The notes below the pieces were generated by a model. That model was not told the DNA's origin, did not search any database, and worked only from the letters and a program-made list of their open reading frames with translations. 64,000 nt of DNA from Leucobacter komagatae (GTDB taxonomy: Bacteria > Actinomycetota > Actinomycetes > Actinomycetales > Microbacteriaceae), in contig NZ_JXSQ01000004.1 of assembly GCF_000834055.1 (NCBI RefSeq), positions 62,001 through 126,000 on the forward strand, in the 5' to 3' direction. A program made the translations under genes and the position numbers. Below, piece by piece: positions 1 through 64,000 of this stretch. The first letter of the stretch is position 1; each line of letters begins with the position of its first letter.

Positions 1-720
1 GCCTCATCGGGACGACCGAAGGCAGCGAGACCCCTGCGCATCGCGTTCTCGACGGCCTCCCCGTTTGGCGGGCCGGTCGACCCCGCATGCGTCCAGGCCG
101 TCGAGGCGACAGCGGCAGCCCTTGAGAACCAAGGGCATCACGTCGTCGAGGAGAGTCTCGCGTTCGATGTTGACGAGTTTTCCGCCATGGTCACCACGTT
201 TTGGGCGGCGACGATATCTGAGGTCGTTGCAGCGTTCGCGGCGGGTCGCCCTCAGGCGCGCGCGGACGCGCTACTGCAGCAAGTCACCGCGCGCTTCGCT
301 GAGCGCGGCCGCGCGCTCAGCTGGCATGACGTGGCTGTTGCACGCACCGCCCAGAACGTGCTCACGCGGCGCGCGGGCGCCTACTTCGAGGGATACGACG
401 TGCAGCTCACCCCGACGGTCGCCCGGCCGGCTTGGCCTGTTGGCGCCATGGATCAGGACGATCCCGAGTATTCGCCTGAGCAATGGTTCAGGGAGGGCCT
501 TGCGCTCTCCCCGTTCGTCGCGCTGGCAAACGTCACGGGACAGCCTGCGATCAGTGTGCCGGTGGGCTCCGCCGGCACCCTCCCGGTCGGGGTGCAACTC
601 ACCGCCGCTCAGGGCGGCGACGGGCTGCTACTCAGTCTCGCGGCTGAGCTTGAGGTCGCCATCCCCTGGGCCGCGAGAACCCCGACCCACCACGTGTCGA
701 GACTGCCTGCTGGCAGCTAG
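1..720 (+). CDS. Amidase family hydrolase, C-terminal part (cut by window edge)
   Basis: The frame is open from base 1 and has no start, so this is the last 239 residues of a longer gene. The visible part has the tail of the amidase-signature family: YDVQLTPTVARPAWPVG, then ALANVTGQPAISVPVG and a following LPVGVQLTAAQGGDG, which in the family wall off the substrate pocket. The Ser-cis-Ser-Lys catalytic residues belong to the missing N-terminal half, so activity and substrate (amide, aryl amide or Glu-tRNA) cannot be judged. It converges on the lipoprotein gene that ends at 750. Confidence 0.85.
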   Translation, partial: ASSGRPKAARPLRIAFSTASPFGGPVDPACVQAVEATAAALENQGHHVVEESLAFDVDEFSAMVTTFWAATISEVVAAFAAGRPQARADALLQQVTARFAERGRALSWHDVAVARTAQNVLTRRAGAYFEGYDVQLTPTVARPAWPVGAMDQDDPEYSPEQWFREGLALSPFVALANVTGQPAISVPVGSAGTLPVGVQLTAAQGGDGLLLSLAAELEVAIPWAARTPTHHVSRLPAGS

Positions 721-749
721 AGCGCCGCGCCCGGCTGCGCGAGGGCCGC

Positions 750-2267
750 TCACCTGACGGTCACGCCACCGAACTTCGCCTTCCCAAGCAGGCTCAGTTC
801 GAAGCCCTCAACGCCCTCCCCGAGCCCGACGAGCGAGTCTACGAAGACGAGCGGGAATGAGGGGGTAAAGGCAAACACGGCCTCGGCGGCACGGTCAAGG
901 CCAGGCTTGCGATCGGCGCTCTCCAGGTACTCGTTCTGCGCTGCGAGCGCTTCGGCGAGTCCTGGCGCTTCAAGACCAGAGGGATTGAAGAAGCCTTCGG
1001 CGGTGAATGCAAGGCCGTAGGTCATTGCCGGGTCCGGTCGCCCAGTCCACTGCGAGAACATCGCCGGATACTCCTTGTCGACGAAGAACTCCTGCGCCTG
1101 CTGAACAACCTCACGCGGGAGGAGGTTCACGGTGACACCGACCTCCGCCCACTGGTCTTTGAGGATCTCGGCAATGCGGGTTGTTTGTGCGTCTGCGACG
1201 ATCGTGAGGTCGAAGATCAGCGCCTGCGCTCCGGCCTCAGCCAGCAGCCGTCGCGCCTCATCTGGGTCGTAGTCGTATTCAACTGAGGCAGGGGGCGCAG
1301 CCCAGTAGCCCTCGGGAAACACGCTGTGCCCCACGCGCCCGTACCCGAAGAAGCCGCTCTCGAGGAGCGCCTCGCGGTCGATGGCGATCGACAGCGCTCG
1401 GCGGACGAGTGGATCCCCGAGCTCCGCGGACCCGGTGTTGATGAAGATCATGTTGTTGTTCACGCGGGGTGCCCGAAAGAGCTTCACGTCGCTCTCCGTT
1501 TCGAGCGCCCCTGCGTCTGACGGAGCAACATCGATCACGATGTCCTGCTGCCCGCCACGCAATGAACCAACACGCGTCTTCGGTTCGGGGAGCATGCTGA
1601 ATGTGAGTGCCGGCGCACGCACGCTCGCGGCATCCCAGTATTCGTCGAAGCGTTCCACACGCAGCGATTCACCGCGCCGCCACTCGCCGAACTGCCAGCC
1701 GCCCGCGCCAACCGGCGCTGTGCTGAGATCTCCCCCGGCCGCCTCAGCTGCCGTGGGAGACACCATCATTCCGGCACGGTCAGACAGCGCCATGAGCAGG
1801 CCAGCGTCGGGCTCCGCGAGCACAAGCGTCGCGGTGAGCTCATCGTCGACACGGACCTCGTCTACGGAGGCAACGTCAGAGAGGATATTCGAGCCTTCCC
1901 CCTGCGCCCGGTCGATGTTGTACTTCACCGCGGCGGCGTTCAGTGGCGTGCCATCGTGAAAGGTGACGCCTTCGCGGAGCGTGAGGGTGAGCTCGGTCGG
2001 CGTGACGAGCTCCCACTCGGCCGCGAGACCAGGCGCAGCCTCGAGATCAGTGGTGTATGAGATGAGCGTGTCATAGATCGGAAAGAGCAAGACGTGGTCG
2101 CCACCGGAATTGCCGCGGATTGGGTCGAGCGATGATGCGTCTGTTGCGACAGCGACCCGCAACGCGCGCTCGGCCTCTGAGTCTGCCGCGCCGCTCGCGC
2201 ACGACGCAAGCAACGCGACCGCAGCCGCCGCGGCGAGGCAGCCAAACAGCGGCTTCTTGGAGTTCAT
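750..2267 (-). CDS. ABC transporter substrate-binding lipoprotein, family 5 (peptide/nickel type)
   Basis: A 505-residue extracellular binding protein. The N-terminus is a lipoprotein signal: two Lys, a hydrophobic stretch, then a lipobox LLASC with Cys23 as the lipidated residue. The mature part shows the family 5 pattern: LRVAVATDASSLDP near the start, GVTFHDGTPLNAAAVKYNID near residue 105, and an extended C-terminal lobe. I chose ATG 2267 rather than the longer frame because GGAGG sits 6 bases upstream and the lipoprotein signal begins there. No family 5 permease or ATPase lies beside it. The upstream genes are exporter-fold ABC proteins, so partnership with them is unproven; ligand unknown (oligopeptide, nickel or a metal complex are all possible). 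Confidence 0.88.
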   Translation of the reverse strand: MNSKKPLFGCLAAAAAVALLASCASGAADSEAERALRVAVATDASSLDPIRGNSGGDHVLLFPIYDTLISYTTDLEAAPGLAAEWELVTPTELTLTLREGVTFHDGTPLNAAAVKYNIDRAQGEGSNILSDVASVDEVRVDDELTATLVLAEPDAGLLMALSDRAGMMVSPTAAEAAGGDLSTAPVGAGGWQFGEWRRGESLRVERFDEYWDAASVRAPALTFSMLPEPKTRVGSLRGGQQDIVIDVAPSDAGALETESDVKLFRAPRVNNNMIFINTGSAELGDPLVRRALSIAIDREALLESGFFGYGRVGHSVFPEGYWAAPPASVEYDYDPDEARRLLAEAGAQALIFDLTIVADAQTTRIAEILKDQWAEVGVTVNLLPREVVQQAQEFFVDKEYPAMFSQWTGRPDPAMTYGLAFTAEGFFNPSGLEAPGLAEALAAQNEYLESADRKPGLDRAAEAVFAFTPSFPLVFVDSLVGLGEGVEGFELSLLGKAKFGGVTVR

Positions 2268-2422
2268 CGCAGGCCTCCATCTGGCTGCGCAGTTGCCGCC
2301 CGTCGGGAACGAGACTGTCGGTGCCCGGGCGCCCATGTCGCCTCCGCAGCGCCACGCGCCTCCTCACGAACAAACACAGCCGGGAGTTATTTCACCCACA
2401 CGTGCACACTCAGGGTAACGCT

Positions 2423-2448
2423 GTGAGGGCCCCAAGACCAGCCCTCAC
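2423..2448 (-). other. Stem-loop between ABC gene and lipoprotein gene
   Basis: Perfect 8-base arms GTGAGGGC / GCCCTCAC around a 10-base loop, in the 209-base gap between the half-ABC gene (stop at 2477) and the lipoprotein gene. There is no T-run after it, so it may be a weak or factor-dependent terminator or only an intercistronic hairpin. Confidence 0.4.
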
Positions 2449-2476
2449 CGCCCCGAATCGACACGCCAGGGAGCAG

Positions 2477-4213
2477 CTAGCCCAACGGTCCCCGCGACAG
2501 CTGCCAGAGCTTCGCGAACGCGCCCTCTGGCTGCGCGAGGAGTTCGTCTGGTGCCCCGCTTTCGGTGATGCGCCCGTCTTCGAGCACGACGATGGTGTCG
2601 GCGCCGCGCACCTGGTCAAGGTGGTGCGCGATGATGATCGCGGTGCGCCCCTCGCTTGCCCGCCGCATCGCGGCGGCGAGCGTTGGGTCCGCGCCTGCCT
2701 GCGAGCCTGCTTCGTCGAGTACGACCACTGGCGGGTCGGCGAGCAGCACGCGCGCGAGGGCGAGTTGTTGCGCCTCGCGGTGGCTGACCGAGGCCGACAG
2801 GGTCGCGTTGAGACCCCCTGGCACCTCAGCGAGGTTGAACCCGACAGCGGAGAGCGCTGCCGTGACTTCGTCGTCGCTCGCTGCGGGGGCGGCGATGCGT
2901 GCGTTTTCGGCGACGGTCCCTGCGAACAGGTGTGTCTCTTGGGCGACGAGCAGTGCGGCTGGGCGGCCAGCGGATCGAGCCAGGTGAGCTGCGACGCCGC
3001 CGATGCGCACCTCACCGGCGAGCGGCTCGTCGAACCCCGCAATGAGGCGCGCGAGCGTGCTCTTGCCTGAGCCTGAGCTGCCGATGAGGGCGACGGTCGC
3101 CCCTGACGGGATAACGAGGTCGACGCCACGGAGCGCGTCACGTGTGGCGCTTGCACCGTAGCGGTAGCGCACGCCGAGCACATCCACGGCACCGTCGGCG
3201 ATCTCGGTGGAGGTGTCGGGTGTTGTGGCTGCCCCGGTCGAGAGCACGACTCCGGTGAGTCGCTGCAGCCCGGAGAGCGCGCGCTGGAGGTCGTCCATAC
3301 TGCCGAGTAGTTCACCGATCGGGTTGAACAGGCGGTGGAAGTACAGCGCCCCTGCGGTGACGGCGCCAACCGAAAGCCCTGCGGTTGCAACGCGAATGAA
3401 TCCGACAGCGAGCACCGCGGCGAGCCCGACGAACTCCGCCCCGTTGAGTCCGGCGCTGAAGATGTTGCGGGCCTTGCCCGCTTCCCGCTGCGTGCGCACC
3501 GCTATTTCGCTCGCCGTGGCGATCGCGTCAAGGTGCTCGTCGGCGGTGCCGTACGCGCGAACGGTATCGGCGCCGGCAACAGCCTCGACGAGTGCCCTCC
3601 CGCGCTCTGCCTCTTCGACGCGGAGCCGGGCGTACAGCGGGCGAGACCGTCGGAGAAAGACGCGGGTGGTGAGTACCTGGATAGGCACGGCGATGAGGGC
3701 GGCAAGTGCGAGCCAGGGGTCGAGCACCGCCATGCCGATGAGGGTGAGCACGATCGTGAACAGGGCGCGAGCGCACATCGGGATCACGCCCGAGATGGCT
3801 TCGGTCACCGACTCGACGTCGTTGGTCACCCGCGAGATGACGTCAGCATCGCCTGCGGCCTCGACGCGCCGCAGTGGGAGCGCGAGGGCCGCCTCGAACA
3901 CGTCTTCGCGGAGTGCGGCAAGGGCGCGCTGCAAGCACCGGACGAGGAGGATGCCGCCTGCCCCCTCGAGCGCGGCCGCTGTGACGCCGGCAGCAGCGAT
4001 GGCTGCGCCGAGCCAGAGGATGTTGACGAACGGCTCGCCCGCAATGACGGCGTCGATGATAGCCCCGAGCAGCGGTGGGATGAGGAGCATCGTTGCGGTT
4101 CCGAGGAGGAGGAGCGCAACCGTCGCGACGAGCAGCCCCCGCTGGCGCCAGAGTAGGCGCATGCCGAGGCTGGCGGCCTCGCGCGTGGTTGAGGTGGGGA
4201 GCAGGTCGTTCAC
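2477..4213 (-). CDS. Half-size ABC transporter, exporter fold (canonical Walker A, degenerate signature)
   Basis: A 578-residue fusion of a type IV (exporter-fold) membrane domain, about residues 20-320, and an ATPase domain, about 340-570. The ATPase has Walker [10 protein letters not shown], a Q-loop (VAQETHLF), Walker B VVVLDEAG and the switch His (IIIAHH). The signature LSGGQ is replaced by SVSHREAQ and the D-loop is also unusual. The upstream half-transporter has the opposite pattern, so the two should form a heterodimer with one working ATP site. GTG 4213 overlaps the stop of the upstream gene by 4 bases (GTGA), which supports this start over the longer frame. The neighbouring siderophore-interacting protein suggests ferric-siderophore transport, as in the exporter-fold importers IrtAB and YbtPQ; the CydDC-like or drug-export roles remain alternatives. 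Confidence 0.85.
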
Positions 4214-5919
4214 TGCGCACCCCCGAGCGGGCAGCACGCCCCGCCGCCGCTGGCACAGCACGTGCGTACTGGCTCGGGGCAGCGCCCGTCGATGACTCGT
4301 TCACACGCTGCGAGCAGCGCTGGGCTTGCCGTGACGACGACGACTGGCCTGCCAAGCTTTCCGAGTGCTTCGGCGACGCGCTGCTCGGTGACCGGGTCGA
4401 GTGCGCTCGTTGGTTCGTCGAGCACGACGACGTCCCCGGGGCTGTGCAGCGCCCTGGCAAGGAGCACGCGCTGCCGTTGCCCGCCCGAGAGGCGTCTGCC
4501 GCCCGCCCCGATCTCAACATCGGCGTCGCCGAGGTGCGCAACGACGTCGCCGAGCGCTGCTGCCGCGAGCGGTCGGTCGCGCAGGCAGCCGTCGCGCGAG
4601 ACATTGGTGCGGAGGGTCCCGGTGAACAGTGCCGCGTCGTGCGGTGGGGCAACGATCCGCCTGGCGACGCATTCGGGGCCAAGGTCGCAGGCGCACGCGC
4701 CCCCAATGCGCAACTCCCCTGGCGCCGGGTCTCGCCGGAATCCGAGTGTTGCTGCGGCCGTCCGCGCCTCGGCGGCGGTGCGCACGCGCACCCCAACGAG
4801 GCCGTCACCGGCGCTGACGGTGAGGGTGTCGCCGCTCGGCGCATCCCATTCGAGGAGCGCCTCGGCTGAGCTCATTCCCTGGATCGCGCTGGGAGTGCCT
4901 GCGGCGGGGCCGCTTCCGGCCGCGAGGTCGTAGTCCTCCTCAAGCAGCTCCCGCAGTCGCACCGCTGAGGCGCGCTTGTGCGCCCAGTTCGCGCCGAACG
5001 TGCCGACGTGTGCGAGCGATCCCTGCAGAAACTGCGCGAGGCCGACGACGGTGACGAGCTGCCCAGGGGTGATGTCGCCGCGCACCGCGAGCCAGCCGGC
5101 AGCGAGCGCCAGCGCTGCGAGGTAGACAACGGAGACCATGGTGCTCACCGACTGGTAGGTGACAAGAAGGCGCGCGGAGGCGATGCCCGCGTCGCGTGAC
5201 GCGGAGCTCGCGACGCGGTATCGCCGCACCATCTCGGCCTGGGCTCCGAGCCCGTGGAGCACGCGGAGACCGCCGAGCGCGTCGGTCGCGACCTCACTTG
5301 CGCGCGCGACGGCGCCCTGCTCGATGGACCCTGCACGCTCGATGGGGCGTGCGAGCCACTGCATGACCACGAGCACGAGCACAGCGCCGACTGCGACGCC
5401 TGCGCCGAGCGGCACGGAAATGACGAGCAGCGCAATGGTCGCTGCGAGTATGGCCGCGAGGGTCGCCGCCTGCTGCGCGATGCTCCACGAGATCCCGGCG
5501 ACACGGCCGGTGTCGCTCGTGGCGATCGAGAGCACCTCACCCGCGTGTCTGTTCGCCCGTACCCCGCGGGGGTGGAGTACGCGCTTGCCCGCGAGCAGCC
5601 TGAGGTCATGCTCCCCGTACCCGTAGACGCTCACCATCGCCAGCGCTGAGCGCTGGTAGCTCAGGGAGAGCACGAGGAACACTGCCCCGAGTACGCCAAG
5701 CCAGAGCATCAAGCCGCCGAGGTCGTGTGGCGCGATCGCGCGGTCGATGACGACACCGATGAGGATCGGAACGGCCGCCTCGCATGCCTGGTGCAGCATA
5801 AACCCGGCCGTTGCCAACGCGAGTTGGCGGCCGCGGCGACCACCGGTGAGCGCGAGCTTGAGCAGGTTGGGCACGCGGGGCGTGCCAGGGCCAGCGGCCG
5901 CGTCGCGGGCTGTGCTCAC
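4210..5919 (-). CDS. Half-size ABC transporter, exporter fold (degenerate Walker A, canonical signature)
   Basis: A 569-residue exporter-fold membrane domain plus ATPase domain. The membrane part spans roughly residues 30-310 with repeated hydrophobic segments. In the ATPase domain the P-loop is lost: the expected place reads [16 protein letters not shown], without GxxGxGK[ST]. The switch His is replaced ([10 protein letters not shown]). The signature LSGGQRQRV and Walker [14 protein letters not shown] are intact. It therefore complements the downstream half-transporter motif by motif. The GTG start overlaps the TAG stop of the siderophore-interacting protein gene by one base (TAGTG) and follows a GGGGA, so translation is probably coupled. 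The C-terminus carries several Cys (CPEP, TCC, ACC), which is odd and could bind metal. Confidence 0.85.
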
Positions 5920-6716
5920 TATTCCCCAACGTCTGCCGGGCGGTCGCCTGACTGGTTGTGCGTCCAGTACCCGATAGCGTGATGCCTGTCGCGGGCCAGG
6001 CCGAGCCTCGTGCGCAGGTCGCGGCGGATCGCCCGGCTGGTTGCGGCTTCGCACGCCACCCACGCGTACCATGGCTCGTCTGGAGCGGTGATCTTCTCGA
6101 CCTCGGCTGCGAGCACGCTCGGCGCGTTGCCATTGCCCGTTCCGGTGCGCCACACGTAGCTGACGTCGGCTGGCGATTGCAGTTCTTGAATGTCGGCTTC
6201 GTCTGGCACCTCGATGATCGCCACGGCGCGCGATCCTGCCTGGAGCCCCTCGAGGATCCTGCCGAGGCCGGGCAGGCCGGTCGCGTCGGCGACGAGCAGC
6301 TGGAAGCCGGCATCTGCTGGCGCGCCGTAGTAGGAGGAGGTGTGACGGTCGTCTGCGCCGAAGACGCCGATGACGTGGCCGGGCTCAGCTCGCTCGGCCC
6401 AGCTCGACGCAATGCCGCCCTCGTGCACAACGAAGTCGATGTCGATGCGCCTGCCGCCGTCGTGAACAGCGCGCACGGTGTAGTGCCGCCACGGCGGCTC
6501 CTCGCCAACCCACCCGCGGCCATACTCCGGCAGGTTGAACACATCGAGTTCGGCTTGGGTAGCTCCAGGCCTGGGGATCGCGATATCGATGCGCTCGTCC
6601 CCTCGCCCGTCGACGTGCCACCGCCAGTCCCCTACGGCCTCGAAACTGATGCGGATCATGTGCGGTGTGAGCCGCCGGGTGCCAACGACCATGGCGGGTG
6701 CGCAGGGAATTGCCAT
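5919..6716 (-). CDS. Siderophore-interacting protein (FAD-dependent ferric-siderophore reductase)
   Basis: A 265-residue protein of the SIP/ViuB flavoreductase family, which binds FAD and NAD(P)H in the cytosol and releases iron from imported ferric siderophores. Family features are [12 protein letters not shown] near the N-terminus (FAD-binding barrel), [42 protein letters not shown] (nucleotide-binding segment) and a C-terminal [18 protein letters not shown] segment. ATG 6716 is preferred to the upstream in-frame codon at 6860 because GAGGG lies 8 bases ahead and homology begins here. It is the first gene of a coupled three-gene set with the two half-ABC genes. An iron-box-like palindrome lies about 100 bases upstream. 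Confidence 0.9.
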
Positions 6717-6819
6717 GTGCTCAGCCCTCGGTTCCGGTGCGGGGCGCACTGCGGCGCACTGGCTGAGAGGGGAACGAGGAGAGCTGCACAGGAAGTCCTT
6801 CGGGGAAAGATGCGATGTT

Positions 6820-6837
6820 AGTAAGGTCTGCCTTACT
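6820..6837 (-). promoter_or_regulatory. Putative DtxR/IdeR-type iron box upstream of the siderophore operon
   Basis: AGTAAGGTCTGCCTTACT is a dyad with perfect 7-base arms (AGTAAGG / CCTTACT) around TCTG. It resembles actinobacterial iron-repressor sites, which share the TAAGG...CCTTA core. It lies in an A/T-rich stretch, with TTGACT a little further upstream on the minus strand, as expected for an operator overlapping a promoter. This is pattern recognition only; no repressor gene is in the window. Confidence 0.55.
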
Positions 6838-6900
6838 TGCTCCAACATTACCGAAGTCAAATACCGTTATGTTGCCAACTTATGCTGGTTTTTGTGTGGG

Positions 6901-7680
6901 CTAGTGCTCTGGGCCCTGAAAATAGGCCGCCGGGGTACTTCCCACGACACCCTTGAACTGCTCAATGAATGTGCTCGGATTCGCGTATCCGAGCATCCGC
7001 GCCGTCGCGGCCACCGTCTGCCCGGAGGCGAGCGGCACAAGCGATGCGCGCACCCGCGCTCGAATCCGCCACTGCGTGAGTGACAGCCCAGTTTCCTCGA
7101 CGAACACCCGGGAGAGCTCACGCGCAGGCATCCCGATCCTGTCCGCCCAGTCCACGGTCGTGCCTGCGTCCGCCGGTGCGGCGAGGATCCGCTCTGCTAC
7201 GAAGCGCACCGTCGGCGCCTCCGGCATGCGCAGATCCACCTGCGCACCAGGCGCAGGGCGAAGCAGCTCGATGACGAGACGCTGGAGCCGCAGTCGCGTC
7301 TCGGTCGGCATCTCCGCCTCAGCGTTGAGCAACAGCAGCTCACGCACCGCGGGAATGAGCTCGACAATCATCGCGTGCCGCGGCAGCTGAGCTGCGATCC
7401 CTGGCTCGAGAAAGGTGGAGTAGAAGAGCGAGTCGGCTGAGGTCTCGATCGTGTGCGCCACACCGCCAGGCACCCACACGGCGCGCTGCGCCGGAACCGT
7501 CCAGAGCGAGTCACCGGCTCGCACGCGCGCGACACCGGCGGTCGACCAGATGAGCTCGTCCTCGCGGTGCGTCTCAACGTCCCACGCACGAATGCTGCGG
7601 CTCGCGTGCCGCACGCTCGTCAGTAGGAACCCCCGGATCCGCTTGGGGGCGGTGGAGATGTGGGTTGGGTCGCCGGTCAC
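6901..7680 (-). CDS. AraC-family transcriptional regulator
   Basis: 259 residues with an N-terminal cupin-like sensor domain (residues about 20-100, including HREDELIWSTAGVARV and VWVPGGVAHTIET) and a C-terminal double helix-turn-helix (about 160-255, including DWADRIGMPARELSRVFVEE and ARMLGYANPSTFIEQFK). The GTG start has no clear ribosome binding site but follows TACGCT by 6 bases, so the mRNA may be leaderless. It sits just upstream of the siderophore reductase gene on the same strand, with the iron-box-like site between them. Control of iron uptake (as by RipA-type AraC proteins) is a guess from position only. Confidence 0.88.
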   Translation of the reverse strand: MTGDPTHISTAPKRIRGFLLTSVRHASRSIRAWDVETHREDELIWSTAGVARVRAGDSLWTVPAQRAVWVPGGVAHTIETSADSLFYSTFLEPGIAAQLPRHAMIVELIPAVRELLLLNAEAEMPTETRLRLQRLVIELLRPAPGAQVDLRMPEAPTVRFVAERILAAPADAGTTVDWADRIGMPARELSRVFVEETGLSLTQWRIRARVRASLVPLASGQTVAATARMLGYANPSTFIEQFKGVVGSTPAAYFQGPEH

Positions 7681-7719
7681 ACGCCAAGCGTAGCGACTGC
7701 GCAGTCCGCCGCGCTCCTG

Positions 7720-8643
7720 CTACGCCGCAGCTCCCCTGCGCCGCAGCTCCTGCTGCGTGACCCCGTACAGGGCGAGGAGGGCCCGGTACATCGTCGAGGT
7801 TGACCCGAACCCGGCCCGCGCAGCCACCTCGGCAGGAAGCAGATCGTCGTGCTCGGGGTTCTGCAGGAGCGAGCGCGCGATCCGGCAGCGCTCTCGGCGC
7901 AGCTCCGCGGCAACGCTCGTCGCGTGCCGGGAAAACGCAAGCTGTAGCTGCCTGACCGAGCAGCCGACAGCGGCGGCGAGCGCAGCCGTATCGAAGGTGT
8001 GGTCTCGGCATTCGCGTGCGATGACCCCGATCGCGTCTCCCCACACGTCGTGCGTCCCCTTTGGCTGCTGCTGCACGAACATAGGGAACCGTCGGCGCAG
8101 CAGAGCCCCTGACATCTCAATGGCGACCCGAGACACCGTCGCAGCGTCCCCGGCTGCGACATTCGCTTGGGCCGTCGCAAGCTCGGCAACATAGCCGCGC
8201 ATCGCCCGCTCAGGGAGCGTGAGCTCCGGATACACGGTGGAGCCGTCCGGGAGTCGCGGCAGGAAGGGCACGAGCGCCTCCCGGTTCACGCGTACGACGA
8301 GGAACTTCCACGGGGTGAGGAAGCGGACGCGAAGCGGGAGGCCGCTCGGCGCGATGAGCAGCGGGAAGTCTGACTCGTGCCACACCCCGTCTTCGAGGTA
8401 CGTGAAGGTGCCGCGCTCAACGAACACGAAATCGATCGTGGGCATGCCAGGCAAAAGTGGGCGCCGCTCGATCTCAGTCGGGCCCCCGGAGGCCTCGATG
8501 ACGAATACGGGGCCGAAGGCGTGCACCACGGCGTCCATCGCCATGGCGTCTCGGCTGCGAGTGCCTTCACGGTGCAGGTCGGCGCTCGAGAACTCCGCGA
8601 CTTCTCTGTCGGCGATGTGGCGCGGGGCGCTCGGTTCTTCCAT
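7720..8643 (-). CDS. AraC-family transcriptional regulator, second copy type
   Basis: 307 residues. The N-terminal about 190 residues resemble the AraC-binding-like ligand domain (FVFVERGTFTYLEDGVWHES, then LIAPSGLPLRVRFLTPWKFL). The C-terminal about 100 residues are the AraC helix-turn-helix (CRDHTFDTAALAAAVGCSVR; ARAGFGSTSTMYRALLALYG). It is not closely similar to the AraC gene at 6901. It is transcribed away from the collagen-like gene, from an A/T-rich gap at 8644-8740 that contains TATAAT on the plus strand at 8702-8707. It may regulate that neighbour, but nothing in the sequence proves it. Confidence 0.87.
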   Translation of the reverse strand: MEEPSAPRHIADREVAEFSSADLHREGTRSRDAMAMDAVVHAFGPVFVIEASGGPTEIERRPLLPGMPTIDFVFVERGTFTYLEDGVWHESDFPLLIAPSGLPLRVRFLTPWKFLVVRVNREALVPFLPRLPDGSTVYPELTLPERAMRGYVAELATAQANVAAGDAATVSRVAIEMSGALLRRRFPMFVQQQPKGTHDVWGDAIGVIARECRDHTFDTAALAAAVGCSVRQLQLAFSRHATSVAAELRRERCRIARSLLQNPEHDDLLPAEVAARAGFGSTSTMYRALLALYGVTQQELRRRGAAA

Positions 8644-8774
8644 GGATTAACGGTACACAATCCGCCGCTCTCCGGCGGGTGCGACACAGCCCGTCGATAA
8701 CTATAATCAGACCTAAACTACGCGTTGTCGACGAATAGTCGATGTTGCACCTATCGATTTCTTACTCGGAGACA

Positions 8775-9857
8775 ATGATGCCTCGTCCTGACGGCGCCCC
8801 CGCGCTGAGCACCGCAACCGTCCTCACACTCGCACTCGCCCTCGGGCTCGCAGGCGGGGTCGGCGGCACCGTCGCGACCTCGGCGATCACGGGCGCCACA
8901 TCGCAGCGCCCAGCAGATGAGCCGGCGGCAGTTGGAACACCTGGCCAGCCGGGCGAGCGGGGTGCGCCAGGAAGCGCGGGTGAGCAAGGCAGCCCCGGCG
9001 TCACCGGCAAGCAGGGCGAACAGGGCACGCCGGGAGTGACCGGCGAGCGCGGCCCTGCAGGCCCCTCGGGGTCGTCAGGCACCAAGGGTGACACCGGTGC
9101 CGAGGGGACGCAGGGCGTGCCAGGGGCCCCCGGCCTCATGGGCCCCGTTGGCCCTATCGGCCCCATCGGAGTGCGGGGCATCGCTGGCGCAATCGGCCCC
9201 GTCGGCCCCGAGGGGCCAGCCGGGTCCGCGGGAGCCAAAGGCGAGAAGGGCAACAAGGGCGACGCCGGAGCCGATGGAGCAAAGGGCGACACCGGCCCCA
9301 AGGGAGACACCGGCGTCGCCGGCGCCAAGGGCGACACTGGGCCCAAGGGCCCAGCAGGCCCGGCTGGCGCGTCTGCAGTCGTCAGCTATTCGGTGTTCAC
9401 CGCCCGCCCGCTCCTCGCGCAGGGCACCGCAGCAGTGCAGTTCACTGATGAGGTCTCAAGCCCCACCCCAGCCGCCTCGAACGACGGCAGCACGGTCACG
9501 CTCCCGGAATCGGGCACGTACCGACTGACCTACGTTGCCGCCCCAGACTCAAGCGTGACCACAACGATATCTGTGAGCAGAGACTCGAAATGGGTGTACG
9601 GGCTCTTCCACAACGTCGACGAGGCCGCCATCGGGACGGCGACACCAATCGCCGGCTCTGCAGTAGAGCGCAGCATGCTTGACGTGAACATCGCCCTCGT
9701 GCTCTCAATGCGCACGGTCGTGCAGGGGGGCTCCTACTCCGCGACGAGCTACGTCGACGCCGCGGCGGGCGACACCGTTCGCTTCGTCAGCGCGTCCGAT
9801 TTCCAGACCGCGGCGACGCCAACGGACGTGACGCTCATTGTAGAGCGCCTCACCTAA
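8775..9857 (+). CDS. Collagen-like surface protein with Gly-X-Y stalk and C-terminal head domain
   Basis: 360 residues: an N-terminal hydrophobic segment (residues about 13-40, signal anchor or signal peptide), a short linker, 49 uninterrupted Gly-X-Y triplets (residues 54-200, bases 8934-9374), and a C-terminal beta-rich domain of about 160 residues. Triplets such as GDT, GPK, GEK, GAK and GPA recur, as in bacterial collagen-like proteins that fold as trimeric stalks. The head (TVTLPESGTYRLTYVA and later segments) resembles C1q/BclA-type jelly-roll heads by pattern. GGAG lies 3 bases before ATG 8775 and 6 bases before ATG 8778; either could be used. There is no LPXTG motif, so the N-terminal anchor probably holds it. 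The function is unknown; adhesion is possible. Confidence 0.85.
   Translation: MMPRPDGAPALSTATVLTLALALGLAGGVGGTVATSAITGATSQRPADEPAAVGTPGQPGERGAPGSAGEQGSPGVTGKQGEQGTPGVTGERGPAGPSGSSGTKGDTGAEGTQGVPGAPGLMGPVGPIGPIGVRGIAGAIGPVGPEGPAGSAGAKGEKGNKGDAGADGAKGDTGPKGDTGVAGAKGDTGPKGPAGPAGASAVVSYSVFTARPLLAQGTAAVQFTDEVSSPTPAASNDGSTVTLPESGTYRLTYVAAPDSSVTTTISVSRDSKWVYGLFHNVDEAAIGTATPIAGSAVERSMLDVNIALVLSMRTVVQGGSYSATSYVDAAAGDTVRFVSASDFQTAATPTDVTLIVERLT
8934..9374 (+). repeat. 49 tandem Gly-X-Y codon triplets (collagen-like stalk)
   Basis: A 441-base in-frame run in which every third codon is a Gly codon, with no interruption. It encodes the stalk of the collagen-like protein. The units are degenerate at DNA level, so this is a protein repeat rather than a microsatellite, although the near-identical pieces around 9280-9350 (GDTGPKGDTG-type) could slip. 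Confidence 0.9.
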
Positions 9858-9859
9858 GC

Positions 9860-10813
9860 TCAGGCGGTCGCGGGCAACTCTGCCAAGAATTCCTTCGTCG
9901 CGGCGACTACCTCATCGCTCTTCGTGTGGTGCAGGTAGTGGTCCGCATCGATCTCACGCGTCACCGCGTAGTCGACCGTCGCGGCCTGCGCCTCGTGCAT
10001 CGCATTCCACGTCGGGAAGTCAGGGTTCTTTGCCTGATACATGAGCAGCAGCGGGAGTTCCTTCGGGAAGGTTGTTCCCGCGGCAGCGGAGAAGTTCTCG
10101 CCGAGATGGTTCACCTCGTCGACATACGTCGGGGCCAACGTGTTCCGCATCGAAAGCACACGCAGGCGCTCGCGATCCTCGTCAGAGTACGCCGGGTTGC
10201 CCTCAAGGGGGTCCCCCACCACAGCGTTCACCACGCGAAGCAGACCGAGCGCACGCAGCGTCGGGCCGGCCTTGATAATCCCGGGAACCTCGTCCATGCC
10301 AGGCTGCTCGGGAAGCGAGGTGTCGATTCCCACGAAGGCCGTAACCTCGTCAGGGTAGGTGTTGGCGTAACTCAGCCCATAAATACCGGTAATGGAATGC
10401 CCCATGAGGATGTACTCCTCCGCACCGACGCTGCTCACTGCGGCGTGGATCTCACGGACAATGTTCTCAGTCGTTCTCGGCGTATCGGCCTGATCGCTGA
10501 GACCATAGCCGAACGGCTCGACCGCGATGACCCGGTACTCATCCATGAGGCCCTCAATGACGGGCGCGAAGTCGGCGACGGGCGACGCCGTCCCCGCCCC
10601 CGGCGTGAGAACAATCGTCTGCTCTCCCGACCCAAAGACCGCCACGTTCATCTGCTTGCCCTCAACGTCAACGAGCTCTCCGTATGGGGCGAGGTTCGCG
10701 AGCTCCTTCGGGCCCTGCACGGCGTTGACGATTGATGTCGTCGCGAGCGTGCCGCCGATGAGGGCGACGACGGTGCCGAGGCTGATGAGGGTGACCTTAA
10801 GGGGCTTCTTCAC
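9860..10813 (-). CDS. Membrane-anchored alpha/beta hydrolase
   Basis: 317 residues: a short Lys-rich start, one N-terminal hydrophobic segment (about residues 6-30) and an alpha/beta hydrolase fold. Visible landmarks are the oxyanion region VLTPGAGTASP, the cap-entry strand VIAVEPFGYGLSDQ, the nucleophile elbow GHSITG and a C-terminal His region (DADHYLHHT). GTG 10813 is chosen because AAAGG lies 7 bases upstream and the anchor begins right after it. The substrate cannot be read. The gene ends 2 bases after the collagen-like gene, converging on it. Confidence 0.85.
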   Translation of the reverse strand: MKKPLKVTLISLGTVVALIGGTLATTSIVNAVQGPKELANLAPYGELVDVEGKQMNVAVFGSGEQTIVLTPGAGTASPVADFAPVIEGLMDEYRVIAVEPFGYGLSDQADTPRTTENIVREIHAAVSSVGAEEYILMGHSITGIYGLSYANTYPDEVTAFVGIDTSLPEQPGMDEVPGIIKAGPTLRALGLLRVVNAVVGDPLEGNPAYSDEDRERLRVLSMRNTLAPTYVDEVNHLGENFSAAAGTTFPKELPLLLMYQAKNPDFPTWNAMHEAQAATVDYAVTREIDADHYLHHTKSDEVVAATKEFLAELPATA

Positions 10814-10953
10814 GGAGAGCCTTTCGCATATGTGAGACGAACAAACATTCCATCCTCCCACGGCAACGTCGCGCGATACCGAGAGGCACCACAGCTACGC
10901 TATTGACACGCGGTGCCCGCCCCCCAGCGCCGCAGCACACGAGGAGGTCGCAC

Positions 10954-11877
10954 ATGGCGCTGCCACACACCCAGGCACACGCCCAAAAAACCTGGACCGC
11001 AACCGACGCCGCAGCGTTCCTCTCCCCACCTGAGGAGAGCGACCACAAGTATTCGCGAGGAGTGCTCGCGCTCCGCACCGGCTCCACCAGCTACCCCGGC
11101 GCGGCCGTGCTCGGCGCTGAGGCCGCCTGGCGCACCGGACTCGGGCTCGTGCAGTTCGTACCGCAGCTCGGGGACTCCGTCTCCCCACACGGACTGCCAA
11201 CGCCGGCAGCTGCAGTGATCGCGGCACGCCCAGAGACAGTGGTGACGGCCGCGCCCGAGCGCGCCGATGCGTGGCTGATCGGCAGCGGCACCGACCCACG
11301 CTCGCGCACGCCAGCTGAGACGGCAGCTCTGACTGCTCTGCTCAGCGGGGACGCGCCGGTTGTCGTCGACGCCGGAGCGCTCACCCTGCTTGCGTCGAGG
11401 GCCGGGGGCTCAACTACGCACGCTCCGGCCATCATGACGCCGCACACCGGGGAGTTTCGCGCCCTCTGGGAAGAGCTCAAGCTGCGCCAACCGGCTACAG
11501 CGGCCGCCGCAACCATCGAGCTCGCACGGCAGCTCCAGACCACCGTCACGCTGAAGGGTGCGGTCACGCTGATTGCGTCACCCGAGGGGCTCTTGTTGAG
11601 CGCCGGGCCGGCGACACCGTGGCTCGCGACCGCTGGAACAGGGGACGTCCTTGCCGGGATCATGGGAGCGCTCACCGCAACGCACGCCGCAACGGTGCGC
11701 ACGTCCCCCTCCCTGCTCGCCAAGTTGGGCGCCACCGCGGCAGTGCTCCACGACGTGGCTGCCAGAATCGCGACGCGGGAAACCGCAAAGGGCGGATCCG
11801 CCCGCCCGATTACCGCGGGCGATGTCGCCCGAGCTATTCCTGCCGCGGTCGCGCTGGTGCGCTCCCTGACCGACTGA
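10954..11877 (+). CDS. nnrD: ADP-dependent (S)-NAD(P)H-hydrate dehydratase
   Basis: 307-residue enzyme that uses ADP to dehydrate S-NAD(P)HX, the hydrated form of the cofactor, in metabolite repair. It belongs to the ribokinase-like fold family (YjeF C-terminal type). Seen motifs are HKYSRGVLAL near the N-terminus, GAAVLGAEAAWRTGLG, MTPHTGEF, VTLKGAVTLIASPEG and the diagnostic TAGTGDVLAGIMGAL anion-hole segment. ATG 10954 has GAGGAGG 6 bases upstream. The epimerase partner NnrE is not fused here, unlike the two-domain enzymes of many bacteria. The 3' end overlaps the converging TetR gene by 44 bases. Confidence 0.9.
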   Translation: MALPHTQAHAQKTWTATDAAAFLSPPEESDHKYSRGVLALRTGSTSYPGAAVLGAEAAWRTGLGLVQFVPQLGDSVSPHGLPTPAAAVIAARPETVVTAAPERADAWLIGSGTDPRSRTPAETAALTALLSGDAPVVVDAGALTLLASRAGGSTTHAPAIMTPHTGEFRALWEELKLRQPATAAAATIELARQLQTTVTLKGAVTLIASPEGLLLSAGPATPWLATAGTGDVLAGIMGALTATHAATVRTSPSLLAKLGATAAVLHDVAARIATRETAKGGSARPITAGDVARAIPAAVALVRSLTD

Positions 11878-12538
11878 GCACCCCGCGCAGCGCGGCCAAC
11901 ACCGCATTCCTGCGGAGCGAAGCTGGCTCATCGACGAACGATCCCTGAAGCACCGCCCCGACGTGCGCGGCGGTCACGATCTGCGCAGCGGCCTGTGGCG
12001 TGGGGAGCAGTTCCTCCCCAACGGTGCGCGCCACCTGTGTAAGCAGCGCAGTGAAGCCCCGTTGGAATTCATCGCCGTGCTCCCGAAGCACCTGTGAGAG
12101 CTCGGGGTCACTGGCCCCCCTCAGCCCGTAGAGCGCCCTGAGGGCGTACCACTGCCTGTCAGCTGGGATAACGTCCAGCAGCGCATCCACGAAGTCTTCA
12201 AGCGCTCCTGGCCGGAGCTGCGCCGACTCCTCCGCCCCGGCGAGCGACCGTCCGAAGTTCAGCATCCGGTGACTGAGATCCTCGGTCTTCCGCTCGTACA
12301 GGGCGAAGAACACATCGTCAACCGTGCGAAAGTTCGAGTAGAACGCGCCGCGCGTGAAGCCAGCGCGCGTGCAGATCTCGTCAATCGACGCGCTCGGTGT
12401 GCCGTGCTCAGCAAACAGATCCTCGGCGGCGTCGATGAGCGCTGCACGGGTGTGGACCCGAGCCCGCCGCTTCGGCAGGTCGCCCGCAGCAGCACCAGGC
12501 TCAGTGCCATCTGGGAGTTTCTGCTTGGTCGACTCCAT
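11834..12538 (-). CDS. TetR-family transcriptional regulator
   Basis: 234 residues. The DNA-binding domain is at residues about 25-75: TRAALIDAAEDLFAEHG, then EICTRAGFTRGAFYSNFRT, the TetR recognition helix region. The rest is the helical ligand domain. ATG 12538 is chosen because upstream residues in the longer frame are read across the operator region and the start of the divergent gene. It is divergent from the hydroxyacyl-CoA dehydrogenase gene, with a large dyad in the 94-base gap, so it probably represses that gene and itself. The ligand may be a fatty acyl-CoA by analogy with similar pairs. Confidence 0.88.
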   Translation of the reverse strand: MESTKQKLPDGTEPGAAAGDLPKRRARVHTRAALIDAAEDLFAEHGTPSASIDEICTRAGFTRGAFYSNFRTVDDVFFALYERKTEDLSHRMLNFGRSLAGAEESAQLRPGALEDFVDALLDVIPADRQWYALRALYGLRGASDPELSQVLREHGDEFQRGFTALLTQVARTVGEELLPTPQAAAQIVTAAHVGAVLQGSFVDEPASLRRNAVLAALRGVLSRSGSAPARPRQE

Positions 12539-12557
12539 GACTTCCCTTTCAGAACAT

Positions 12558-12596
12558 TTTGGATGCATAATGAATTCAGTACAAATTGTATCCAAA
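12558..12596. promoter_or_regulatory. Candidate TetR operator: dyad between tetR and acyl-CoA dehydrogenase-type gene
   Basis: TTTGGATGCA (12558-12567) and TGTATCCAAA (12587-12596) form inverted arms with 9 of 10 matches around a 19-base A/T-rich centre. The element lies between the divergent starts at 12538 and 12633. The minus strand reads TTTGGATACAAT across one arm, which includes a TACAAT -10-like hexamer. Position and symmetry fit an operator; the length is long for one TetR dimer, so two dimers may bind. Confidence 0.55.
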
Positions 12597-12632
12597 CTCG
12601 CGGTGAGTGCATCACCAGAATTGGGGAATCTC

Positions 12633-13508
12633 ATGAGCTTCACACTTCCAGCCAACGTAGCGGAACGACCGATCGTCGTTGTCGGCGGCGGCACACTGGG
12701 TCGCCGTATCGCAGCGGTCTTCGCTTCGGGCGGCTCAGACGTGAAGATTGCTGACCTGCAAGAGGCCCAGCGCACCGGGGCACTCGAATACGTCGAGACC
12801 GCCGTGCCAGAGCTCACGGCCCGCCTCGAATCGCAGGGCATCAGCGCCAAGGCCGGCACCGTTACTGCCGTAGCCGAGGTCGAGACCGCACTGGCGGGCG
12901 CCTGGCTGGTCGTCGAGGCAGTACCCGAGCGTCTCGACATCAAGCGCCCACTTTTCGGCACGCTCGACCGCCTCGCAGACGCCGATGCGCTCCTCGCGAC
13001 CAACTCGTCGTCCTACGCATCGAGCAACGTTATCGACGAGGTCACCCACCCCGAGCGGGTCTTCAACATGCATTTCGCAATGCCGCCGCAGAGCATGGCG
13101 GTCGAGCTCATGAGCGACGGACACACAAGCGAGGGCCTCCTCGATGCCGTGGCCGACGAGCTCAAGCGGTTCGGCCTTGCCCCGTTCATCGCACACGCCG
13201 AGAGCACTGGCTTCATCTTCAACCGCATCTGGGCGGCAATCAAGCGCGAGTCACTCGCGGTTGTCGCAGCGGGCGTCAGCACGCCCGAGGACGTCGACGC
13301 GATCATGCAGGCCAACATGGGTATCGCGACCGGGCCATTCGCGCTGATGGATCAGGTTGGTCTCGACGTCGTGCTCGACATCGAGCAGCACTACGCTGAC
13401 GAGAACCCGCACCTCCCGGAAGCCCCGCGCGAGCTGCTGCGCACATACATCGACGCCGGCAAGCTTGGCAGGAAGACCGGCGAGGGTTTCTACAGCTACG
13501 ACAAGTAG
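12633..13508 (+). CDS. 3-hydroxyacyl-CoA dehydrogenase family protein
   Basis: 291-residue NAD-dependent dehydrogenase of the short 3-hydroxyacyl-CoA (3-hydroxybutyryl-CoA) type. The N-terminal Rossmann segment is IVVVGGGTLGRRIAAVFASG. The family sequence ATNSSSY precedes a catalytic-region segment HPERVFNMHFAMPP, with His in the expected place. The C-terminal helical domain has GFIFNRIWAAIKRES and ends GRKTGEGFYSYDK, the usual signature of this family. GGGGA lies about 7 bases before ATG 12633. It is likely controlled by the divergent TetR protein and acts in fatty-acid or hydroxyacid catabolism, perhaps with the acyl-CoA ligase that converges from 15360. Confidence 0.88.
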   Translation: MSFTLPANVAERPIVVVGGGTLGRRIAAVFASGGSDVKIADLQEAQRTGALEYVETAVPELTARLESQGISAKAGTVTAVAEVETALAGAWLVVEAVPERLDIKRPLFGTLDRLADADALLATNSSSYASSNVIDEVTHPERVFNMHFAMPPQSMAVELMSDGHTSEGLLDAVADELKRFGLAPFIAHAESTGFIFNRIWAAIKRESLAVVAAGVSTPEDVDAIMQANMGIATGPFALMDQVGLDVVLDIEQHYADENPHLPEAPRELLRTYIDAGKLGRKTGEGFYSYDK

Positions 13509-13520
13509 CCAGTCGGCAAC

Positions 13521-13556
13521 GAACCCCGGGCGCTCACTTCGGGTCGCCCGGGGTTC
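13521..13556 (+). terminator. Stem-loop terminator after the hydroxyacyl-CoA dehydrogenase gene
   Basis: GAACCCCGGGCG and CGCCCGGGGTTC form a perfect 12-base stem with a 12-base loop, 12 bases after the stop codon at 13508. No T-run follows on either strand, but the stem is strong and it lies between convergent genes. Confidence 0.6.
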
Positions 13557-13647
13557 GTCACGCGAACTGTCGTTCGGTCAGGGACTCTTGGAGGCCCGCA
13601 ATCTGGACGCCCCGCGGGCGCCACTGCGGCCCCGCCCTGGCCAGGTG

Positions 13648-15360
13648 TCACTGCTTGGTCAGCAGCAGCTCGCGCACTTCGCGGCGCAGCACCTTTCCGA
13701 CCATCGATCGTGGCAGCTCGGGAACGAACTCAACCCGCTTCGGGACCTTGTACGCGGTGAGCCTGGTGCGGCAGAACGTGCGCACTGCCTCCGACTCGAG
13801 ATGCGCACCGCTGCGGGTCACGATCGCAGCCGCGACCATCTCGGCCCCGTCTCCGCGCGGCAGTGACACGACCGCCGCGTCCTCGATGTCGGGGTGTGAC
13901 AGCAGCACCTCTTCAACCTCGGAGGGTGACACGTTGAAGCCGCCGGTGATGATCAGCTCCTTCCGTCGGTCAACAACCGTCACAAACCCATCCGCTGAGA
14001 CGGTCACGATGTCGCCGGTGCGCAGCCAGCCGTCTTGCAGCAGGGTTTCCGCGGTGTCTTCCGGGCGCTTCCAGTACCCTTTGAACACCTGCGGGCCCCT
14101 GAGCATGAGCTCCCCCGGCTCTCCAACACCAATCTCAACCGCCGGGTTGTCGGGGTCAACCACGCGAATCTCGGTGCTCGGAAACGGGACGCCAACGGAC
14201 CCGGGCCGACGGGATGGGCCGGCGGGGTTTCCGAGCGCAACCGGCGAGGCTTCAGTCATGCCGTACCCCTCGACGAGTAGGCCCCCAGTGACCTCTTCCC
14301 AGCGCTGCACCGTCGAGACCGGCAGTGGCATTGCTCCCGAGATCGCGAACCGCACCGTCGAGAGATCGAGCTCCCCCTGAAGTGCCGCGCGCGCCAGCTG
14401 GTCATAGATGGGTGGCACCCCCGGCAGGAACGTCGGAGGCGAGTGCTTCGCAGCCTTCTTCACGAGGCCGACGTCAAACGTTGGGAACAGCACCAGGCGG
14501 GCACCGATACTCATCGCAAAGGTGAGACACAGGGTCAGCCCGTACGCATGGAACAGCGGCAGAACGCCGTAGAACACCTCGTCGCCCTCGCGCAGCCCCG
14601 GCAGCCATTCCCGGCCCTGCATCGCATTCGCACGCAGGTTCGCGTGGGTCAGGATCGCGCCCTTCGGCCTGCCCGTCGTCCCGCTGGTGTACTGCAGCAC
14701 AGCAATGTCGTCGAGCTTCGGGCCCGCCACGCGCTTTGGCAGCCGCTTCCCCAGCAGCGACTCCCACGATCGCATCGCCTTCGAGGCGGGTCGCGCGGTG
14801 AGCTTCTTTCGCGCGGCACGCGCCGCCGGAACTGGCAGTCGAAGAGCGATCTGCTGCAGCGTTGGCATCTCTTTGGTCATGTTCACGGTGACGATGTGCT
14901 GCGGCCGCACATCCTCGGGCAGGCGATCGATCTTCTCGCTCGCAACATCCCAGACGATCGCGAGCGTTGCTTCGTGATCCTCAAATTGGTGGCGCAGTTC
15001 GCGTTCGGTGTACAGGGGGTTGTGTTCGACGACGACTGCGCCCAGCCGCAACACTGCATAGAACGCAACAACGTGCTGCGGGCAATTCGGGAGCACAAGC
15101 GCGACCCGGTCTCCTGCCCTCACCCCAAGCTTGCGCAGCCCCAAGGCGGCACGGTCGACTTGCTCGTACAGTTCTTTGTACTTCGTGGTGCGCCCGAAGA
15201 ACTCAAGCGCGACGTGGTTCGGGAACCGCTGTGCGCTGGCCTTCAACGCTTCGGGGAGAGTCTGCTCCACCGGATCAATTTCGGGGCGAACGCCTTCGGC
15301 ATAGGAAGTCAGCCATGGGCGCGAGTCATCTGCCCGGGCCCCGTCAAAAACTGCAGTCAT
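13648..15360 (-). CDS. Long-chain acyl-CoA synthetase (AMP-binding, FadD type)
   Basis: 570-residue acyl-adenylate-forming enzyme that activates carboxylic acids to CoA thioesters. It carries the AMP-binding motif YTSGTTGRPKGAI, then VLPLFHAYGLT, the A5-type segment LVEGYGMTEASP, the A7 segment DGWLRTGDI and the A8 hinge DRRKELIITGGFNVSP. The C-terminal catalytic Lys region is PRSMVGKVLRRE. ATG 15360 is used because the protein N-terminus (TLPEALKASAQRFPNHVAL region) fits the family length; an upstream in-frame start at 15441 is possible. It converges with the hydroxyacyl-CoA dehydrogenase gene and is plausibly part of fatty-acid use. Confidence 0.92.
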   Translation of the reverse strand: MTAVFDGARADDSRPWLTSYAEGVRPEIDPVEQTLPEALKASAQRFPNHVALEFFGRTTKYKELYEQVDRAALGLRKLGVRAGDRVALVLPNCPQHVVAFYAVLRLGAVVVEHNPLYTERELRHQFEDHEATLAIVWDVASEKIDRLPEDVRPQHIVTVNMTKEMPTLQQIALRLPVPAARAARKKLTARPASKAMRSWESLLGKRLPKRVAGPKLDDIAVLQYTSGTTGRPKGAILTHANLRANAMQGREWLPGLREGDEVFYGVLPLFHAYGLTLCLTFAMSIGARLVLFPTFDVGLVKKAAKHSPPTFLPGVPPIYDQLARAALQGELDLSTVRFAISGAMPLPVSTVQRWEEVTGGLLVEGYGMTEASPVALGNPAGPSRRPGSVGVPFPSTEIRVVDPDNPAVEIGVGEPGELMLRGPQVFKGYWKRPEDTAETLLQDGWLRTGDIVTVSADGFVTVVDRRKELIITGGFNVSPSEVEEVLLSHPDIEDAAVVSLPRGDGAEMVAAAIVTRSGAHLESEAVRTFCRTRLTAYKVPKRVEFVPELPRSMVGKVLRREVRELLLTKQ

Positions 15361-15407
15361 GGTGTTGGCCGTCCTATCGTCGGTGTCACCCCAGCCTAGG
15401 CAGTGCC

Positions 15408-15858
15408 CTATCCGCGAGAGGGCATCCATCGTTCCCACCACAGCACGAAGCCACCAAACATGACTGCCAGATAGATGCCCGTCACCGGAATCCCCAACGG
15501 CAGGTCAACACCAAAGGGGTTCTTCGCGATGAAGCCCCCAATCGGATATGCGCCTACCGCACCGGTGATCACGCCGACAACAGCGGCGCGCGTCAACGCC
15601 CCGCCAGCACCCATCGGGAGTTTTCGGGCGAGGAGCCAAGGCAAGATCCCGATGGCACCAAGGACCGCCCCCCATCCCCGCGCACGGCAGGATGAACACC
15701 AGCATCCCCCACGCAACGGTCGCCGCCAATCCGTGACTATCGGTGATTCCCACGATGATCGTCTGCAGTGCCGCAGACAGCCCCGTGACGGCAGCACCGT
15801 ATAGACACAGCCGGACCGCGGCCTGGGCAAACGTTTTTCTGGCCTGACTACTTGGCAT
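15408..15858 (-). pseudogene. Small polytopic membrane protein, frameshifted in a G6 run
   Basis: Two overlapping frames join into one protein of about 150 residues with four hydrophobic segments: MPSSQARKTFAQAAVRLCLY..., LAATVAWGMLVFILPCAG in the first frame, then VLGAIGILPWLLARKLP, AVVGVITGAVGAYPIGGFIA and IPVTGIYLAVMFGGFVLWW in the second. The switch is at plus-strand C6 (15668-15673). Removing one base makes a continuous frame. Start ATG 15858 lies inside the end of the preceding broken gene, as in a coupled pair. The family was not recognised. It may be a true pseudogene or a sequencing error. Confidence 0.6.
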
Positions 15859-16628
15859 CTTCACTGACAACCTTCGAGAAGTTTTTGGCCTGCTGGAGCC
15901 AAGTAAACTCGGCACCCGCAGGAGCCCCCAGTTGCAACGCGGGAATCAGCCTGCTGCGCATCAGCAACTCTTCAGAGCACAAACCAACCGTCTGGCTCCA
16001 CTATCGAGAGCTCGAACACTTCCCCATCGCCGAACCCACGCGGGCTCCCTTCCGCTGGGAAGGGGAAGATCTTGTCCTGATGGGCTTTGAACAAATCCAT
16101 CGAATCTCTCGCACTGTGCCCCGCCCCATTGGGTGTACTAGATGCTCCTTGTCGTAGGTGTAGGAGGGGTGCTGCTCCGCTGTCCGCTCACTGGGCCACT
16201 CACCCGGCGGAACATCCCAGGTAGCAGCGAGCACAGCTCGAAGCGCCACCAGAACCGAACTATCAACCGATTGTCGCCGCTCTGCCAAACTCAACAACCT
16301 GGATGCTGGCCATACGCCTACGCGAAATCTCCCGAATGCGAATTTGCTCTTCGGCAAGATGCGTGATTGCCTCAACCTCATCTGCGTACCGGCGGGGCGT
16401 CCGTGCCGCAGTCTCCGCCGCATCCACTTCTGCTCTCGTCTCGGTTCTTAACGCTTCTCCCCGTGCGGCGGCAGCCGCAGCGGAGAGTCCCGACCATGCG
16501 TCAGAGAAGACCCCCAACACACGTTCAAGTTCCGTCACCCCCGAGTCAAGCTCTCCGGCGTCCCGCTGCGCTGCGCGGCAAGACTGTTTAATGCCCCGGT
16601 CGCGCAAGCTCCGCTTCGTAGGGCGCAT
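15848..16628 (-). pseudogene. Decayed gene with WXG-like helical N-terminus
   Basis: Four protein-like segments in alternating frames can be joined. Segment 1 (16628 to about 16268) is Ala-rich and helical with a WSG turn (VFSDAWSGLSAAAAAARGEA), like WXG100-type domains. Segment 2 continues DSSVLVALRAVLAATWDVPP and TYDKEHLVHPMG. Segment 3 has SMDLFKAHQDKIFPFPAEG and VFELSIVEPDGWF. Segment 4 has CSEELLMRSRLIPAL and ends VVSEDAK at 15848, overlapping the start of the membrane protein gene. At least three frame changes are needed, so this is most likely a degraded gene. G+C is visibly lower than in neighbours. A former type VII-type substrate is my inference; the C-terminal domain is unrecognised. 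Confidence 0.45.
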
Positions 16629-16666
16629 ATATGCACGGCTCTAAGGAGCACTCGGCAGAAACGCAA

Positions 16667-16698
16667 AACCCCCGCTTTTCTCAAGAAAAGCGGGGGTT
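16667..16698 (-). terminator. Rho-independent terminator of tRNA-Gln
   Basis: Perfect inverted repeat of 15-base arms (AACCCCCGCTTTTCT and its complement) with a 2-base centre, directly after the tRNA 3' end on the minus strand and followed there by TTGCGTTT. The arms themselves contain T4 and A4 runs. Confidence 0.85.
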
Positions 16699-16700
16699 GA

Positions 16701-16775
16701 TGGCTGGGATACCAGGACTCGAACCTAGAATGACGGTACCAGAAACCGTAGTGTTGCCAATTACACCATATCCCA
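16701..16775 (-). tRNA. tRNA-Gln (anticodon CTG), CCA encoded
   Basis: Read on the minus strand, the acceptor arms are TGGGATA / TATCCCA (7 pairs), followed by G and an encoded CCA. The anticodon stem ACGGT / ACCGT holds the loop TTCTGGT, giving anticodon CTG. The T arm is CTAGG-TTCGAGT-CCTGG. All arms pair, so the gene looks functional. The decayed low-G+C segment at 15.4-16.6 kb begins right behind its terminator, a common setting for tRNA-linked insertions, though no att duplication was found by eye. Confidence 0.95.
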
Positions 16776-16888
16776 AAGCGGAAATCCGCTACCCTTTCGG
16801 GCTGCGGCACCGAGAGATAACTATACCCGGCTCCAGCGCGGAATTCAAAATGCGGCACGCGCAGCGTGCAGTCCGCGCGCGCCGCGGC

Positions 16889-18193
16889 CTACCCCGTGAT
16901 GTGTTCGCGCACGAGCGGGCCTGGCGCGTGAGCTCCGGGAGCAGCATCAGCATCAATTTCCCACGCCCCGTCGAGCGTCTCGAGCGCGCGCGGGAAGCGG
17001 GCTGCGTCCTCCGCCGAGAGCGTGAACAGCGGCTGCCCGGCAGTGACGGTGTCGCCTGGCTTCGCGTGGAGGTCGATCCCCGCGGAGTGGATCACCGGAT
17101 CCTCCGCACGCGCGCGACCCGCCCCGAGGCGCCAAGCGGCGATGCCGAAGGGCAACCCCTCCAGCTTCGACATCACGCCGGACGTTGGCGCTGTGACGAC
17201 GTGCGTCTCGCGGGCGACGGGGAGCTGCCCGTCGGGGTCGCCGCCCTGCGCCGCGATCATCGCGCGCCACGAGTCCATCGCGCGGCCGTCGTCCAACGCG
17301 GCGGCAACGTCGGCGTCTGGCTGGCCTGCGAGGGCGAGCATTTCGCGTGCGAGCGCGAGGGTGAGCTCGCGCACGTCGGCTGGGCCCCCACCAGCGAGGA
17401 CCTCGACTGACTCGCGCACCTCGTTCGCGTTACCAATGGTGAACCCGAGCGGCACGTTCATGTCGGTGAGCAGCGCGGACGTGCGGACGCCGGAGTCGGT
17501 GCCGAGCGCGACCATCGTCTCAGCGAGCTCGCGGGCCATCGCGTAGTCCTGCATGAATGCGCCAGAGCCGAACTTCACGTCGAGCACGAGCGCGTCGGTG
17601 CCCTCGGCGATCTTCTTCGACATGATGCTCGATGCGATGAGCGGAATCGAGTCGACCGTGCCCGTGACATCGCGCAGCGCGTACAGCTTCTTGTCGGCGG
17701 GCGCGAGGCCGGAGCCCGCGGCGCAAATCACCGCACCAGCCTCGCCGTCGAGCTGCGCGAACATTTCCTCGTTGGACAGCGCTGCGCGCCACCCAGGGAT
17801 CGCCTCGAGCTTGTCGAGGGTGCCCCCGGTGTGGCCGAGCCCGCGGCCGGAGAGCTGCGGCACGGCAACACCGAACGCGGCGACGAGCGGCGCGAGCGGC
17901 AGCGTAATCTTGTCCCCGACGCCGCCGGTTGAGTGCTTGTCGACGGTCGGTTTCGAAAGCCCGGCGAAGCTCATCCGCTCGCCCGAGTTGATCATCGCGT
18001 CGGTCAGAACGCGAATCTCATCGCGCACCATGCCTCGCTGGAAGATCGCCATCGCGAACGATGCCATCTGCGCGTCGGAGACGTAGCCGCGTGTGTACGC
18101 GTCAATCATCCACCTGAGCGCGGGTTCGGGAACCGCTCCCCCGTCACGCTTCGCGCGAATCACATCAACGGCGTCAAACGGCTCGACACTCAT
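16889..18193 (-). CDS. deoA: Thymidine phosphorylase
   Basis: 434-residue cytosolic enzyme that cleaves thymidine (and deoxyuridine) with phosphate to give the base and deoxyribose 1-phosphate. Family signatures are KHSTGGVGDKITLPLAPL near residue 85, SGRGLGHTGGTLDKLEAIPG near 115, and LDVKFGSGAFM around 203. The C-terminal domain, with GIDLHAKPGDTV, is the pyrimidine nucleoside phosphorylase type. AAGGGA precedes ATG 18193 by 7 bases. It is the last gene of the nucleoside uptake/salvage run (BMP lipoprotein to cdd); the next step enzyme, DeoC, is encoded 17 kb away at 35391. A hairpin separates it from cdd. Confidence 0.93.
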   Translation of the reverse strand: MSVEPFDAVDVIRAKRDGGAVPEPALRWMIDAYTRGYVSDAQMASFAMAIFQRGMVRDEIRVLTDAMINSGERMSFAGLSKPTVDKHSTGGVGDKITLPLAPLVAAFGVAVPQLSGRGLGHTGGTLDKLEAIPGWRAALSNEEMFAQLDGEAGAVICAAGSGLAPADKKLYALRDVTGTVDSIPLIASSIMSKKIAEGTDALVLDVKFGSGAFMQDYAMARELAETMVALGTDSGVRTSALLTDMNVPLGFTIGNANEVRESVEVLAGGGPADVRELTLALAREMLALAGQPDADVAAALDDGRAMDSWRAMIAAQGGDPDGQLPVARETHVVTAPTSGVMSKLEGLPFGIAAWRLGAGRARAEDPVIHSAGIDLHAKPGDTVTAGQPLFTLSAEDAARFPRALETLDGAWEIDADAAPGAHAPGPLVREHITG

Positions 18194-18222
18194 TCTGGGT
18201 CCCTTCGATGGTGGTGGATCTA

Positions 18223-18256
18223 CGCCTGTGCCGCGAGCGTACTCGCGGCACAGGCG
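18223..18256 (-). other. Perfect hairpin between cdd and deoA
   Basis: CGCCTGTGCCGCGAG and its exact complement (15-base arms) around CGTA, in the 76-base gap between cdd and deoA. No T-run follows on the minus strand, so it may be an mRNA-processing or partial-termination element that lowers deoA expression rather than a full terminator. Confidence 0.6.
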
Positions 18257-18269
18257 CTACACAACAACG

Positions 18270-18671
18270 CTACTCCGCGACGCGTGCGAGGTCCCTGGGG
18301 CCAAAGGCGTCGGGGAGCACCTCGTCGATGGTTCGAATACCGGAGACCGTCTCGAGGAGCATGCCCTCGGCTGAGTGTTCGTACAGCAGCTGACGGCACC
18401 TGCCGCACGGCATGATCGTTTCTTCGTTGCCGTTGACGCAAACAAACGCGACAAGCTTGCCGCCGCCACCCATGTGCAGGTCACCGACGAGCGCGCACTC
18501 CGCGCACAGCGTCAACCCGTACGAGGCGTTCTCAACGTTGCACCCGGAGACGATGCGCCCGGAGTCGGTGAGGGCGGCAGCCCCCACCGGATACTTCGAG
18601 TAGGGCACGTACGCGTGCGTAAGCGCGGCGATGGCCTGCTCGCGCAGCGCCGCCCAATCAATATCGGTCAT
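18270..18671 (-). CDS. cdd: Cytidine deaminase
   Basis: 133-residue zinc enzyme that deaminates cytidine and deoxycytidine to uridine forms. The zinc site is visible: CAE (Cys ligand plus catalytic Glu, in YGLTLCAECALVGD) and PCGRC, the two further Cys ligands. SGCNVENASYG supplies the ribose-binding Asn-Glu pair. Length matches the homotetrameric bacterial form. ATG 18671 starts 4 bases after the permease stop at 18676, so the gene is cotranscribed with the transporter genes and feeds their products into deoA/uridine salvage. Confidence 0.93.
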   Translation of the reverse strand: MTDIDWAALREQAIAALTHAYVPYSKYPVGAAALTDSGRIVSGCNVENASYGLTLCAECALVGDLHMGGGGKLVAFVCVNGNEETIMPCGRCRQLLYEHSAEGMLLETVSGIRTIDEVLPDAFGPRDLARVAE

Positions 18672-18675
18672 TGCG

Positions 18676-19965
18676 CTATCCCTTGATGTAGGGCTTGCCG
18701 CTTGCGGCTGGCGCACGCGACTTGCCTGAGAACCCGACGACGGCGAGGATGGTCACGACGTAGGGCAGCATCGACATGAACTCCGACGGGATCGGTGACC
18801 CGAGGTTGTTCAGCAGCGTCTCGAGATTCTTCGTGAAGCCGAAGAGAAGCGCCGCGAGCGTCGCCTTCCACGGATCCCAGCCACCGAAGATGACCGCCGC
18901 GAGGGCGATGAAGCCGAGGCCTCCAGCCATCTCCTTGTCGAACGCTCCGACGGAGCCGAGTGTGAAGTAGGCGCCGCCGATACCGGCGATCGCGCCGGCG
19001 AGCAGCAGGTTCCAGAAGCGGGTCGGGTTGACCTTGATGCCGACGGTGTCGGCTGCTTGCGGGTGTTCGCCGACAGCGCGGAGGCGAAGGCCCCAGCGGC
19101 TCCGGTAGAGCGCCCACGTGACGAGCGGCACGATGATGTAGGCGAGGTAGACGATAAGAGTCTGGTTGAAGAACACCGGCCCGAGAACGGGGATCTCGCT
19201 GAGCCCTGGAATCGCCCAGCGCGGGAAGCGCGGCGGGGAGTTCAGGGTCGCGGCGTTCGGCTGCATGAGCGCGCCGTGAAGGAAGCTCGTGAGGCCAGTG
19301 ATGAGCACGTTGAGCACGACACCGACGATGACCTGTGTCACCACGTACGTGATCGAGAAGACCGCGAGAATCGCTGCGACCAGCGCACCCGCGATGAGCG
19401 CCCCGAGCAGACCGGCAACATAGGAGCCGGTGATCGAGGCAACAAGTGCGCTCGTGAACGCAGCGAACAGGAACTGCGCCTCGATCGCCACATTCACAAC
19501 GCCAGCGCGCTCACCGATGACGCCGCCGAGGGCACCAAAGATCAGTGGCACCGACAGCGACAGCGCGCCGAAAAGCAGCCCGGTGACGGGCACGATGCCG
19601 CCGGCAGCGGACCAGGTGAGGAAGAGGAAGATCCCGACGACCGCGAATACGACGGTGAACCAGAGCGGGATCTTCTTGTACTGGCGCGCGAACACGAAGG
19701 TCAGCACAGCCATAGCCGCGAGGATCAGCGCGCAGGCAATAACGGTGCTGGAGGTCGGCAGCGCGACGTCTGCGAGCTCAAGCGACTGCGTTCGGTCGCT
19801 GAGCCGGTACGTGCTCTCCCCCGAGCGTGCGCCAGGAAACGCGAGCACGAGCCCGATGAGCGCGACGACCGCAAAGGCAATCGGAGCCTTCATGCTGCGT
19901 GTCCGTACGACGCCGGACCCGTCGACGACGACCTGAGTACCGGTGAGTTCATGAACCGCGCTCAT
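18676..19965 (-). CDS. Nucleoside ABC transporter permease, second subunit (NupQ/YufQ type)
   Basis: 429-residue inner-membrane permease of the BPD_transp_2 family with about nine hydrophobic segments. The family loop appears as SRWGLRLRAVGEHPQAADTVGIKVN, split here as GLRLRAVGEHPQAADTVGI. An N-terminal extension precedes the core, and it carries one extra hydrophobic segment. The ATG start overlaps the stop of the preceding permease gene by 4 bases. With the neighbouring permease, ATPase and BMP lipoprotein it forms a purine/pyrimidine nucleoside importer of the B. subtilis NupNOPQ kind. Confidence 0.9.
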   Translation of the reverse strand: MSAVHELTGTQVVVDGSGVVRTRSMKAPIAFAVVALIGLVLAFPGARSGESTYRLSDRTQSLELADVALPTSSTVIACALILAAMAVLTFVFARQYKKIPLWFTVVFAVVGIFLFLTWSAAGGIVPVTGLLFGALSLSVPLIFGALGGVIGERAGVVNVAIEAQFLFAAFTSALVASITGSYVAGLLGALIAGALVAAILAVFSITYVVTQVIVGVVLNVLITGLTSFLHGALMQPNAATLNSPPRFPRWAIPGLSEIPVLGPVFFNQTLIVYLAYIIVPLVTWALYRSRWGLRLRAVGEHPQAADTVGIKVNPTRFWNLLLAGAIAGIGGAYFTLGSVGAFDKEMAGGLGFIALAAVIFGGWDPWKATLAALLFGFTKNLETLLNNLGSPIPSEFMSMLPYVVTILAVVGFSGKSRAPAASGKPYIKG

Positions 19966-21218
19966 GCCGATGCCCCCTTCTGCTGGAGTGCGCGCACTCG
20001 GTCAAAACGCTTCAAGCCAAAGACTGTGCGCACGAGTGGTGGTGCCGCGATGAAGAGCACGATGAGCGCCTGCACGACGAGCACGATGTCGACCGGGATA
20101 CCCTCGTTGATCTGCATCGTGAAGCTGCCGGCCTTGAGCGCGCCGAAGAGGAGCCCTGCTGCGACGACGCCCCAGGCGCGTGAGCGCCCGAGCAGCGCGA
20201 CGGTGATGGCGTCGAACCCGATCCCAGCGTCGATGTGGCTACCGAAGCCGGTCGTGATCGTTCCCGCGACCTGGTTCGCGCCAGCGAGGCCGGCGAGGCC
20301 ACCCGCGATGGCCATCGCGTAGAAAATAATCCGTTCGACTTTGATGCCGGACGCGCGAGCCGCATGCGGGTTTTCCCCGACGGCGCGCATGCGGAACCCA
20401 AGCGAGGAACGCTCCATGAGCCACCACACAAACAGCGCGGCAAGCAGCGCGGCGATGAACCCCCAGTGCGTGGTGAGTGGCGCTCCGAACAGCAGTGGGA
20501 ACTTTGCGCTCTCCGGTGTCACCGGAGAAATCGGCTGGTTGCCTCCCGGCCGCATGAGGAGGCCGGGCGTCGAAAGCAGCCACGCGACGAAGTAGAACGC
20601 AACGAAGTTCAGCATGATCGTGAGGATCACTTCGTGTGCGCCCGTGCGTGCCTTGAGGAAGCCAACGATGCCACCCCAAATGGCGCCGCCGGCGATACCA
20701 GCGATGACCACGAGCGGAAGGTGCAGCAGCAACGGCAGGTCGAGGCCGAACATCACGAAGCCCGCAGCTGCAGAGCCCATCAGCATCTGGCCGCGCCCAC
20801 CAATGTTGAACAGCCCGACGCGGAACGCGAGCCCAACGCCGAGGCCGGCCATGATGAGCGGTGTTGCGAAGTTCAGGGTGTCTGAGAGCGGTTTGATCGC
20901 TCGCAGGAACGTTGGTGCTTCATAGTTGAAGATCGAGCCACGGAAGAGCGCGGCGTAGCCGCCAGCTACGGCGTCCCACACTGCGGCGAAGGTGTCTCCA
21001 GGGCGCTGGAAGAAATACCCGAGCGCGTCAACAACTTCGGGGGCGGTGAACGCAATGAGCAGGCCACCGATGAGCATCGACAGCACAATCGCGAGCACCG
21101 TGGTGGTCACCGAGCTCGACAGGAGCTCAGAGATGAGCCGGTTCTGGTGCGGCTGCTCGGTGGACTTGCGTTCGTTTCCCGCGGGCGTACCGGGTGTCTC
21201 TAGGGTCGGTGCGCTCAC
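19962..21218 (-). CDS. Nucleoside ABC transporter permease, first subunit (NupP/YufP type)
   Basis: 418-residue permease with multiple membrane segments starting about residue 35 and the BPD_transp_2 signature loop SLGFRMRAVGENPHAARASG. The GTG start overlaps the stop of the ATPase gene by 4 bases (GTGA) and its own stop overlaps the next permease start by 4, showing tight translational coupling. The N-terminal 30 residues are polar and probably cytosolic. The context (BMP-family receptor, two-domain ATPase, cdd, deoA) points to nucleosides as substrates. Confidence 0.9.
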   Translation of the reverse strand: MSAPTLETPGTPAGNERKSTEQPHQNRLISELLSSSVTTTVLAIVLSMLIGGLLIAFTAPEVVDALGYFFQRPGDTFAAVWDAVAGGYAALFRGSIFNYEAPTFLRAIKPLSDTLNFATPLIMAGLGVGLAFRVGLFNIGGRGQMLMGSAAAGFVMFGLDLPLLLHLPLVVIAGIAGGAIWGGIVGFLKARTGAHEVILTIMLNFVAFYFVAWLLSTPGLLMRPGGNQPISPVTPESAKFPLLFGAPLTTHWGFIAALLAALFVWWLMERSSLGFRMRAVGENPHAARASGIKVERIIFYAMAIAGGLAGLAGANQVAGTITTGFGSHIDAGIGFDAITVALLGRSRAWGVVAAGLLFGALKAGSFTMQINEGIPVDIVLVVQALIVLFIAAPPLVRTVFGLKRFDRVRALQQKGASA

Positions 21219-22729
21219 GCCGCAACTCCTTCTGGGGTTTCGCCGGCCATCATGAGGCCGAGGGTTTCGCGCGATGCGTTTCCGGGGACGATGCCGATGA
21301 TCGCGCCCTTGTACATCACCGCGATGCGGTCGGCGAGCGCCGACACTTCGTCAAGTTCCGTAGAGACGAGCACGACCGGAACTCCGGCGTCACGCGCCTC
21401 AACGATGCGCGTGTGAATGAACTCGATCGACCCGACGTCGACACCGCGCGTCGGCTGCGATGCAACGAGAAGATTCAGGCTGCGGCTGAGCTCGCGCGCG
21501 ATGACGACTTTCTGCTGGTTGCCACCAGAGAGACTGCCTGCTGGGGCGCTTGCGCCCTGAGTGCGAATGTCGTACTCCGTGATCTTTGCCTCAGCGAAGT
21601 CGTTGAGTGCACCGCGCCGGATAGTTCCCGCGCGCACAAACTCGGCGTCGCTCGTCCGGTTCAGCATCAGGTTCTCGGCGACCGAGAATGATCCGACAAG
21701 ACCGTCCTCGATGCGATCCTCAGGTACGAAACCCACTCCCGCATCGATAATCTGCTTGACCTGCTTGCCAATGAGCGTCTCGCCGTTGAGCGAGATTTCT
21801 CCCGTGGTGACCGTTTGCAGACCAACGAGCGATTCCGCGAGCTCGGTTTGGCCGTTTCCCTGCACGCCGGCGATCGCAAGGATCTCCCCCGGGCGCACTT
21901 CGAGGCTCACACGATCCACAACGATGTGGCCCGTGCTGTCTGCGATGGTGAGATCACTAATCTTCAGGCCGCCGTCGCCGAGCTTCGGGGCTTCCTTCTG
22001 CACCGTCAGCTCGACAGCGCGGCCAACCATGAGCGAGGCAAGTTCGTTGGTTGAGGACTCAGGCGAGGCCTCGGCGACGACCTTGCCAAGGCGGATCACG
22101 GTGATCCGGTCTGCAACCTCACGAACTTCACGCAGCTTGTGCGTGATGAACACGATCGCCGTGCCTTCATCGCGCAACTGGCGCATAATCTGCATGAGCT
22201 CGTCAGTCTCTTGCGGAGTGAGCACTGCTGTGGGCTCGTCAAACACGAGTACCTTCGCATCGCGCGACAGCGCCTTAATGATCTCGACACGCTGCTGCAC
22301 TCCGACCGGCAGGTCTTCGACGACCGCGTCGGGATCTACCTCGAACCCAAACCGGTCAGCGACTTCCTGCACGTGGGCGCGGGCGCTGGCAAGGTCGAGT
22401 GCACCACCAAACTTGGTGTTTTCGTGACCGAGCATCACGTTCTCCGCCACGGTGAACACCGGGACGAGCATGAAGTGCTGGTGCACCATACCGATGCCTG
22501 CGGCCATCGCGTCGCCGGGCCCGCGGAAGTGTCTCGCCTCGCCGTCGACGACGATCTCGCCCTCGTCCGGCTGGTAGAGACCGTAGAGAACGTTCATCAG
22601 GGTGGATTTTCCGGCACCATTCTCGCCCAACAGGGCGTGAATTTCTCCGGGTCGCACCTCAAGGGAGATGCGGTCGTTCGCGGTAAATGATCCGAAGCGT
22701 TTCGTGATCCCGCGCAGTTCGAGCGTCAT
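21215..22729 (-). CDS. Nucleoside ABC transporter ATPase (two ATP-binding domains)
   Basis: 504 residues with two ABC domains. The first has Walker A GENGAGKSTLMN, Walker B VLVFDEPTAVLTP and a non-classical signature (LPVGVQQRVEI). The second has an altered P-loop (AGVQGNGQTELAES) but a normal signature LSGGNQQKVVIAREL. This is the usual pattern for the RbsA/NupO class of carbohydrate/nucleoside importers. It is cytosolic and pairs with the two permeases encoded next. The gene begins 116 bases after the BMP gene, with a terminator-like hairpin between, so it is probably expressed at a lower level than the binding protein. Confidence 0.92.
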   Translation of the reverse strand: MTLELRGITKRFGSFTANDRISLEVRPGEIHALLGENGAGKSTLMNVLYGLYQPDEGEIVVDGEARHFRGPGDAMAAGIGMVHQHFMLVPVFTVAENVMLGHENTKFGGALDLASARAHVQEVADRFGFEVDPDAVVEDLPVGVQQRVEIIKALSRDAKVLVFDEPTAVLTPQETDELMQIMRQLRDEGTAIVFITHKLREVREVADRITVIRLGKVVAEASPESSTNELASLMVGRAVELTVQKEAPKLGDGGLKISDLTIADSTGHIVVDRVSLEVRPGEILAIAGVQGNGQTELAESLVGLQTVTTGEISLNGETLIGKQVKQIIDAGVGFVPEDRIEDGLVGSFSVAENLMLNRTSDAEFVRAGTIRRGALNDFAEAKITEYDIRTQGASAPAGSLSGGNQQKVVIARELSRSLNLLVASQPTRGVDVGSIEFIHTRIVEARDAGVPVVLVSTELDEVSALADRIAVMYKGAIIGIVPGNASRETLGLMMAGETPEGVAA

Positions 22730-22786
22730 GCCGTAAATCTATCCAAGTTCAAGTGGTGTCGGTAGTGGGTGCCACATGGGCCGCGC

Positions 22787-22837
22787 ATAAAAATAGCACG
22801 GGCCGTGACTCGGGAGCGCCGAGTCACCGGCCCGTGC
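22787..22837 (-). terminator. Hairpin plus T-run between the BMP lipoprotein gene and the transporter genes
   Basis: On the minus strand the stem GCACGGGCC...GGCCCGTGC extends to about 18 pairs with one bulge and is followed by TATTTTTAT. It lies 9 bases after the BMP stop. It is a good Rho-independent terminator, probably leaky, giving excess binding protein over membrane subunits. Confidence 0.85.
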
Positions 22838-22845
22838 CTAGTGCC

Positions 22846-23946
22846 TTACGGTGAGGAAGGCGACTCTGCGTCGATCGATCCGTCGATGATGCCAGCCTTG
22901 ATCTCGTCAAGCTTCGTCGAGAGGTCAGCGGGAACCTTGTCCTCGAAGGAGTTGAACGAGGAGAGGCTCACGCCACCGTTCTCGAGCACACCAACGAAGG
23001 GCTTGGGGCTGAACTTGCCCTGCGCTGCTTCCATCGCAGCGTCGTACACAGCAACGTCCATGCTCTTCATGATGGAGGTGAGAAGGATGTCCTGGACCTT
23101 CGGGTCAGTCTCGAAGACGTTCGCGTCAACACCGATGAGCTTTGCGGAGTCTCCCGAGTCACGGATTGCCTCAGCAGCCGACTGGTAGATCGGCCCGCCA
23201 ACGGGAAGCAGCACGTCAGCGCCCTGATCGAGCAGGCCCTGCGCCATCTGCTTCGCGGTGTCGTTCGCAGCGAACTCGCCGGTGAACTGGCCGTCCTGCT
23301 TATCGAAGTCCCAGCCAAGGACCTTAACGTCCTTGCCGTTCTCCGAGTTGAAGTAGTCGACACCACGCTGGAAGCCGTCCATGAAGATGGTGACGGGCGG
23401 GATCTTGCCGCCGCCGAAGGTGCCGACAGTGCCGGACTCTGAAACCGCCGCGGCAGCGTAGCCGCCGAGGAACGCAGCCTGCGCCGTGTCGAACACGAGC
23501 GGCTTGATGTTCGGTGCGTCGGTCTCGCCGTCGAAGTCGTTGTCTGCCCAGTCATCGATGATGGCAAATTCGATGTCCGGGTTCGCCAGCGCAGCGTTCA
23601 CGGTCGGCTCGGAGAGCATGAAGCCCACCGAGACGATGAAGGTACAGCCCGAGTCGACAAGACCGTTGAGGTTCGCAGCGTAGTCGCTCGCGCTCTTGGA
23701 CTCGGTCTCGTTGAGCTTCACGTCGAGCTCTTCGGCAGCCTTAGTCAGGCCTTCGTAGCCGAGCTGGTTGAACGACTTGTCGTCGAAGCCGCCCTCGTCC
23801 GACACCATGCAGGGCTTAAAACCTGCAACGGCTTCAGCGCCGCCTTCGTTGCCAGCTTCAGGCGCCTGCCCACACGCAGCAAGGCCGAACACGAGGCCTG
23901 CTGCGGCGGTGACGCCGAGCATCTTCTTCGTAGTTGAGATGGTCAA
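22846..23946 (-). CDS. BMP-family nucleoside-binding lipoprotein
   Basis: 366-residue extracellular receptor of the BMP/PnrA/Med family. The signal peptide ends in a lipobox (GLAACG, Cys26 lipidated). Mature-domain landmarks are CMVSDEGGFDDKSFNQLGYE, the family's N-terminal ligand motif, then VGFMLSEPTVNAALANPD and GVDYFNSENGKDVKVLGWDF. The start is TTG 23946, supported by GGGGG 7 bases upstream. The TTG overlaps the stop of a small open frame at 23943. It feeds the ABC nucleoside importer encoded downstream past a leaky terminator. Confidence 0.92.
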   Translation of the reverse strand: MTISTTKKMLGVTAAAGLVFGLAACGQAPEAGNEGGAEAVAGFKPCMVSDEGGFDDKSFNQLGYEGLTKAAEELDVKLNETESKSASDYAANLNGLVDSGCTFIVSVGFMLSEPTVNAALANPDIEFAIIDDWADNDFDGETDAPNIKPLVFDTAQAAFLGGYAAAAVSESGTVGTFGGGKIPPVTIFMDGFQRGVDYFNSENGKDVKVLGWDFDKQDGQFTGEFAANDTAKQMAQGLLDQGADVLLPVGGPIYQSAAEAIRDSGDSAKLIGVDANVFETDPKVQDILLTSIMKSMDVAVYDAAMEAAQGKFSPKPFVGVLENGGVSLSSFNSFEDKVPADLSTKLDEIKAGIIDGSIDAESPSSP

Positions 23947-24206
23947 TGTATAACCCCCGTGGATGAGTGCCCGCGCCAGCCGCGGGCGATTATTAACTCA
24001 TAGTGTATTCCTACAGCACGCCGACCCGTGACGAGCCCCAAACGCTCAAACAGATGCGTTTTCGATATGAAATTGGAGTTTAGCGACGCAAAGGCTCTCT
24101 GCTCGCTTGCCAGGTCGCACGAAACCGCAACGCTTGCCTGTGCTGCCTGAGCCTCAGCGAGCCGATCAGAGTGCAACGGGAGGCGGCTACTCCCCGGGGC
24201 ACTCAC
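23943..24206 (-). CDS. Small open frame coupled to the putative immunity gene (uncertain)
   Basis: An 87-codon frame that starts with GTG overlapping the stop of the membrane protein gene by 4 bases (GTGA) and ends with TGA overlapping the TTG start of the BMP gene. Its first 41 codons align without gaps to the start of a similar 42-codon frame at 27019-27147, sharing DRLAE and VAVS. The second half (RAVGIHYELIIARGWRG) does not look like typical protein and must hold promoter signals for the BMP gene. It may be a real coupled leader-size gene in its first half or simply a duplicated 3' region. Confidence 0.25.
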   Translation of the reverse strand: MSAPGSSRLPLHSDRLAEAQAAQASVAVSCDLASEQRAFASLNSNFISKTHLFERLGLVTGRRAVGIHYELIIARGWRGHSSTGVIH

Positions 24207-24348
24207 GCCGGCGGTGCGTCCAGCTCAACAACACGCTCAAGGGCGGCGAGCGGATCCGCGAGCAGGTGACGATCTTCCGGGTGCGTGCGATAGTACTCGA
24301 TCACCTCGGCCACGATCACCGGGTCAGACCCGAAATAGATCGGGTACA
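24200..24348. repeat. 149-bp tail repeat, copy 1 (3' end of membrane protein gene)
   Basis: Identical to 27141-27289 at 148 of 149 positions in direct orientation, 2941 bp apart. It covers the last about 48 codons of the membrane protein gene at 24203 and its stop. Upstream of it the two genes share only scattered residues, so the boundary is sharp, as expected from recombination or gene conversion. Confidence 0.95.
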
Positions 24349-24979
24349 GCACGAAATTCGCTCCGCTCTCAAGTTCAAGCGACAACACGCTGTTTCTCCG
24401 GCGGTTCAGCAGAACTGGCGAAAGTAAATCGTCCCATTTAAGTTGCACCGCAGAAAGGCCGGTTCGGGAGCGGACCCCCTGCACCTCCACGACGAGACCT
24501 GCAGCAGGCACACCGCGGTGGAGCACAAAGCCGAGCAATCCCAGCCCGACAAGCACAAATCCAACTGGGTTCCCCAGAACTCCGCCGGATGCAGACGTAA
24601 TTTGTCGTGCCCCCGGCAGGAGCCAGGCAATCACGAAAACTAAGGCCCCCGCAGTTATCGCCGATCCCGCGAGAATCCCCCAAAACCCTGCGAATCTGTG
24701 TGACGCAAATGCCAGCGGACCTCTACGCTGAATACGTACTCTCCCATCGATCACCTCCGCCACAATTTGCAGGATCCACACCGTCATCGCGAATACGCCG
24801 ACCGCAAGCATCCCAAATGCGATGCGCGCTTCAGGTTGAGATGACACCCACACTGGTATAAGCATCAGCACTGCCAGGCATACGCCGAAAATCAGCGTGG
24901 CCCACCAGCTTTTCCGGCGTGAGGGAAACTGCGTCTGCTCACCGAGTAGTGGCACTCTGGGTTTCGCATTAACGTACAA
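24203..24979 (-). CDS. Polytopic membrane protein with PH-like C-terminal part; putative immunity protein
   Basis: 258 residues: two pairs of hydrophobic segments (about 25-50, 53-75, 95-120, 135-155) and a C-terminal soluble part of about 100 residues (VEVQGVRSRTGLSAVQLKWD, then a beta-rich stretch and the helix DPVIVAEVIEYYRTHPEDRH) that resembles bacterial PH-domain proteins. The TTG start at 24979 has AGGGGAG 4 bases upstream, inside the end of the preceding gene, and overlaps it by 11 bases. Position directly after a putative membrane-active toxin, plus the presence of a second divergent copy at 27144, suggests immunity. That role is inferred, not shown; the family itself has no known function to me. 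Confidence 0.75.
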   Translation of the reverse strand: MYVNAKPRVPLLGEQTQFPSRRKSWWATLIFGVCLAVLMLIPVWVSSQPEARIAFGMLAVGVFAMTVWILQIVAEVIDGRVRIQRRGPLAFASHRFAGFWGILAGSAITAGALVFVIAWLLPGARQITSASGGVLGNPVGFVLVGLGLLGFVLHRGVPAAGLVVEVQGVRSRTGLSAVQLKWDDLLSPVLLNRRRNSVLSLELESGANFVLYPIYFGSDPVIVAEVIEYYRTHPEDRHLLADPLAALERVVELDAPPA

Positions 24980-26119
24980 TGCGCTCCCCTACAAGATAGT
25001 CAAAGTCCAGGGCATCTACCGCTTCGCGAACATCCAGGGGAACCAATCTTTCCCAACCAAACTTGCTCAGCTCTCCCACCGCGTATCCCGCCGCCCCAAT
25101 CACAACAGCAATACCAACCGGGGGGAGAGCAACAGATAGAGAACCGAGCGCTACCCCTGAAACGATCCCGCCACTCAAAGCACCAACGGCGCCAATCGAC
25201 ACGGACGTCCAAGAACCGCCGTTCGCAATTTCGATGCTTGCTGCAACTATCTCGATCGCTCCTCCACCGGCGCCCAGAAAAAGCTTCCCGGTCTTCATGA
25301 AGCGCACCTGCTCAGCAAGAGCATCGGCCTCCGCCCGAAGCTTTGCGGCATCAGTGGCCTGAGCAGGAATACGCACGGCCCTGTTGCCGGAGCGCCGCCG
25401 CTCAGCCAGCGAATCCCGGGCCACCTGCGCTTCCTTCAATCGTTGTTCGAAGACAGTCAAGTTCTCTGCCCATACTGCCCCTGAAAGAGCGACAGGGAAG
25501 CCTCTAATTGCTTCATTTCCCTTCTTGAGCGTTTCGAACGCCGCGGAAAGCGCGTCGAAGTCCGTCGCGCGCGCAATGAGGGGAAGCATGTGGTCAATGA
25601 TCCAGTCCTCAAGATCGATCCACCAGGCTTCCACCTTCTCGCCGATCCGCTGAAACACTCGACCCGCTTCTGCATATTCGTCACCGGTCATGACGTCTAC
25701 GCATTCCCCGTTCGGGCCGACCGCGTAGGGGTTCGGTGCACCTGGCGCTGCGATGTAGGTTTTCGGCGCCTCGGGCATATCGATGAGGTTGCCATTCACC
25801 AACAAACGCGCGGTCGCTGCTTCGTCCAGATAATCGGCGAAAGTAAGACGCCCACGCTCGATACGGCGCGCGTAAGCACGAAACACTGTTGCAGCGTCGG
25901 CGGCATATACATCTACAGGATCTGCAGCTGCGGCGATCGCGTCAGTGCTGTCGCGAAAGCCTCCCCACTCCGACCTTTCCAAAACTCAATTGACTCAGCT
26001 GAAGTCTTCTTTAACCGCTGCTGCAAGTCATTGCTCGGCACTGAGACCTTGTTATCCAACCAGGTCGCAAGCTCGAATACGCCACTCGGGTCGCCCTCAA
26101 TCGTCACATCGATGCTCAT
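24969..26119 (-). CDS. WXG-type protein with glycine-zipper C-terminus, frameshifted; putative type VII membrane toxin
   Basis: Frame one (ATG 26119) gives MSIDVTIEGDPSG...ESIEFWKGRSGEAF, with a W-K-G turn of WXG type. Frame two continues RDSTDAIAAAADPVDVYAAD to the stop at 24969. One missing T in the run read as AAA at plus 25956-25958 joins them into about 384 residues. Order: WXG helical hairpin (about 1-105), a middle region (NPYAVGPNGECVDVMTG, WWIDLEDWIIDH), coiled coil (about 210-270), then a hydrophobic C-terminus rich in GxxxG spacing (GAVGALSGGIVSGVALGSLS; PPVGIAVVIGAAGYAVGELS). That tail recalls glycine-zipper pore formers such as the LXG toxin TspA. TTG 25982 has no ribosome binding site, so separate translation of frame two is unlikely. 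ATGA overlap with the gene before. Confidence 0.65.
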
Positions 26120-26412
26120 TCACCGAACTCCGACCTCGTGAAATTGTCGAGTGCTTCTGCTACTTCCGATTCATCGACAAGTTGCCCATCGAGGGCGGCG
26201 CCAGCAACAACTCCAAGCGCTTGCGAGGCATCGGCTGCGAGCTGTGCAGCTTCGATGGCCAAGCGCGTAATAATCGAGATCTCCCCACTCGCTAAACCAC
26301 CGTCAAAACTTGAGGAAAAACCACCGAGTCCATCCGCCGACTCGGTTGCAAACTCGCCATTCTTCTTGAGGAGTTCCGAAATCATCTCGGCGTCAATTTC
26401 GATTTGACTCAT
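26116..26412 (-). CDS. Small helical EspC-like protein, putative type VII secretion partner
   Basis: 98 residues, acidic and almost entirely helical, without Cys or Trp. It begins SQIEIDAEMISELLKKNGEF and continues with an Ala-rich second helix (IEAAQLAADASQALGVVAGA). Size and composition match EspC/WXG100-like partners or the helical chaperones encoded before LXG toxins. It overlaps the SseB-like gene by 4 bases upstream and the WXG-type gene by 4 bases downstream (ATGA), so the three are made in fixed ratio. No YxxxD/E secretion tag was found with certainty. Assignment to the type VII system is from size, shape and neighbours. Confidence 0.7.
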   Translation of the reverse strand: MSQIEIDAEMISELLKKNGEFATESADGLGGFSSSFDGGLASGEISIITRLAIEAAQLAADASQALGVVAGAALDGQLVDESEVAEALDNFTRSEFGE

Positions 26413-26741
26413 AGCAGTTTCCCCCCGACGCGCAGCTGCGGAGCAATCTCCGGATCAAATGCCACAACATCGAACTTGTGCTCGGATTTAAGCTCAGCCA
26501 GGGCTTCAATTCCAACGAGACTCCACGGCTGCTCTTCGCCGCACTGAAGAGCCAAACGGTCAAGGGCAGTGTAAGCCAGCAGAGCACGTCGTCCATCGGG
26601 AAGTTCCCGCAGATCTGCGCCGCTAGTCCCGTCATCCGACATCCGCATCGGGAGGTAGAGCACTGGTGGGATCAGCTTTCCGGCATCCCGGAATTGTGAG
26701 GTCTGGTACACAGGGGCGTCAGCATGGACACTAAGGTTCAT
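26409..26741 (-). CDS. SseB/SAV-like domain protein
   Basis: 110 residues resembling the SseB N-terminal domain proteins common in actinobacteria: PVLYLPMRMSDDG, then ELPDGRRALLAYTALDRLAL (the characteristic G-R-x-A-L-L-x-Y/F-T-s-L-D-R-L segment), ending VVAFDPEIAPQLRVGG. These small proteins often sit next to type VII secretion or WXG genes but their role is unknown. ATG 26741 heads the four-gene overlapped operon; AGGTGG is 13 bases upstream, a weak and distant ribosome binding site. The A-run before the ATG and the 95-base gap behind it are the likely promoter region. Confidence 0.65.
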   Translation of the reverse strand: MNLSVHADAPVYQTSQFRDAGKLIPPVLYLPMRMSDDGTSGADLRELPDGRRALLAYTALDRLALQCGEEQPWSLVGIEALAELKSEHKFDVVAFDPEIAPQLRVGGKLL

Positions 26742-26836
26742 TTTTTCACACTACCACCTGCGGTACATGAGTTGAGCCCTCACCATCCTAATGCCTGAGA
26801 AGGCGACCTCAGGGCCCCGAGAGCCATCCTCACACC
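26742..26836. other. Gap before the toxin operon, probable promoter region
   Basis: No open frame of note. On the minus strand it contains TAGGAT (possible -10) and a small dyad GCCTGAG / CTCAGG. It separates the ppx remnant from the SseB-like gene, so it should carry the promoter of the four-gene operon; nothing stronger can be said. Confidence 0.35.
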
Positions 26837-26995
26837 CTACTCTGCGTCAGGGATTGGATCCGCACCGCGCCCGTCGAGCGCGTCGATGTAGCGCAGCACG
26901 ATCCCCTCGCGCAGCGCCCACGGCGAGATCGTGAGCGTCGACACGTTAAACACCTTCATCGCGGTGCGCAGCACGACCGCGTTCCCAGAAATGGT
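26837..26995 (-). pseudogene. Remnant: duplicated 3' end of ppx
   Basis: Encodes AVVLRTAMKVFNVSTLTISP and the following residues down to DALDGRGADPIPDAE and stop, matching the C-terminus of the intact ppx gene (28001) almost exactly. Similarity stops abruptly at 26981 where the intact gene continues into its catalytic part. No start or upstream domain is present, so the fragment is not functional. It marks the left border of the inserted cassette. Confidence 0.9.
26865..26981. repeat. 117-bp ppx-tail repeat, copy 1
   Basis: Direct repeat of 28029-28145 with 115 of 117 identical bases (differences in ATCCCC/ATGCCC and GTTAAAC/GTCAAAC). The flanks diverge at once on the 3' plus side. It is the second half of the evidence for cassette duplication at this site. 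Confidence 0.95.
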
Positions 26996-27018
26996 TGCGA
27001 TTCCGATATGAAAACGCA

Positions 27019-27147
27019 TCAACTGCGCTCAAAAGCTACGCACATCCCCCAAATGTCGCGCGAAACCGCAACGCAGGTAAGTGCTGCCCGCTCCTCTGCG
27101 AGTCGATCGGCGGCGCAGCGCAACGGGGCAGCTCCCCCGGCACTCAC
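27019..27147 (-). CDS. Small open frame after the second membrane protein gene (uncertain)
   Basis: 42 codons, GTG start overlapping the preceding stop by 4 bases, reading MSAGGAAPLRCAADRLAEER and on to CVAFERS. It is the counterpart of the first part of the frame at 23943-24206; the two align without gaps over 41 codons with about 19 identical residues. The frame is kept despite many base changes, which hints at selection, but the region could also be only a duplicated untranslated stretch. Confidence 0.25.
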   Translation of the reverse strand: MSAGGAAPLRCAADRLAEERAALTCVAVSRDIWGMCVAFERS

Positions 27148-27289
27148 GCCGTCGGTGCGTCCAGCTCAACAACACGCTCAAGGGCGGCGAGCGGATCCGC
27201 GAGCAGGTGACGATCTTCCGGGTGCGTGCGATAGTACTCGATCACCTCGGCCACGATCACCGGGTCAGACCCGAAATAGATCGGGTACA
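27141..27289. repeat. 149-bp tail repeat, copy 2
   Basis: Partner of 24200-24348 (148/149 identical). It forms the end of the second membrane protein gene and its stop codon. Confidence 0.95.
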
Positions 27290-27932
27290 CAATGTGCGCA
27301 CCGCCGGAGGTATCTGCGAGCCCCAGCACCGGGTTCTTGCTCAGCATATGAATCTCGGGAGGCAGCAGCTCGTCCCAAGGCAGAAAGAGACGCGACAGCC
27401 CCTTTCGAGTGCGCACTCCGTCGGTATGCAGTTCGATACCAACAGGAGGCACCCCGCGGTGGAAGGGGTACACGACGAGAACACAAAGCGCGAGGCCGAG
27501 AAATATCTCCCGAAACGAAAGCGCCCGCAGGCTACCGCCGAGCGAGGTCGGCGAGCCCACGATTAGCGCGAGCAGCGTCAGCCCTGCCATCGCGCACAGC
27601 ACCATGATTATCGCCCATACGCCCAGGAACCGATCCGAGGCGAACCGAATCGCTCCATCCCCTCGAATTCCAATTCGCCCGGGGTATGCCGCAAAGCCTG
27701 CGCGGATAAGCCAGGCCAGAAGGGCGATGAACCAGCAAACCGCGAGCACCGCAATAGTCCTTCCAACAACGGAAGTCGCTAGAGCCCAAAAGAGCGCCCC
27801 TAGGCTCAGCAGGAGGCCGCTACCAACCCACAACATCGGCCTTCCGGCTGTCGGTCGTTGATAGTTGCTGGGAAGCACAATGTGTTGCTGGCCAAGATCA
27901 GCTGAGTACCGTCGCACACTACCCAAATACAT
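27144..27932 (-). CDS. Second polytopic membrane protein; putative orphan immunity protein
   Basis: 262 residues with the same plan as the protein at 24203: two hydrophobic pairs (about 35-80 and 105-155), a PH-like part with GIELHTDGVRTRKGLSRLFL, and the identical C-terminal tail DPVIVAEVIEYYRTHPEDRH. Outside the last about 50 residues the two proteins are only loosely similar (shared RGVPxxG and WDxLL). AAGGGA lies about 7 bases before ATG 27932; an ATG at 27950 is possible. It stands between ppx and a ppx remnant without any toxin partner, as orphan immunity genes do. Role inferred from context only. Confidence 0.75.
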   Translation of the reverse strand: MYLGSVRRYSADLGQQHIVLPSNYQRPTAGRPMLWVGSGLLLSLGALFWALATSVVGRTIAVLAVCWFIALLAWLIRAGFAAYPGRIGIRGDGAIRFASDRFLGVWAIIMVLCAMAGLTLLALIVGSPTSLGGSLRALSFREIFLGLALCVLVVYPFHRGVPPVGIELHTDGVRTRKGLSRLFLPWDELLPPEIHMLSKNPVLGLADTSGGAHIVYPIYFGSDPVIVAEVIEYYRTHPEDRHLLADPLAALERVVELDAPTA

Positions 27933-28000
27933 AGTCGGAGTCCCTTGCATCCAGAGCTTCAGAACGCCCGCATCCTGGCACAAACTGGCGGCGCAGCCCC

Positions 28001-28960
28001 CTAGCTGTCCTCTGTGACAGGGTCGGTGCCGCGCCCGTCGAGCGCGTCGATGTAGCGCAGCACGATGCCCTCGCGCAGCGCCCACGGCGAGATCGTGAGC
28101 GTCGACACGTCAAACACCTTCATCGCGGTGCGCAGCACGACCGCGCCGGCCATGATCTGATAGCCGCGCTCGGGGGTGATGCCGGGCAGGTACTCGCGCA
28201 CCGAGCCAGGCATGTCACGCAGCGTCGGCTCCCACTCGCGCAGGCCCGCGTAGTGCAGCTCCGCGAGATCGCCGGTCGCCGGGTCGGGTGGCCCGCCGAT
28301 GAGCCTGGCGAGCGAGCGGATCGTCTTCGAGGTGCCGACGACACGCTTCGGCTTCGGCCGCCCCTTGAAAAACTCGTTGCGGGCCTGCGTGAACTCGGCT
28401 CGGGCGTGCGCCCGCAGTCGGGAGATTCCCTCCGCGGTCGGCGGATCCTCGGGCAGGTACATGATCGTCGAGCGTCCGGCGCCGAGCGGTAGCGACACCT
28501 GCACGTCGGGATACTCGTCGGCACCCTGGGCGATCTCGAACGAGCCTCCACCGATGTCGAACAGCAGAATCTCGCCTGCCGACCAGCCGAGCCAGCGCCG
28601 CACCGCAAGCATCGTGATCCGTGCTTCATCCTCACCCGAAAGCACATCGAGCCGCAGCCCCGTCTCGCCTTCAATGCGCGCGAGCACCTCCTCACCGTTC
28701 GCTGCCTCACGAATTGCTGAGGTCGCGGTCGCGAGCAGGTCGTCGACACCGATCTCCTGCACGGTCGCTACCGCTTCAGCGATAGCCGCGATGATCCGGG
28801 TGACGCCCTCCTCGGTGATCGCCCCGTCGTCGTCGAGGTACCGCATAAGCCGCAGCGTCGACCGCTGGGAGTGGTAGGGGTTCGGGCTCGCACCGGGGTG
28901 CGCGTCAACCACGAGGAGATGAACAGTATTCGAACCTACATCGATGACTCCGAGTCGCAT
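28001..28960 (-). CDS. ppx: Ppx/GppA family exopolyphosphatase / pppGpp phosphatase
   Basis: 319-residue member of the ASKHA-fold Ppx/GppA phosphatases, which remove phosphate from polyphosphate or pppGpp in the cytosol. The phosphate-1 loop is VIDVGSNTVHLLVVD at the N-terminus and the second loop is LLFDIGGGSFEIAQG near residue 142. Length fits the short, two-domain actinobacterial form without the C-terminal HD part. ATG 28960 is chosen over a TTG two codons earlier. Its 3' end has been duplicated at 26837. It is the outer boundary of the putative toxin/immunity locus and probably not functionally linked to it. Confidence 0.88.
   Translation of the reverse strand: MRLGVIDVGSNTVHLLVVDAHPGASPNPYHSQRSTLRLMRYLDDDGAITEEGVTRIIAAIAEAVATVQEIGVDDLLATATSAIREAANGEEVLARIEGETGLRLDVLSGEDEARITMLAVRRWLGWSAGEILLFDIGGGSFEIAQGADEYPDVQVSLPLGAGRSTIMYLPEDPPTAEGISRLRAHARAEFTQARNEFFKGRPKPKRVVGTSKTIRSLARLIGGPPDPATGDLAELHYAGLREWEPTLRDMPGSVREYLPGITPERGYQIMAGAVVLRTAMKVFDVSTLTISPWALREGIVLRYIDALDGRGTDPVTEDS
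28029..28145. repeat. 117-bp ppx-tail repeat, copy 2 (parent copy)
   Basis: Lies inside the intact ppx gene; partner of 26865-26981 (115/117). The intact gene context shows this is the source copy. Confidence 0.95.
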
Positions 28961-29119
28961 GAGCAAGAGTCTATTGCGTCGCGGCCCCTCACAGCCCCCA
29001 CCAATGCTTCACCACACTCAGCACATCACAGGTGAACATTCGTCGCCTATCGTCTACGCTTGCGGTGTCAGCGCCCGGGAACGAACCTGCGGAGCCGGGC
29101 CTCAACGGAGAGGAACATC

Positions 29120-30232
29120 ATGAAAGCTGTCGTCTTTCGAGACCCAGAGACACCAGTTTCGGTGACGGAAGTCTCACTCGCACCACCCAAGGCTGGAGAG
29201 GTGCGCGTGCGGATCTCCGCGGCGGGCGTCTGCCATTCCGATCTCCACGTTCAGCGGGGAGACTGGGAGGTACCCGCTCCGCTCGTCATGGGCCACGAGG
29301 GCTCAGGGGTAGTGACCGAGCTCGGAGAGGGGGTCACGTCGCTCGCAGTTGGTGACCATGTTGTGCTGTGCTGGGTGCCGCCGTGCGGCGAGTGCAGACA
29401 CTGCCTGCGCGGGGAAGAGTCGAACTGCGAACGCGTTACTACGGTGATCAATGCCAAGGGCACACTGTTCGACGAGACTTCCCGACTCAGCGCACGCGGC
29501 GCAGCCGGCGAAGACGAGACTCTCCATCATTTTCTCGGCGTCTCAGCCTTCGCGGAGGAAGCCGTCGTGCCTGCCTCCGGCGCGATACGGGTTCGCCCGG
29601 ACGCTCCGCTGGATGTGATCGCCGTAGTCGGCTGCGCTGTCGCAACCGGGATTGGCGCGGTGACCAACACTGCGGATGTACAACCGGGGTCCACGGTTGT
29701 TGTGATCGGCTGCGGCGGTGTCGGTCTGAACATTGTCCAGGGGGCGAAGCTTGCCGGCGCAGCGAGCATCATCGCCGTTGATGTGCTCGACGACAAGCTC
29801 GACATCGCCAAGCAGTTCGGGGCGACCCACACGGTCAATGCCTCGGCGGGAGACGCCATTGAGCAGGTCTTTGCGGTTGCGCCAGTCGGCGCCGACTACG
29901 CTTTCGATGGCATCGGCCGTCCGGCGACGACCGAACAGGCGATCGCCATGCTCGGTATTGGCGGAACAGCAGTGGTTGTCGGCCTTCCGCGCGACGGCGA
30001 GACCGCAGCGTTTCAACCGCTCATCCTCGCGCTTGCCGGTCAGCGAATACTGGGATCGCACTACGGTTCGGTTCGCCCCGCAATTGACATCCCTGCGCTC
30101 GTCGATCGGTATATGGCTGGCGAAATCTTGCTCGAAGAACTCATTTCAGGGCGCCGCGGACTCGACGATGCGGCTGCGGCGCTCGAGGACCTCTCGTCTG
30201 GGAGCGTGTTGCGCACCCTGCTGGTCCCATAG
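29120..30232 (+). CDS. Zinc-dependent alcohol dehydrogenase, paralog 1
   Basis: 370-residue medium-chain dehydrogenase. Catalytic zinc ligands are in GVCHSDLHV and GHEGSG; the structural zinc is held by four Cys in CGECRHCLRGEESNC. The NAD fold shows VIGCGGVGLN. Length and the long loop after the structural zinc fit the class III-like group. GGAGAGGAA precedes ATG 29120. It is very similar along its whole length to the protein at 31821, and the two genes flank the PucR-type regulator gene, convergent here (12-base gap). The substrate is unknown. Confidence 0.9.
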   Translation: MKAVVFRDPETPVSVTEVSLAPPKAGEVRVRISAAGVCHSDLHVQRGDWEVPAPLVMGHEGSGVVTELGEGVTSLAVGDHVVLCWVPPCGECRHCLRGEESNCERVTTVINAKGTLFDETSRLSARGAAGEDETLHHFLGVSAFAEEAVVPASGAIRVRPDAPLDVIAVVGCAVATGIGAVTNTADVQPGSTVVVIGCGGVGLNIVQGAKLAGAASIIAVDVLDDKLDIAKQFGATHTVNASAGDAIEQVFAVAPVGADYAFDGIGRPATTEQAIAMLGIGGTAVVVGLPRDGETAAFQPLILALAGQRILGSHYGSVRPAIDIPALVDRYMAGEILLEELISGRRGLDDAAAALEDLSSGSVLRTLLVP

Positions 30233-30244
30233 TCGAAGCTGAGC

Positions 30245-31681
30245 TCACCGGCCGAGCGCACGCAGCGCGAGCCATGCGGCAGCACGGTCGTCTGGGCGGC
30301 TCATTGAGAGGCCGGTGAGCTCTTCAACGCGGTGGATCCTGCTGACCAGCGTTTGGCGGTGGATCCCGAGCTTCGCTGCGCTCGCCCGGTGCGCACCGTG
30401 CTCGGCAAGGAAGACGTGCAGGGTTTCGAGCAGTTCGCCGTGCGCACCGAGCTCGTCTCGCAGCTCATCAAGGATTCCGCCAAGCTGCGTGCGCTGATCG
30501 CCCGAGATCGCGTCCAACACGAAGTCGACGGTTGGCAGTTCCGCGTAGCGTTGCACGGCGGCCCCGCCCTCCGCTGCGGCATCGAACGCCTGCCGCGCCT
30601 GCACTGCGCTCCGCCCGAGCGCGTCAACCGCTGCCGCGGTGCCAAGGCCGAGATGCAGGGTGCTCGCGCCTGGAGGCGCGAAGCTCGCGACACGCGAGGC
30701 AAGCTCCCCCGCCAGCTGCTCTGGTAGAAACCCACGAACACGGCCAGGATCCGCCACGAAGAGGTACTCGATTCCCAGCTCGTCGAGCCAGCGCTCCACC
30801 AGCCGTTCGAGGTCGACGGTGCGGGTTCGTGATCCGAGGACAAACGCCGTGAGCTCCACCTCTCGCACGCCCCAGCGGCTCAGCAGCACTGCGGCCTCGC
30901 GACCACCCGCCTCCAGAATATCGAGCAGCGCTTCACGCCCCAGATGCTCGGTCAGCGACGGGTTCCGCGTGCGCAGCACCAGGTCGAAGAGCGCTGCCGC
31001 CTGCGAGGCGAGGTCGCGGATCCGGCCTGTCGCACTCGACCGTGAGGCGACCACCAGATAGCCGGTGAAGTCGAGATCTGAGCCAACCTGGTGTGTCTGC
31101 AGCCCGGGGTGGCGCACCCGCACAGGGGTGCCGAGGGCGACGGCTTTTGCATCGTCGAGGTGCAGCCGGCCTGCACCGGCGCTCGCGATGAGCTGCCCGT
31201 GTGCGTCGAGCAGCACGGCCCAGCCGTCGATGCGGTGCGCAAGCTCCGCCATCACGGCTGTCGCTCCCCCACGCCTCGCAACCTGCGTGAGCACGCGCGT
31301 CCCAGCGGTGACGAGCCGGTCTGCTGCTGCGCGATCGTCTGCGAGGAGGGCCGCGAGCCGCCAGTGCAGGGCGTCACCAGAAAGCGAAGCGCCGAGCACC
31401 GCACTCATGCCGTGGGCGGCAAGCGTCTTCCGTAGCCGCGGGGTGTCCTGGTCGCTCACGAACACGGCCCGAGCGGTGACGGCTGCCGCCTCGCTCCCCT
31501 GTGCGAATCGAGCGGAGAGATCGTCGACTGACCCTGTCACGAGCGTCGCGAACTCTGCGCTGGCCACCACGACATACTCGCCAACACGCGCAAGGCCCTC
31601 GCACGAGGTGTGGTCGGCGATGCCGAAGTCGAGATAACTCCCCCCAACGACGCGGGTCACCGTACGCAGATCGAAACTCAT
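30245..31681 (-). CDS. PucR/CdaR-type transcriptional regulator
   Basis: 478 residues. The N-terminal region is a sensor of the PucR kind (residues about 15-120), followed by a middle GGDEF-like/CdaR domain, and a C-terminal helix-turn-helix (about 420-475) with FLAEHGAHRASAAKLGIHRQ and SRIHRVEELTGL. Such proteins activate catabolic genes when the substrate is present. The gene is divergent from alcohol dehydrogenase paralog 2 and the permease, and convergent with paralog 1, so it is the likely regulator of both dehydrogenases. ATG 31681 was preferred to the codon two positions earlier. Confidence 0.85.
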   Translation of the reverse strand: MSFDLRTVTRVVGGSYLDFGIADHTSCEGLARVGEYVVVASAEFATLVTGSVDDLSARFAQGSEAAAVTARAVFVSDQDTPRLRKTLAAHGMSAVLGASLSGDALHWRLAALLADDRAAADRLVTAGTRVLTQVARRGGATAVMAELAHRIDGWAVLLDAHGQLIASAGAGRLHLDDAKAVALGTPVRVRHPGLQTHQVGSDLDFTGYLVVASRSSATGRIRDLASQAAALFDLVLRTRNPSLTEHLGREALLDILEAGGREAAVLLSRWGVREVELTAFVLGSRTRTVDLERLVERWLDELGIEYLFVADPGRVRGFLPEQLAGELASRVASFAPPGASTLHLGLGTAAAVDALGRSAVQARQAFDAAAEGGAAVQRYAELPTVDFVLDAISGDQRTQLGGILDELRDELGAHGELLETLHVFLAEHGAHRASAAKLGIHRQTLVSRIHRVEELTGLSMSRPDDRAAAWLALRALGR

Positions 31682-31820
31682 GCCCAAATCGTACCAACTG
31701 TCGAGACGCGTCTCACAGAATCATCATTTGGTGCAGTGACATGCGGTTCCAAACGTACTTACACTCACTGAGTTGAACATTTGCGCCCAAGCGTGCGCAC
31801 CCCAATGGAGGAGGAACAAC

Positions 31821-32933
31821 ATGAAAGCAGTCGTGTTCCGGGAGCCTGGCACCCGAGTCGCCGTCGCCGATGTGACGCTCGCACCGCCCAAGGCCGGTGA
31901 GGTTCGTGTGAAGATCGCCGCGGCCGGAGTGTGCCACTCTGACCTGCACGTCAAGCGTGGCGAGTGGGAAGCCCCCGCGCCGATGGTGATGGGTCACGAA
32001 GGCTCAGGAGTGGTACTCGAACTCGGTGAGGGCGTCACGTCGCTCGCCGTCGGAGACCACGTCGTGCTGAGCTGGGTGCCGCCGTGCGGCGAATGCCGCT
32101 ACTGCCTGCAGGGCCATGAGGCGCGCTGCCAGAAGGTGGCTCAGGTCATCAACGCGAAGGGTTCGCTCTTCGACGGCACCTCACGGCTGAGCATTACGCA
32201 GGCTGATGATGAGGGCGAGGCACTGCACCACTACCTCGGCGTCTCCTCCTTCGCCGAGGAGGTCGTTGTGCCGGCGTCAGGAGCGATCAAGGTGCGCGAT
32301 GACGCACCACTCGATGTCATCGCCGTCGTCGGCTGCGCCGTTGCCACTGGTGTTGGCGCTGTGATGAACACCGCAGCGGTTGAGCCCGGCGCGACGGTCG
32401 CCGTCATCGGCTGCGGCGGAGTCGGACTGAACGTCGTTCAGGGAGCCAAGCTCGCCGGCGCCGAACGCATCATCGCGATCGATGTCGTACCCGAGAAGAC
32501 CGACATGGCGATGCAGTTCGGTGCTACGGACCGCATCGACGCGTCAGAAGGCAACGCTGTCGAACAGCTCTTCGCCCTCATCCCGGACGGCGTTGACTAC
32601 GCATTCGATGCGATCGGCCGCACCGTCACCACCGAGCAGGCGATTCAGATGCTCGGCCTCGGCGGCGCAGCGGTCATCGTTGGGCTGCCGCCGACCGGCG
32701 CAAAGGCATCGTTCGAGCCACTCGTGCTCGCAGAGGCGGATCAGCGCATCCTCGGATCCAACTACGGTTCTGTGCGCCCGTCGATCGATATCCCGGCGCT
32801 CGTCGACCGGTACATGGACGGTCAGCTGAAGCTCGATCCGCTCATCTCCGGCCGCCGTCCCCTCGACGAAGCCGCTGAAGCGCTCGACGACCTCGCCTCG
32901 GGCGGCGTGCTGCGCACGCTCCTCATCCCTTAA
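31821..32933 (+). CDS. Zinc-dependent alcohol dehydrogenase, paralog 2
   Basis: 370 residues, same length as paralog 1 and collinear with it without gaps. Zinc ligands are GVCHSDLHV, GHEGSG and CGECRYCLQGHEARC; the NAD motif is VIGCGGVGLNVVQGA. GGAGGAGGAA lies before ATG 31821. The APC permease gene follows 32 bases after its stop, so substrate uptake and oxidation are probably coupled, for example for an amino alcohol. Regulation by the divergent PucR-type protein is likely; the 140-base gap between them is A/T-richer and carries a TACACT -10-like hexamer near 31760. Confidence 0.9.
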   Translation: MKAVVFREPGTRVAVADVTLAPPKAGEVRVKIAAAGVCHSDLHVKRGEWEAPAPMVMGHEGSGVVLELGEGVTSLAVGDHVVLSWVPPCGECRYCLQGHEARCQKVAQVINAKGSLFDGTSRLSITQADDEGEALHHYLGVSSFAEEVVVPASGAIKVRDDAPLDVIAVVGCAVATGVGAVMNTAAVEPGATVAVIGCGGVGLNVVQGAKLAGAERIIAIDVVPEKTDMAMQFGATDRIDASEGNAVEQLFALIPDGVDYAFDAIGRTVTTEQAIQMLGLGGAAVIVGLPPTGAKASFEPLVLAEADQRILGSNYGSVRPSIDIPALVDRYMDGQLKLDPLISGRRPLDEAAEALDDLASGGVLRTLLIP

Positions 32934-32965
32934 CCCTCGTTTCACACTTCTCAAAGGAGAGTTGC

Positions 32966-34393
32966 ATGTCCCAGTCCACAACCCAGAAGGTCGACGCCGG
33001 CCTCCGCGAAGGGGTGATGTCTGGCCCCGAACTCGCGGCCCAGGCTATCGCGAGCATCGCGCCAAGCGCGGTCATCGCATTCACCGCGGCTTCGATCTTC
33101 CTCGGGGCGGGCAGCGGCACCATGTTTGCCTTCGTGCTCGCCACGATCGTCATCCTGTGTGTCGGCTACATCATCAGCATGTTCGCGAAGCGCCACGCCT
33201 CCGCGGGCTCGCTGTACACCTACGTCGCCCAGGGCCTCGGCCCGGCCGGCGCCTTCGCCGCGGGCGTCGCGCTCCTCATCGGCTCGTGGGGTATCGCAGC
33301 CGGTTCACTCGGCGGCGCCGTCTCCTATGCCTCCGACCTGCTCGTCATGTTCGGCTTTGATTCGGCTGGCACCACGACGTGGCTCATCGTGCTCGCGATC
33401 GTCATCGGCGGCGCGGCAACGTTCTTCACCATCAGAGGAATCCGCGTCTCAGCACGCATTTCGCTCGTGCTCGAGCTCCTCTCGGTCGCGATCATCCTGG
33501 TGCTCCTTATCACCGCACTCATCGTGCTCGGTGACGCCGCATGGGATCCCTCGCAGTTCCGCTTCGAGGGCGTTCCGTTCCAGGGCGTCGCAGCAGGCAT
33601 GGTGCTCGGTATCCTCGGCTTCGTCGGATTCTCCTCGGCTGACGCGCTCGGCCGCGAGGCGAAGGACCCGAAGAAGGCGATCCCCCGCGCCATCATGTGG
33701 AGTGCGGTCGCCGTTGGCGTGCTGTACGTCTTCGCCGCCTACACGCAGATCGCCGTCCTTGGCGACGAGCTCGGCGAGGTCGCCAGCCCGCTGCAGGCTG
33801 TCGCGGAAAAGGTGAACATGCCAGGCTGGTTCACGCCGATTCTCGTGTTCGGTGTCGCCGCGTCGTTCTTCGCCGTCGTCGTCGCCCCACTCAACGTCGT
33901 TGGGCGCATCATCTACGTGATGGGCAAGGAGGGCATGGTGCCCGAGCGGTTCGGCCGCACACACGAGACCCACCTCACGCCGCACCGCGTGCTCCTCATC
34001 GCGGGACCGGCCGCGATCGCACTCGACATCATCCTGCTGCTCCTCGGAACCCATCCGATGGACATCACCGTCTGGGTCGACACCTACGGCACGTACGGGT
34101 ACATGGTCGCCTACTCGCTCGTCGCCATCGCCGGCGTGGTGTACACCACACGAGAAGGCATCAAGAACCGCCTCGTGTGGGTGACAGCGGTCGTCGCCGT
34201 CATCGCAATGGCGTACGTGTTCATCGCGAACGTGTACCCGGTTCCGGTATTCCCGCTCAACGTGCTCCCGTACATCTTTATCGCAACGATGCTCCTTGCG
34301 TTCTCGCGGTACTGGTGGATCAAGGCAAAGCGTCCCGCCGTGCTCACCCGCATCGGCAAGACGCACGTCGAGGAGATGGCCGGTATCGGCTAG
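32966..34393 (+). CDS. APC-family permease (amino acid/amine type)
   Basis: 475-residue membrane protein with about 12 hydrophobic segments. The family start is LAAQAIASIAPSAVIAFTAA, and the transporter-core segment is GFVGFSSADALGREAKDPKK, with the glycine-rich unwound helix expected in APC proteins. AAAGGAGA precedes ATG 32966. It follows alcohol dehydrogenase paralog 2 in the same transcript and ends in a clear terminator. Substrate could be an amino acid or an amine such as ethanolamine; the sequence alone does not decide. Confidence 0.9.
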   Translation: MSQSTTQKVDAGLREGVMSGPELAAQAIASIAPSAVIAFTAASIFLGAGSGTMFAFVLATIVILCVGYIISMFAKRHASAGSLYTYVAQGLGPAGAFAAGVALLIGSWGIAAGSLGGAVSYASDLLVMFGFDSAGTTTWLIVLAIVIGGAATFFTIRGIRVSARISLVLELLSVAIILVLLITALIVLGDAAWDPSQFRFEGVPFQGVAAGMVLGILGFVGFSSADALGREAKDPKKAIPRAIMWSAVAVGVLYVFAAYTQIAVLGDELGEVASPLQAVAEKVNMPGWFTPILVFGVAASFFAVVVAPLNVVGRIIYVMGKEGMVPERFGRTHETHLTPHRVLLIAGPAAIALDIILLLLGTHPMDITVWVDTYGTYGYMVAYSLVAIAGVVYTTREGIKNRLVWVTAVVAVIAMAYVFIANVYPVPVFPLNVLPYIFIATMLLAFSRYWWIKAKRPAVLTRIGKTHVEEMAGIG

Positions 34394-34413
34394 TCCACGC
34401 TGCAGCTCAGCTC

Positions 34414-34446
34414 AAAGCCCGGCCCCACTTGGTGGGGCCGGGCTTT
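34414..34446 (+). terminator. Terminator after the APC permease gene
   Basis: AAAGCCCGGCCCCAC and GTGGGGCCGGGCTTT form a perfect 15-base stem around TTG, 20 bases after the stop codon. The right arm ends in TTT. It also serves as the upstream border of the GntR gene. Confidence 0.9.
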
Positions 34447-34458
34447 ATGCTTGGCCGT

Positions 34459-34833
34459 ATGACACCCTTCGCAGCCGCGATCGACCCGACCTCCCCCACT
34501 GCCCCGTTCCGGCAGCTCCACCACGCCGTGGTGGCAGCCGTCGCGGACGGCACGCTGCTGCCGGGTTCCCGCCTGCCAACCGTGCGCGCGCTCGCTGCGG
34601 AGTTGCACCTCGCGACGAACACCGTCGCATCCGCATACCGCTCCCTTGAGGAGGCCGGTGTCGTCGAGGGACGTGGCAGGGCGGGCACCTTCGTGCGTCT
34701 CGGCGACGACCCGATTGATGCGCGGGCGCGGGAGATCGCGCAGGGCGCGGCCCAATCGCTCACCGAACTCGGTGTGGATCGAAACCGCGCCCTCACGCTC
34801 CTCAGCGAGGCGTTCGCGATCGCAGATGCCTGA
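34459..34833 (+). CDS. Small GntR-family regulator (YtrA type)
   Basis: 124 residues: a GntR winged helix (about 10-75) with PGSRLPTVRALAAELHLATN and SAYRSLEEAGVVEGRGRAGT, then a short helical tail, as in YtrA-type regulators that often control ABC genes. There is no ribosome binding site; TATGCT at 34446-34451 is placed as a -10 box 7 bases before ATG 34459, so the mRNA is probably leaderless. An ATG at 34447 is in frame but lies within the terminator end. The target is unknown; neighbours are the permease upstream and converging GNAT gene. Confidence 0.85.
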   Translation: MTPFAAAIDPTSPTAPFRQLHHAVVAAVADGTLLPGSRLPTVRALAAELHLATNTVASAYRSLEEAGVVEGRGRAGTFVRLGDDPIDARAREIAQGAAQSLTELGVDRNRALTLLSEAFAIADA

Positions 34834-34851
34834 TTGCTGCGGGAGATCCGC

Positions 34852-35376
34852 TCACTCTCGCGACACTGAGATATCCGCGAGCATGTGCACGCGCTCACCG
34901 TGCTGCAGCAAGCCGAGCGCGCGCTCGGTACGCACGAGCCCCTCGTGGAAGGCGCTCGGCGCCTCCCGCACTACCCTGAACCCGCGTCCAGCGTAGAAGG
35001 GCGCGTTCCACGGGACGTCAGCGAAGGTACGGAGCGTCACCGCGCGGAAACCGCTTCCCGAAGCCTCCGTGAGCACCGCGCTGAGGAGCGCGCCACCGAC
35101 CCCCTGCCTGGCGTGGCTGGGAAGCACAGAGAGCTGCTCGAGGTGCAGCGTGTCCCCTGCTTCAAGTAGTCGCGCAAAGCCGACGACCACGGAACCTGCG
35201 CGCGCCTCAAGGAGTCGCTCACGCAGGCCGTGTTCGGCAACGGCCGCGGCTTCCGCGGCGCCCTCGTCCCAGGGGAGCCTCCCAAAGTACTGCCGAAATA
35301 GCTCATCTGCAGCACGCTCGATCTCCCCGTGTACGGCAGGGTCAAATCGTGCGGCTACCTCAATTTGGATGGCCAC
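34852..35376 (-). CDS. GNAT-family acetyltransferase
   Basis: 174 residues with the acetyl-CoA binding motif of GNAT enzymes: LEQLSVLPSHARQGVGGALL, then SGFRAVTLRTFADVPWNAPF and YAGRGFRVVREAPS. The GTG start at 35376 is chosen because homology-like sequence begins there; the longer frame adds an Arg-rich stretch that is probably not translated. It follows deoC by 14 bases on the same strand and may be cotranscribed with it. The substrate cannot be inferred. Confidence 0.82.
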   Translation of the reverse strand: MAIQIEVAARFDPAVHGEIERAADELFRQYFGRLPWDEGAAEAAAVAEHGLRERLLEARAGSVVVGFARLLEAGDTLHLEQLSVLPSHARQGVGGALLSAVLTEASGSGFRAVTLRTFADVPWNAPFYAGRGFRVVREAPSAFHEGLVRTERALGLLQHGERVHMLADISVSRE

Positions 35377-35390
35377 GCCGCGAGCGGATG

Positions 35391-36080
35391 CTAGTAGCCG
35401 GAGCCCTCGGCCGCGGCGGCGGATCCCCACCCAGCAACGATCGCACCGGTAGCCGAGACGCCGAAGCGCGTCGCGCCGGCTGCCCACAGCTCACGGGCGG
35501 TCTCGGCGTCACGGATTCCGCCGGAAGCCTTCACTCCGAGACGTCCGCCAACGGTGTCAGCCATGATGCGGACAGCGTGCACGCTTGCGCCGCCTGCCGC
35601 GTTGAACCCGGTCGACGTCTTCACGAAATCCGCTCCGGCGGCCTCGGCTGCCGTGCAGCAGCCGACGATCTGCTCGTCCGTGAGCGATGCGCTCTCAATG
35701 ATCACCTTGAGCACGCTGTCAGGGCATGCGGCGCGCACTGTCCTGATCTCCGCCTCGACCGCGCCCCAGTCACCGGCGTGCACGAGTGCCGGGTTGACGA
35801 CCATGTCGATCTCGTCGGCGCCGTCTGCGACGGCCTGTGAAGCCTCGAAGGCTTTGGCCTCAGCCTTGTGCACGCCCGAGGGGAACCCTACGACCGTGAC
35901 GATCTCGAGTCCGCGCTTGTCAACGGGGAGCAGCGAGGGGCTCACGCAGACGCGCTTTACGCCAAGCGCCGCAGCGTCGGTGAGGAATGCGTCAAGCTCA
36001 GCTGCGGTGGTCGGTGGGGCGAGCAGCGTGTGATCTGCGTTCGCGAGGAAGTGTTCAGGGGTCAATGCCTCAAGAGTCAT
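35391..36080 (-). CDS. deoC: Deoxyribose-phosphate aldolase
   Basis: 229-residue class I aldolase that splits 2-deoxyribose 5-phosphate into glyceraldehyde 3-phosphate and acetaldehyde. The Schiff-base Lys lies in [16 protein letters not shown]. Other family segments are [34 protein letters not shown] and [17 protein letters not shown], with the second active-site Lys in the last. It completes the thymidine breakdown pathway started by DeoA (16889), although phosphopentomutase is not in the window. It is followed closely by the GNAT gene. Confidence 0.93.
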
Positions 36081-36203
36081 AGCTTGAGTCTAGGTAAGCG
36101 CGATCAGGGATGCGAGTTGGCGCGGCAAACTCGCAGTAGTGGCGCGTCAGAATCGGTCTGTGCGCTGATCGCGCCCCGTCTCGCGGCGACCCTGTCTCCC
36201 CGT

Positions 36204-38786
36204 CTAGACCGTCGGCCCGACGCGCGTCACGCGCACGGCGGGCTCCCCCTCAAGCTCGGAGGCTGCAAGGTCAATCTCGCCTTCGATTGCCCAATCGAGG
36301 TCGCCAGCGGGATCGAGGAGCACCTGCCGGAAACCCCAGACCCCCGCCGCCGCCGTGGACCGGTCGAGGCTGAGGAGGCCAGCGGCACGGCCGTCAGCGT
36401 CGACGCGGATCTCGTCGTATTCGGTGAAGTACCCGTCGAGGGCTTCGCGCCACCGCTGCACGCCAAATCCGTGGGGCGCGTCGAGCGCCTCGAGTTCGTC
36501 GTACTGCTCAAACGCTGCCGCCTGTACCCGCCTGAAGAGCGCGTTTCGCACCATCACGAGGAATGCGCGCTCGTTTGCGAGCAGCGAACGCGCTGGCGGA
36601 GGCCCGACGAGGGCCGCCTCGTCGGAGCCGTGGCGCGCAGCAAGCTCGGCCGCAATGTCCGGGTTCGACAGCTCGGTCCACTCGTCGACGAGACTCGAGT
36701 CGACCTGCCGAACGAGTTCGCCAAGCCAGTCGATGATCTCGTCGAGCTCGTCGGTCTTCGCGGCCTCGGGCAGCGTACGCTCGAGTGCCCGGTATGCGTC
36801 GCTCAGGTAGCGAAGCACGCCGCCCTCAGACCGGCCGAGGCCGTAGAAGTTCACAAGGTCACGGAAGCCGAATGCCCGCTCGATCATGTCGCGCACGACC
36901 GATTTCGGGTGCAACTCGTAGTCGCGGGCCCACGGCACCTCCTTGAGATACTCCTCAAAGGCCTCCCCGAGGAGCTCCTTGAGCGGCTGCGGGTGGGTGA
37001 TCTCTTCGAGAAGCTCCATGCGCTCCTCGTATTCGATCCCGTCCGCTTTCATCTGGCCGATGGCCTCGCCGCGGGCCTTGTGTTCCTGCGCGCGAACGAT
37101 TGCGCGCGGATCCTCAAGCGTTGCCTCCATTACGGAGATCGCGTCGAGTGCGTAGCTCGGCGCATCTGGGTCGAGCAGTTCGAGGGCTGCGAGCGCGAAC
37201 GGTGAGAGCGGCTGGTTGAGTGCAAAGTTTGACTGCAGTTCGACCGTGAGTCGCAGCAACCGGTGCCCGCGCCCGTCGACGTGATACTCCACAATTCCGC
37301 CACGCACGAGCGTGCGGAAGATGTCGATCGCTGTGCGCGCGTGCGCGAACTGTGCGGCACGCGGCTCGTGGCTGTCGAATACCAGCGTGCGCAACGTCTC
37401 GAGCGCGTCGCCCTCGTACTCCTCGCCACGCCCGATCACGCCAAGCACCATCGCGTGCGTGATCCGCATCCGGCTCACGAGCGGCTCGGGTGACGCTGCA
37501 ACGAGCTTGTCGAGTGTCTGCTCGGTCCACGCGACGAAACCCTGCGGTGGAGACTTCTTCTTCGCGGGCTTTGCCTTCTTGCCGCCCGTTGCTTTCGCAG
37601 CCGCCTTTGCTGCCGCCTTCGCGTTCTCGACCTCGAACTCGGGAGCGAGGGCGATAACGTCTCCCTCGGTGTCGAATCCTGCTCGGCCAGCGCGGCCGGC
37701 AATCTGGTGGAATTCGCGCGCGGAGAGCCTGCGCATCCGCTCTCCGTCATACTTCGTGAGGGCGGTAATCACCACCGTCCTGATGGGCACGTTGATGCCG
37801 ACACCGAGCGTGTCGGTTCCGCAAATGACCTTGAGGAGGCCCCGCTGCGCGAGCTGTTCGACGAGCCTGCGATATTTCGGGAGCATCCCCGCGTGGTGCA
37901 CGCCGATGCCGGAGCGGACGAGCCTGGATAGTGTCTGGCCGAAGCCTGCTGAGAACCGGAACGTGCCGATCGCTTCGGCGATTTCGTCGCGCCCTGCCCG
38001 GTCGACGAGCTTCAGGCTTGAGAGCGCTTGGGCCTGTTCAACGGCGTGCGACTGGTTGAAGTGGACGAGGTAGGCGGGTGTCTCGCGATCCGCTACGAGC
38101 TGCTCGACGACCTCGTGCGTCGGCGAAACCGCGTAGGCGAAGGAGAGCGGAACTGGCCGTTCGACGCCCGTGACGAGCTCGGTATCGCGGCCCGTGCGGC
38201 GTGAGAGGTCGTCCGCGAGCTCGGTGACGTCGCCGAGTGTCGCCGACATGAGAAGAAACTGTGCGTCTTCCATGAGTAGCAAGGGCACCTGCCACGCCCA
38301 CCCGCGATCGGGGTCGGCGTAGAAGTGGAACTCGTCCATCACCACCTGTGTGATGCCGTTTACATCGCGGTCGCGCAGCGCCAGGTTCGCAATGATCTCT
38401 GCGGTGCAGCAGATGATCGGGGCATCGGCGTTGATTGCCGTGTCACCCGTGATCATGCCGACACGGTCGGCCCCGAACACCGCGACGAGCTCGAAGAACT
38501 TCTCGCTCACCAGCGCTTTGATGGGGGCCGTGTATGCGGTGCGTCGGCCCTCAGCGAGCGCCGCGAAGTGCGCCCCGAGCGCAACGAGTGATTTCCCCGT
38601 TCCCGTCGGGGTCGCGAGCACGACGTTCGAGCCGATCGCCATCCCGAGGATCGCTTCCTCCTGCGCGGGGTAGAGCCTCAGACCGCGCTCTTCCCAAGCC
38701 CATTCCTCGAACATTGCGAACGTGTCGTCCGCCGTCGGAGTCTTCCCCGACCTGGCGGCCTCGTCGAGCTGGCGCGCAAGACTCAT
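36204..38786 (-). CDS. DEAD/DEAH-box helicase with DUF3516 (Ski2/Mtr4-like)
   Basis: 860-residue superfamily II helicase of actinobacterial type. Motif I is LATPTGTGKSLVALGAHFAA, motif II is DEFH in VVMDEFHFYADPDRGW, motif III SATLGD, and motif VI QIAGRAGRAGFDTEG. A Lys-rich insert (KAKPAKKKSPPQ) lies near residue 415. The C-terminal half is the DUF3516 region. It probably remodels RNA or DNA in the cytosol; Mtr4/HelY-like action is the closest guess. Its ATG overlaps the sbcC stop by 4 bases, so it is translated with the repair nuclease genes. Confidence 0.9.
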   Translation of the reverse strand: MSLARQLDEAARSGKTPTADDTFAMFEEWAWEERGLRLYPAQEEAILGMAIGSNVVLATPTGTGKSLVALGAHFAALAEGRRTAYTAPIKALVSEKFFELVAVFGADRVGMITGDTAINADAPIICCTAEIIANLALRDRDVNGITQVVMDEFHFYADPDRGWAWQVPLLLMEDAQFLLMSATLGDVTELADDLSRRTGRDTELVTGVERPVPLSFAYAVSPTHEVVEQLVADRETPAYLVHFNQSHAVEQAQALSSLKLVDRAGRDEIAEAIGTFRFSAGFGQTLSRLVRSGIGVHHAGMLPKYRRLVEQLAQRGLLKVICGTDTLGVGINVPIRTVVITALTKYDGERMRRLSAREFHQIAGRAGRAGFDTEGDVIALAPEFEVENAKAAAKAAAKATGGKKAKPAKKKSPPQGFVAWTEQTLDKLVAASPEPLVSRMRITHAMVLGVIGRGEEYEGDALETLRTLVFDSHEPRAAQFAHARTAIDIFRTLVRGGIVEYHVDGRGHRLLRLTVELQSNFALNQPLSPFALAALELLDPDAPSYALDAISVMEATLEDPRAIVRAQEHKARGEAIGQMKADGIEYEERMELLEEITHPQPLKELLGEAFEEYLKEVPWARDYELHPKSVVRDMIERAFGFRDLVNFYGLGRSEGGVLRYLSDAYRALERTLPEAAKTDELDEIIDWLGELVRQVDSSLVDEWTELSNPDIAAELAARHGSDEAALVGPPPARSLLANERAFLVMVRNALFRRVQAAAFEQYDELEALDAPHGFGVQRWREALDGYFTEYDEIRVDADGRAAGLLSLDRSTAAAGVWGFRQVLLDPAGDLDWAIEGEIDLAASELEGEPAVRVTRVGPTV

Positions 38787-41700
38787 CGCGGGTCCTTTCC
38801 GTTGTGCTGGGTGGCGAGGCCGGGGGAAACAACCCCGTCGCCGCGCAGGCTACTCACGCCCTGGCCGTCTGCGACGACCTCGAGCCCGCCTGCAAGTCGC
38901 TCTTTGAGCTCTGCCACGTGGCTGATGAGTGCGACCGTGCGGCCTCCCTCCCGCAGCGCGTCGAGAGTGGCGAGCGCCTGATCGAGCGCATCGGGGTCGA
39001 GCGATCCGAACCCCTCGTCAATGAATAGCGTATCGAGTTCGAGCCCGCCAGACTCCGCGGTGACCACGTCGGCCAGACCAAGCGCGAGTGCGAGGGAGGC
39101 CAAGAAGGTCTCACCGCCGGACAGCGAATCGGTCGATCGCGCTCTGCCCGTGTACTCGTCGATGATGGCGAGCCCGAGGCCCGACTGCCGTCCACGGGCA
39201 CGCAGGCCGTCGTCGTGTTGCAGCCGGTAGCGCCCGCCGACCATCGTGGAGAGCCGTCGATTTGCCGCCACGACGATCGACTCGAGCCTGGCTGCGAGTA
39301 CAAATACCTCGAGGCGCATGCGTTTCGTATTCGGGTCCTTGCCCTGCAGCGTGTCGGCGAGCCGTCGCAGCCGCAGGAGCGCCTCCCCCGTAGCCGATGA
39401 GCCAGCGATCTCCCTGTCGACCCGTTCGAGGGTGGATCGATGCTCACGCGAAATTCGGGCGGCTGCGGCGTGCTCGGCTATCGCGCTCTCCGCCAACATG
39501 CTTGCCGTCGCGGCCGCCTCGGCGATCGGCTCGAGCGCCACAGGCGTCCTGTCAAGCTCCGCAAGGTCGGGCGCCGCGAGCTCACCAGCATTGCGCTGTG
39601 TCTCCGCGTCGAAGCCGCTCACTCGAGCGCGGAGCTGCTCCCGCTCCCCCGGTTCGAGGTGGGCCCCCGCGGCCTCATCGGCTGCGCGCTGGTACTCCGG
39701 AGCTTCGCTGTGTGGCTGGGCGAAGCCCCCGACGACCAGTTCATCGGCCAGGCGTTCCTCTGCTGCTGCGAGCCCGGAACGGGCGGAATCCAGCGCGCCG
39801 CCGCCGCTGAGGGCCCGCTCGAGGGCTGCCTCGAGGTCTTCCAGCATCGCGACTCGAGCCGCGATGCGATCGAACCCGGCGCGCGCCAACGTAATCTCGG
39901 CCATGAGCGCCGCAGCCTGCGCCGCTTTGGCCTCAGCGCTTGCGTGCAGCGAAGCCGATCTGGCTGCGAGCTCACTCACACGCTCGGCGCGGCTCCCTGC
40001 CTCCGCTTCGAGCGCGCTGAGCTGTGCGTCAAGCTCGGCGAGCGCTGCGGACGCTTCCCGCGCTTGTGCGAGCGCTGCGGACGCCGATTCCAGCGCCGCC
40101 GCTGCGTCCGCTTCGGTGTATCCTGCCGCCCCCTCGCGCGCGGTGAGATGCCTGGTGGCTGTCAGTTGTTCCTCGGCGCGCGCGTCGTCGAGTGCGCGTT
40201 GCGCAAGCGCTTGCTGCGCCTCGGCGTGCGCGATCGCCTCCGGCGTCACCGGGTCAGAGTGCTCAGCTGGCTGCGGGTGGGTCTTTGATCCGCACACCGG
40301 ACATGGTGCGCCTGCCGCAAGCGAGTCCGCGAGCTCGCCCGCCATGCCAGCGATACGCCTGGCAAGGAGATCGCTGACCGTCGCCGCGCGCTCAGCGCTC
40401 GTCGCCGCACGCTCAGCGGACCGTTCCTCGAGCGCGCGAAGCTCAGCCGCAAGCGCGTTCGTCAACCGTGCGGCATCCAGTCGAGTGCTCGCCCGCGCAA
40501 CGTCCTCGCTGCGTGGCGCCTCGAGCGCCGCGTCGAGCGCCGCCCGCTCACGCTCAGACCGCAGCTTGGCGACGCTGGCGGGGAGGGCGGCAAGCGCTGA
40601 CGTCTCGATCTCGTGTTCAGCTGAGGACTGTGCCACAGCGGCGCGGAGTTCCTCAACCTCGCCGGTGAGCTTTTCGTGCTGTTGTTCGTCGGATTGGGCC
40701 TCGACCAACGAGCCGAGGAGCCGTGCGACGCGGTCTCGCTCCGTGGTGAGCCACTGAGAAACCAGCTCCCAGGCGGCGCCCTGCTCGGGGATTTCCTGTG
40801 CGGCGGGTTCTGCGCCTTCGGTTCCCTGCGCAAGCGGATCCCCGTCAGCGTACTCACGAAGCAGCGCGCTCCATGCCTCATCCCACAGCGCGTCCGCTTC
40901 CGCGAGTTGCTGGCGCGCACGGTCGCGGGTGCTGCGTGCTCCTACGACCCTGGATGCGCGATCCGCACGGTCAAGCCGCACGCGGAGCGCTTCAACGTCT
41001 GCCCGCTGCTCGTCGAGCTCAACCTTCCTCGCCTCGGCACGCTGCACCCGCTCCTGCGCTGCGGCTATGGTCCGCGCTCGGTCGAGCGCAGCAACGGCCT
41101 CGCCGTGTTCGCTGCGGCGCCGCTCAGACTCGCGAGCGAGCCCGTCGGCACGCGCCTCGAGACCGGCGACGGCGGCGCCCGCGGCGCGTTGCCTTGCGAC
41201 GAGTGTTTGTGGCACCTCAGCGGCGGAGATCGCGGCGGCAGAGAGCGCGGCGGCGCTGCCGTCATTGGCCGCGACTGCGTCACGCTCGAGCGCATCCTCA
41301 AGCCCGCCGAGCAGCCCTTCGATTCTCGCCTCGCTCTCACGCGCTGCGCCATCAAGCTCACGGCGCTGCTCGGCGAGCGCCGCCTCTATGTCCGCGAATC
41401 GCTCCGTCTGAAAGAGTGTGCGGAGCGTGGCCTGTCGCTCGTCGTCTGCGGCGCGCAAAAAGCGCTGAAAGCCTCCCTGGGAGAGCATGACAACCTGCAA
41501 GAACTGCTGGTGGTTGAGGCGAAGCACTGGCGCGAGCAACGCGGCAACGTCGACGGGTCGCGACGCGAGCCCGCGCCACTCGTCCGTCGCGGCGTCCCAC
41601 TGCCACAGTCGCGCCTCTGTCTTCTGCGTTGTCGTGCCGCCGCCACGCTTCGCTGGGCGGCTGTATTCGGGACTTCGTTCGACCCGATATCGCTCACCGG

Positions 41701-41956
41701 CAACCTCGAAGTCGAGACGCACGAGCGTCTGCCGCTCAGCCGAAGCGTGGTGGGAACGCACGCGCGACACCTGCCCGTCGTAGCGCGGCACCGCCCCATA
41801 AAGCGCAAAACTCACTGCGTCGAGCAGGCTCGATTTCCCCGCACCGGTGCGCCCAGAGATGAGCAGCAGCCCGCCGGCCGCCGCCGCCGCGAAGTCGAGC
41901 ACCTGCCTGTCGCGAAACGGCCCGAAGCCCTCAATGTCGATCCTCACGATCCTCAT
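38783..41956 (-). CDS. sbcC: SbcC subunit of the SbcCD (Rad50/Mre11-type) nuclease
   Basis: 1057-residue SMC-like ATPase. The N-terminal Walker A is GRTGAGKSSLLDAVSFALYG. Long heptad-rich arms follow, with the zinc hook CPVC near residue 560 (GAPCPVCGSKTHPQP). The C-terminal ATPase lobe has LSGGETFLASLALALGLADV and Walker B LDTLFIDEGFGSLD. With SbcD it cuts hairpins and protein-blocked DNA ends. It starts at ATG 41956, overlapping the sbcD stop by 4 bases, and its stop overlaps the helicase start by 4. Antisense open frames of up to 503 codons across it are shadows of its Ala/Arg-rich coding. Confidence 0.95.
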   Translation of the reverse strand: MRIVRIDIEGFGPFRDRQVLDFAAAAAGGLLLISGRTGAGKSSLLDAVSFALYGAVPRYDGQVSRVRSHHASAERQTLVRLDFEVAGERYRVERSPEYSRPAKRGGGTTTQKTEARLWQWDAATDEWRGLASRPVDVAALLAPVLRLNHQQFLQVVMLSQGGFQRFLRAADDERQATLRTLFQTERFADIEAALAEQRRELDGAARESEARIEGLLGGLEDALERDAVAANDGSAAALSAAAISAAEVPQTLVARQRAAGAAVAGLEARADGLARESERRRSEHGEAVAALDRARTIAAAQERVQRAEARKVELDEQRADVEALRVRLDRADRASRVVGARSTRDRARQQLAEADALWDEAWSALLREYADGDPLAQGTEGAEPAAQEIPEQGAAWELVSQWLTTERDRVARLLGSLVEAQSDEQQHEKLTGEVEELRAAVAQSSAEHEIETSALAALPASVAKLRSERERAALDAALEAPRSEDVARASTRLDAARLTNALAAELRALEERSAERAATSAERAATVSDLLARRIAGMAGELADSLAAGAPCPVCGSKTHPQPAEHSDPVTPEAIAHAEAQQALAQRALDDARAEEQLTATRHLTAREGAAGYTEADAAAALESASAALAQAREASAALAELDAQLSALEAEAGSRAERVSELAARSASLHASAEAKAAQAAALMAEITLARAGFDRIAARVAMLEDLEAALERALSGGGALDSARSGLAAAEERLADELVVGGFAQPHSEAPEYQRAADEAAGAHLEPGEREQLRARVSGFDAETQRNAGELAAPDLAELDRTPVALEPIAEAAATASMLAESAIAEHAAAARISREHRSTLERVDREIAGSSATGEALLRLRRLADTLQGKDPNTKRMRLEVFVLAARLESIVVAANRRLSTMVGGRYRLQHDDGLRARGRQSGLGLAIIDEYTGRARSTDSLSGGETFLASLALALGLADVVTAESGGLELDTLFIDEGFGSLDPDALDQALATLDALREGGRTVALISHVAELKERLAGGLEVVADGQGVSSLRGDGVVSPGLATQHNGKDPR

Positions 41957-43164
41957 GAGTCGCCCCCTTCAGCGGCCACGGCGGTAGCCCCTGAGGCGCC
42001 TGTCACCTGCGTGATTACCGCGCGTATGAGCTCTCGCTCGGACTCGTCAAGCCGTTCGCCGCCCCGCACCAGTCCGAGAAACTCGTCGACGATGTCAACA
42101 TCGCTCTTTTTCGCGACGCGCTCCGTGTAACTCGTCTCAACACGCTCGCCACGGGCAGCGGGAGCAAACTCAATGTGGGCGCAGTGCGGGAACCGTTCCC
42201 TGAGCCGCCGCATCGCATCGATCGGGCGCACCGCGTCCGTGAGTGTCGCCTCGACCCAGCTTGCCTCGTGCTCTGCGAGCCCGGCGTCACCGAGAAGTTC
42301 GTCGAGTGTGCCGCGAATCCTCGCGAGCGGGCGCGGCACCGGGAAGTCGACCCAGGTCGCGTCGTGATACCCCTCGGCGTGCAGCTCCACGATCCACCCA
42401 CCGCGCGGCTTCGCCGCTTCACTGAAGGAGAAATGCACTGGCGCACCGCTGTATCGGATCTGGGCGGTGAGCTCCGCGCGGCCGTGAATATGCCCGAGCG
42501 CGACGTAGTCGACTCCCGCGAACACCGCCGTAGGCACGACGTCGAGCCCACCGGCGGTGAGATCCCACACCAACCCCTCACCGGCCTTCTCGATCTCAGA
42601 TTCAGCGGCGTCTCCCCCGCCGTTCACCGCGAAGCAGTGAGCCATCACCACGGAACGGTTGCCACGAGCTGCGGCGAGCGCGCGCACCTCGTCCATCACT
42701 CGGCCGAGCAACGCCTGGTGACTGCGCAGCTGCTCGCCGGGGAAGAGGGTGGTGTTGAGCATGGGTTCGAGGTACGGGATCGCGTACACGTCGACCGTGC
42801 CGAGCTCGTCAGTGAGTTGCACCGGACGCCGAAACGCGTCTGCGTGTGTGACAACGTGCACGCCGCCGAGCGCTGCCCACTCGGATTGGAAGCCGAGGCG
42901 CGCCGCGTTGTCGTGGTTGCCGCTCGTGATTACCACGGTGGCTCCGGCTGCGCGGATGCCCTGGATGACGCTCGCGAGCACGCCATAAAGCTCGGCCGCG
43001 GGAGCGGCGTGATCGAACACGTCGCCTGAGACGAGGACAGCATCTATCCCGTGCTCGCGAACAATGCCGGGGATTGCGCCGAGCACCTCACGCAGCTGCG
43101 GCAGCGTGGAGTTGCCGTGGAAACTCCTGCCAAGGTGCCAGTCGGAGGTGTGCAGCAGTCGCAA
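41953..43164 (-). CDS. sbcD: SbcD subunit of the SbcCD nuclease
   Basis: 403-residue Mre11-type calcineurin-fold phosphoesterase. Metal-binding motifs are LLHTSDWHLGRSFHG, VLVSGDVFDHAAP, VITSGNHDNAARLGF, MAHCF and GHIHGRAEL. I place the start at TTG 43164 because homology begins with LRLLHTSDWHL and AGAGAGGA lies 6 bases upstream; the longer in-frame extension to 43254 is read through sequence without homology. It is the first gene of the coupled sbcD-sbcC-helicase series and is divergent from the flavin oxidoreductase gene. Confidence 0.93.
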   Translation of the reverse strand: MRLLHTSDWHLGRSFHGNSTLPQLREVLGAIPGIVREHGIDAVLVSGDVFDHAAPAAELYGVLASVIQGIRAAGATVVITSGNHDNAARLGFQSEWAALGGVHVVTHADAFRRPVQLTDELGTVDVYAIPYLEPMLNTTLFPGEQLRSHQALLGRVMDEVRALAAARGNRSVVMAHCFAVNGGGDAAESEIEKAGEGLVWDLTAGGLDVVPTAVFAGVDYVALGHIHGRAELTAQIRYSGAPVHFSFSEAAKPRGGWIVELHAEGYHDATWVDFPVPRPLARIRGTLDELLGDAGLAEHEASWVEATLTDAVRPIDAMRRLRERFPHCAHIEFAPAARGERVETSYTERVAKKSDVDIVDEFLGLVRGGERLDESERELIRAVITQVTGASGATAVAAEGGDS

Positions 43165-43350
43165 GACGGGTCCTCTCTCAATCGGGCAGTGCCGCACGCG
43201 CATCTGCTGCGGCGTGGCTTCTACTGGGTCAAGCCTGGCACAGGGTTGCGACATTCGGGCGTCGGGGTGTCACTCTGCGGCGCACGCCACCGCGAGGCTG
43301 CCCGATTGCAGTGTTGCGGAGCTGGGTGCGCTATTCGCTACCCTATGTGC

Positions 43351-44439
43351 ATGGCACATCCGCTCCTCTTTGAACCGTTCGCGCTGCGCGGCCTTACCGT
43401 GCGCAACCGGCTGTGGGTGGCGCCCATGTGCCAGTACTCCGTCACCGAGCGCGACGGGGTGCCCCGCGACTGGCATTTGCAGCACATCGGCGCGCTGGCG
43501 CGTGGCGGTGCGGGGCTCGTTGTGATGGAGGCAACCGCGGTCGCACCAGAAGGGCGCATCTCCCCAGAGGATCTTGGTCTGTGGAACGAGGAGCAGCAGG
43601 CGGCCTTCGCGAGGATCAGCGGTATCGCCCACGCCCACGGCGCCGCAATCGCTGTGCAGCTCGCCCACGCCGGCCGGAAGGCGAGCACCTACCGGTCGTG
43701 GCCGGGTGAGCCCAACGGCTCCGTGCCGCAGTCCGAGGGAGGCTGGGAAACCGTTGCGCCCTCCGCGCTGCCGTTCGACGAGCAATACGCGACGCCGCGC
43801 GAGCTCACGGTGGATGAGATTGCTGGCCTTGTTGGTGCGTTTTCTGCGGCGGCGAGCCGAGCCGTGCAGGCGGGGTTTGACGCCGTCGAGGTGCATGCCG
43901 CGCACGGCTACCTGCTCCAGGAGTTCCTCTCGCCGCTGTCGAACCACCGCGAAGACGCGTACGGCGGGCCGCTCGAAAACCGCGCGAGGTTCACGCGGGA
44001 GGTCATTCGCGCGATCCGGGGCGACCACCCGGATCTTCCGATCATCGTGCGTATTTCCGGCACTGACTGGGTGGACGGTGGCTTCACGGTCGAGGAAGCT
44101 GCGACCGTGAGCGAGTGGTTCGCAGAGGACGGCGCCGATCTCGTCGACGTGTCGTCTGCTGGGAACTCGCCGCTGAGCGTCATCCCGGTCGGCCCGTCCT
44201 ATCAGGTGCCGCTCGCCGCACGGGTGCGGCGAGCGGGTGCGCTTGCAGTTGGCGCCGTCGGCGCGATCACGTCGGCGCAGCAGGCCGAAGGGATTCTCGT
44301 TACGGGTCAGGCCGACGTCATCTCCCTTGGGCGGCCACTGCTCGCGAACCCGCATCTGCCGTTGCAGTGGGCCGCTGAGCTTCGCTCGCCCAACGCCGCG
44401 GGCCTTGTGCCGCCGCAGTACCACCGGGCAAGGTTCTAG
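43351..44439 (+). CDS. NADH:flavin oxidoreductase, old yellow enzyme family (YqjM type)
   Basis: 362-residue FMN-binding TIM-barrel ene-reductase. YqjM-type features are VAPMCQYSVTERDG with the redox-tuning Cys, VQLAHAGRKAS, AVEVHAAHGYLLQEFLSPLS with the His pair that binds substrate, and ISLGRPLLANP near the end. ATG 43351 and ATG 43345 are both in frame. Neither has a ribosome binding site; TACCCT upstream suggests a leaderless message. It reduces activated C=C bonds; the natural substrate is unknown. It is followed by the winged-helix gene 3 bases after its stop, so the two are cotranscribed. Confidence 0.9.
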   Translation: MAHPLLFEPFALRGLTVRNRLWVAPMCQYSVTERDGVPRDWHLQHIGALARGGAGLVVMEATAVAPEGRISPEDLGLWNEEQQAAFARISGIAHAHGAAIAVQLAHAGRKASTYRSWPGEPNGSVPQSEGGWETVAPSALPFDEQYATPRELTVDEIAGLVGAFSAAASRAVQAGFDAVEVHAAHGYLLQEFLSPLSNHREDAYGGPLENRARFTREVIRAIRGDHPDLPIIVRISGTDWVDGGFTVEEAATVSEWFAEDGADLVDVSSAGNSPLSVIPVGPSYQVPLAARVRRAGALAVGAVGAITSAQQAEGILVTGQADVISLGRPLLANPHLPLQWAAELRSPNAAGLVPPQYHRARF

Positions 44440-44442
44440 CCG

Positions 44443-45651
44443 ATGGCTGCCGTGCTGAGTGCGGAGGAGGTGCTGCGGGTGCGCATGCGGGCCCTCCGGC
44501 TCGGTGCGGCCAGCTCGGCAACTCCCGCGGTGCCGTCGCCCCCTGCTGACGTCGCGGCTGGTGCGGCCAGCGCGAGCGCGGTGGTTTCGCACATGTTCGG
44601 CCTGCAGGGGCAGGACTGGCGGTCGTCGAAGTGGGCGGTCGGGGTGCGCGCACCTGGAATCGCGGCGGCTGACGTTGTTGCTGCGATGAATGCGGGGATG
44701 ATCGTGCGTTCGTGGCCGATGCGCGGCACGGTGCACCTGGTTGCGGCGGAAGATATCGGGTGGATGCAGCAGCTCACCAACGCGCGGGTACTCGCGGGCG
44801 CACCTAAGCGACGCGCGTTCCTTGGGATGAGTGACGCAGTGCTCGAGCGCGCAACGGAGGTGTCGCTCGCGGCCCTGGCAGGCGGAAACAGTCTTGATCG
44901 CACAGAAATCGCGCAGGTCTGGACGGACGCTGGAATCGATTGGAAGCCGAACTGGCGTTACCACCTCATCTGGTGGCTGTGCCAGAACGGGTTGACGACA
45001 TTCGGGCCGGTACCGGCGGCATCCGGAGCCAAATCCGACCCTGAGCCGCGACTCGTGCTCGCGTCTGAATGGATTCCGTCGCCGCGCGACCTCACTGGCG
45101 ATGAGGCCCTGTGCGAGTTCGCTGCGCGCTACGTTCGTGGGCGCGGCGCGGTGTCGCGCAAGGACCTCGCTTCGTGGGCGCAGCTGCCCGCTGCGGCTGT
45201 CTCACGCGCGCTCGAGCTCGCCGCGGAGGCTGGCCTGGTTGTCGCGGCAACGCGGGCAGGCATCCCCGGGGCTGCCGGGGCGCTGTGGGCGGATCCCGCC
45301 GCGCTCGACACCACAGACCACGGGCCGGCAACGGAGACGTCGAGCGGGTGGCAGCTGCTCCCCGCCTTCGATGAACACCTGCTCGGGTATTCCGACCGGT
45401 CCCCACAGTTCGCAGCGGAACACCTGGAGCATCTCGTTCCGGGAAAGAACGGCGTGTTTCTTGCGACCGTTGTGCACGACGGCCGCACGGTTGGCACGTG
45501 GCGGCGCGACCCGAAGAGCCGAGCGGTGACCGCTTCGCCGTTCCCCGGTGAACGCTTGGATGCCGCTGCGCTCGCCCCAGAGCTGCGGCGATGGGCCGCA
45601 TTCTACGGAGAGCCTGAGCCTGAGCTTGCTGCGGGTGCATCAGAGGTGTGA
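44443..45651 (+). CDS. HTH_42 (AlkZ-like) winged-helix protein, putative DNA glycosylase
   Basis: 402 residues made of winged-helix repeats of the HTH_42 superfamily. The segment MFGLQGQDWRSSKWAVGVR has the Q-x-Q pair (Gln55, Gln57) that is catalytic in the interstrand-crosslink glycosylase AlkZ. Further family landmarks are IVRSWPMRGTVHLVAAEDI and, near the C-terminus, LLPAFDEHLLGYSDRS and NGVFLATVVHDGRTVGTW. It starts 3 bases after the oxidoreductase stop. DNA repair of alkylation or crosslinks is plausible, but many members have no tested activity. Confidence 0.82.
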   Translation: MAAVLSAEEVLRVRMRALRLGAASSATPAVPSPPADVAAGAASASAVVSHMFGLQGQDWRSSKWAVGVRAPGIAAADVVAAMNAGMIVRSWPMRGTVHLVAAEDIGWMQQLTNARVLAGAPKRRAFLGMSDAVLERATEVSLAALAGGNSLDRTEIAQVWTDAGIDWKPNWRYHLIWWLCQNGLTTFGPVPAASGAKSDPEPRLVLASEWIPSPRDLTGDEALCEFAARYVRGRGAVSRKDLASWAQLPAAAVSRALELAAEAGLVVAATRAGIPGAAGALWADPAALDTTDHGPATETSSGWQLLPAFDEHLLGYSDRSPQFAAEHLEHLVPGKNGVFLATVVHDGRTVGTWRRDPKSRAVTASPFPGERLDAAALAPELRRWAAFYGEPEPELAAGASEV

Positions 45652-45765
45652 CCGGCTTCGCGCCGCCGTCATCCGCCGGTGGTGGGTGCTCGGCAAGACC
45701 GCAGCGGACCGGACACAGCGCAAGCTGACCGAGCGCAATGCCAACGCACATGAGAAACTGGGGCG

Positions 45766-47505
45766 ATGGAGCTAGCACTTGTCGCAGTGGCTGCCGTTGT
45801 CGTGCTCGTCGGCGTCTCGCTTGTGAGCGGCAGGATCGGCATTGCCGCCCCGCTGGTGCTCGTCGTTGTCGGGATCGGGATCGGCTACCTCCCGTGGGTG
45901 CCGCTCATCGAGATCGACCCGGAAATTATCCTGCTCGGCGTGCTGCCTCCGCTGCTCTACGCCGCAGCGATGAACGTCCCCTTCGTCGATTTCCGCCGAA
46001 ACCTCCGACCGGTCGCCGACCTCTCGGTGCTCCTCGTCATCCTGTCTGCGCTGCTCGTAGGGTGGATCCTGCACCTCGCAGTCCCGGTGCTCCCGTTCCC
46101 AGCTGCGGTCGCGCTAGGCGCGGTCATCAGCCCACCGGATGCGGTCGCCGCGACGTCAATCGGCAAGCGACTCGGCCTGCCAGACCGGATCGTCTCCATC
46201 CTCGAGGGCGAGAGCCTGGTCAACGACGCAACCTCACTCGTGCTCCTGCGAACCGCGCTCGCAGCGGTGTCGGGGAGCTTTGTCTTCTGGGAGGCTGCGG
46301 GCGCGTTCGCCTTCTCCGTGGTCGCAGCGATCGGCGTCGGCCTGCTCATGGGGTTCATCACGGTGTGGATCCGCGCAAGGCTCAATAACCCCGTCCACGA
46401 CACGCTCGTCTCATTCGTTGTGCCGTTCGTTGCGTTCATCCCGGCAGAGGTCATCGGCGCCTCCGGCGTGCTGTCGGTCGTCGTGACCGGCCTGTACACG
46501 GGCTACCACTCGGTGCGGAGGTTCAGCGCGGTCGCCCGCACCAACGAACGCCTCAACTGGCGCACGGTGCAGTTCATCCTGGAAAACGGCGTTTTCCTCA
46601 TCATGGGGCTGCAACTGCACGTGCTCGTCAACCAGGTGACGGACTCGACCTTCCACCTCGGCCACGTTGCGCTCATCGCTGGCGGGCTCGTCGTACTCCT
46701 CATTGTGAGCAGGGCGCTATTTGTCGTCCCGCTGGTGTTCCTGATGCGGGGCGAGACCCGCAGGAAGCGGGCACGCGGCGACGAGCTCGCACGGGTTGAA
46801 GCGCGCCTCGCGCGCAACGGCCGTGCGAACGACGAACGGGCGCAGCGGCGCCTGAAACTGCTGCGGGATCGCGCGCAGGCCGATCTCGACCACGAGATTG
46901 AGCAGCAGCTCGGGTGGCGCGACGGCGTCGTGCTCACGTGGAGTGCGATGCGCGGCGTGGTGACGCTCGCCGCCGCCCAGTCAATCTCGACAGATGTTCC
47001 GTACCGGCCGCAGATCATCCTCATCGCGTTTGTTGTCGCGGTCGCGACCCTGCTGCTCCACGGGCTCACACTCCCCGCGGTGATCAACTGGCTCTGGCCC
47101 CTCGGGGTGAAGTCCGGTGCGGACAACACCGAGGTCGCTGCGCTGAGCCATGACCTCGTCGATGCTGGCATCAGTGCGATCGATGACGAGCTCACGATCG
47201 AGAGCGAGGATCCGGAACGCACGATCACCCCTGAGCCGGTCGTGCAGCGGGCGAAGATCGCAACGAAGGCGGCGCTCGGGCCGCTCGCACTGCGGTTTCA
47301 CGAGACGGGTGCGCTCGCCGTGCCAACGGCGGAGACACCGGCCGAGGCGTACATGCGGCTCACCCGCATCGCGCTCGAGGCCCAGCGAGCGACGCTCATT
47401 GAGGAGCGCGCGATTGGCCGCTACAGCTCACGCGCGCTGCGCGCAGCAGGCCTGGCGCTTGATGCGCAGGAGGCGCGTATCCACCCACAGTTCGGCGAGG
47501 GATAG
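45766..47505 (+). CDS. CPA1-family Na+/H+ antiporter
   Basis: 579-residue membrane protein with about 12 hydrophobic segments to residue 430 and a cytosolic C-terminal tail. The ion-site region has ISPPDAVAATSIGKRLGLPD and ILEGESLVNDATSLVLLRTA, with the Asn-Asp pair typical of electroneutral CPA1 exchangers. A charged insert (TRRKRARGDELARVEARLAR) lies between membrane segments at about 330-385. ATG 45766 is 114 bases after the AlkZ-like gene stop. It should exchange Na+ or K+ for protons in pH and salt control. Confidence 0.9.
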   Translation: MELALVAVAAVVVLVGVSLVSGRIGIAAPLVLVVVGIGIGYLPWVPLIEIDPEIILLGVLPPLLYAAAMNVPFVDFRRNLRPVADLSVLLVILSALLVGWILHLAVPVLPFPAAVALGAVISPPDAVAATSIGKRLGLPDRIVSILEGESLVNDATSLVLLRTALAAVSGSFVFWEAAGAFAFSVVAAIGVGLLMGFITVWIRARLNNPVHDTLVSFVVPFVAFIPAEVIGASGVLSVVVTGLYTGYHSVRRFSAVARTNERLNWRTVQFILENGVFLIMGLQLHVLVNQVTDSTFHLGHVALIAGGLVVLLIVSRALFVVPLVFLMRGETRRKRARGDELARVEARLARNGRANDERAQRRLKLLRDRAQADLDHEIEQQLGWRDGVVLTWSAMRGVVTLAAAQSISTDVPYRPQIILIAFVVAVATLLLHGLTLPAVINWLWPLGVKSGADNTEVAALSHDLVDAGISAIDDELTIESEDPERTITPEPVVQRAKIATKAALGPLALRFHETGALAVPTAETPAEAYMRLTRIALEAQRATLIEERAIGRYSSRALRAAGLALDAQEARIHPQFGEG

Positions 47506-47739
47506 TCGCGCCGCTCGCGGGTGAGGCGTGCACGACCCCCGTCGTCGCACCGAATCTGGGCGGAACGCTCACGCCCGAAAACCTTGAGCAAGCCTTGAGG
47601 TTTCTACTGCCTGTTGCGGTCTCTGGCCGGGGTAGTCTGTGTGGCGGCTAACGCGATCGTAGGGCACGGTTTCCGTGCGCTCCACGGCACGCGCAGAAGA
47701 ACGAACTCGGCTCGGAGCCGAGCAGAGACGGGATCCACC

Positions 47740-49176
47740 ATGACTCAGACCGGCCCATCAGGCACACACGACGAGCTCGAGCGCGGGTTAACCAACCGCC
47801 ACCTCCAGCTCATCGCAATTGGCGGCGCAATCGGCACGGGGCTCTTCCTCGGCTCGGGCAAGGTGATCAGCCTCACTGGCCCGTCGGTGCTGTTCATCTA
47901 CGCGGTCATCGGGTGCATGATGTTCCTCCTCATGCGCGCGCTCGGAGAGCTGCTGCTCTCCAACCTCAATTACAAGACCTTCGGTGACATTGCGAAGGAC
48001 CTCATCGGCCCCTGGGCGGGATTCTTCGTCTCGTGGACCTACTGGGTGACGTGGATCGTCATCTGCATTGCCGACATCATCGCCATCACGAGCTACGTCT
48101 CCTACATCAACGCCGACATCCCGAACTGGGTGCCAGCGCTCGTCACCGCGCTCGTCCTCGTCATCCTCAACCTGCAGCCAGTGAAGTTCTTCGGCGAGTT
48201 CGAGTTCTGGTTCTCGATCATCAAGATTGTCGCCATTCTCGCGCTCATCGTCACCGGCGTGATCCTGCTCGTCACCGGCTTCACAAACCCGGACACCGGC
48301 ACGGCATCGTCGATCACGCACCTGTGGGATCACGGCGGCATGTTCCCGTTTGGTGCGAGCGGGTTCCTTCTCGGCTTCCAGCTCGGAATCTTCTCCTTCA
48401 TCGGTGTCGAACTCGTCGGTACCGCGGCGGCCGAGACGAAGAACCCCCAGCACAACCTCCCCAGGGCGATCAACTCGATCGTCGTGCGCGTGCTCATCTT
48501 CTACATCGGTGCCCTCACCGTGATCATGGCGATCACCCCGTGGGACAAACTCGACCCAGCGCTGAGCCCGTTCGTTACGACGTTCGCCTACGCGGGCTTC
48601 AGCGCGGCCGCGTTCGCGATCAACCTCGTCGTGCTCACGTCTGCGGCGTCAAGCGCGAACTCCGGGTTCTATTCCGGCACCCGCATGATGCATTCGCTCG
48701 CGCACGATGGCCACGCGCCGCGCGGTTTCGCGCTCACCGATTCGCGCGGCGTTCCGCGCCGCGCAGTGTTCTTCTCGACCGTGTTCGTGCTCTCCTCTGT
48801 GCCGATCTTGCTGCTCGGTGACAGCGTCATCGAAGCGTTCACGTTCGTCACCTCGGTCGCATCGACGTTCATTCTGTTCGTCTGGAGCATGATCGCGATC
48901 AGCTTCATCCGTTACCTGCGCCGCTACCCTGAGCGGCACAGGTCCTCCGCGTTCCGCACACCGCTCGCCCGCATCACCCCGTGGGCCGTGCTCGTGTTCT
49001 TCGCGTTCATCCTCGTCACGCTGTCCCTCGCTGAGGACACCAGGCTGCCGCTGCTATTCACCCCGGTGTGGTTCGTGCTGCTCGCTGTGCTCTGGCAGTT
49101 CACAAAGCGCCGCCTGGTGAAGAACGGTCAGCCGCTCACGGCCGCGGTCGATCTCCCCGACGCCGCGCACCACTAG
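47740..49176 (+). CDS. Amino acid permease, AAT (APC) family
   Basis: 478-residue permease with 12 hydrophobic segments. It begins with the AAT hallmark LTNRHLQLIAIGGAIGTGLF and has FSFIGVELVGTAAAETKNP, the substrate-helix segment. Close relatives transport D-serine/glycine/D-alanine, asparagine or proline; the sequence does not choose. ATG 47740 follows a poor ribosome binding site (ACGGGA). The 234-base gap before it, 47506-47739, holds no gene; TTGAGC and TTGAGG around 47583-47600 could be part of a promoter. It converges with pncA. Confidence 0.88.
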   Translation: MTQTGPSGTHDELERGLTNRHLQLIAIGGAIGTGLFLGSGKVISLTGPSVLFIYAVIGCMMFLLMRALGELLLSNLNYKTFGDIAKDLIGPWAGFFVSWTYWVTWIVICIADIIAITSYVSYINADIPNWVPALVTALVLVILNLQPVKFFGEFEFWFSIIKIVAILALIVTGVILLVTGFTNPDTGTASSITHLWDHGGMFPFGASGFLLGFQLGIFSFIGVELVGTAAAETKNPQHNLPRAINSIVVRVLIFYIGALTVIMAITPWDKLDPALSPFVTTFAYAGFSAAAFAINLVVLTSAASSANSGFYSGTRMMHSLAHDGHAPRGFALTDSRGVPRRAVFFSTVFVLSSVPILLLGDSVIEAFTFVTSVASTFILFVWSMIAISFIRYLRRYPERHRSSAFRTPLARITPWAVLVFFAFILVTLSLAEDTRLPLLFTPVWFVLLAVLWQFTKRRLVKNGQPLTAAVDLPDAAHH

Positions 49177-49201
49177 CCGAGCGCTGGAACGTCCCGCCCA
49201 T

Positions 49202-49246
49202 CGCGGCCGGCGGCATCGTTACACGATTTCGATGCCGGCGGCCGCG
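49202..49246. terminator. Bidirectional stem-loop between the permease gene and pncA
   Basis: Arms 49202-49218 and 49230-49246 pair at 16 of 17 positions (CGCGGCC...GGCATCG with its complement). It sits 25 bases after the permease stop, and its right arm lies within the last codons of pncA. A T-rich GTTACACGATTT loop is present but no T-run, so termination strength is uncertain. Confidence 0.6.
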
Positions 49247-49800
49247 AGCTCTTTAATCGCTGCGACCGATGTCTCAGGCGCGACCCCGGCGATGAGCTCG
49301 CCGCACACCCGCACCCGCAGCCCGAGGTCTTGCGCGTCGAGCGCTGACGCGCGCACGCAGTAATCGGTCGCGATGCCGACAACGTCAAGCTCGGTTACGC
49401 CTGCCTCCGCAAGAACGGTGGCGAGGGTGCGGCCGTCGCCGGCAACACCCTCAAAGGCGGAGTATGCCGGCTCCCCCATGCCCTTGCGGATGTGCACGTC
49501 GATCCGGTCGATGTCGAGCGCCGGATGATACTGCGCGCCCGGTGTGCCGCTTACGCAGTGAACGGGCCAGGTTCCGGCGAAATCGGGATCTGTGCCAGCT
49601 GCCGCGAAATGGCCGCCGTTGTCACCCTCGGGGTCATGCCAATCGCGGGACGCGACGACAAGGGCGTAGCGCTCGGCTTCCCGCTCGTTCCGGAGGAGCT
49701 TCGTCACTGACTGCGCGATCGCCGCGCCGCCGGTGACTCCGAGCGCTCCGCCCTCCGTAAAGTCGTTCTGCACGTCAACAATCAGTAGCGCACGAGACAC
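49219..49800 (-). CDS. pncA: Nicotinamidase
   Basis: 193-residue isochorismatase-fold amidase that converts nicotinamide to nicotinate for NAD salvage. The catalytic Asp is in LLIVDVQNDFTEGGALGV, the Lys in HIRKGMGEP and the nucleophile Cys in VVGIATDYCVRASALDA. Metal ligands are in SRDWHDPEGDNGGHF. GTG 49800 has a GGGGTGG about 6 bases upstream; the longer frame to 49929 adds unrelated residues. Together with NnrD this is the second NAD-maintenance gene in the window. Confidence 0.93.
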   Translation of the reverse strand: MSRALLIVDVQNDFTEGGALGVTGGAAIAQSVTKLLRNEREAERYALVVASRDWHDPEGDNGGHFAAAGTDPDFAGTWPVHCVSGTPGAQYHPALDIDRIDVHIRKGMGEPAYSAFEGVAGDGRTLATVLAEAGVTELDVVGIATDYCVRASALDAQDLGLRVRVCGELIAGVAPETSVAAIKELAAAGIEIV

Positions 49801-49989
49801 AGCGATCCACCCCTCAGTCTCCGCCGATAGCGCGGCGGGTCGTGTTCGACTGGCGCGCAGCTGATCCGCTGCGACCACTCCCACCATACGCCGCCAGGCG
49901 CCCCGTCGCCCAGCGGAAGTCGCCGTCACGGCAGCTGGCGGAATGCGATGGGGCGACTCTCCCGCCCCGAGCGGAGTCGGTGGGGGCTG

Positions 49990-50472
49990 TTACGCCTGCC
50001 TGACGGGGTTCTGGTGATGGCTGAAGACGATGCTCGTCCGAGTCGAGGACACAGCGGGATGCGCTGAGAGGTTCTCCATCACGAAGTCGCGCACGTGGTC
50101 TGAGTCGCGGGCAGCAAGATGAATGATGAAGTCTTCGACTCCGCCGAGGAAGAAGAGCTGCATCACTTCTGGGAGGGAACGCAGTTCGTCACTCATCTCG
50201 GCTATGCGCTGCCGCGCGCCGGATCGCACGGTCACGCTCACAAGCACCTGCAGGTCGAGCCCCATCGCTCGCGGGTCGACCGCGGCGGTGAATCCCGTAA
50301 TCACACGCCGCGAAACGAGGCTACGCACCCGCGCAATGCAGGTCGACGCGGCGACGCCGACGCGCTCAGCGAGCTCAGCATTGGTCATTCGACCGTTCGC
50401 CTGCAGCTCTTCCATGATCTTGCGGTCTACCGCATCGAGATCGCTCTCGGGGCGCAGATTCTTCGATTCCAT
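49990..50472 (-). CDS. Lrp/AsnC-family transcriptional regulator
   Basis: 160 residues: an N-terminal helix-turn-helix (about 15-60, with MTNAELAERVGVAASTCIAR) and a C-terminal RAM ligand domain (about 75-150). It is divergent from alanine dehydrogenase, the usual setting for AldR-type regulators that respond to alanine or other amino acids and control ald. The 198-base gap is A/T-rich and carries candidate sites. Confidence 0.92.
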   Translation of the reverse strand: MESKNLRPESDLDAVDRKIMEELQANGRMTNAELAERVGVAASTCIARVRSLVSRRVITGFTAAVDPRAMGLDLQVLVSVTVRSGARQRIAEMSDELRSLPEVMQLFFLGGVEDFIIHLAARDSDHVRDFVMENLSAHPAVSSTRTSIVFSHHQNPVRQA

Positions 50473-50512
50473 GCGTGATTTCCCTCTTCCGCTTCGTGCG
50501 AGGTGAGCATAA

Positions 50513-50580
50513 CAACTGATTCCGAAGAGAATTCACCAAATCTCTACGGATCTCGAATATACTTCAATTCTATCGCGCCA
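50513..50580. promoter_or_regulatory. Divergent promoter/operator region between lrp-type gene and ald
   Basis: A stretch much richer in A+T than its surroundings, with GAATTC and CAATTC ends and TATACT at 50558-50563 (plus) that overlaps TATATT on the minus strand. A pair of back-to-back -10 boxes and Lrp-type sites is likely here; no exact -35 spacing could be fixed by eye. Confidence 0.45.
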
Positions 50581-50670
50581 CATCCGCGGTTTCGACCCCG
50601 TTATTGGGGAAAACCCAGTGGATCGCGCGGTTTCACCACACACCCGTTACGCATTTATTTGGAGAAGATC

Positions 50671-51798
50671 ATGCGCGTCGGTATTCCCACCGAAATCAAG
50701 AACAACGAGAATCGCGTCGCCATCACGCAGGCGGGCGTCTTCGAGCTCAAGCGACGCGGCCACGAGGTTCTCGTGCAGGCGGGCGCTGGCCTCGGCTCGG
50801 CCATCACCGACGACGAGTACGTCGCAGCTGGCGCGACCATCGTGCCGTCGGCCGACCAGGTATGGGCCGACAGTGACATGATCCTGAAGGTCAAGGAGCC
50901 GATCCCCTCCGAGTACAGCAAGATGCGCAAGGATCAGGTGCTCTTCACCTACCTGCACCTCGCTGCTGACAAGACCCTCAGCGAAGCTGTCGTCGCCTCG
51001 GGCACGACCGCGATCGCGTACGAGACCGTGCAGCTCGCGAACCGCGGCCTCCCGCTCCTCGCACCGATGTCAGAGGTGGCTGGCCGCCTCTCCGTTCAGG
51101 TGGGCGCTTACTCGCTCATGAAGGCGAACGGCGGCCGTGGCATCCTGCTCGGCGGCGTCACCGCGACCCGTCGTGGCAAGGTCGTCGTCATCGGCGGCGG
51201 CGCAGCCGGCGAGCAGGCAGCACGCATCGCTTACGGCATGGGCGCAGAGGTCACCGTCATCGACATCGCGATCCCCCGCCTCAAGCAGCTCGAGGACGAG
51301 TTCAACGGTCGCATCCAGACGCGCACCTCGAACGCACACAACATCACCGAGGCGCTGAAGGACGCCGATCTGGTCATCGGATCGGTCCTCATCCCCGGCG
51401 AGAAGGCCCCCAAGCTCGTCACCGACGAGATGGTTGCGCAGATGAAGGCAGGCTCCGTCCTCGTCGACATCGCAATCGACCAGGGTGGCTGCTTCGAGAA
51501 CTCGCGCCCCACCACGCACGACGACCCCACCTTCCCGGTGCACAACTCGATCTACTACTGCGTGGCAAACATGCCCGGCGCTGTCCCCGAGACCTCGACC
51601 GCTGCGCTCACCAACGCAACCCTCCCCTACGTCGTCGCACTCGCCGACAAGGGCTGGGTCAAGGCGCTCGCTGCCGACGAGGCACTCGCCAAGGGCCTGA
51701 ACGCCCACGACGGTGTCATCACCTTCAAGGGTGTCGTCGACGCGTTCCCCGAGCTGCCGTTCAAGGCTGTTGACGAGGTTCTCGCGGCAAACGCGTAA
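50671..51798 (+). CDS. ald: Alanine dehydrogenase
   Basis: 375-residue NAD-dependent enzyme for reversible deamination of L-alanine to pyruvate and ammonia. Family signatures are the N-terminal [31 protein letters not shown] with the catalytic Lys region, [18 protein letters not shown], the Rossmann loop [20 protein letters not shown] and the C-terminal [27 protein letters not shown] is placed 5 bases before ATG 50671. Control by the divergent Lrp-type regulator is very likely. Confidence 0.96.
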
Positions 51799-51830
51799 TC
51801 TCACAATCACACAGGAGTACGCTGGATCTC

Positions 51831-52340
51831 ATGGATCTTAAGTTCTCCTTCGGAGGGGCGTCACCTGATCAACACGATCACGGTGGCGCCCCTTCGGGCA
51901 TCCCCCTCCCCTTCGCCGGCGTCGCGTCGTCCGCAACCTCAACCTCGAGCGAGCTCGGCATCTTCGTGCGCCTCGTAACGTCACCCGAGGGCGCAACGGC
52001 CATCGCAGAGGTCATTACCGGTGACGGTGTGACCTACACACGCAGCGAGGTGACCCTCAAGCGCGCCCAGGGCGTCGGCGGCCCACTCCCGATCGACTCG
52101 GGTGAGCCCATTGACCCCGCCGATACCGACGCGGTGATGCGGGCAGTTCGCTCGGCCATCTCGCGCGCGGTCGCCGCACTCGAAGGCCCACTCGCCTCAG
52201 CGGTAACGTCGATTGAGCTTGATGTACCAAACGCCGATTCGATCATCGAGTTGCTCGGAGTTCCTGCGTCCGGCACCGTCGACGACGCGCTGCAGGCAAG
52301 GTGGGGAGTCTCCGCGGGCACCCCTGTCCACGCTCGCTAG
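51831..52340 (+). CDS. Hypothetical protein downstream of ald
   Basis: 169 residues, not recognised. It opens with MDLKFSFGGASPDQHDHGG and a Pro/Ser-rich linker, then a beta-rich region (ELGIFVRLVTSPEGATAIAE) and a helical end (ADTDAVMRAVRSAISRAVAA). No signal peptide or membrane segment. It starts 32 bases after ald with a GGAG 12 bases ahead of the ATG and may share its transcript. Third-position G/C is high throughout, so the frame is real. Confidence 0.7.
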   Translation: MDLKFSFGGASPDQHDHGGAPSGIPLPFAGVASSATSTSSELGIFVRLVTSPEGATAIAEVITGDGVTYTRSEVTLKRAQGVGGPLPIDSGEPIDPADTDAVMRAVRSAISRAVAALEGPLASAVTSIELDVPNADSIIELLGVPASGTVDDALQARWGVSAGTPVHAR

Positions 52341-52405
52341 CCCGGTAGTTCTGCCCCGCCGCGAAGGCAAGCTTGGCCCTGGCGGAAATGCACGCAGTGG
52401 ACTTA

Positions 52406-52425
52406 TATAACATTCGTGTTATAAT
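52406..52425 (+). promoter_or_regulatory. Promoter and palindromic operator of the HigBA-type operon
   Basis: TATAACA-TTCG-TGTTATA is a perfect 7-base dyad whose right arm overlaps a consensus -10 box TATAAT (52420-52425). TGGACT (52398-52403) is a usable -35, 16 bases upstream. The toxin ATG follows the -10 box by 6 bases, so the message is probably leaderless. The dyad is the natural site for antitoxin autorepression. Confidence 0.7.
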
Positions 52426-52431
52426 AGACAC

Positions 52432-52755
52432 ATGTGGGATATTCGGGATCATCCGAGCGCTGCAGCAGAGTATGCGGTGCTCGATGCTAGTGAACAGGTG
52501 GCGGTCGACAACGCGATCGCCAAACTCCGCGCGATCGGTCCAGCGCTGGGGTTTCCGCACAGTAGTGCGGTCAAAGGCACCTACCGCCTCCGCGAGCTTC
52601 GCCCGCGGGGCGGCCGGAGCATCACGCAGGCGCTCTACCGCCAGTTTGGCGATCGCTTCGTGATCGGGGCGTACGGCCCCGAGGAAGCGGGCGAGCCAGC
52701 AGCGTTCACGCGCGCCTGCGAACTCGCAGAAGCCAGGCTCGAGAGCCTTACATGA
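52432..52755 (+). CDS. higB: HigB/RelE-like toxin of a type II toxin-antitoxin pair
   Basis: 107 residues of the phage-derived Gp49/HigB-like family: VAVDNAIAKLRAIGPALGFP, then VKGTYRLRELRPRGGRSITQ, the core strand pair with the Arg residues used for mRNA cleavage, and ALYRQFGDRFVIGAYG. Toxin-first order is typical of higBA. It is expressed from a promoter with a dyad operator and probably without a leader. The antitoxin gene follows after 4 bases. Ribosome-dependent mRNA cleavage is expected from the family. Confidence 0.82.
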   Translation: MWDIRDHPSAAAEYAVLDASEQVAVDNAIAKLRAIGPALGFPHSSAVKGTYRLRELRPRGGRSITQALYRQFGDRFVIGAYGPEEAGEPAAFTRACELAEARLESLT

Positions 52756-52759
52756 GGAA

Positions 52760-53281
52760 ATGAGCACAATGGATCTTGAAGATTTCAAGAGTCATGCCGA
52801 GCTCGCGTGCACCCAGCAATCGACCAGCCCCGCATACGCTGCGGAGTCGGATCGGGTCGCGCTCGCCGGCGCTGTCAGTGTCGCGGTCGTCCAGTTCCGC
52901 GCAAGCAATCAGCTCACGCAGACCCAGTTCGCCAGACTCCTCGGCTGGCAGCAGCCGCACGTTGCGCGGCTCGAGCGGGGCGATGTGACGCCGTCTCTCG
53001 ACTCGCTCCAGCGACTCGCACGAGCCGGCGTCCTCAGGGTGAGTGTCGATCGGGAGGGAACAACAGTGCACTCCGCGGGCGACGAGGAAACCTCTCCGCG
53101 TCAGGCGGAACCGGGCGACGGGCAGCACGCTCGTTCCGGCCGCAGCGCGGAGACCACCGAGAGGGAAGCCGGTGAACGGGACGCCACCCAACGGGAGGCC
53201 GGTGCGCGCGATGGGGCCCGGGAAGGGCGCCCCATCACCTCCCCGTTTGGGAAGACCGTCGGACAGTTCGCTGCGCGCTAG
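52760..53281 (+). CDS. higA: HigA-like antitoxin, XRE helix-turn-helix with long charged tail
   Basis: 173 residues. The DNA-binding domain is at about 38-95: FRASNQLTQTQFARLLGWQQ and RLERGDVTPSLDSLQRLARA. A tail of about 75 residues follows, rich in Glu, Arg, Gly and Thr (SAETTEREAGERDATQREAG), with no clear fold and ending SPFGKTVGQFAAR. Most HigA proteins end soon after the helix-turn-helix, so the tail is unusual. Its last 4 bases overlap the end of the convergent aminotransferase gene. Confidence 0.82.
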   Translation: MSTMDLEDFKSHAELACTQQSTSPAYAAESDRVALAGAVSVAVVQFRASNQLTQTQFARLLGWQQPHVARLERGDVTPSLDSLQRLARAGVLRVSVDREGTTVHSAGDEETSPRQAEPGDGQHARSGRSAETTEREAGERDATQREAGARDGAREGRPITSPFGKTVGQFAAR

Positions 53282-54585
53282 TCGCGTTGAAACCGAATAA
53301 TCCGGTCAAGCGCTTCAGCCACCGCCGGTTCGCCAGCCGCGTACGACAGGCGCACGGCGCGGTGGCCAGCGACGGGGTCGAAGTCGCCGCCGGGCACGAC
53401 CGCGACATTCGCGCCTTCGAGCAGCGCACGCGCGTAGCTGGACGAGTCCGCGTAGCGCTCGAGTTGCTGGCCAAGCTCCGAGTAGTAGTAGAACGCACCG
53501 TCGGAGGGTGCCGCCGTGCCCCAGTTCAGGGAGGGCGCCGCGTCGAGAATGAGCGCGCGTGCCTTTGCGAAGCCCTCGACAACGCGGTCGCGCTCCGCGT
53601 ATGTTTCGTCTGAGAACGCGCGCATCGCGAGTTCCTGCGCCGGCGCCGGCGGCGAAAGCGCGAAGTTCGACGCGAGTGCCTCAAACGGCGCGATGAGGTC
53701 TTCCGGCAGCAGCGCCCAGCCAAGCCGCCAGCCCGTCATACCCCAGTACTTCGAGAATGAGTTGATGACGATCGCGTCGCCATTCAGCTCAACCGCGCTC
53801 ACACCACGGCGGTCCGGGCCGTCAGGCGCGTAGGAGATGCCGTGGTAGATTTCGTCGCTGATGAAGCGCGCGCCGTGCCCTGCACACCAGTTGACGAGCG
53901 CGTGCAGCTCGGACCGGCCGAGCATGGTGCCCGTCGGATTCGCTGGCGACGCGACAATGACGCCGGCGAGGTCGCCCCGCTCGCGCACCGCTGCCTCAAG
54001 CAGCTCAGGCGTCGGCTGATACCTGGTGTCTGGGCCCGTCGCAATCTCGACAACCTCGACGCCGAGCGCCGACAAAATGTTCTTGTAGGCCGGGTAACCG
54101 GGGCTCACGAGGGCGACGCGGTCCCCCGGATCGAAGGCGGTGAGGAACACGAGTTGGAACGCCCCTGATGAGCCTGTCGTCACAGCAACGCGAGCGGGGT
54201 CGACTTCGACGCCGTACCACTTCCGGTAGTGCCCGGCGATCGCCTCGCGCAGCGGGGTCGTGCCGAGCGGGCCCGTGTAGCCTGCAGGCTGCAGTGTGCC
54301 TGGCGCGGGCCGCGCGCTCGGCTCGCCAGCGCACAGCGACACCACGTCGTGGCCTGCGTGCCTGCGGCGGGCAACCTCATCGGTGATCTGCATCACCTCG
54401 AATACCGGGATCTCAGAGCGCCGCGACGCGCTCCGCAGCGGCGTCGCGAGCGACGCGGCTGCGGGCGCGACTCGGCTCGCAGCCGCGTCGTCAGCCTGCA
54501 GTGCGGTATCGGCCACCTCCGCGAGCGGCTTCGGGTCGAGCTTCATCGACGGCGGTGTCTTGAACGGGCCTGGAACCTGTACCAT
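53278..54585 (-). CDS. Aminotransferase class I/II
   Basis: 435-residue PLP enzyme of the aspartate aminotransferase fold. The Schiff-base Lys lies in VINSFSKYWGMTGWRLGWAL. Other landmarks are TGSSGAFQLVFLTAFDPGD, VIVASPANPTGTMLG (Asn-Pro-x-Gly), RFISDEIYHGISY and a C-terminal Arg in VRLSYAAGE. The first about 60 residues are Ala-rich and not part of the fold; a start at a later codon is possible, though the ATG at 54585 is kept. The substrate is uncertain. It begins 10 bases after the next gene's stop, so it is cotranscribed with the nuclease/helicase gene. Confidence 0.9.
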   Translation of the reverse strand: MVQVPGPFKTPPSMKLDPKPLAEVADTALQADDAAASRVAPAAASLATPLRSASRRSEIPVFEVMQITDEVARRRHAGHDVVSLCAGEPSARPAPGTLQPAGYTGPLGTTPLREAIAGHYRKWYGVEVDPARVAVTTGSSGAFQLVFLTAFDPGDRVALVSPGYPAYKNILSALGVEVVEIATGPDTRYQPTPELLEAAVRERGDLAGVIVASPANPTGTMLGRSELHALVNWCAGHGARFISDEIYHGISYAPDGPDRRGVSAVELNGDAIVINSFSKYWGMTGWRLGWALLPEDLIAPFEALASNFALSPPAPAQELAMRAFSDETYAERDRVVEGFAKARALILDAAPSLNWGTAAPSDGAFYYYSELGQQLERYADSSSYARALLEGANVAVVPGGDFDPVAGHRAVRLSYAAGEPAVAEALDRIIRFQRD

Positions 54586-54594
54586 GCCTCCAGG

Positions 54595-57500
54595 TTACCC
54601 GCGCTCGGTGAGCCGAAGATAGCCCGAGAGCGCTGCAAGCCCTTCCGCAGAGGTCGGGAGCCCGTCTCCGAGCCCGGGCGCTGAGAAGAGATAGCTCGAC
54701 CACTGCGCCCGGCTAATAGCGACGTTCAGCCGATTGCGCATGAGCAAGAACTCGAGGCCGCGCGGCACGTCCTCCGGACTTGAGGCGGCGAGCGTCACAA
54801 GGGAGATCGCAGCCTCCTGACCCTGGAAGCGGTCGACCGTGCCAACACGAACCGCCCCAAACCCCGCATCGGTGAGCGCCTCGGCGACGCACTCAACCTG
54901 CGCGTTATAGGCGGCAACGACGATGATGTCGCGCTCGGTGAGCGCGCGCACCGCGGGCGAACCGTCACGCCCGAGCTCGCTCAGGAGCGCGCCAGCTGGT
55001 GCGCCGTCCGCGGATCCGCCAGAACCGCCAGAACCGAGGATCTCCCGCACTGCGTCGACAACCGCTGCCGCTTCCTCGGGGGAACTCGTCGAGTTTCCGT
55101 AGTGCTCCACCTGGCGCCAGTGCAGGCCGGGCCGATCAGCGCCGATGACCTCACGCTCGGAAGTGCTCGGGTGGGCGCGGAGCCGCCCCTCGTAGGAGAG
55201 TTCGGAGACGACGTCTGCGAGCTCGGGGCGCATTCTGCGGGTCTCGGCGAGGAAGTAGCCGAGCTCCTCTGGCATGGTCTCGCGGGAGTCGAGCAACCAC
55301 GAGAGCGCCGCCTGGTCGACGGGCTCGGGGGTGGGAGCCCTGCGACACCTGGGGCAGCTGTTGCTGGTCACCGAGCAGCAGCAGTCGCGTCGCAGCGACC
55401 GAGGCAGCAATGGTCGGCGCGAGCGAGAACTGCCCGGCCTCGTCGATGACGAGGAGATCGAGGCTCTTCCGCGCAAAGCGGCCCTCGTTTGAGAAGTCCC
55501 ATGCGGTGCCGCCGATGACGGCGCCCCGGCCGGCGAGTCCCTCGATGAAGCGGGCGTGACCGTCTCGTCCGAGCACGGTGTAGCCAGGCTGCTCGGCGTC
55601 GGGGGAAACCGATCCACCCTGCGGCACCTTCGCGACGAGGCGCGGGTCGAGCCCAGCCGAGACGACTCCCTCGAGCACGTTCTCGACGACCTTGTGTGAC
55701 TGCGCGACGACGCCGATCCGCCAGCCATCGCGCTCGACGAGCTGCCTGATGACGCGGGCGGCAAGATAGGTCTTGCCCGTGCCGGGAGGCCCCTGCACGG
55801 CGAGCGCTGCGTGATCGAGTCGGCGCAGGCTCGCGAGCACCGCGCCGATCATCCTCGCGTCCTCGTCGCCGCCAGCATCGAGGGCCTCGTTGGAGTCCGG
55901 GCTGACGAGGCCGTCACGCCCGGCGAGTCGCGGTTCGGCGCGGGTGAGGAGCTCGTAGACGGGGTCGCGGACCTCTGCTCCGAGCTGCGCGGCGGTGACG
56001 AGTGCCGCGCCCCACTCCTCAATCGCGCCCTTCTGCCTGCCCGCTGGCGGAGGCGGGCCAGGTGTCACGGCGACGGGCAGGGTGTCGAACGGCGCGGCGT
56101 CGTTTGGCAGCTTCTCTTCGATGGTGACCCCGTCAGCGTGCCGCTCGACGACGTCCACCTGCCTGGCGGCTCGCGCACCTGGTGCGCCGCCCCACTGGGG
56201 GAACGGCGCCGGATGCTCGTACAGCGCAAACATCTGGGTGCCTGGCTTGAGCGTACTCCCAGGTGCTACGGTGCCGCGCAGGCGCACCCGCCTACGATCG
56301 ATGCGCGCGCGGGGCGGGCGGTGCCAGTCGTCGAGCACGGAGCTTTCGCTGCGTTCGACCACGACGACGTCTCGCGTGTCTGCCCACTCTTCGACGGGGT
56401 CGACGAGGCGCGCAAAGTGCGCCCACCAAAACGACTTCTGTTCGCGCTGATGGTAGTCGATCGCGCTCGCGGCGAGCCGGAGGGCGGTGCGGGAAGCGGC
56501 ATCCTCAGCCGCCTCGGCCTGTTCGAGCAACTGTTCGCCGACGCGGCTGAGCTCGACGGGCCGCTCATCACTCGGTGTCAGCAGGTCGGGAGCGACGGGT
56601 TCGATGCCGTGCTCGCTGGCGATGCCGAGCAGCCAGTCGCGCAGCCTGAGCGTCGACACGCAGTCGTAGCGGTTGTAATCGGCGATGTCGTCGAGGCGGC
56701 GCTGCCCTGCTGCCCGCGTGACCGGATCCGCCGACCCCAGCTGCTCGCTCGCCTCCGCGTACTCGACGACGGACTGGGCGCCGCTCACGACGCCGTCCTC
56801 GGCGCGCACCTCGGCGCCCATGTACAGCGGCTCGAGCTTCTTAATCGAGTACGAGCGCGAGCCGACGCGGAGCGCCTGCTTCACGATCGGGTACAGGTCG
56901 ACGAGCACGTGCTCGCGAAGCAGCTGATCGACCTCGGCCTCGCAGACGCCGTGCCGCGCCGCGATCGACAGCAGGTGCGTGCGCTCGTAGCTCGCGTAGT
57001 GATAGATGCGCATGCCGGGGTAGGCGCGGCGGCGTTCAACGACGAGCGCGATGAACCGTTCGAGCGCCGCGCGCTCTTCAGCGAGCGAGTGGGCCCAGAT
57101 GGCGGTGAACTGCTCGCGCTCGTCGACCATGCCGAAGAGGTAATCGAGGTTCCACTTTGCGACCCCCGCCTCGTCGGTCTCCCGGTAGAAGGGGTCGCCC
57201 TCGAAATCGAAGAACAGGTCGCCTGGGTTGGGTTGCGGCAGCGCCGCGAGTGTCGCGGGTGCGACGACGCGCACGCTCGGGGCCGTCAGCGCGGCCCCCG
57301 CAGCGCTCCCCGCCGCAGCCGCCCGCTCGCTGTCGATCTGCACGGCAGCCTGCAGCGCGACTCGCTCGAGCACTGCTCCGGTGAGGCCAGCGACCGCGCG
57401 CGTCCCGGCCTCAATCTCTGGCAGCGCCGCTGCCACCGCGTCGATCGTTCCGAGCCCCGCGGCGACGAGCGCAGCGCGCTGCCTCGGGTAAAGGCCAGCA

Positions 57501-58309
57501 ATGAGCAGTGGGTCGCGCGTGCGCTGAATCTCCGGTTCGCACACCTCACAGCGGCCGCAGGCGGCAACGCCCACGGCACCCCACGCAATGGGCGCGGCGC
57601 TCTCCCTGCGCCCATCGACGCCGTCGACACCGAACCGAGCGAGCAGCAGCTCGTGCAGCCGAGCGCGACGCCTGCGGAACACCGGGGCGATATCGGCGAT
57701 CCGGTGACTGGTGCGCTCCCCCGAGCCGAGAATCAGCGTCGCTTCTGCCGCGACGGGCACCCCGATGCGCTCGAGCTGCTCGGCGTACGCGGCAAGCTGC
57801 ATGAGCGCAGTGACCTTCGCGCGGCGCGCGAGCTTCGTGTCCTGCACCTCATAGCTGCCGTCGCCCCGAAGCTCAAGGAAGTCAGCGAAGCCAAGGAACG
57901 CGATCGCGGGCTCCCCCACCTGCGCGGGTCGCTGCGCCTCGTCGAAGAACGTCGCCTGGAACACGACCCTCGCCTGCCCACGCAGTGCGGTCAGCGTGTC
58001 AGCGGCGACAGCCGCAAGCGCTGCGGGATCCATCGCAGCTGGCCTCGGAATCTCGACAACTCCACCCGGAGATCCGAGCACCCCAACACCAAACTCCTCA
58101 CGGAGCTCGCCGAGCACCCGCTCCTCGTGTTCGTCACCGAGGCTGCCGGCACGAGCAAGCATCGCATCGTCGTCGGCAGGCACACTCACCGCGCGGCCAA
58201 GCTTCGCGTCGACTCTGCGCAGAAAAGCAAACTCACACATGCTCGCGGCCGTGAGGTCGCTCGCGCTCGTGACGAGCAGCGGCCCCGCCTCGGTTTCTCG
58301 TACGAACAT
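54595..58309 (-). pseudogene. TM0106-type RecB-like nuclease fused to DNA2/NAM7 helicase, frameshifted in a G5/C5 run
   Basis: Frame one runs from ATG 58309 with a RecB-like nuclease part (MCEFAFLRRVDAKLG; YEVQDTKLARRAKVTALMQL, the D...Q-x-K site; a CGRC...C cluster), then a helicase with Walker A VQGPPGTGKTYLAARVI and Walker B LLVIDEAGQFSLAP, ending LLLGDQQQLPQVSQGSHP. Frame two resumes with EPVDQAALSWLLDSRETMPE and holds motifs V-VI (GTVDRFQGQEAAISLVTLA; LMRNRLNVAISRAQWSSYLF). Deleting one base in the run at 55327-55331 joins them into about 1237 residues. ATG 58309 is the probable start. Either a disabled gene or a base-call error. Confidence 0.85.
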
Positions 58310-58486
58310 CACGTCTCTTTCAGCTCCGGGGATCCACACGCTGTCGATCCACCCATGACGCTACCGCGCCCCGCCGACACCGGGCGGGAGCTACATCCGC
58401 GCGCCCACAGCACTCGCCAAGTAGACTGGTGGCACCGGGGAAAATCCCCCACAACATATACCAACGCAGGAAGTACCAAACACCGC

Positions 58487-60001
58487 GTGACCACTCAGAC
58501 TTTCGCCGATCTCGGCGTGCCCGCTCCCATTGCCCATGCGCTCGACAAGAACGGGAAGACAGAGCCCTTCCCGATCCAGCGCGACACCCTCCCCGACACC
58601 CTGAAGGGGCGCGACGTTCTCGGACGCGGCCGCACAGGCTCGGGCAAGACCATTGCCTTTGGCATCCCCATCGCCGCGAACCTCGCGGGAGGTGAAGCAG
58701 GTATCGCCGCGGGCGAGGCAGCGAAGAAGCGCAAGCCATCACGCCCCCGCGCGATCATTCTCGCCCCAACACGTGAGCTCGTCACCCAGATCGCCGAGAC
58801 GCTGAAGATGCTCGCCGACCCCGTCGGGCTCAAGGTCACCACCATCTTCGGTGGGGTGCCACAGCGCCGCCAGGAGACCGCGCTCGAGGCCGGCGTCGAT
58901 ATCGTCGTCGCTGCCCCAGGGCGACTTGACGACCTCCTCAAGCAGGGCGTCCTCACCCTCGACGGGGTGGAAATCACCGTGCTCGACGAGGCTGATCATA
59001 TGGCCGACATGGGGTTCCTCCCCGTCGTCACCCGCATCATGAATAAGACCCCGAAGCAGGGTCAGCGGCTACTCTTCAGCGCGACGCTCGATAACGGCGT
59101 CGACAACATCGTGAAGAAGTACCTGCACAACCCGGTGATGCACTCCGTCGATTCAGCCGAATCGCCCGTGCCGCAGCTCACCCACCACATCTTCGAGGTG
59201 GCTGGCAAGGACCAGAAGGACGCGCTCATTGAGGCGCTCGCAAGCGGCACCGCACGGCGCATCATGTTCACGCGCATGAAGCACCAGGCGAAGAAGCTGG
59301 CAAAGCAGCTCACGGCAGCAGGCATCCCTGCGGTCGAGCTGCAGGGCAACCTGTCCCAGAATGCGCGAGACCGCAACCTTGCCGAGTTCGTCTCGGGCGA
59401 GGCACGCGTGCTCGTCGCGACCGACGTCGCAGCCCGCGGCGTGCACGTCGACGGAGTAGATCTCGTCGTGCACATCGACCCGCCCGTCGAGCACAAGGCC
59501 TACCTGCACCGCTCGGGACGTACCGCTCGCGCAGGCAACGAGGGTGACGTTGTCACGATCGTGCTCCCCGAGCAGCGCTCGGAGATGCGTTCGCTCATGC
59601 GCGCAGCAAAGATCAACGTAACCCCGCTGCAAGTGAACCCGATGGCGAAGACCGTGAGCCCTGAGGTGCTCGGCCTCATCGGCGAAGTAGCGCCACGCGA
59701 GGATCCGAAGGCGATCGAGGCACGCCGGGCTGAGGCGCAGGCCGCGCAGCAGCGCGCTGCCGGGCACAACCCGGCAGGTGCCGGTTCGTCGACCGGCGCG
59801 AACGCGAAGCGCAAGCGCTCGCGCGGTGGCAGCGGCGGCGGTCGTGGCGGTCAGGGCGGCGCCGGTTCGCAGAGCGGCCAGCGCTCAGGCGGTTCGGGCG
59901 GCGGTCGTGGCGGTCAGGGCGGCGGACGCCCCGGCGGCTCCGCTAGCCAGGGTAGTCAGCGCCGTTCGGGCGGCGGCCAAGGCGGGCGTCGCAGCGCCTA
60001 A
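58487..60001 (+). CDS. DEAD-box RNA helicase with Gly/Arg-rich tail
   Basis: 504 residues from GTG 58487. All helicase motifs are visible: Q-motif PFPIQRDTLPDTLKGRDVLG, motif I GRTGSGKT, Ia PTRELVTQ, II LDEADHMADMGF, III SAT, V ATDVAARGVHVDGVD and VI HRSGRTARAG. The last about 80 residues are basic and Gly-rich (RSRGGSGGGRGGQGG and similar repeats), an unstructured RNA-binding tail. AGGAAG is 13 bases before the GTG, rather far. The huge upstream extension of this frame is antisense to the nuclease gene and not real. Likely role: rRNA or mRNA remodelling, often cold-induced. Confidence 0.9.
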   Translation: MTTQTFADLGVPAPIAHALDKNGKTEPFPIQRDTLPDTLKGRDVLGRGRTGSGKTIAFGIPIAANLAGGEAGIAAGEAAKKRKPSRPRAIILAPTRELVTQIAETLKMLADPVGLKVTTIFGGVPQRRQETALEAGVDIVVAAPGRLDDLLKQGVLTLDGVEITVLDEADHMADMGFLPVVTRIMNKTPKQGQRLLFSATLDNGVDNIVKKYLHNPVMHSVDSAESPVPQLTHHIFEVAGKDQKDALIEALASGTARRIMFTRMKHQAKKLAKQLTAAGIPAVELQGNLSQNARDRNLAEFVSGEARVLVATDVAARGVHVDGVDLVVHIDPPVEHKAYLHRSGRTARAGNEGDVVTIVLPEQRSEMRSLMRAAKINVTPLQVNPMAKTVSPEVLGLIGEVAPREDPKAIEARRAEAQAAQQRAAGHNPAGAGSSTGANAKRKRSRGGSGGGRGGQGGAGSQSGQRSGGSGGGRGGQGGGRPGGSASQGSQRRSGGGQGGRRSA

Positions 60002-60023
60002 CCAGCGTACGCAGAGGGTAGCC

Positions 60024-60063
60024 AACGGCTCCCCGGCAGGCTCAGGCCCGCCGGGGAGCCGTT
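60024..60063 (+). terminator. Terminator after the DEAD-box helicase gene
   Basis: AACGGCTCCCCGGC and GCCGGGGAGCCGTT form a perfect 14-base stem with a 12-base loop, 22 bases after the stop codon. The stem ends in GTT. Confidence 0.85.
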
Positions 60064-60102
60064 GCTCGCTCAGGGCCTCCATCGTAGGGACCCGGTTTCA
60101 CA

Positions 60103-60130
60103 AAGTGCCCCTGTTTTAGCAGGGGCACTT
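60103..60130 (-). terminator. Terminator after the NCS1 permease gene
   Basis: AAGTGCCCCTG and CAGGGGCACTT (11-base arms) around TTTTAG, 23 bases after the permease stop on the minus strand. The minus-strand side ends CACTTTG, a short T-run. Confidence 0.75.
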
Positions 60131-60153
60131 CTGCACGGTGGGCGCGCCCGGAT

Positions 60154-61605
60154 CTACCCGGCAGCGCGCTCCTGGCGGCGGATCTTCCCGGCCCGCGCGA
60201 ACCACGCGACCGCGAACGACAGCACGAGCGCGAAGAAGACACCGAGGTTCGCGTTCGCCCAGTCACCGTCCTTGCCGCCGATGAGGCCGAGGAAGTATCC
60301 CTGCCAGTTGTTCCAGGGCGCGTCTTCGGCGAAGCCGTTTGCCACGAAGCCCCAGCCAATCACCGAGGCGACGACGAAGGTTCCGACCGACGTCCAATCC
60401 CACGCGCCGTAGCGCCCCTTCGCGTCGAAGAGGGCGACCTCGTCGTAGTCGCGCTTGCGGCGCAGAATGTCGGCGATGAGGATCCCCGCCCACGCGGCGA
60501 GCGGGACTCCGAGCGTGATGAGGAAGCTCTGGAACGGCCCGAGGAAGCCCTCAGCAAAGAACACCACCCAGATCGTGCCGAGGGTGAGGATGAGCCCGTC
60601 AATGCCTGCCGCGGCAGGGCGGGGGATGCGGATCCCGAGGCTCAGCAGGGTGAGCCCCGATGAGTAGATTCCAAGCACGGCACCCGAGACGAGCGCGAGC
60701 ACTGCCGTGAGCAGGAACGGGATGAGCACCCACACCGGCAGCAGCGTCGCAAGTGCCCCAATTGGGTCGTCGCCGACGGCGGCCATCAGTTCGGGGTCGC
60801 TGCCCGCGAGGAGCAGGCCGAAGATCACGAGGATCACCGGGGCGAGCGCGCCGCCGATCGTGTTCCAGAGGATGATGGAGCCGTCGGAGGCGTCGCGGCG
60901 CTGGTACCTCGACCAGTCGGCAGCGATGTTGATCCACCCCAGACCGAAGCCCGTCATGACCATCACGAGCGCGCCGATGACCTGCCCCGTGCTCCCCGCG
61001 GGGATCGCCATGACCGCGGCGAAGTCGATGTGCGGTGCGGCGAGAACGATGTAGAGGATCGTGACGGCACCCGTGATCCACGTGAGAATCGACTGCATCT
61101 TCATGATCGTGTGGTAGCCGAGCACCGAGGCGACAACGATGAGCGCGGCGACGACGAGCGTCGCGATGAGCTTCACCGCGGTCCCGCCGTCACCGCCCAG
61201 CTGGGTGATCACCGTCGCGGTCGCGAGCACCGCCATGATCGCGAGGAATGTCTCCCAGCCGATCGACGTCAGCCACGAAATGATGCCGGGCACCTTCTGC
61301 CCGTGCACGCCGAACGCCGCACGAGAGAGCACCATCGTGGGTGCGGATCCGCGCTTTCCGGCAATCGCGATCAAGCCGCAGAGGAAGAAGGAGACCACGA
61401 TGCCGACGGCAGACACGATCGTCGCCTGCCAGAACGAGATGCCGAAGCCGAGCACGAAGGATCCGTAGGACATGCCGAACACTGACACGTTTGCCGCGAA
61501 CCACGGCCAAAACAGGTCGCGCGGCTTCGCGGTGCGGGCCCCCTCGGGCACGATCTCGATGCCGGTGCGCTCGATGAGCGACGGCGTGGGTACTTCGTTG
61601 GACAC
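60154..61605 (-). CDS. NCS1-family permease (purine/cytosine/allantoin type)
   Basis: 483-residue membrane protein with 12 hydrophobic segments. Family signs are the N-terminal RDLFWPWFAANVSVFGMSYG, the substrate-site helix LSRAAFGVHGQKVPGIISWL, and GLGWINIAADWSRYQRRDAS. The GTG at 61605 has GGGAGG 5 bases upstream and is preferred to GTG 61623. Substrates of relatives are cytosine, purines, allantoin or thiamine precursors; none can be singled out. A strong terminator follows. Confidence 0.9.
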   Translation of the reverse strand: MSNEVPTPSLIERTGIEIVPEGARTAKPRDLFWPWFAANVSVFGMSYGSFVLGFGISFWQATIVSAVGIVVSFFLCGLIAIAGKRGSAPTMVLSRAAFGVHGQKVPGIISWLTSIGWETFLAIMAVLATATVITQLGGDGGTAVKLIATLVVAALIVVASVLGYHTIMKMQSILTWITGAVTILYIVLAAPHIDFAAVMAIPAGSTGQVIGALVMVMTGFGLGWINIAADWSRYQRRDASDGSIILWNTIGGALAPVILVIFGLLLAGSDPELMAAVGDDPIGALATLLPVWVLIPFLLTAVLALVSGAVLGIYSSGLTLLSLGIRIPRPAAAGIDGLILTLGTIWVVFFAEGFLGPFQSFLITLGVPLAAWAGILIADILRRKRDYDEVALFDAKGRYGAWDWTSVGTFVVASVIGWGFVANGFAEDAPWNNWQGYFLGLIGGKDGDWANANLGVFFALVLSFAVAWFARAGKIRRQERAAG

Positions 61606-61642
61606 TGTGGCCTCCCTCGTCACGCCCAGCTTAGTCGGCGCG

Positions 61643-63388
61643 CTAGCCCTTGAGTTCGCCGCGCATGACCGACTGCAGGGTGTCGAGCCGGGTCACGCCG
61701 AGCTTGAGCGCATCGCGGTGGAAGTCGCGAATGTCGAAGGATCCGCCGCCCTGCTCAGCGCGGGCCTTCGCCTCGTCGCGCAGGTTCTCCCAGATGCGCT
61801 GCCCGATCTTATACGACGGCGCCTGGCCCGCCCACCCGAGGTAGCGGAGCACCTCGAAGCGCACGAAGCTGTCGTTCATGTTCACGTTCTCGGCCATGAA
61901 ATCGAAGGCGTAGTCGCCGTCCCAGACACCGCCGCCGTCGGGGCGCTGCTTGCCGAGGTGCACGCCGATGTCGAGCACGACGCGGGCCGCACGCATGCGC
62001 TGGCCGTCGAGCATGCCGAGGCGATCCGCCGGGTCATCGAGATAGCCGAGCTGCTCCATGAGCCGCTCGGCGTAGAGCGCCCAGCCCTCGGCGTTGCCAG
62101 AGGATCCCGCGAGCTGCCTGCGCCACTCGTTGAGGGTGCCGCTGTTGACGACCGCCTGGCCGATCTGCAGGTGGTGGCCGGGAACACCCTCGTGGTACAC
62201 GGTCGTGAGTTCGCGCCAGGTGTCGAACTCAGTGACGCCCTCGGGCACCGACCACCACATGCGCCCCGGGCGCGTGAAGTCGCTTGACGGGCCCGTGTAG
62301 TAGATGCCACCCTCCTGGGTCGGCGCAATCATGCACTCAAGGGTGCGGATCTCGGAGGGGATATCAAACTGCGTCGTCCCCAGCTCCGCAACGGCCCGGT
62401 CGCTCGTCTCCTGCATCCAGCGCTGCAGGGCGTCGGTGCCGTGGAGCTTTCGCGCCGGATCCTGCTCGAGGTGCGCAATCGCATCGGCGACGATCCCCTT
62501 GCGCGGCTTCTCTCCGAGGATCTCACCGGCGATCCGCTCCTGCTCATCAACCATGCGGGCAAGCTCTTCGATGCCCCACTCGTAGGTCTCGTCGAGGTCG
62601 ACCTTCGCGCCGAGGAACACCTCCGAGGCGAGCTCGTAGCGCTCACGGCCGAATGCGTCGGCCTCGGTCGCGTGCGCCGAGAGCGCCGTGTCGAGGAAGT
62701 TCGCGAGCGAGGCGTACGCCGACGATGCCGCGTCGGCTGCCTTCGCGAGATCCGCACGGAGCGAAGCGGGCACGGACTCCCCCGCGCGCTCGGCGAGCTC
62801 GGCGAAGAAGCCCTTCGCGGGTTCTGCTGCCGGGGCAGCTCCCGTGCGGGGCTGAATCAGCGGCGACATGCCCGCCGTGCGGCGCAGCTGGGCCGCGACC
62901 TCGCGCACCTGGCGGATCGCCGGAACGAGCCCGCGCTGCACACCAGCGTCGAGCGACTCGCGGTACGACCGCAAGGCCTCGGGCACGGCCGCCATGCGAG
63001 CCGCGATGTTCGCCCAGTCGCCCTCGGTGTCGCTCGGCATCATGTCAAAGATGTCGCGCACCTGCTGGGTCGGCGATTCGATCACGTTGAGGTCGCGCAG
63101 CCCCTCGCCGGCCTCGTGCCGTGCGAGTTTGAGCTCGAGTTCGGCGGTGAGGTCGATCTTCGTGACGCGGTCGACCTCATCTTCTGCGGTCGCTCCGCGC
63201 AGCTCGGCGAGGGTCGCGCGCTGTGCCTCCGCGAGCTCCTCTGCGCCGGCCGGCGAGAAGTCGTTGAGCCGTGCGTGCGCTTCCTCGCGCCCGATGTACG
63301 TGCCCGTGATTGGGGTGAGCCGGGTGAGCGTATCGACCCAGTCCTCTGCGATGCGGTCGATGGGGGTACTTGTACGTTCTCCACTCAT
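61643..63388 (-). CDS. DUF885 family metallo-hydrolase
   Basis: 581 residues of the DUF885 family, cytosolic here (no signal peptide). The zinc motif is YHEGVPGHHLQIGQAVV, the family's HExxxGH form, with a downstream Glu region AEGWALYAERLMEQLGYLDD. Members resemble dipeptidases. ATG 63388 is chosen since MSGERTSTPIDRIAEDW fits the family start; TATGCT is placed 7 bases before it, so it may be leaderless. The longer frame to 63586 runs through the promoter of the divergent small gene and is rejected. Confidence 0.88.
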   Translation of the reverse strand: MSGERTSTPIDRIAEDWVDTLTRLTPITGTYIGREEAHARLNDFSPAGAEELAEAQRATLAELRGATAEDEVDRVTKIDLTAELELKLARHEAGEGLRDLNVIESPTQQVRDIFDMMPSDTEGDWANIAARMAAVPEALRSYRESLDAGVQRGLVPAIRQVREVAAQLRRTAGMSPLIQPRTGAAPAAEPAKGFFAELAERAGESVPASLRADLAKAADAASSAYASLANFLDTALSAHATEADAFGRERYELASEVFLGAKVDLDETYEWGIEELARMVDEQERIAGEILGEKPRKGIVADAIAHLEQDPARKLHGTDALQRWMQETSDRAVAELGTTQFDIPSEIRTLECMIAPTQEGGIYYTGPSSDFTRPGRMWWSVPEGVTEFDTWRELTTVYHEGVPGHHLQIGQAVVNSGTLNEWRRQLAGSSGNAEGWALYAERLMEQLGYLDDPADRLGMLDGQRMRAARVVLDIGVHLGKQRPDGGGVWDGDYAFDFMAENVNMNDSFVRFEVLRYLGWAGQAPSYKIGQRIWENLRDEAKARAEQGGGSFDIRDFHRDALKLGVTRLDTLQSVMRGELKG

Positions 63389-63482
63389 ATGCCCAGCATA
63401 GCCACGGGACGGCCGGAAATAGGGCAGAATAGGAGGGTGCGCTGCACGTAGCCGCGCGCTCACAGATTTCTGAGGAGACACA

Positions 63483-63725
63483 GTGAAGATCCGCACCCGC
63501 ATCGCCACCGCCGCTTCTGTTGCGCTCACCACCGTTTTGGTTAGCGCGCCAGCGTTCGCGGCGGAAGGCGTCGAAAAGGTCGACACGCACGCGCCGTTTT
63601 CGGCAGCTGGTCAGCCCGTCGACGTCGTAGCGATCTCCATCGTCGGCGTTGTCCTGCTCGGCTTCATTCTCGTGACGTCAACGCTCGTTGGCAACCTCTT
63701 CGAGAAGAGCAAGAAGCAGGCCTAA
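63483..63725 (+). CDS. Small exported membrane protein
   Basis: 80 residues: a cleavable signal peptide (KIRTRIATAASVALTTVLVS, cleavage after AFA near residue 26), about 20 polar residues, and a C-terminal membrane segment (VVAISIVGVVLLGFILVTST) followed by a basic tail (FEKSKKQA). GAGGAGA precedes the GTG start. It is monocistronic, with a strong terminator behind it, which suggests a high expression level. The family is not recognised; divergence from the DUF885 gene may be incidental. Confidence 0.8.
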   Translation: MKIRTRIATAASVALTTVLVSAPAFAAEGVEKVDTHAPFSAAGQPVDVVAISIVGVVLLGFILVTSTLVGNLFEKSKKQA

Positions 63726-63742
63726 CCTGTAGAGCAACAACG

Positions 63743-63788
63743 AGAAACCGGTCTGCGGGGCTTCCCTTGCCGCAGACCGGTTTCTTTT
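63743..63788 (+). terminator. Rho-independent terminator after the small membrane protein gene
   Basis: GAAACCGGTCTGCGG and CCGCAGACCGGTTTC (15-base perfect arms) followed by TTTT, 18 bases after the stop codon. A textbook terminator. Confidence 0.92.
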
Positions 63789-63832
63789 CGCTCGGGGACG
63801 CAGCGCTCACGCATGCGTCCCAGAACACGAGA

Positions 63833-63853
63833 GGGGGCCCGAGCCGGGCCCCC
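63833..63853 (-). terminator. Hairpin after the partial gene at the right edge
   Basis: GGGGGCCCG and CGGGCCCCC around AGC, 5 bases after the stop of the minus-strand partial gene. It lacks a T-run and may act from both sides. Confidence 0.5.
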
Positions 63854-63858
63854 GAGCG

Positions 63859-64000
63859 TTAGTTCGCGCTCGCCGTGAGCGGGTCGCGCACCACCCTGAA
63901 TGTTGCAACGAGCGGATCGACCGCGCCTCGCACGTACCCCGTCGGCGACGAGGCAACAGCCTGCAAGAACGTCACGGTCTCTTCGGTGATCTCCTCACCG
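63859..64000 (-). CDS. C-terminal end of an unidentified gene (cut by window edge)
   Basis: The last 46 codons of a minus-strand frame that runs off the window, ending SSPTGYVRGAVDPLVATFRV and RDPLTASAN. Codon choice is G/C-rich in third positions, so it is coding. Too little is visible to name the family. Confidence 0.6.
   Translation of the reverse strand, partial: GEEITEETVTFLQAVASSPTGYVRGAVDPLVATFRVVRDPLTASAN

What the first reader, a model, noticed from the sequence alone, without database searches (positions are those of the whole stretch)
15408..16628. Decayed two-gene module next to tRNA-Gln
At least three frame changes in one gene and one in the next leave protein-like segments in alternating frames. 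The first gene starts with a WSG-type helical hairpin and its end overlaps the start of a four-helix membrane protein, echoing the toxin/membrane-protein layout at 24-26 kb. It lies directly behind the tRNA terminator in a lower-G+C patch. It may be a dead relative of the cassette at 24-28 kb.
Basis: partly seen in the sequence, partly recalled or inferred. Interest (0 to 1): 0.5.

Follow-up and report, generated by a model that had tools for sequence, protein, structure and literature searches.

The report
Dead toxin-immunity gene pair
Beside a tRNA gene lies the wreck of a two-gene weapon cassette, probably a secreted antibacterial toxin and its membrane-bound protector; intact relatives exist in the same bacterial family and carry a toxin tip that the protein-family libraries searched do not name.

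Summary
On the minus strand, 15411-16636 is a broken two-gene module. Intact copies in Leucobacter sp. Ag1 and in a second genus show the original plan: a small leader gene, a ~350-aa protein (WXG-type hairpin, coiled coil, C-terminal tip), then a multi-pass membrane protein. Against both, gene 1 of the window has four frame changes, one stop and two missing stretches (36-44 codons each); gene 2 has one frame change. The same genome holds three more copies: gene 1 is broken in all three, gene 2 is open in two and 5'-shortened in one, the pattern of orphan immunity genes. The tip also ends, or directly follows, RHS proteins in five other genomes, next to small membrane proteins, as in polymorphic toxins. 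The three genomes with a WXG-headed copy carry the type VII secretion gene eccB; nine others checked do not. Two models of low to middling confidence give the tip a START/Bet v 1-like helix-grip fold. No sequence relation to the 24-28 kb cassette was found, and no tRNA-end duplication in the window. Best reading: a dead, PEST-like toxin-immunity cassette. The window copy is ordinary debris; the tip family is the interesting part.

The parts
15848..16636 (-). gene 1 pseudogene: putative WXG-headed secreted toxin; four frame changes, one stop, two missing stretches
16296..16559 (-). gene 1 piece: WSG helical hairpin (intact residues 29-116, 50% identity)
16142..16288 (-). gene 1 piece: end of coiled coil and linker (intact residues 158-206, 53% identity)
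15984..16118 (-). gene 1 piece: first part of the tip domain (intact residues 215-259, 53% identity)
15863..15925 (-). gene 1 piece: last helix of the tip domain (intact residues 323-343, 52% identity, E 0.28 on its own)
15680..15858 (-). gene 2 pseudogene, first two predicted membrane spans; its start codon overlaps the gene 1 stop by 11 nt
15411..15671 (-). gene 2 pseudogene, last two predicted membrane spans (31% identical to the intact partner, 51% to the own-genome copy on contig C6)
16701..16775 (-). tRNA-Gln (CTG), neighbour; not shown to be part of the module

Best explanation
The region is a dead copy of a toxin-immunity cassette of the polymorphic-toxin kind. In intact relatives a small leader gene is followed by a ~350-aa protein and, overlapping or a few bases on, by a membrane protein of three or four spans. 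Shown: the homology, the breakage, the intact copies, the second context of the tip at the end of RHS proteins, and the co-occurrence with eccB. Inferred: the WXG-type hairpin, perhaps paired with the leader protein, takes gene 1 to the type VII (ESX) secretion machine; the C-terminal tip is the toxic part; from the predicted helix-grip fold and the membrane partner, the tip most likely binds or alters a lipid or lipid-linked substrate at the outer face of the target's membrane; gene 2, in the producer's membrane, blocks it. When the toxin is lost the immunity gene can be kept for a time as an orphan. In the window both have decayed, so this copy should do nothing now.
For: Ordered homologous pieces and shuffle controls. 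Intact gene 1 + gene 2 in L018 and L046, gene 1 proteins 52% identical; leader proteins 32% identical over 96 aa, E 1.4e-17. Tip domain at the C-terminus of RHS/YD-repeat proteins in G287 and G360, of a 239-aa RHS tail in G268, and in short frames downstream of RHS proteins in G191 and G439, abutting or overlapping a small protein with 4, 2, 3, 1 (75-aa fragment) and 4 predicted spans in G287, G360, G268, G191 and G439. EccB above cut-off in 3 of 12 genomes, exactly G000, G016, G259; in the genus 7 of 54 have it, including both with a WXG-headed copy (chance 0.015). The own EccB has no internal stop and lies with EccD/YukD and WXG100 genes. Own genome: three more copies, gene 1 broken in all, gene 2 open in two. 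Helix-grip fold: two models, best Foldseek E 9.7e-6 and 3.3e-6, VIA Z 12.1, rmsd 3.1 over 133 residues. Related biology: PEST cassettes (PMC10654092, passages), membrane immunity for a type VII toxin (PMC7456083, passages), a START-like helix-grip toxin domain (PMC12419801, section 29).
Against: No activity is known for any member; no Pfam or NCBIfam model names the tip or gene 2. The WXG100 match of the intact protein is just under the Pfam cut-off (27.1 against 27.3 bits), far under TIGR03930's (25.9 against 44.85), and absent at E <= 1 in G259. No YxxxD/E motif lies in the first 115 residues of either intact gene 1. Five of the seven eccB-bearing genomes of the genus have no recognisable WXG-headed copy, so the link runs one way and rests on three genomes. 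The membrane partners of the RHS form are not detectably related to gene 2 (hhalign probability 3.2%). Both models have mean pLDDT under 70 and very thin alignments of the same protein, so they are not independent.
Confidence: 0.75

Rival explanations
1. The pair is an ESX-secreted structural or host-interaction protein and a membrane partner, not a toxin and its immunity protein.
For: No known toxin domain in Pfam; helix-grip domains commonly just bind ligands (established knowledge); Leucobacter includes nematode-associated species in which type VII factors were counted among virulence candidates (PMC12573734, passages).
Against: The same tip is swapped onto RHS proteins, again with an adjoining small membrane protein; gene 2 outlives gene 1 in several copies.
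Confidence: 0.18
2. Clustered sequencing or assembly errors in an intact gene pair.
For: The genome is a 62-contig assembly; reads were not available.
Against: Two stretches of 36-44 codons are missing against both intact relatives; three other copies in the same assembly are damaged in other ways.
Confidence: 0.03
3. A dead paralogue of the 24-28 kb cassette.
For: Same general layout; weak WXG100 matches in both.
Against: No sequence or profile similarity.
Confidence: 0.05
4. A remnant of a prophage or island integrated at tRNA-Gln.
For: It abuts the tRNA terminator; another copy of the module in this genome (contig C30) lies about 1 kb from a phage terminase gene.
Against: No repeated tRNA end in the window; no tRNA in the related-module loci scanned. 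Two relatives with the same tRNA-Gln to acyl-CoA ligase interval hold an unrelated membrane gene there, which shows a variable spot but no integration.
Confidence: 0.12

Closest known systems
PEST cassettes (phage-encoded ESX-secreted toxins) of Mycobacterium prophages, PMC10654092 (passages seen)
   Same: Small leader gene, large protein with WXG100-like head and variable C-terminal domain, downstream immunity gene; ESX secretion predicted.
   Different: Microbacteriaceae instead of mycobacteria; most copies are not visibly in prophages; tip of predicted helix-grip fold; head homology to PEST1-3 not tested; leader protein has no WxG motif.
LXG/TspA-type type VII toxins with membrane immunity (TspA/TsaI of Staphylococcus aureus, PMC7456083, passages seen)
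   Same: Secreted protein with a C-terminal toxic domain next to a polytopic membrane immunity protein.
   Different: No sequence relation was found or sought; TspA is reported to depolarise membranes with a colicin-like tip, the tip here is predicted to be a helix-grip; TsaI has five predicted spans, gene 2 three or four.
START-like helix-grip toxin domains with Cystatin-like heads, PMC12419801 (section 29 and passages seen)
   Same: A helix-grip domain as the C-terminal toxin domain of a polymorphic toxin, proposed to act on lipids.
   Different: Head is WXG-type or RHS, not Cystatin-like; whether the domain families are related was not tested, as their sequences were not at hand.
RHS polymorphic toxins
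   Same: Five other genomes carry this tip at the end of, or just behind, RHS proteins.
   Different: In the window the head is WXG-type and there are no RHS repeats.

Membership tests
WXG100 / type VII secretion substrate | WXG100 domain above curated cut-off | tested here: inconclusive
   Intact L018 protein 27.1 bits against 27.3 (Pfam) and 25.9 against 44.85 (TIGR03930); window piece 17.5 bits; none at E <= 1 for G259
WXG100 / type VII secretion substrate | W-x-G between two helices | tested here: met
   WSG and WEG at residue 50 in the two intact proteins; WSG in the window, WAG in the C30 copy
WXG100 / type VII secretion substrate | YxxxD/E motif after the hairpin | tested here: not met
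   None in the first 115 residues of either intact gene 1; one YALDE in the G259 leader protein. That the motif defines ESX substrates is recalled
WXG100 / type VII secretion substrate | Host encodes the secretion machine | tested here: met
   EccB in 3 of 3 genomes with a WXG-headed copy, 0 of 9 others checked
PEST cassette | Three genes: small WXG100 protein, toxin with WXG head, immunity protein | tested here: inconclusive
   Three-gene order in both intact loci, but the leader protein has no WXG100 match and no WxG; in the window the leader gene was not found
PEST cassette | Carried by a prophage | tested here: inconclusive
   One own-genome copy lies near a terminase gene; the other loci were not annotated for phage genes
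PEST cassette | Toxic without the immunity gene | not testable with these tools
   needs an experiment
Polymorphic toxin | Same C-terminal tip on different heads, with an adjoining partner gene | tested here: met
   WXG-type head in G000, G016, G259; RHS head in G287, G360, G268
START/SRPBCC helix-grip fold (tip) | Fold by structure comparison | tested here: inconclusive
   Consistent matches, Z up to 12.1 over 133 residues, but models of mean pLDDT 65.8 and 67.7; best sequence support is AHSA1 at E 0.093 in 1 of 8 members
24-28 kb cassette of the window | Sequence or profile similarity of the large and membrane proteins | tested here: not met

The most novel reading that the evidence does not exclude
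Microbacteriaceae share an unnamed family of lipid-directed toxin tips with a helix-grip fold, exchanged between type VII (WXG-headed) and RHS proteins and countered by small multi-span membrane proteins; the WXG-headed cassettes travel between duplicated hairpins of the neighbouring genes and die quickly, leaving immunity genes behind. The window holds one such corpse.
Probability: 0.25. Interest if true: 0.6.

Novelty: new variant of a known kind. Interest (0 to 1): 0.35.

Why it matters
The window copy itself matters little. The family behind it does somewhat: it joins ESX-type secretion and RHS proteins in one actinobacterial family through a shared tip, gives a small case of toxins decaying while immunity genes persist, and offers an intact, expressible pair (Leucobacter sp. 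Ag1) to test whether a helix-grip domain can be a membrane-directed antibacterial toxin.

Tried and rejected
Relation to the 24-28 kb cassette: rejected. tRNA-end duplication: none in the window. Direct repeats flanking the window module: none of 20 nt or more, only 7-base matches. Plasmids: no match for gene 1 or gene 2. Viral contigs: no relative of the tip. BFVD fold search with the tip model: one match at E <= 0.001, an unnamed protein, TM 0.40-0.43; not followed. Defence library: only weak matches, mostly to the coiled-coil part; rejected. Relation of gene 2 to the RHS-linked membrane partners: not shown.

Rows dropped: the G025 match of gene 2 (E 8.2e-4), because intact gene 2 finds nothing there; the G041 DNA match (E 7.1e-4) and the self-match of the terminator palindrome, six of the eight genomes (E 9.5e-5 to 9.2e-4) as probable chance, leaving G000 and G259, G779 and G730 as probable chance, G721 and G463 as partial. 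In one search the two 'window piece' rows were translated in wrong frames and are replaced. The genus searches saw 54 genomes, the family searches 398 and the class search 394 genomes drawn from larger groups.

Against the hairpin-boundary idea: the three other own-genome copies (C30, C6, C4 at 228 kb) show no flanking repeat, and the G016 repeat also occurs dispersed in other Leucobacter genomes.

Literature: PEST, TspA, lipocone and Leucobacter papers seen as passages, section 29 of PMC12419801 whole; everything else as search listings. The statement that I found no earlier description of a WXG-headed helix-grip toxin rests on searches of an open-access library only; only 10 of 198 papers were listed.

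Full report
What is there. The window lies in a 3.67-Mb, 62-contig genome (G000, contig C4) whose nearest named relative met here is Leucobacter sp. Ag1. On the minus strand, between tRNA-Gln (16701-16775) and an acyl-CoA ligase gene (name by eye), 15411-16636 contains protein-like pieces in alternating frames. Searching the genus (54 genomes) with two of the pieces found a homologous locus in G016, which is the Leucobacter sp. Ag1 contig. There gene 1 is an open frame of 350 aa and gene 2 one of 147 aa, 3 nt apart. A second intact locus lies in G259, of another genus (gene 1 proteins 52% identical).

The damage. With the intact protein as query, four pieces of gene 1 align in order. A frame-tolerant alignment gives four frame changes, one stop and two missing stretches against either intact relative; gene 2 has one frame change. 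Shuffles, the opposite strand and other window tiles score far lower. G+C is 61.3% against 66.1% for the window; the intact modules are also poorer in G+C than their surroundings (57.8% in G016, 51.7% in G259).

More copies. The same genome has three more: on contig C30 gene 1 is in two frames with its middle missing, and gene 2 is open but has no start codon before a TTG within it; on contig C6 only a gene 1 remnant (E 5.3e-7) beside an open 155-aa gene 2; on contig C4 near 228 kb a gene 1 tail (E 1.4e-11) beside an open 161-aa gene 2. In G009 an open 148-aa gene 2 (E 6.3e-20) follows what may be a 23-residue gene 1 tail (E 0.083, weak). Counting seven loci: gene 1 is intact in 2 of 7, gene 2 in 5 of 7. 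That is the pattern expected of immunity genes that outlive their toxin; orphan immunity genes are a known theme (listing only).

What the tip is. The last ~155 residues of gene 1 are a separate module. A profile search of 398 genomes of the family found it in 7, the own genome included. In G287 and G360 it ends RHS/YD-repeat proteins of 2134 and 2175 aa, in G268 a 239-aa RHS tail, and in G191 and G439 it sits in a short frame downstream of an RHS protein. In these five places a small protein abuts or overlaps it, with 4, 2, 3, 1 (a 75-aa fragment, G191) and 4 predicted spans in G287, G360, G268, G191 and G439. These partners are not detectably related to gene 2. One tip on different heads with adjoining partners is what defines polymorphic toxins. 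In 394 genomes of the class 5 had matches, the own genome included; the other four are partial or weak.

Secretion. EccB of the type VII machine is present in G000, G016 and G259, the three genomes with a WXG-headed copy, and in none of nine others with an RHS-linked tip, an orphan or no module. In the genus 7 of 54 genomes have EccB above the cut-off; the two carriers of a WXG-headed gene 1 are among them, chance 0.015. Five EccB genomes have no such gene. The own locus also has EccD/YukD and WXG100 genes. The head is WXG-like (W-x-G at residue 50 in both intact proteins), but the profile matches are below the curated cut-offs or absent, and the usual YxxxD/E motif is missing from the head.

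Fold. Two AlphaFold2 models (whole protein: mean pLDDT 65.8; tip alone: 67.7, pTM 0.70) both place the tip with START/Bet v 1/AHSA1 helix-grip proteins (Foldseek E from 9.7e-6 and 3.3e-6; VIA Z 12.1, rmsd 3.1, 133 residues). The models rest on five and three rows, so this is a lead. Sequence support is slight (AHSA1, E 0.093, in one of eight members). A START-like helix-grip domain has been named as a toxin domain with other heads (PMC12419801).

Mechanism. Shown: homology, breakage, exchange of the tip, co-occurrence with EccB. Inferred: export by the ESX machine, toxicity of the tip, action at the membrane's outer face on a lipid or lipid-linked substrate, protection by gene 2. The dead window copy should have no function.

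There is no sequence or profile similarity to the 24-28 kb cassette. No repeat of the tRNA end was found in the window. The interval between the tRNA and the ligase is variable: in G030 and G038, which keep both neighbours, an unrelated membrane gene lies there.

Boundaries. The G016, G259 and G009 modules are flanked on both sides by direct repeats (104 nt at 94%, 51 nt at 98%, 88 nt at 82%), hairpin-forming most clearly in G259 and G009. Of 200 random intervals 2 had such repeats, one of them overlapping the G016 module itself. The window copy and the three other own-genome copies show none, and the G016 repeat is dispersed in other genomes. This hints at how cassettes move but shows no mechanism.

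Verdict. A real but dead member of a PEST-like toxin-immunity family with an unnamed tip: a new variant of a known kind, of modest interest.

Noticed in passing
L018:2318-2421 and 4413-4516; L046:996-1046 and 4053-4103; L022:~2387-2472 and ~3195-3281: Modules in three other genomes are bounded by direct repeats, hairpin-forming most clearly in G259 and G009; the G259 one follows the end of the upstream gene (tryptophanyl-tRNA synthetase by eye). 2 of 200 control intervals had such repeats, one overlapping the G016 module.
   Followed up: partly
window 26847-26981 and 28011-28145; 24193-24348 and 27134-27289: The 24-28 kb cassette contains duplicated DNA: the 3' end of a Ppx/GppA-like gene (name by eye; 93% over 135 nt, 98% over 117 nt) and the 3' ends of its two membrane-protein genes (98% over 156 nt).
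   Followed up: partly
window 25913-26119 and 24969-25982, minus strand: The large gene of the 24-26 kb cassette seems split between two overlapping frames near its WXG-like start (FWKGRSG in the 68-aa frame, by eye), so it may itself be broken.
   Followed up: no
L019:4956-6482: A phage terminase large subunit gene lies about 1 kb from the C30 copy of the module.
   Followed up: partly
L005:1495-2560 and L006:1618-2742, minus strand: In G038 and G030 the tRNA-Gln/acyl-CoA ligase interval holds an unrelated gene for a predicted membrane protein, so the site is variable.
   Followed up: partly
L062:8815-16995: The type VII locus of the own genome has two EccD-like proteins of different length facing opposite ways around the WXG100 genes.
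   Followed up: no
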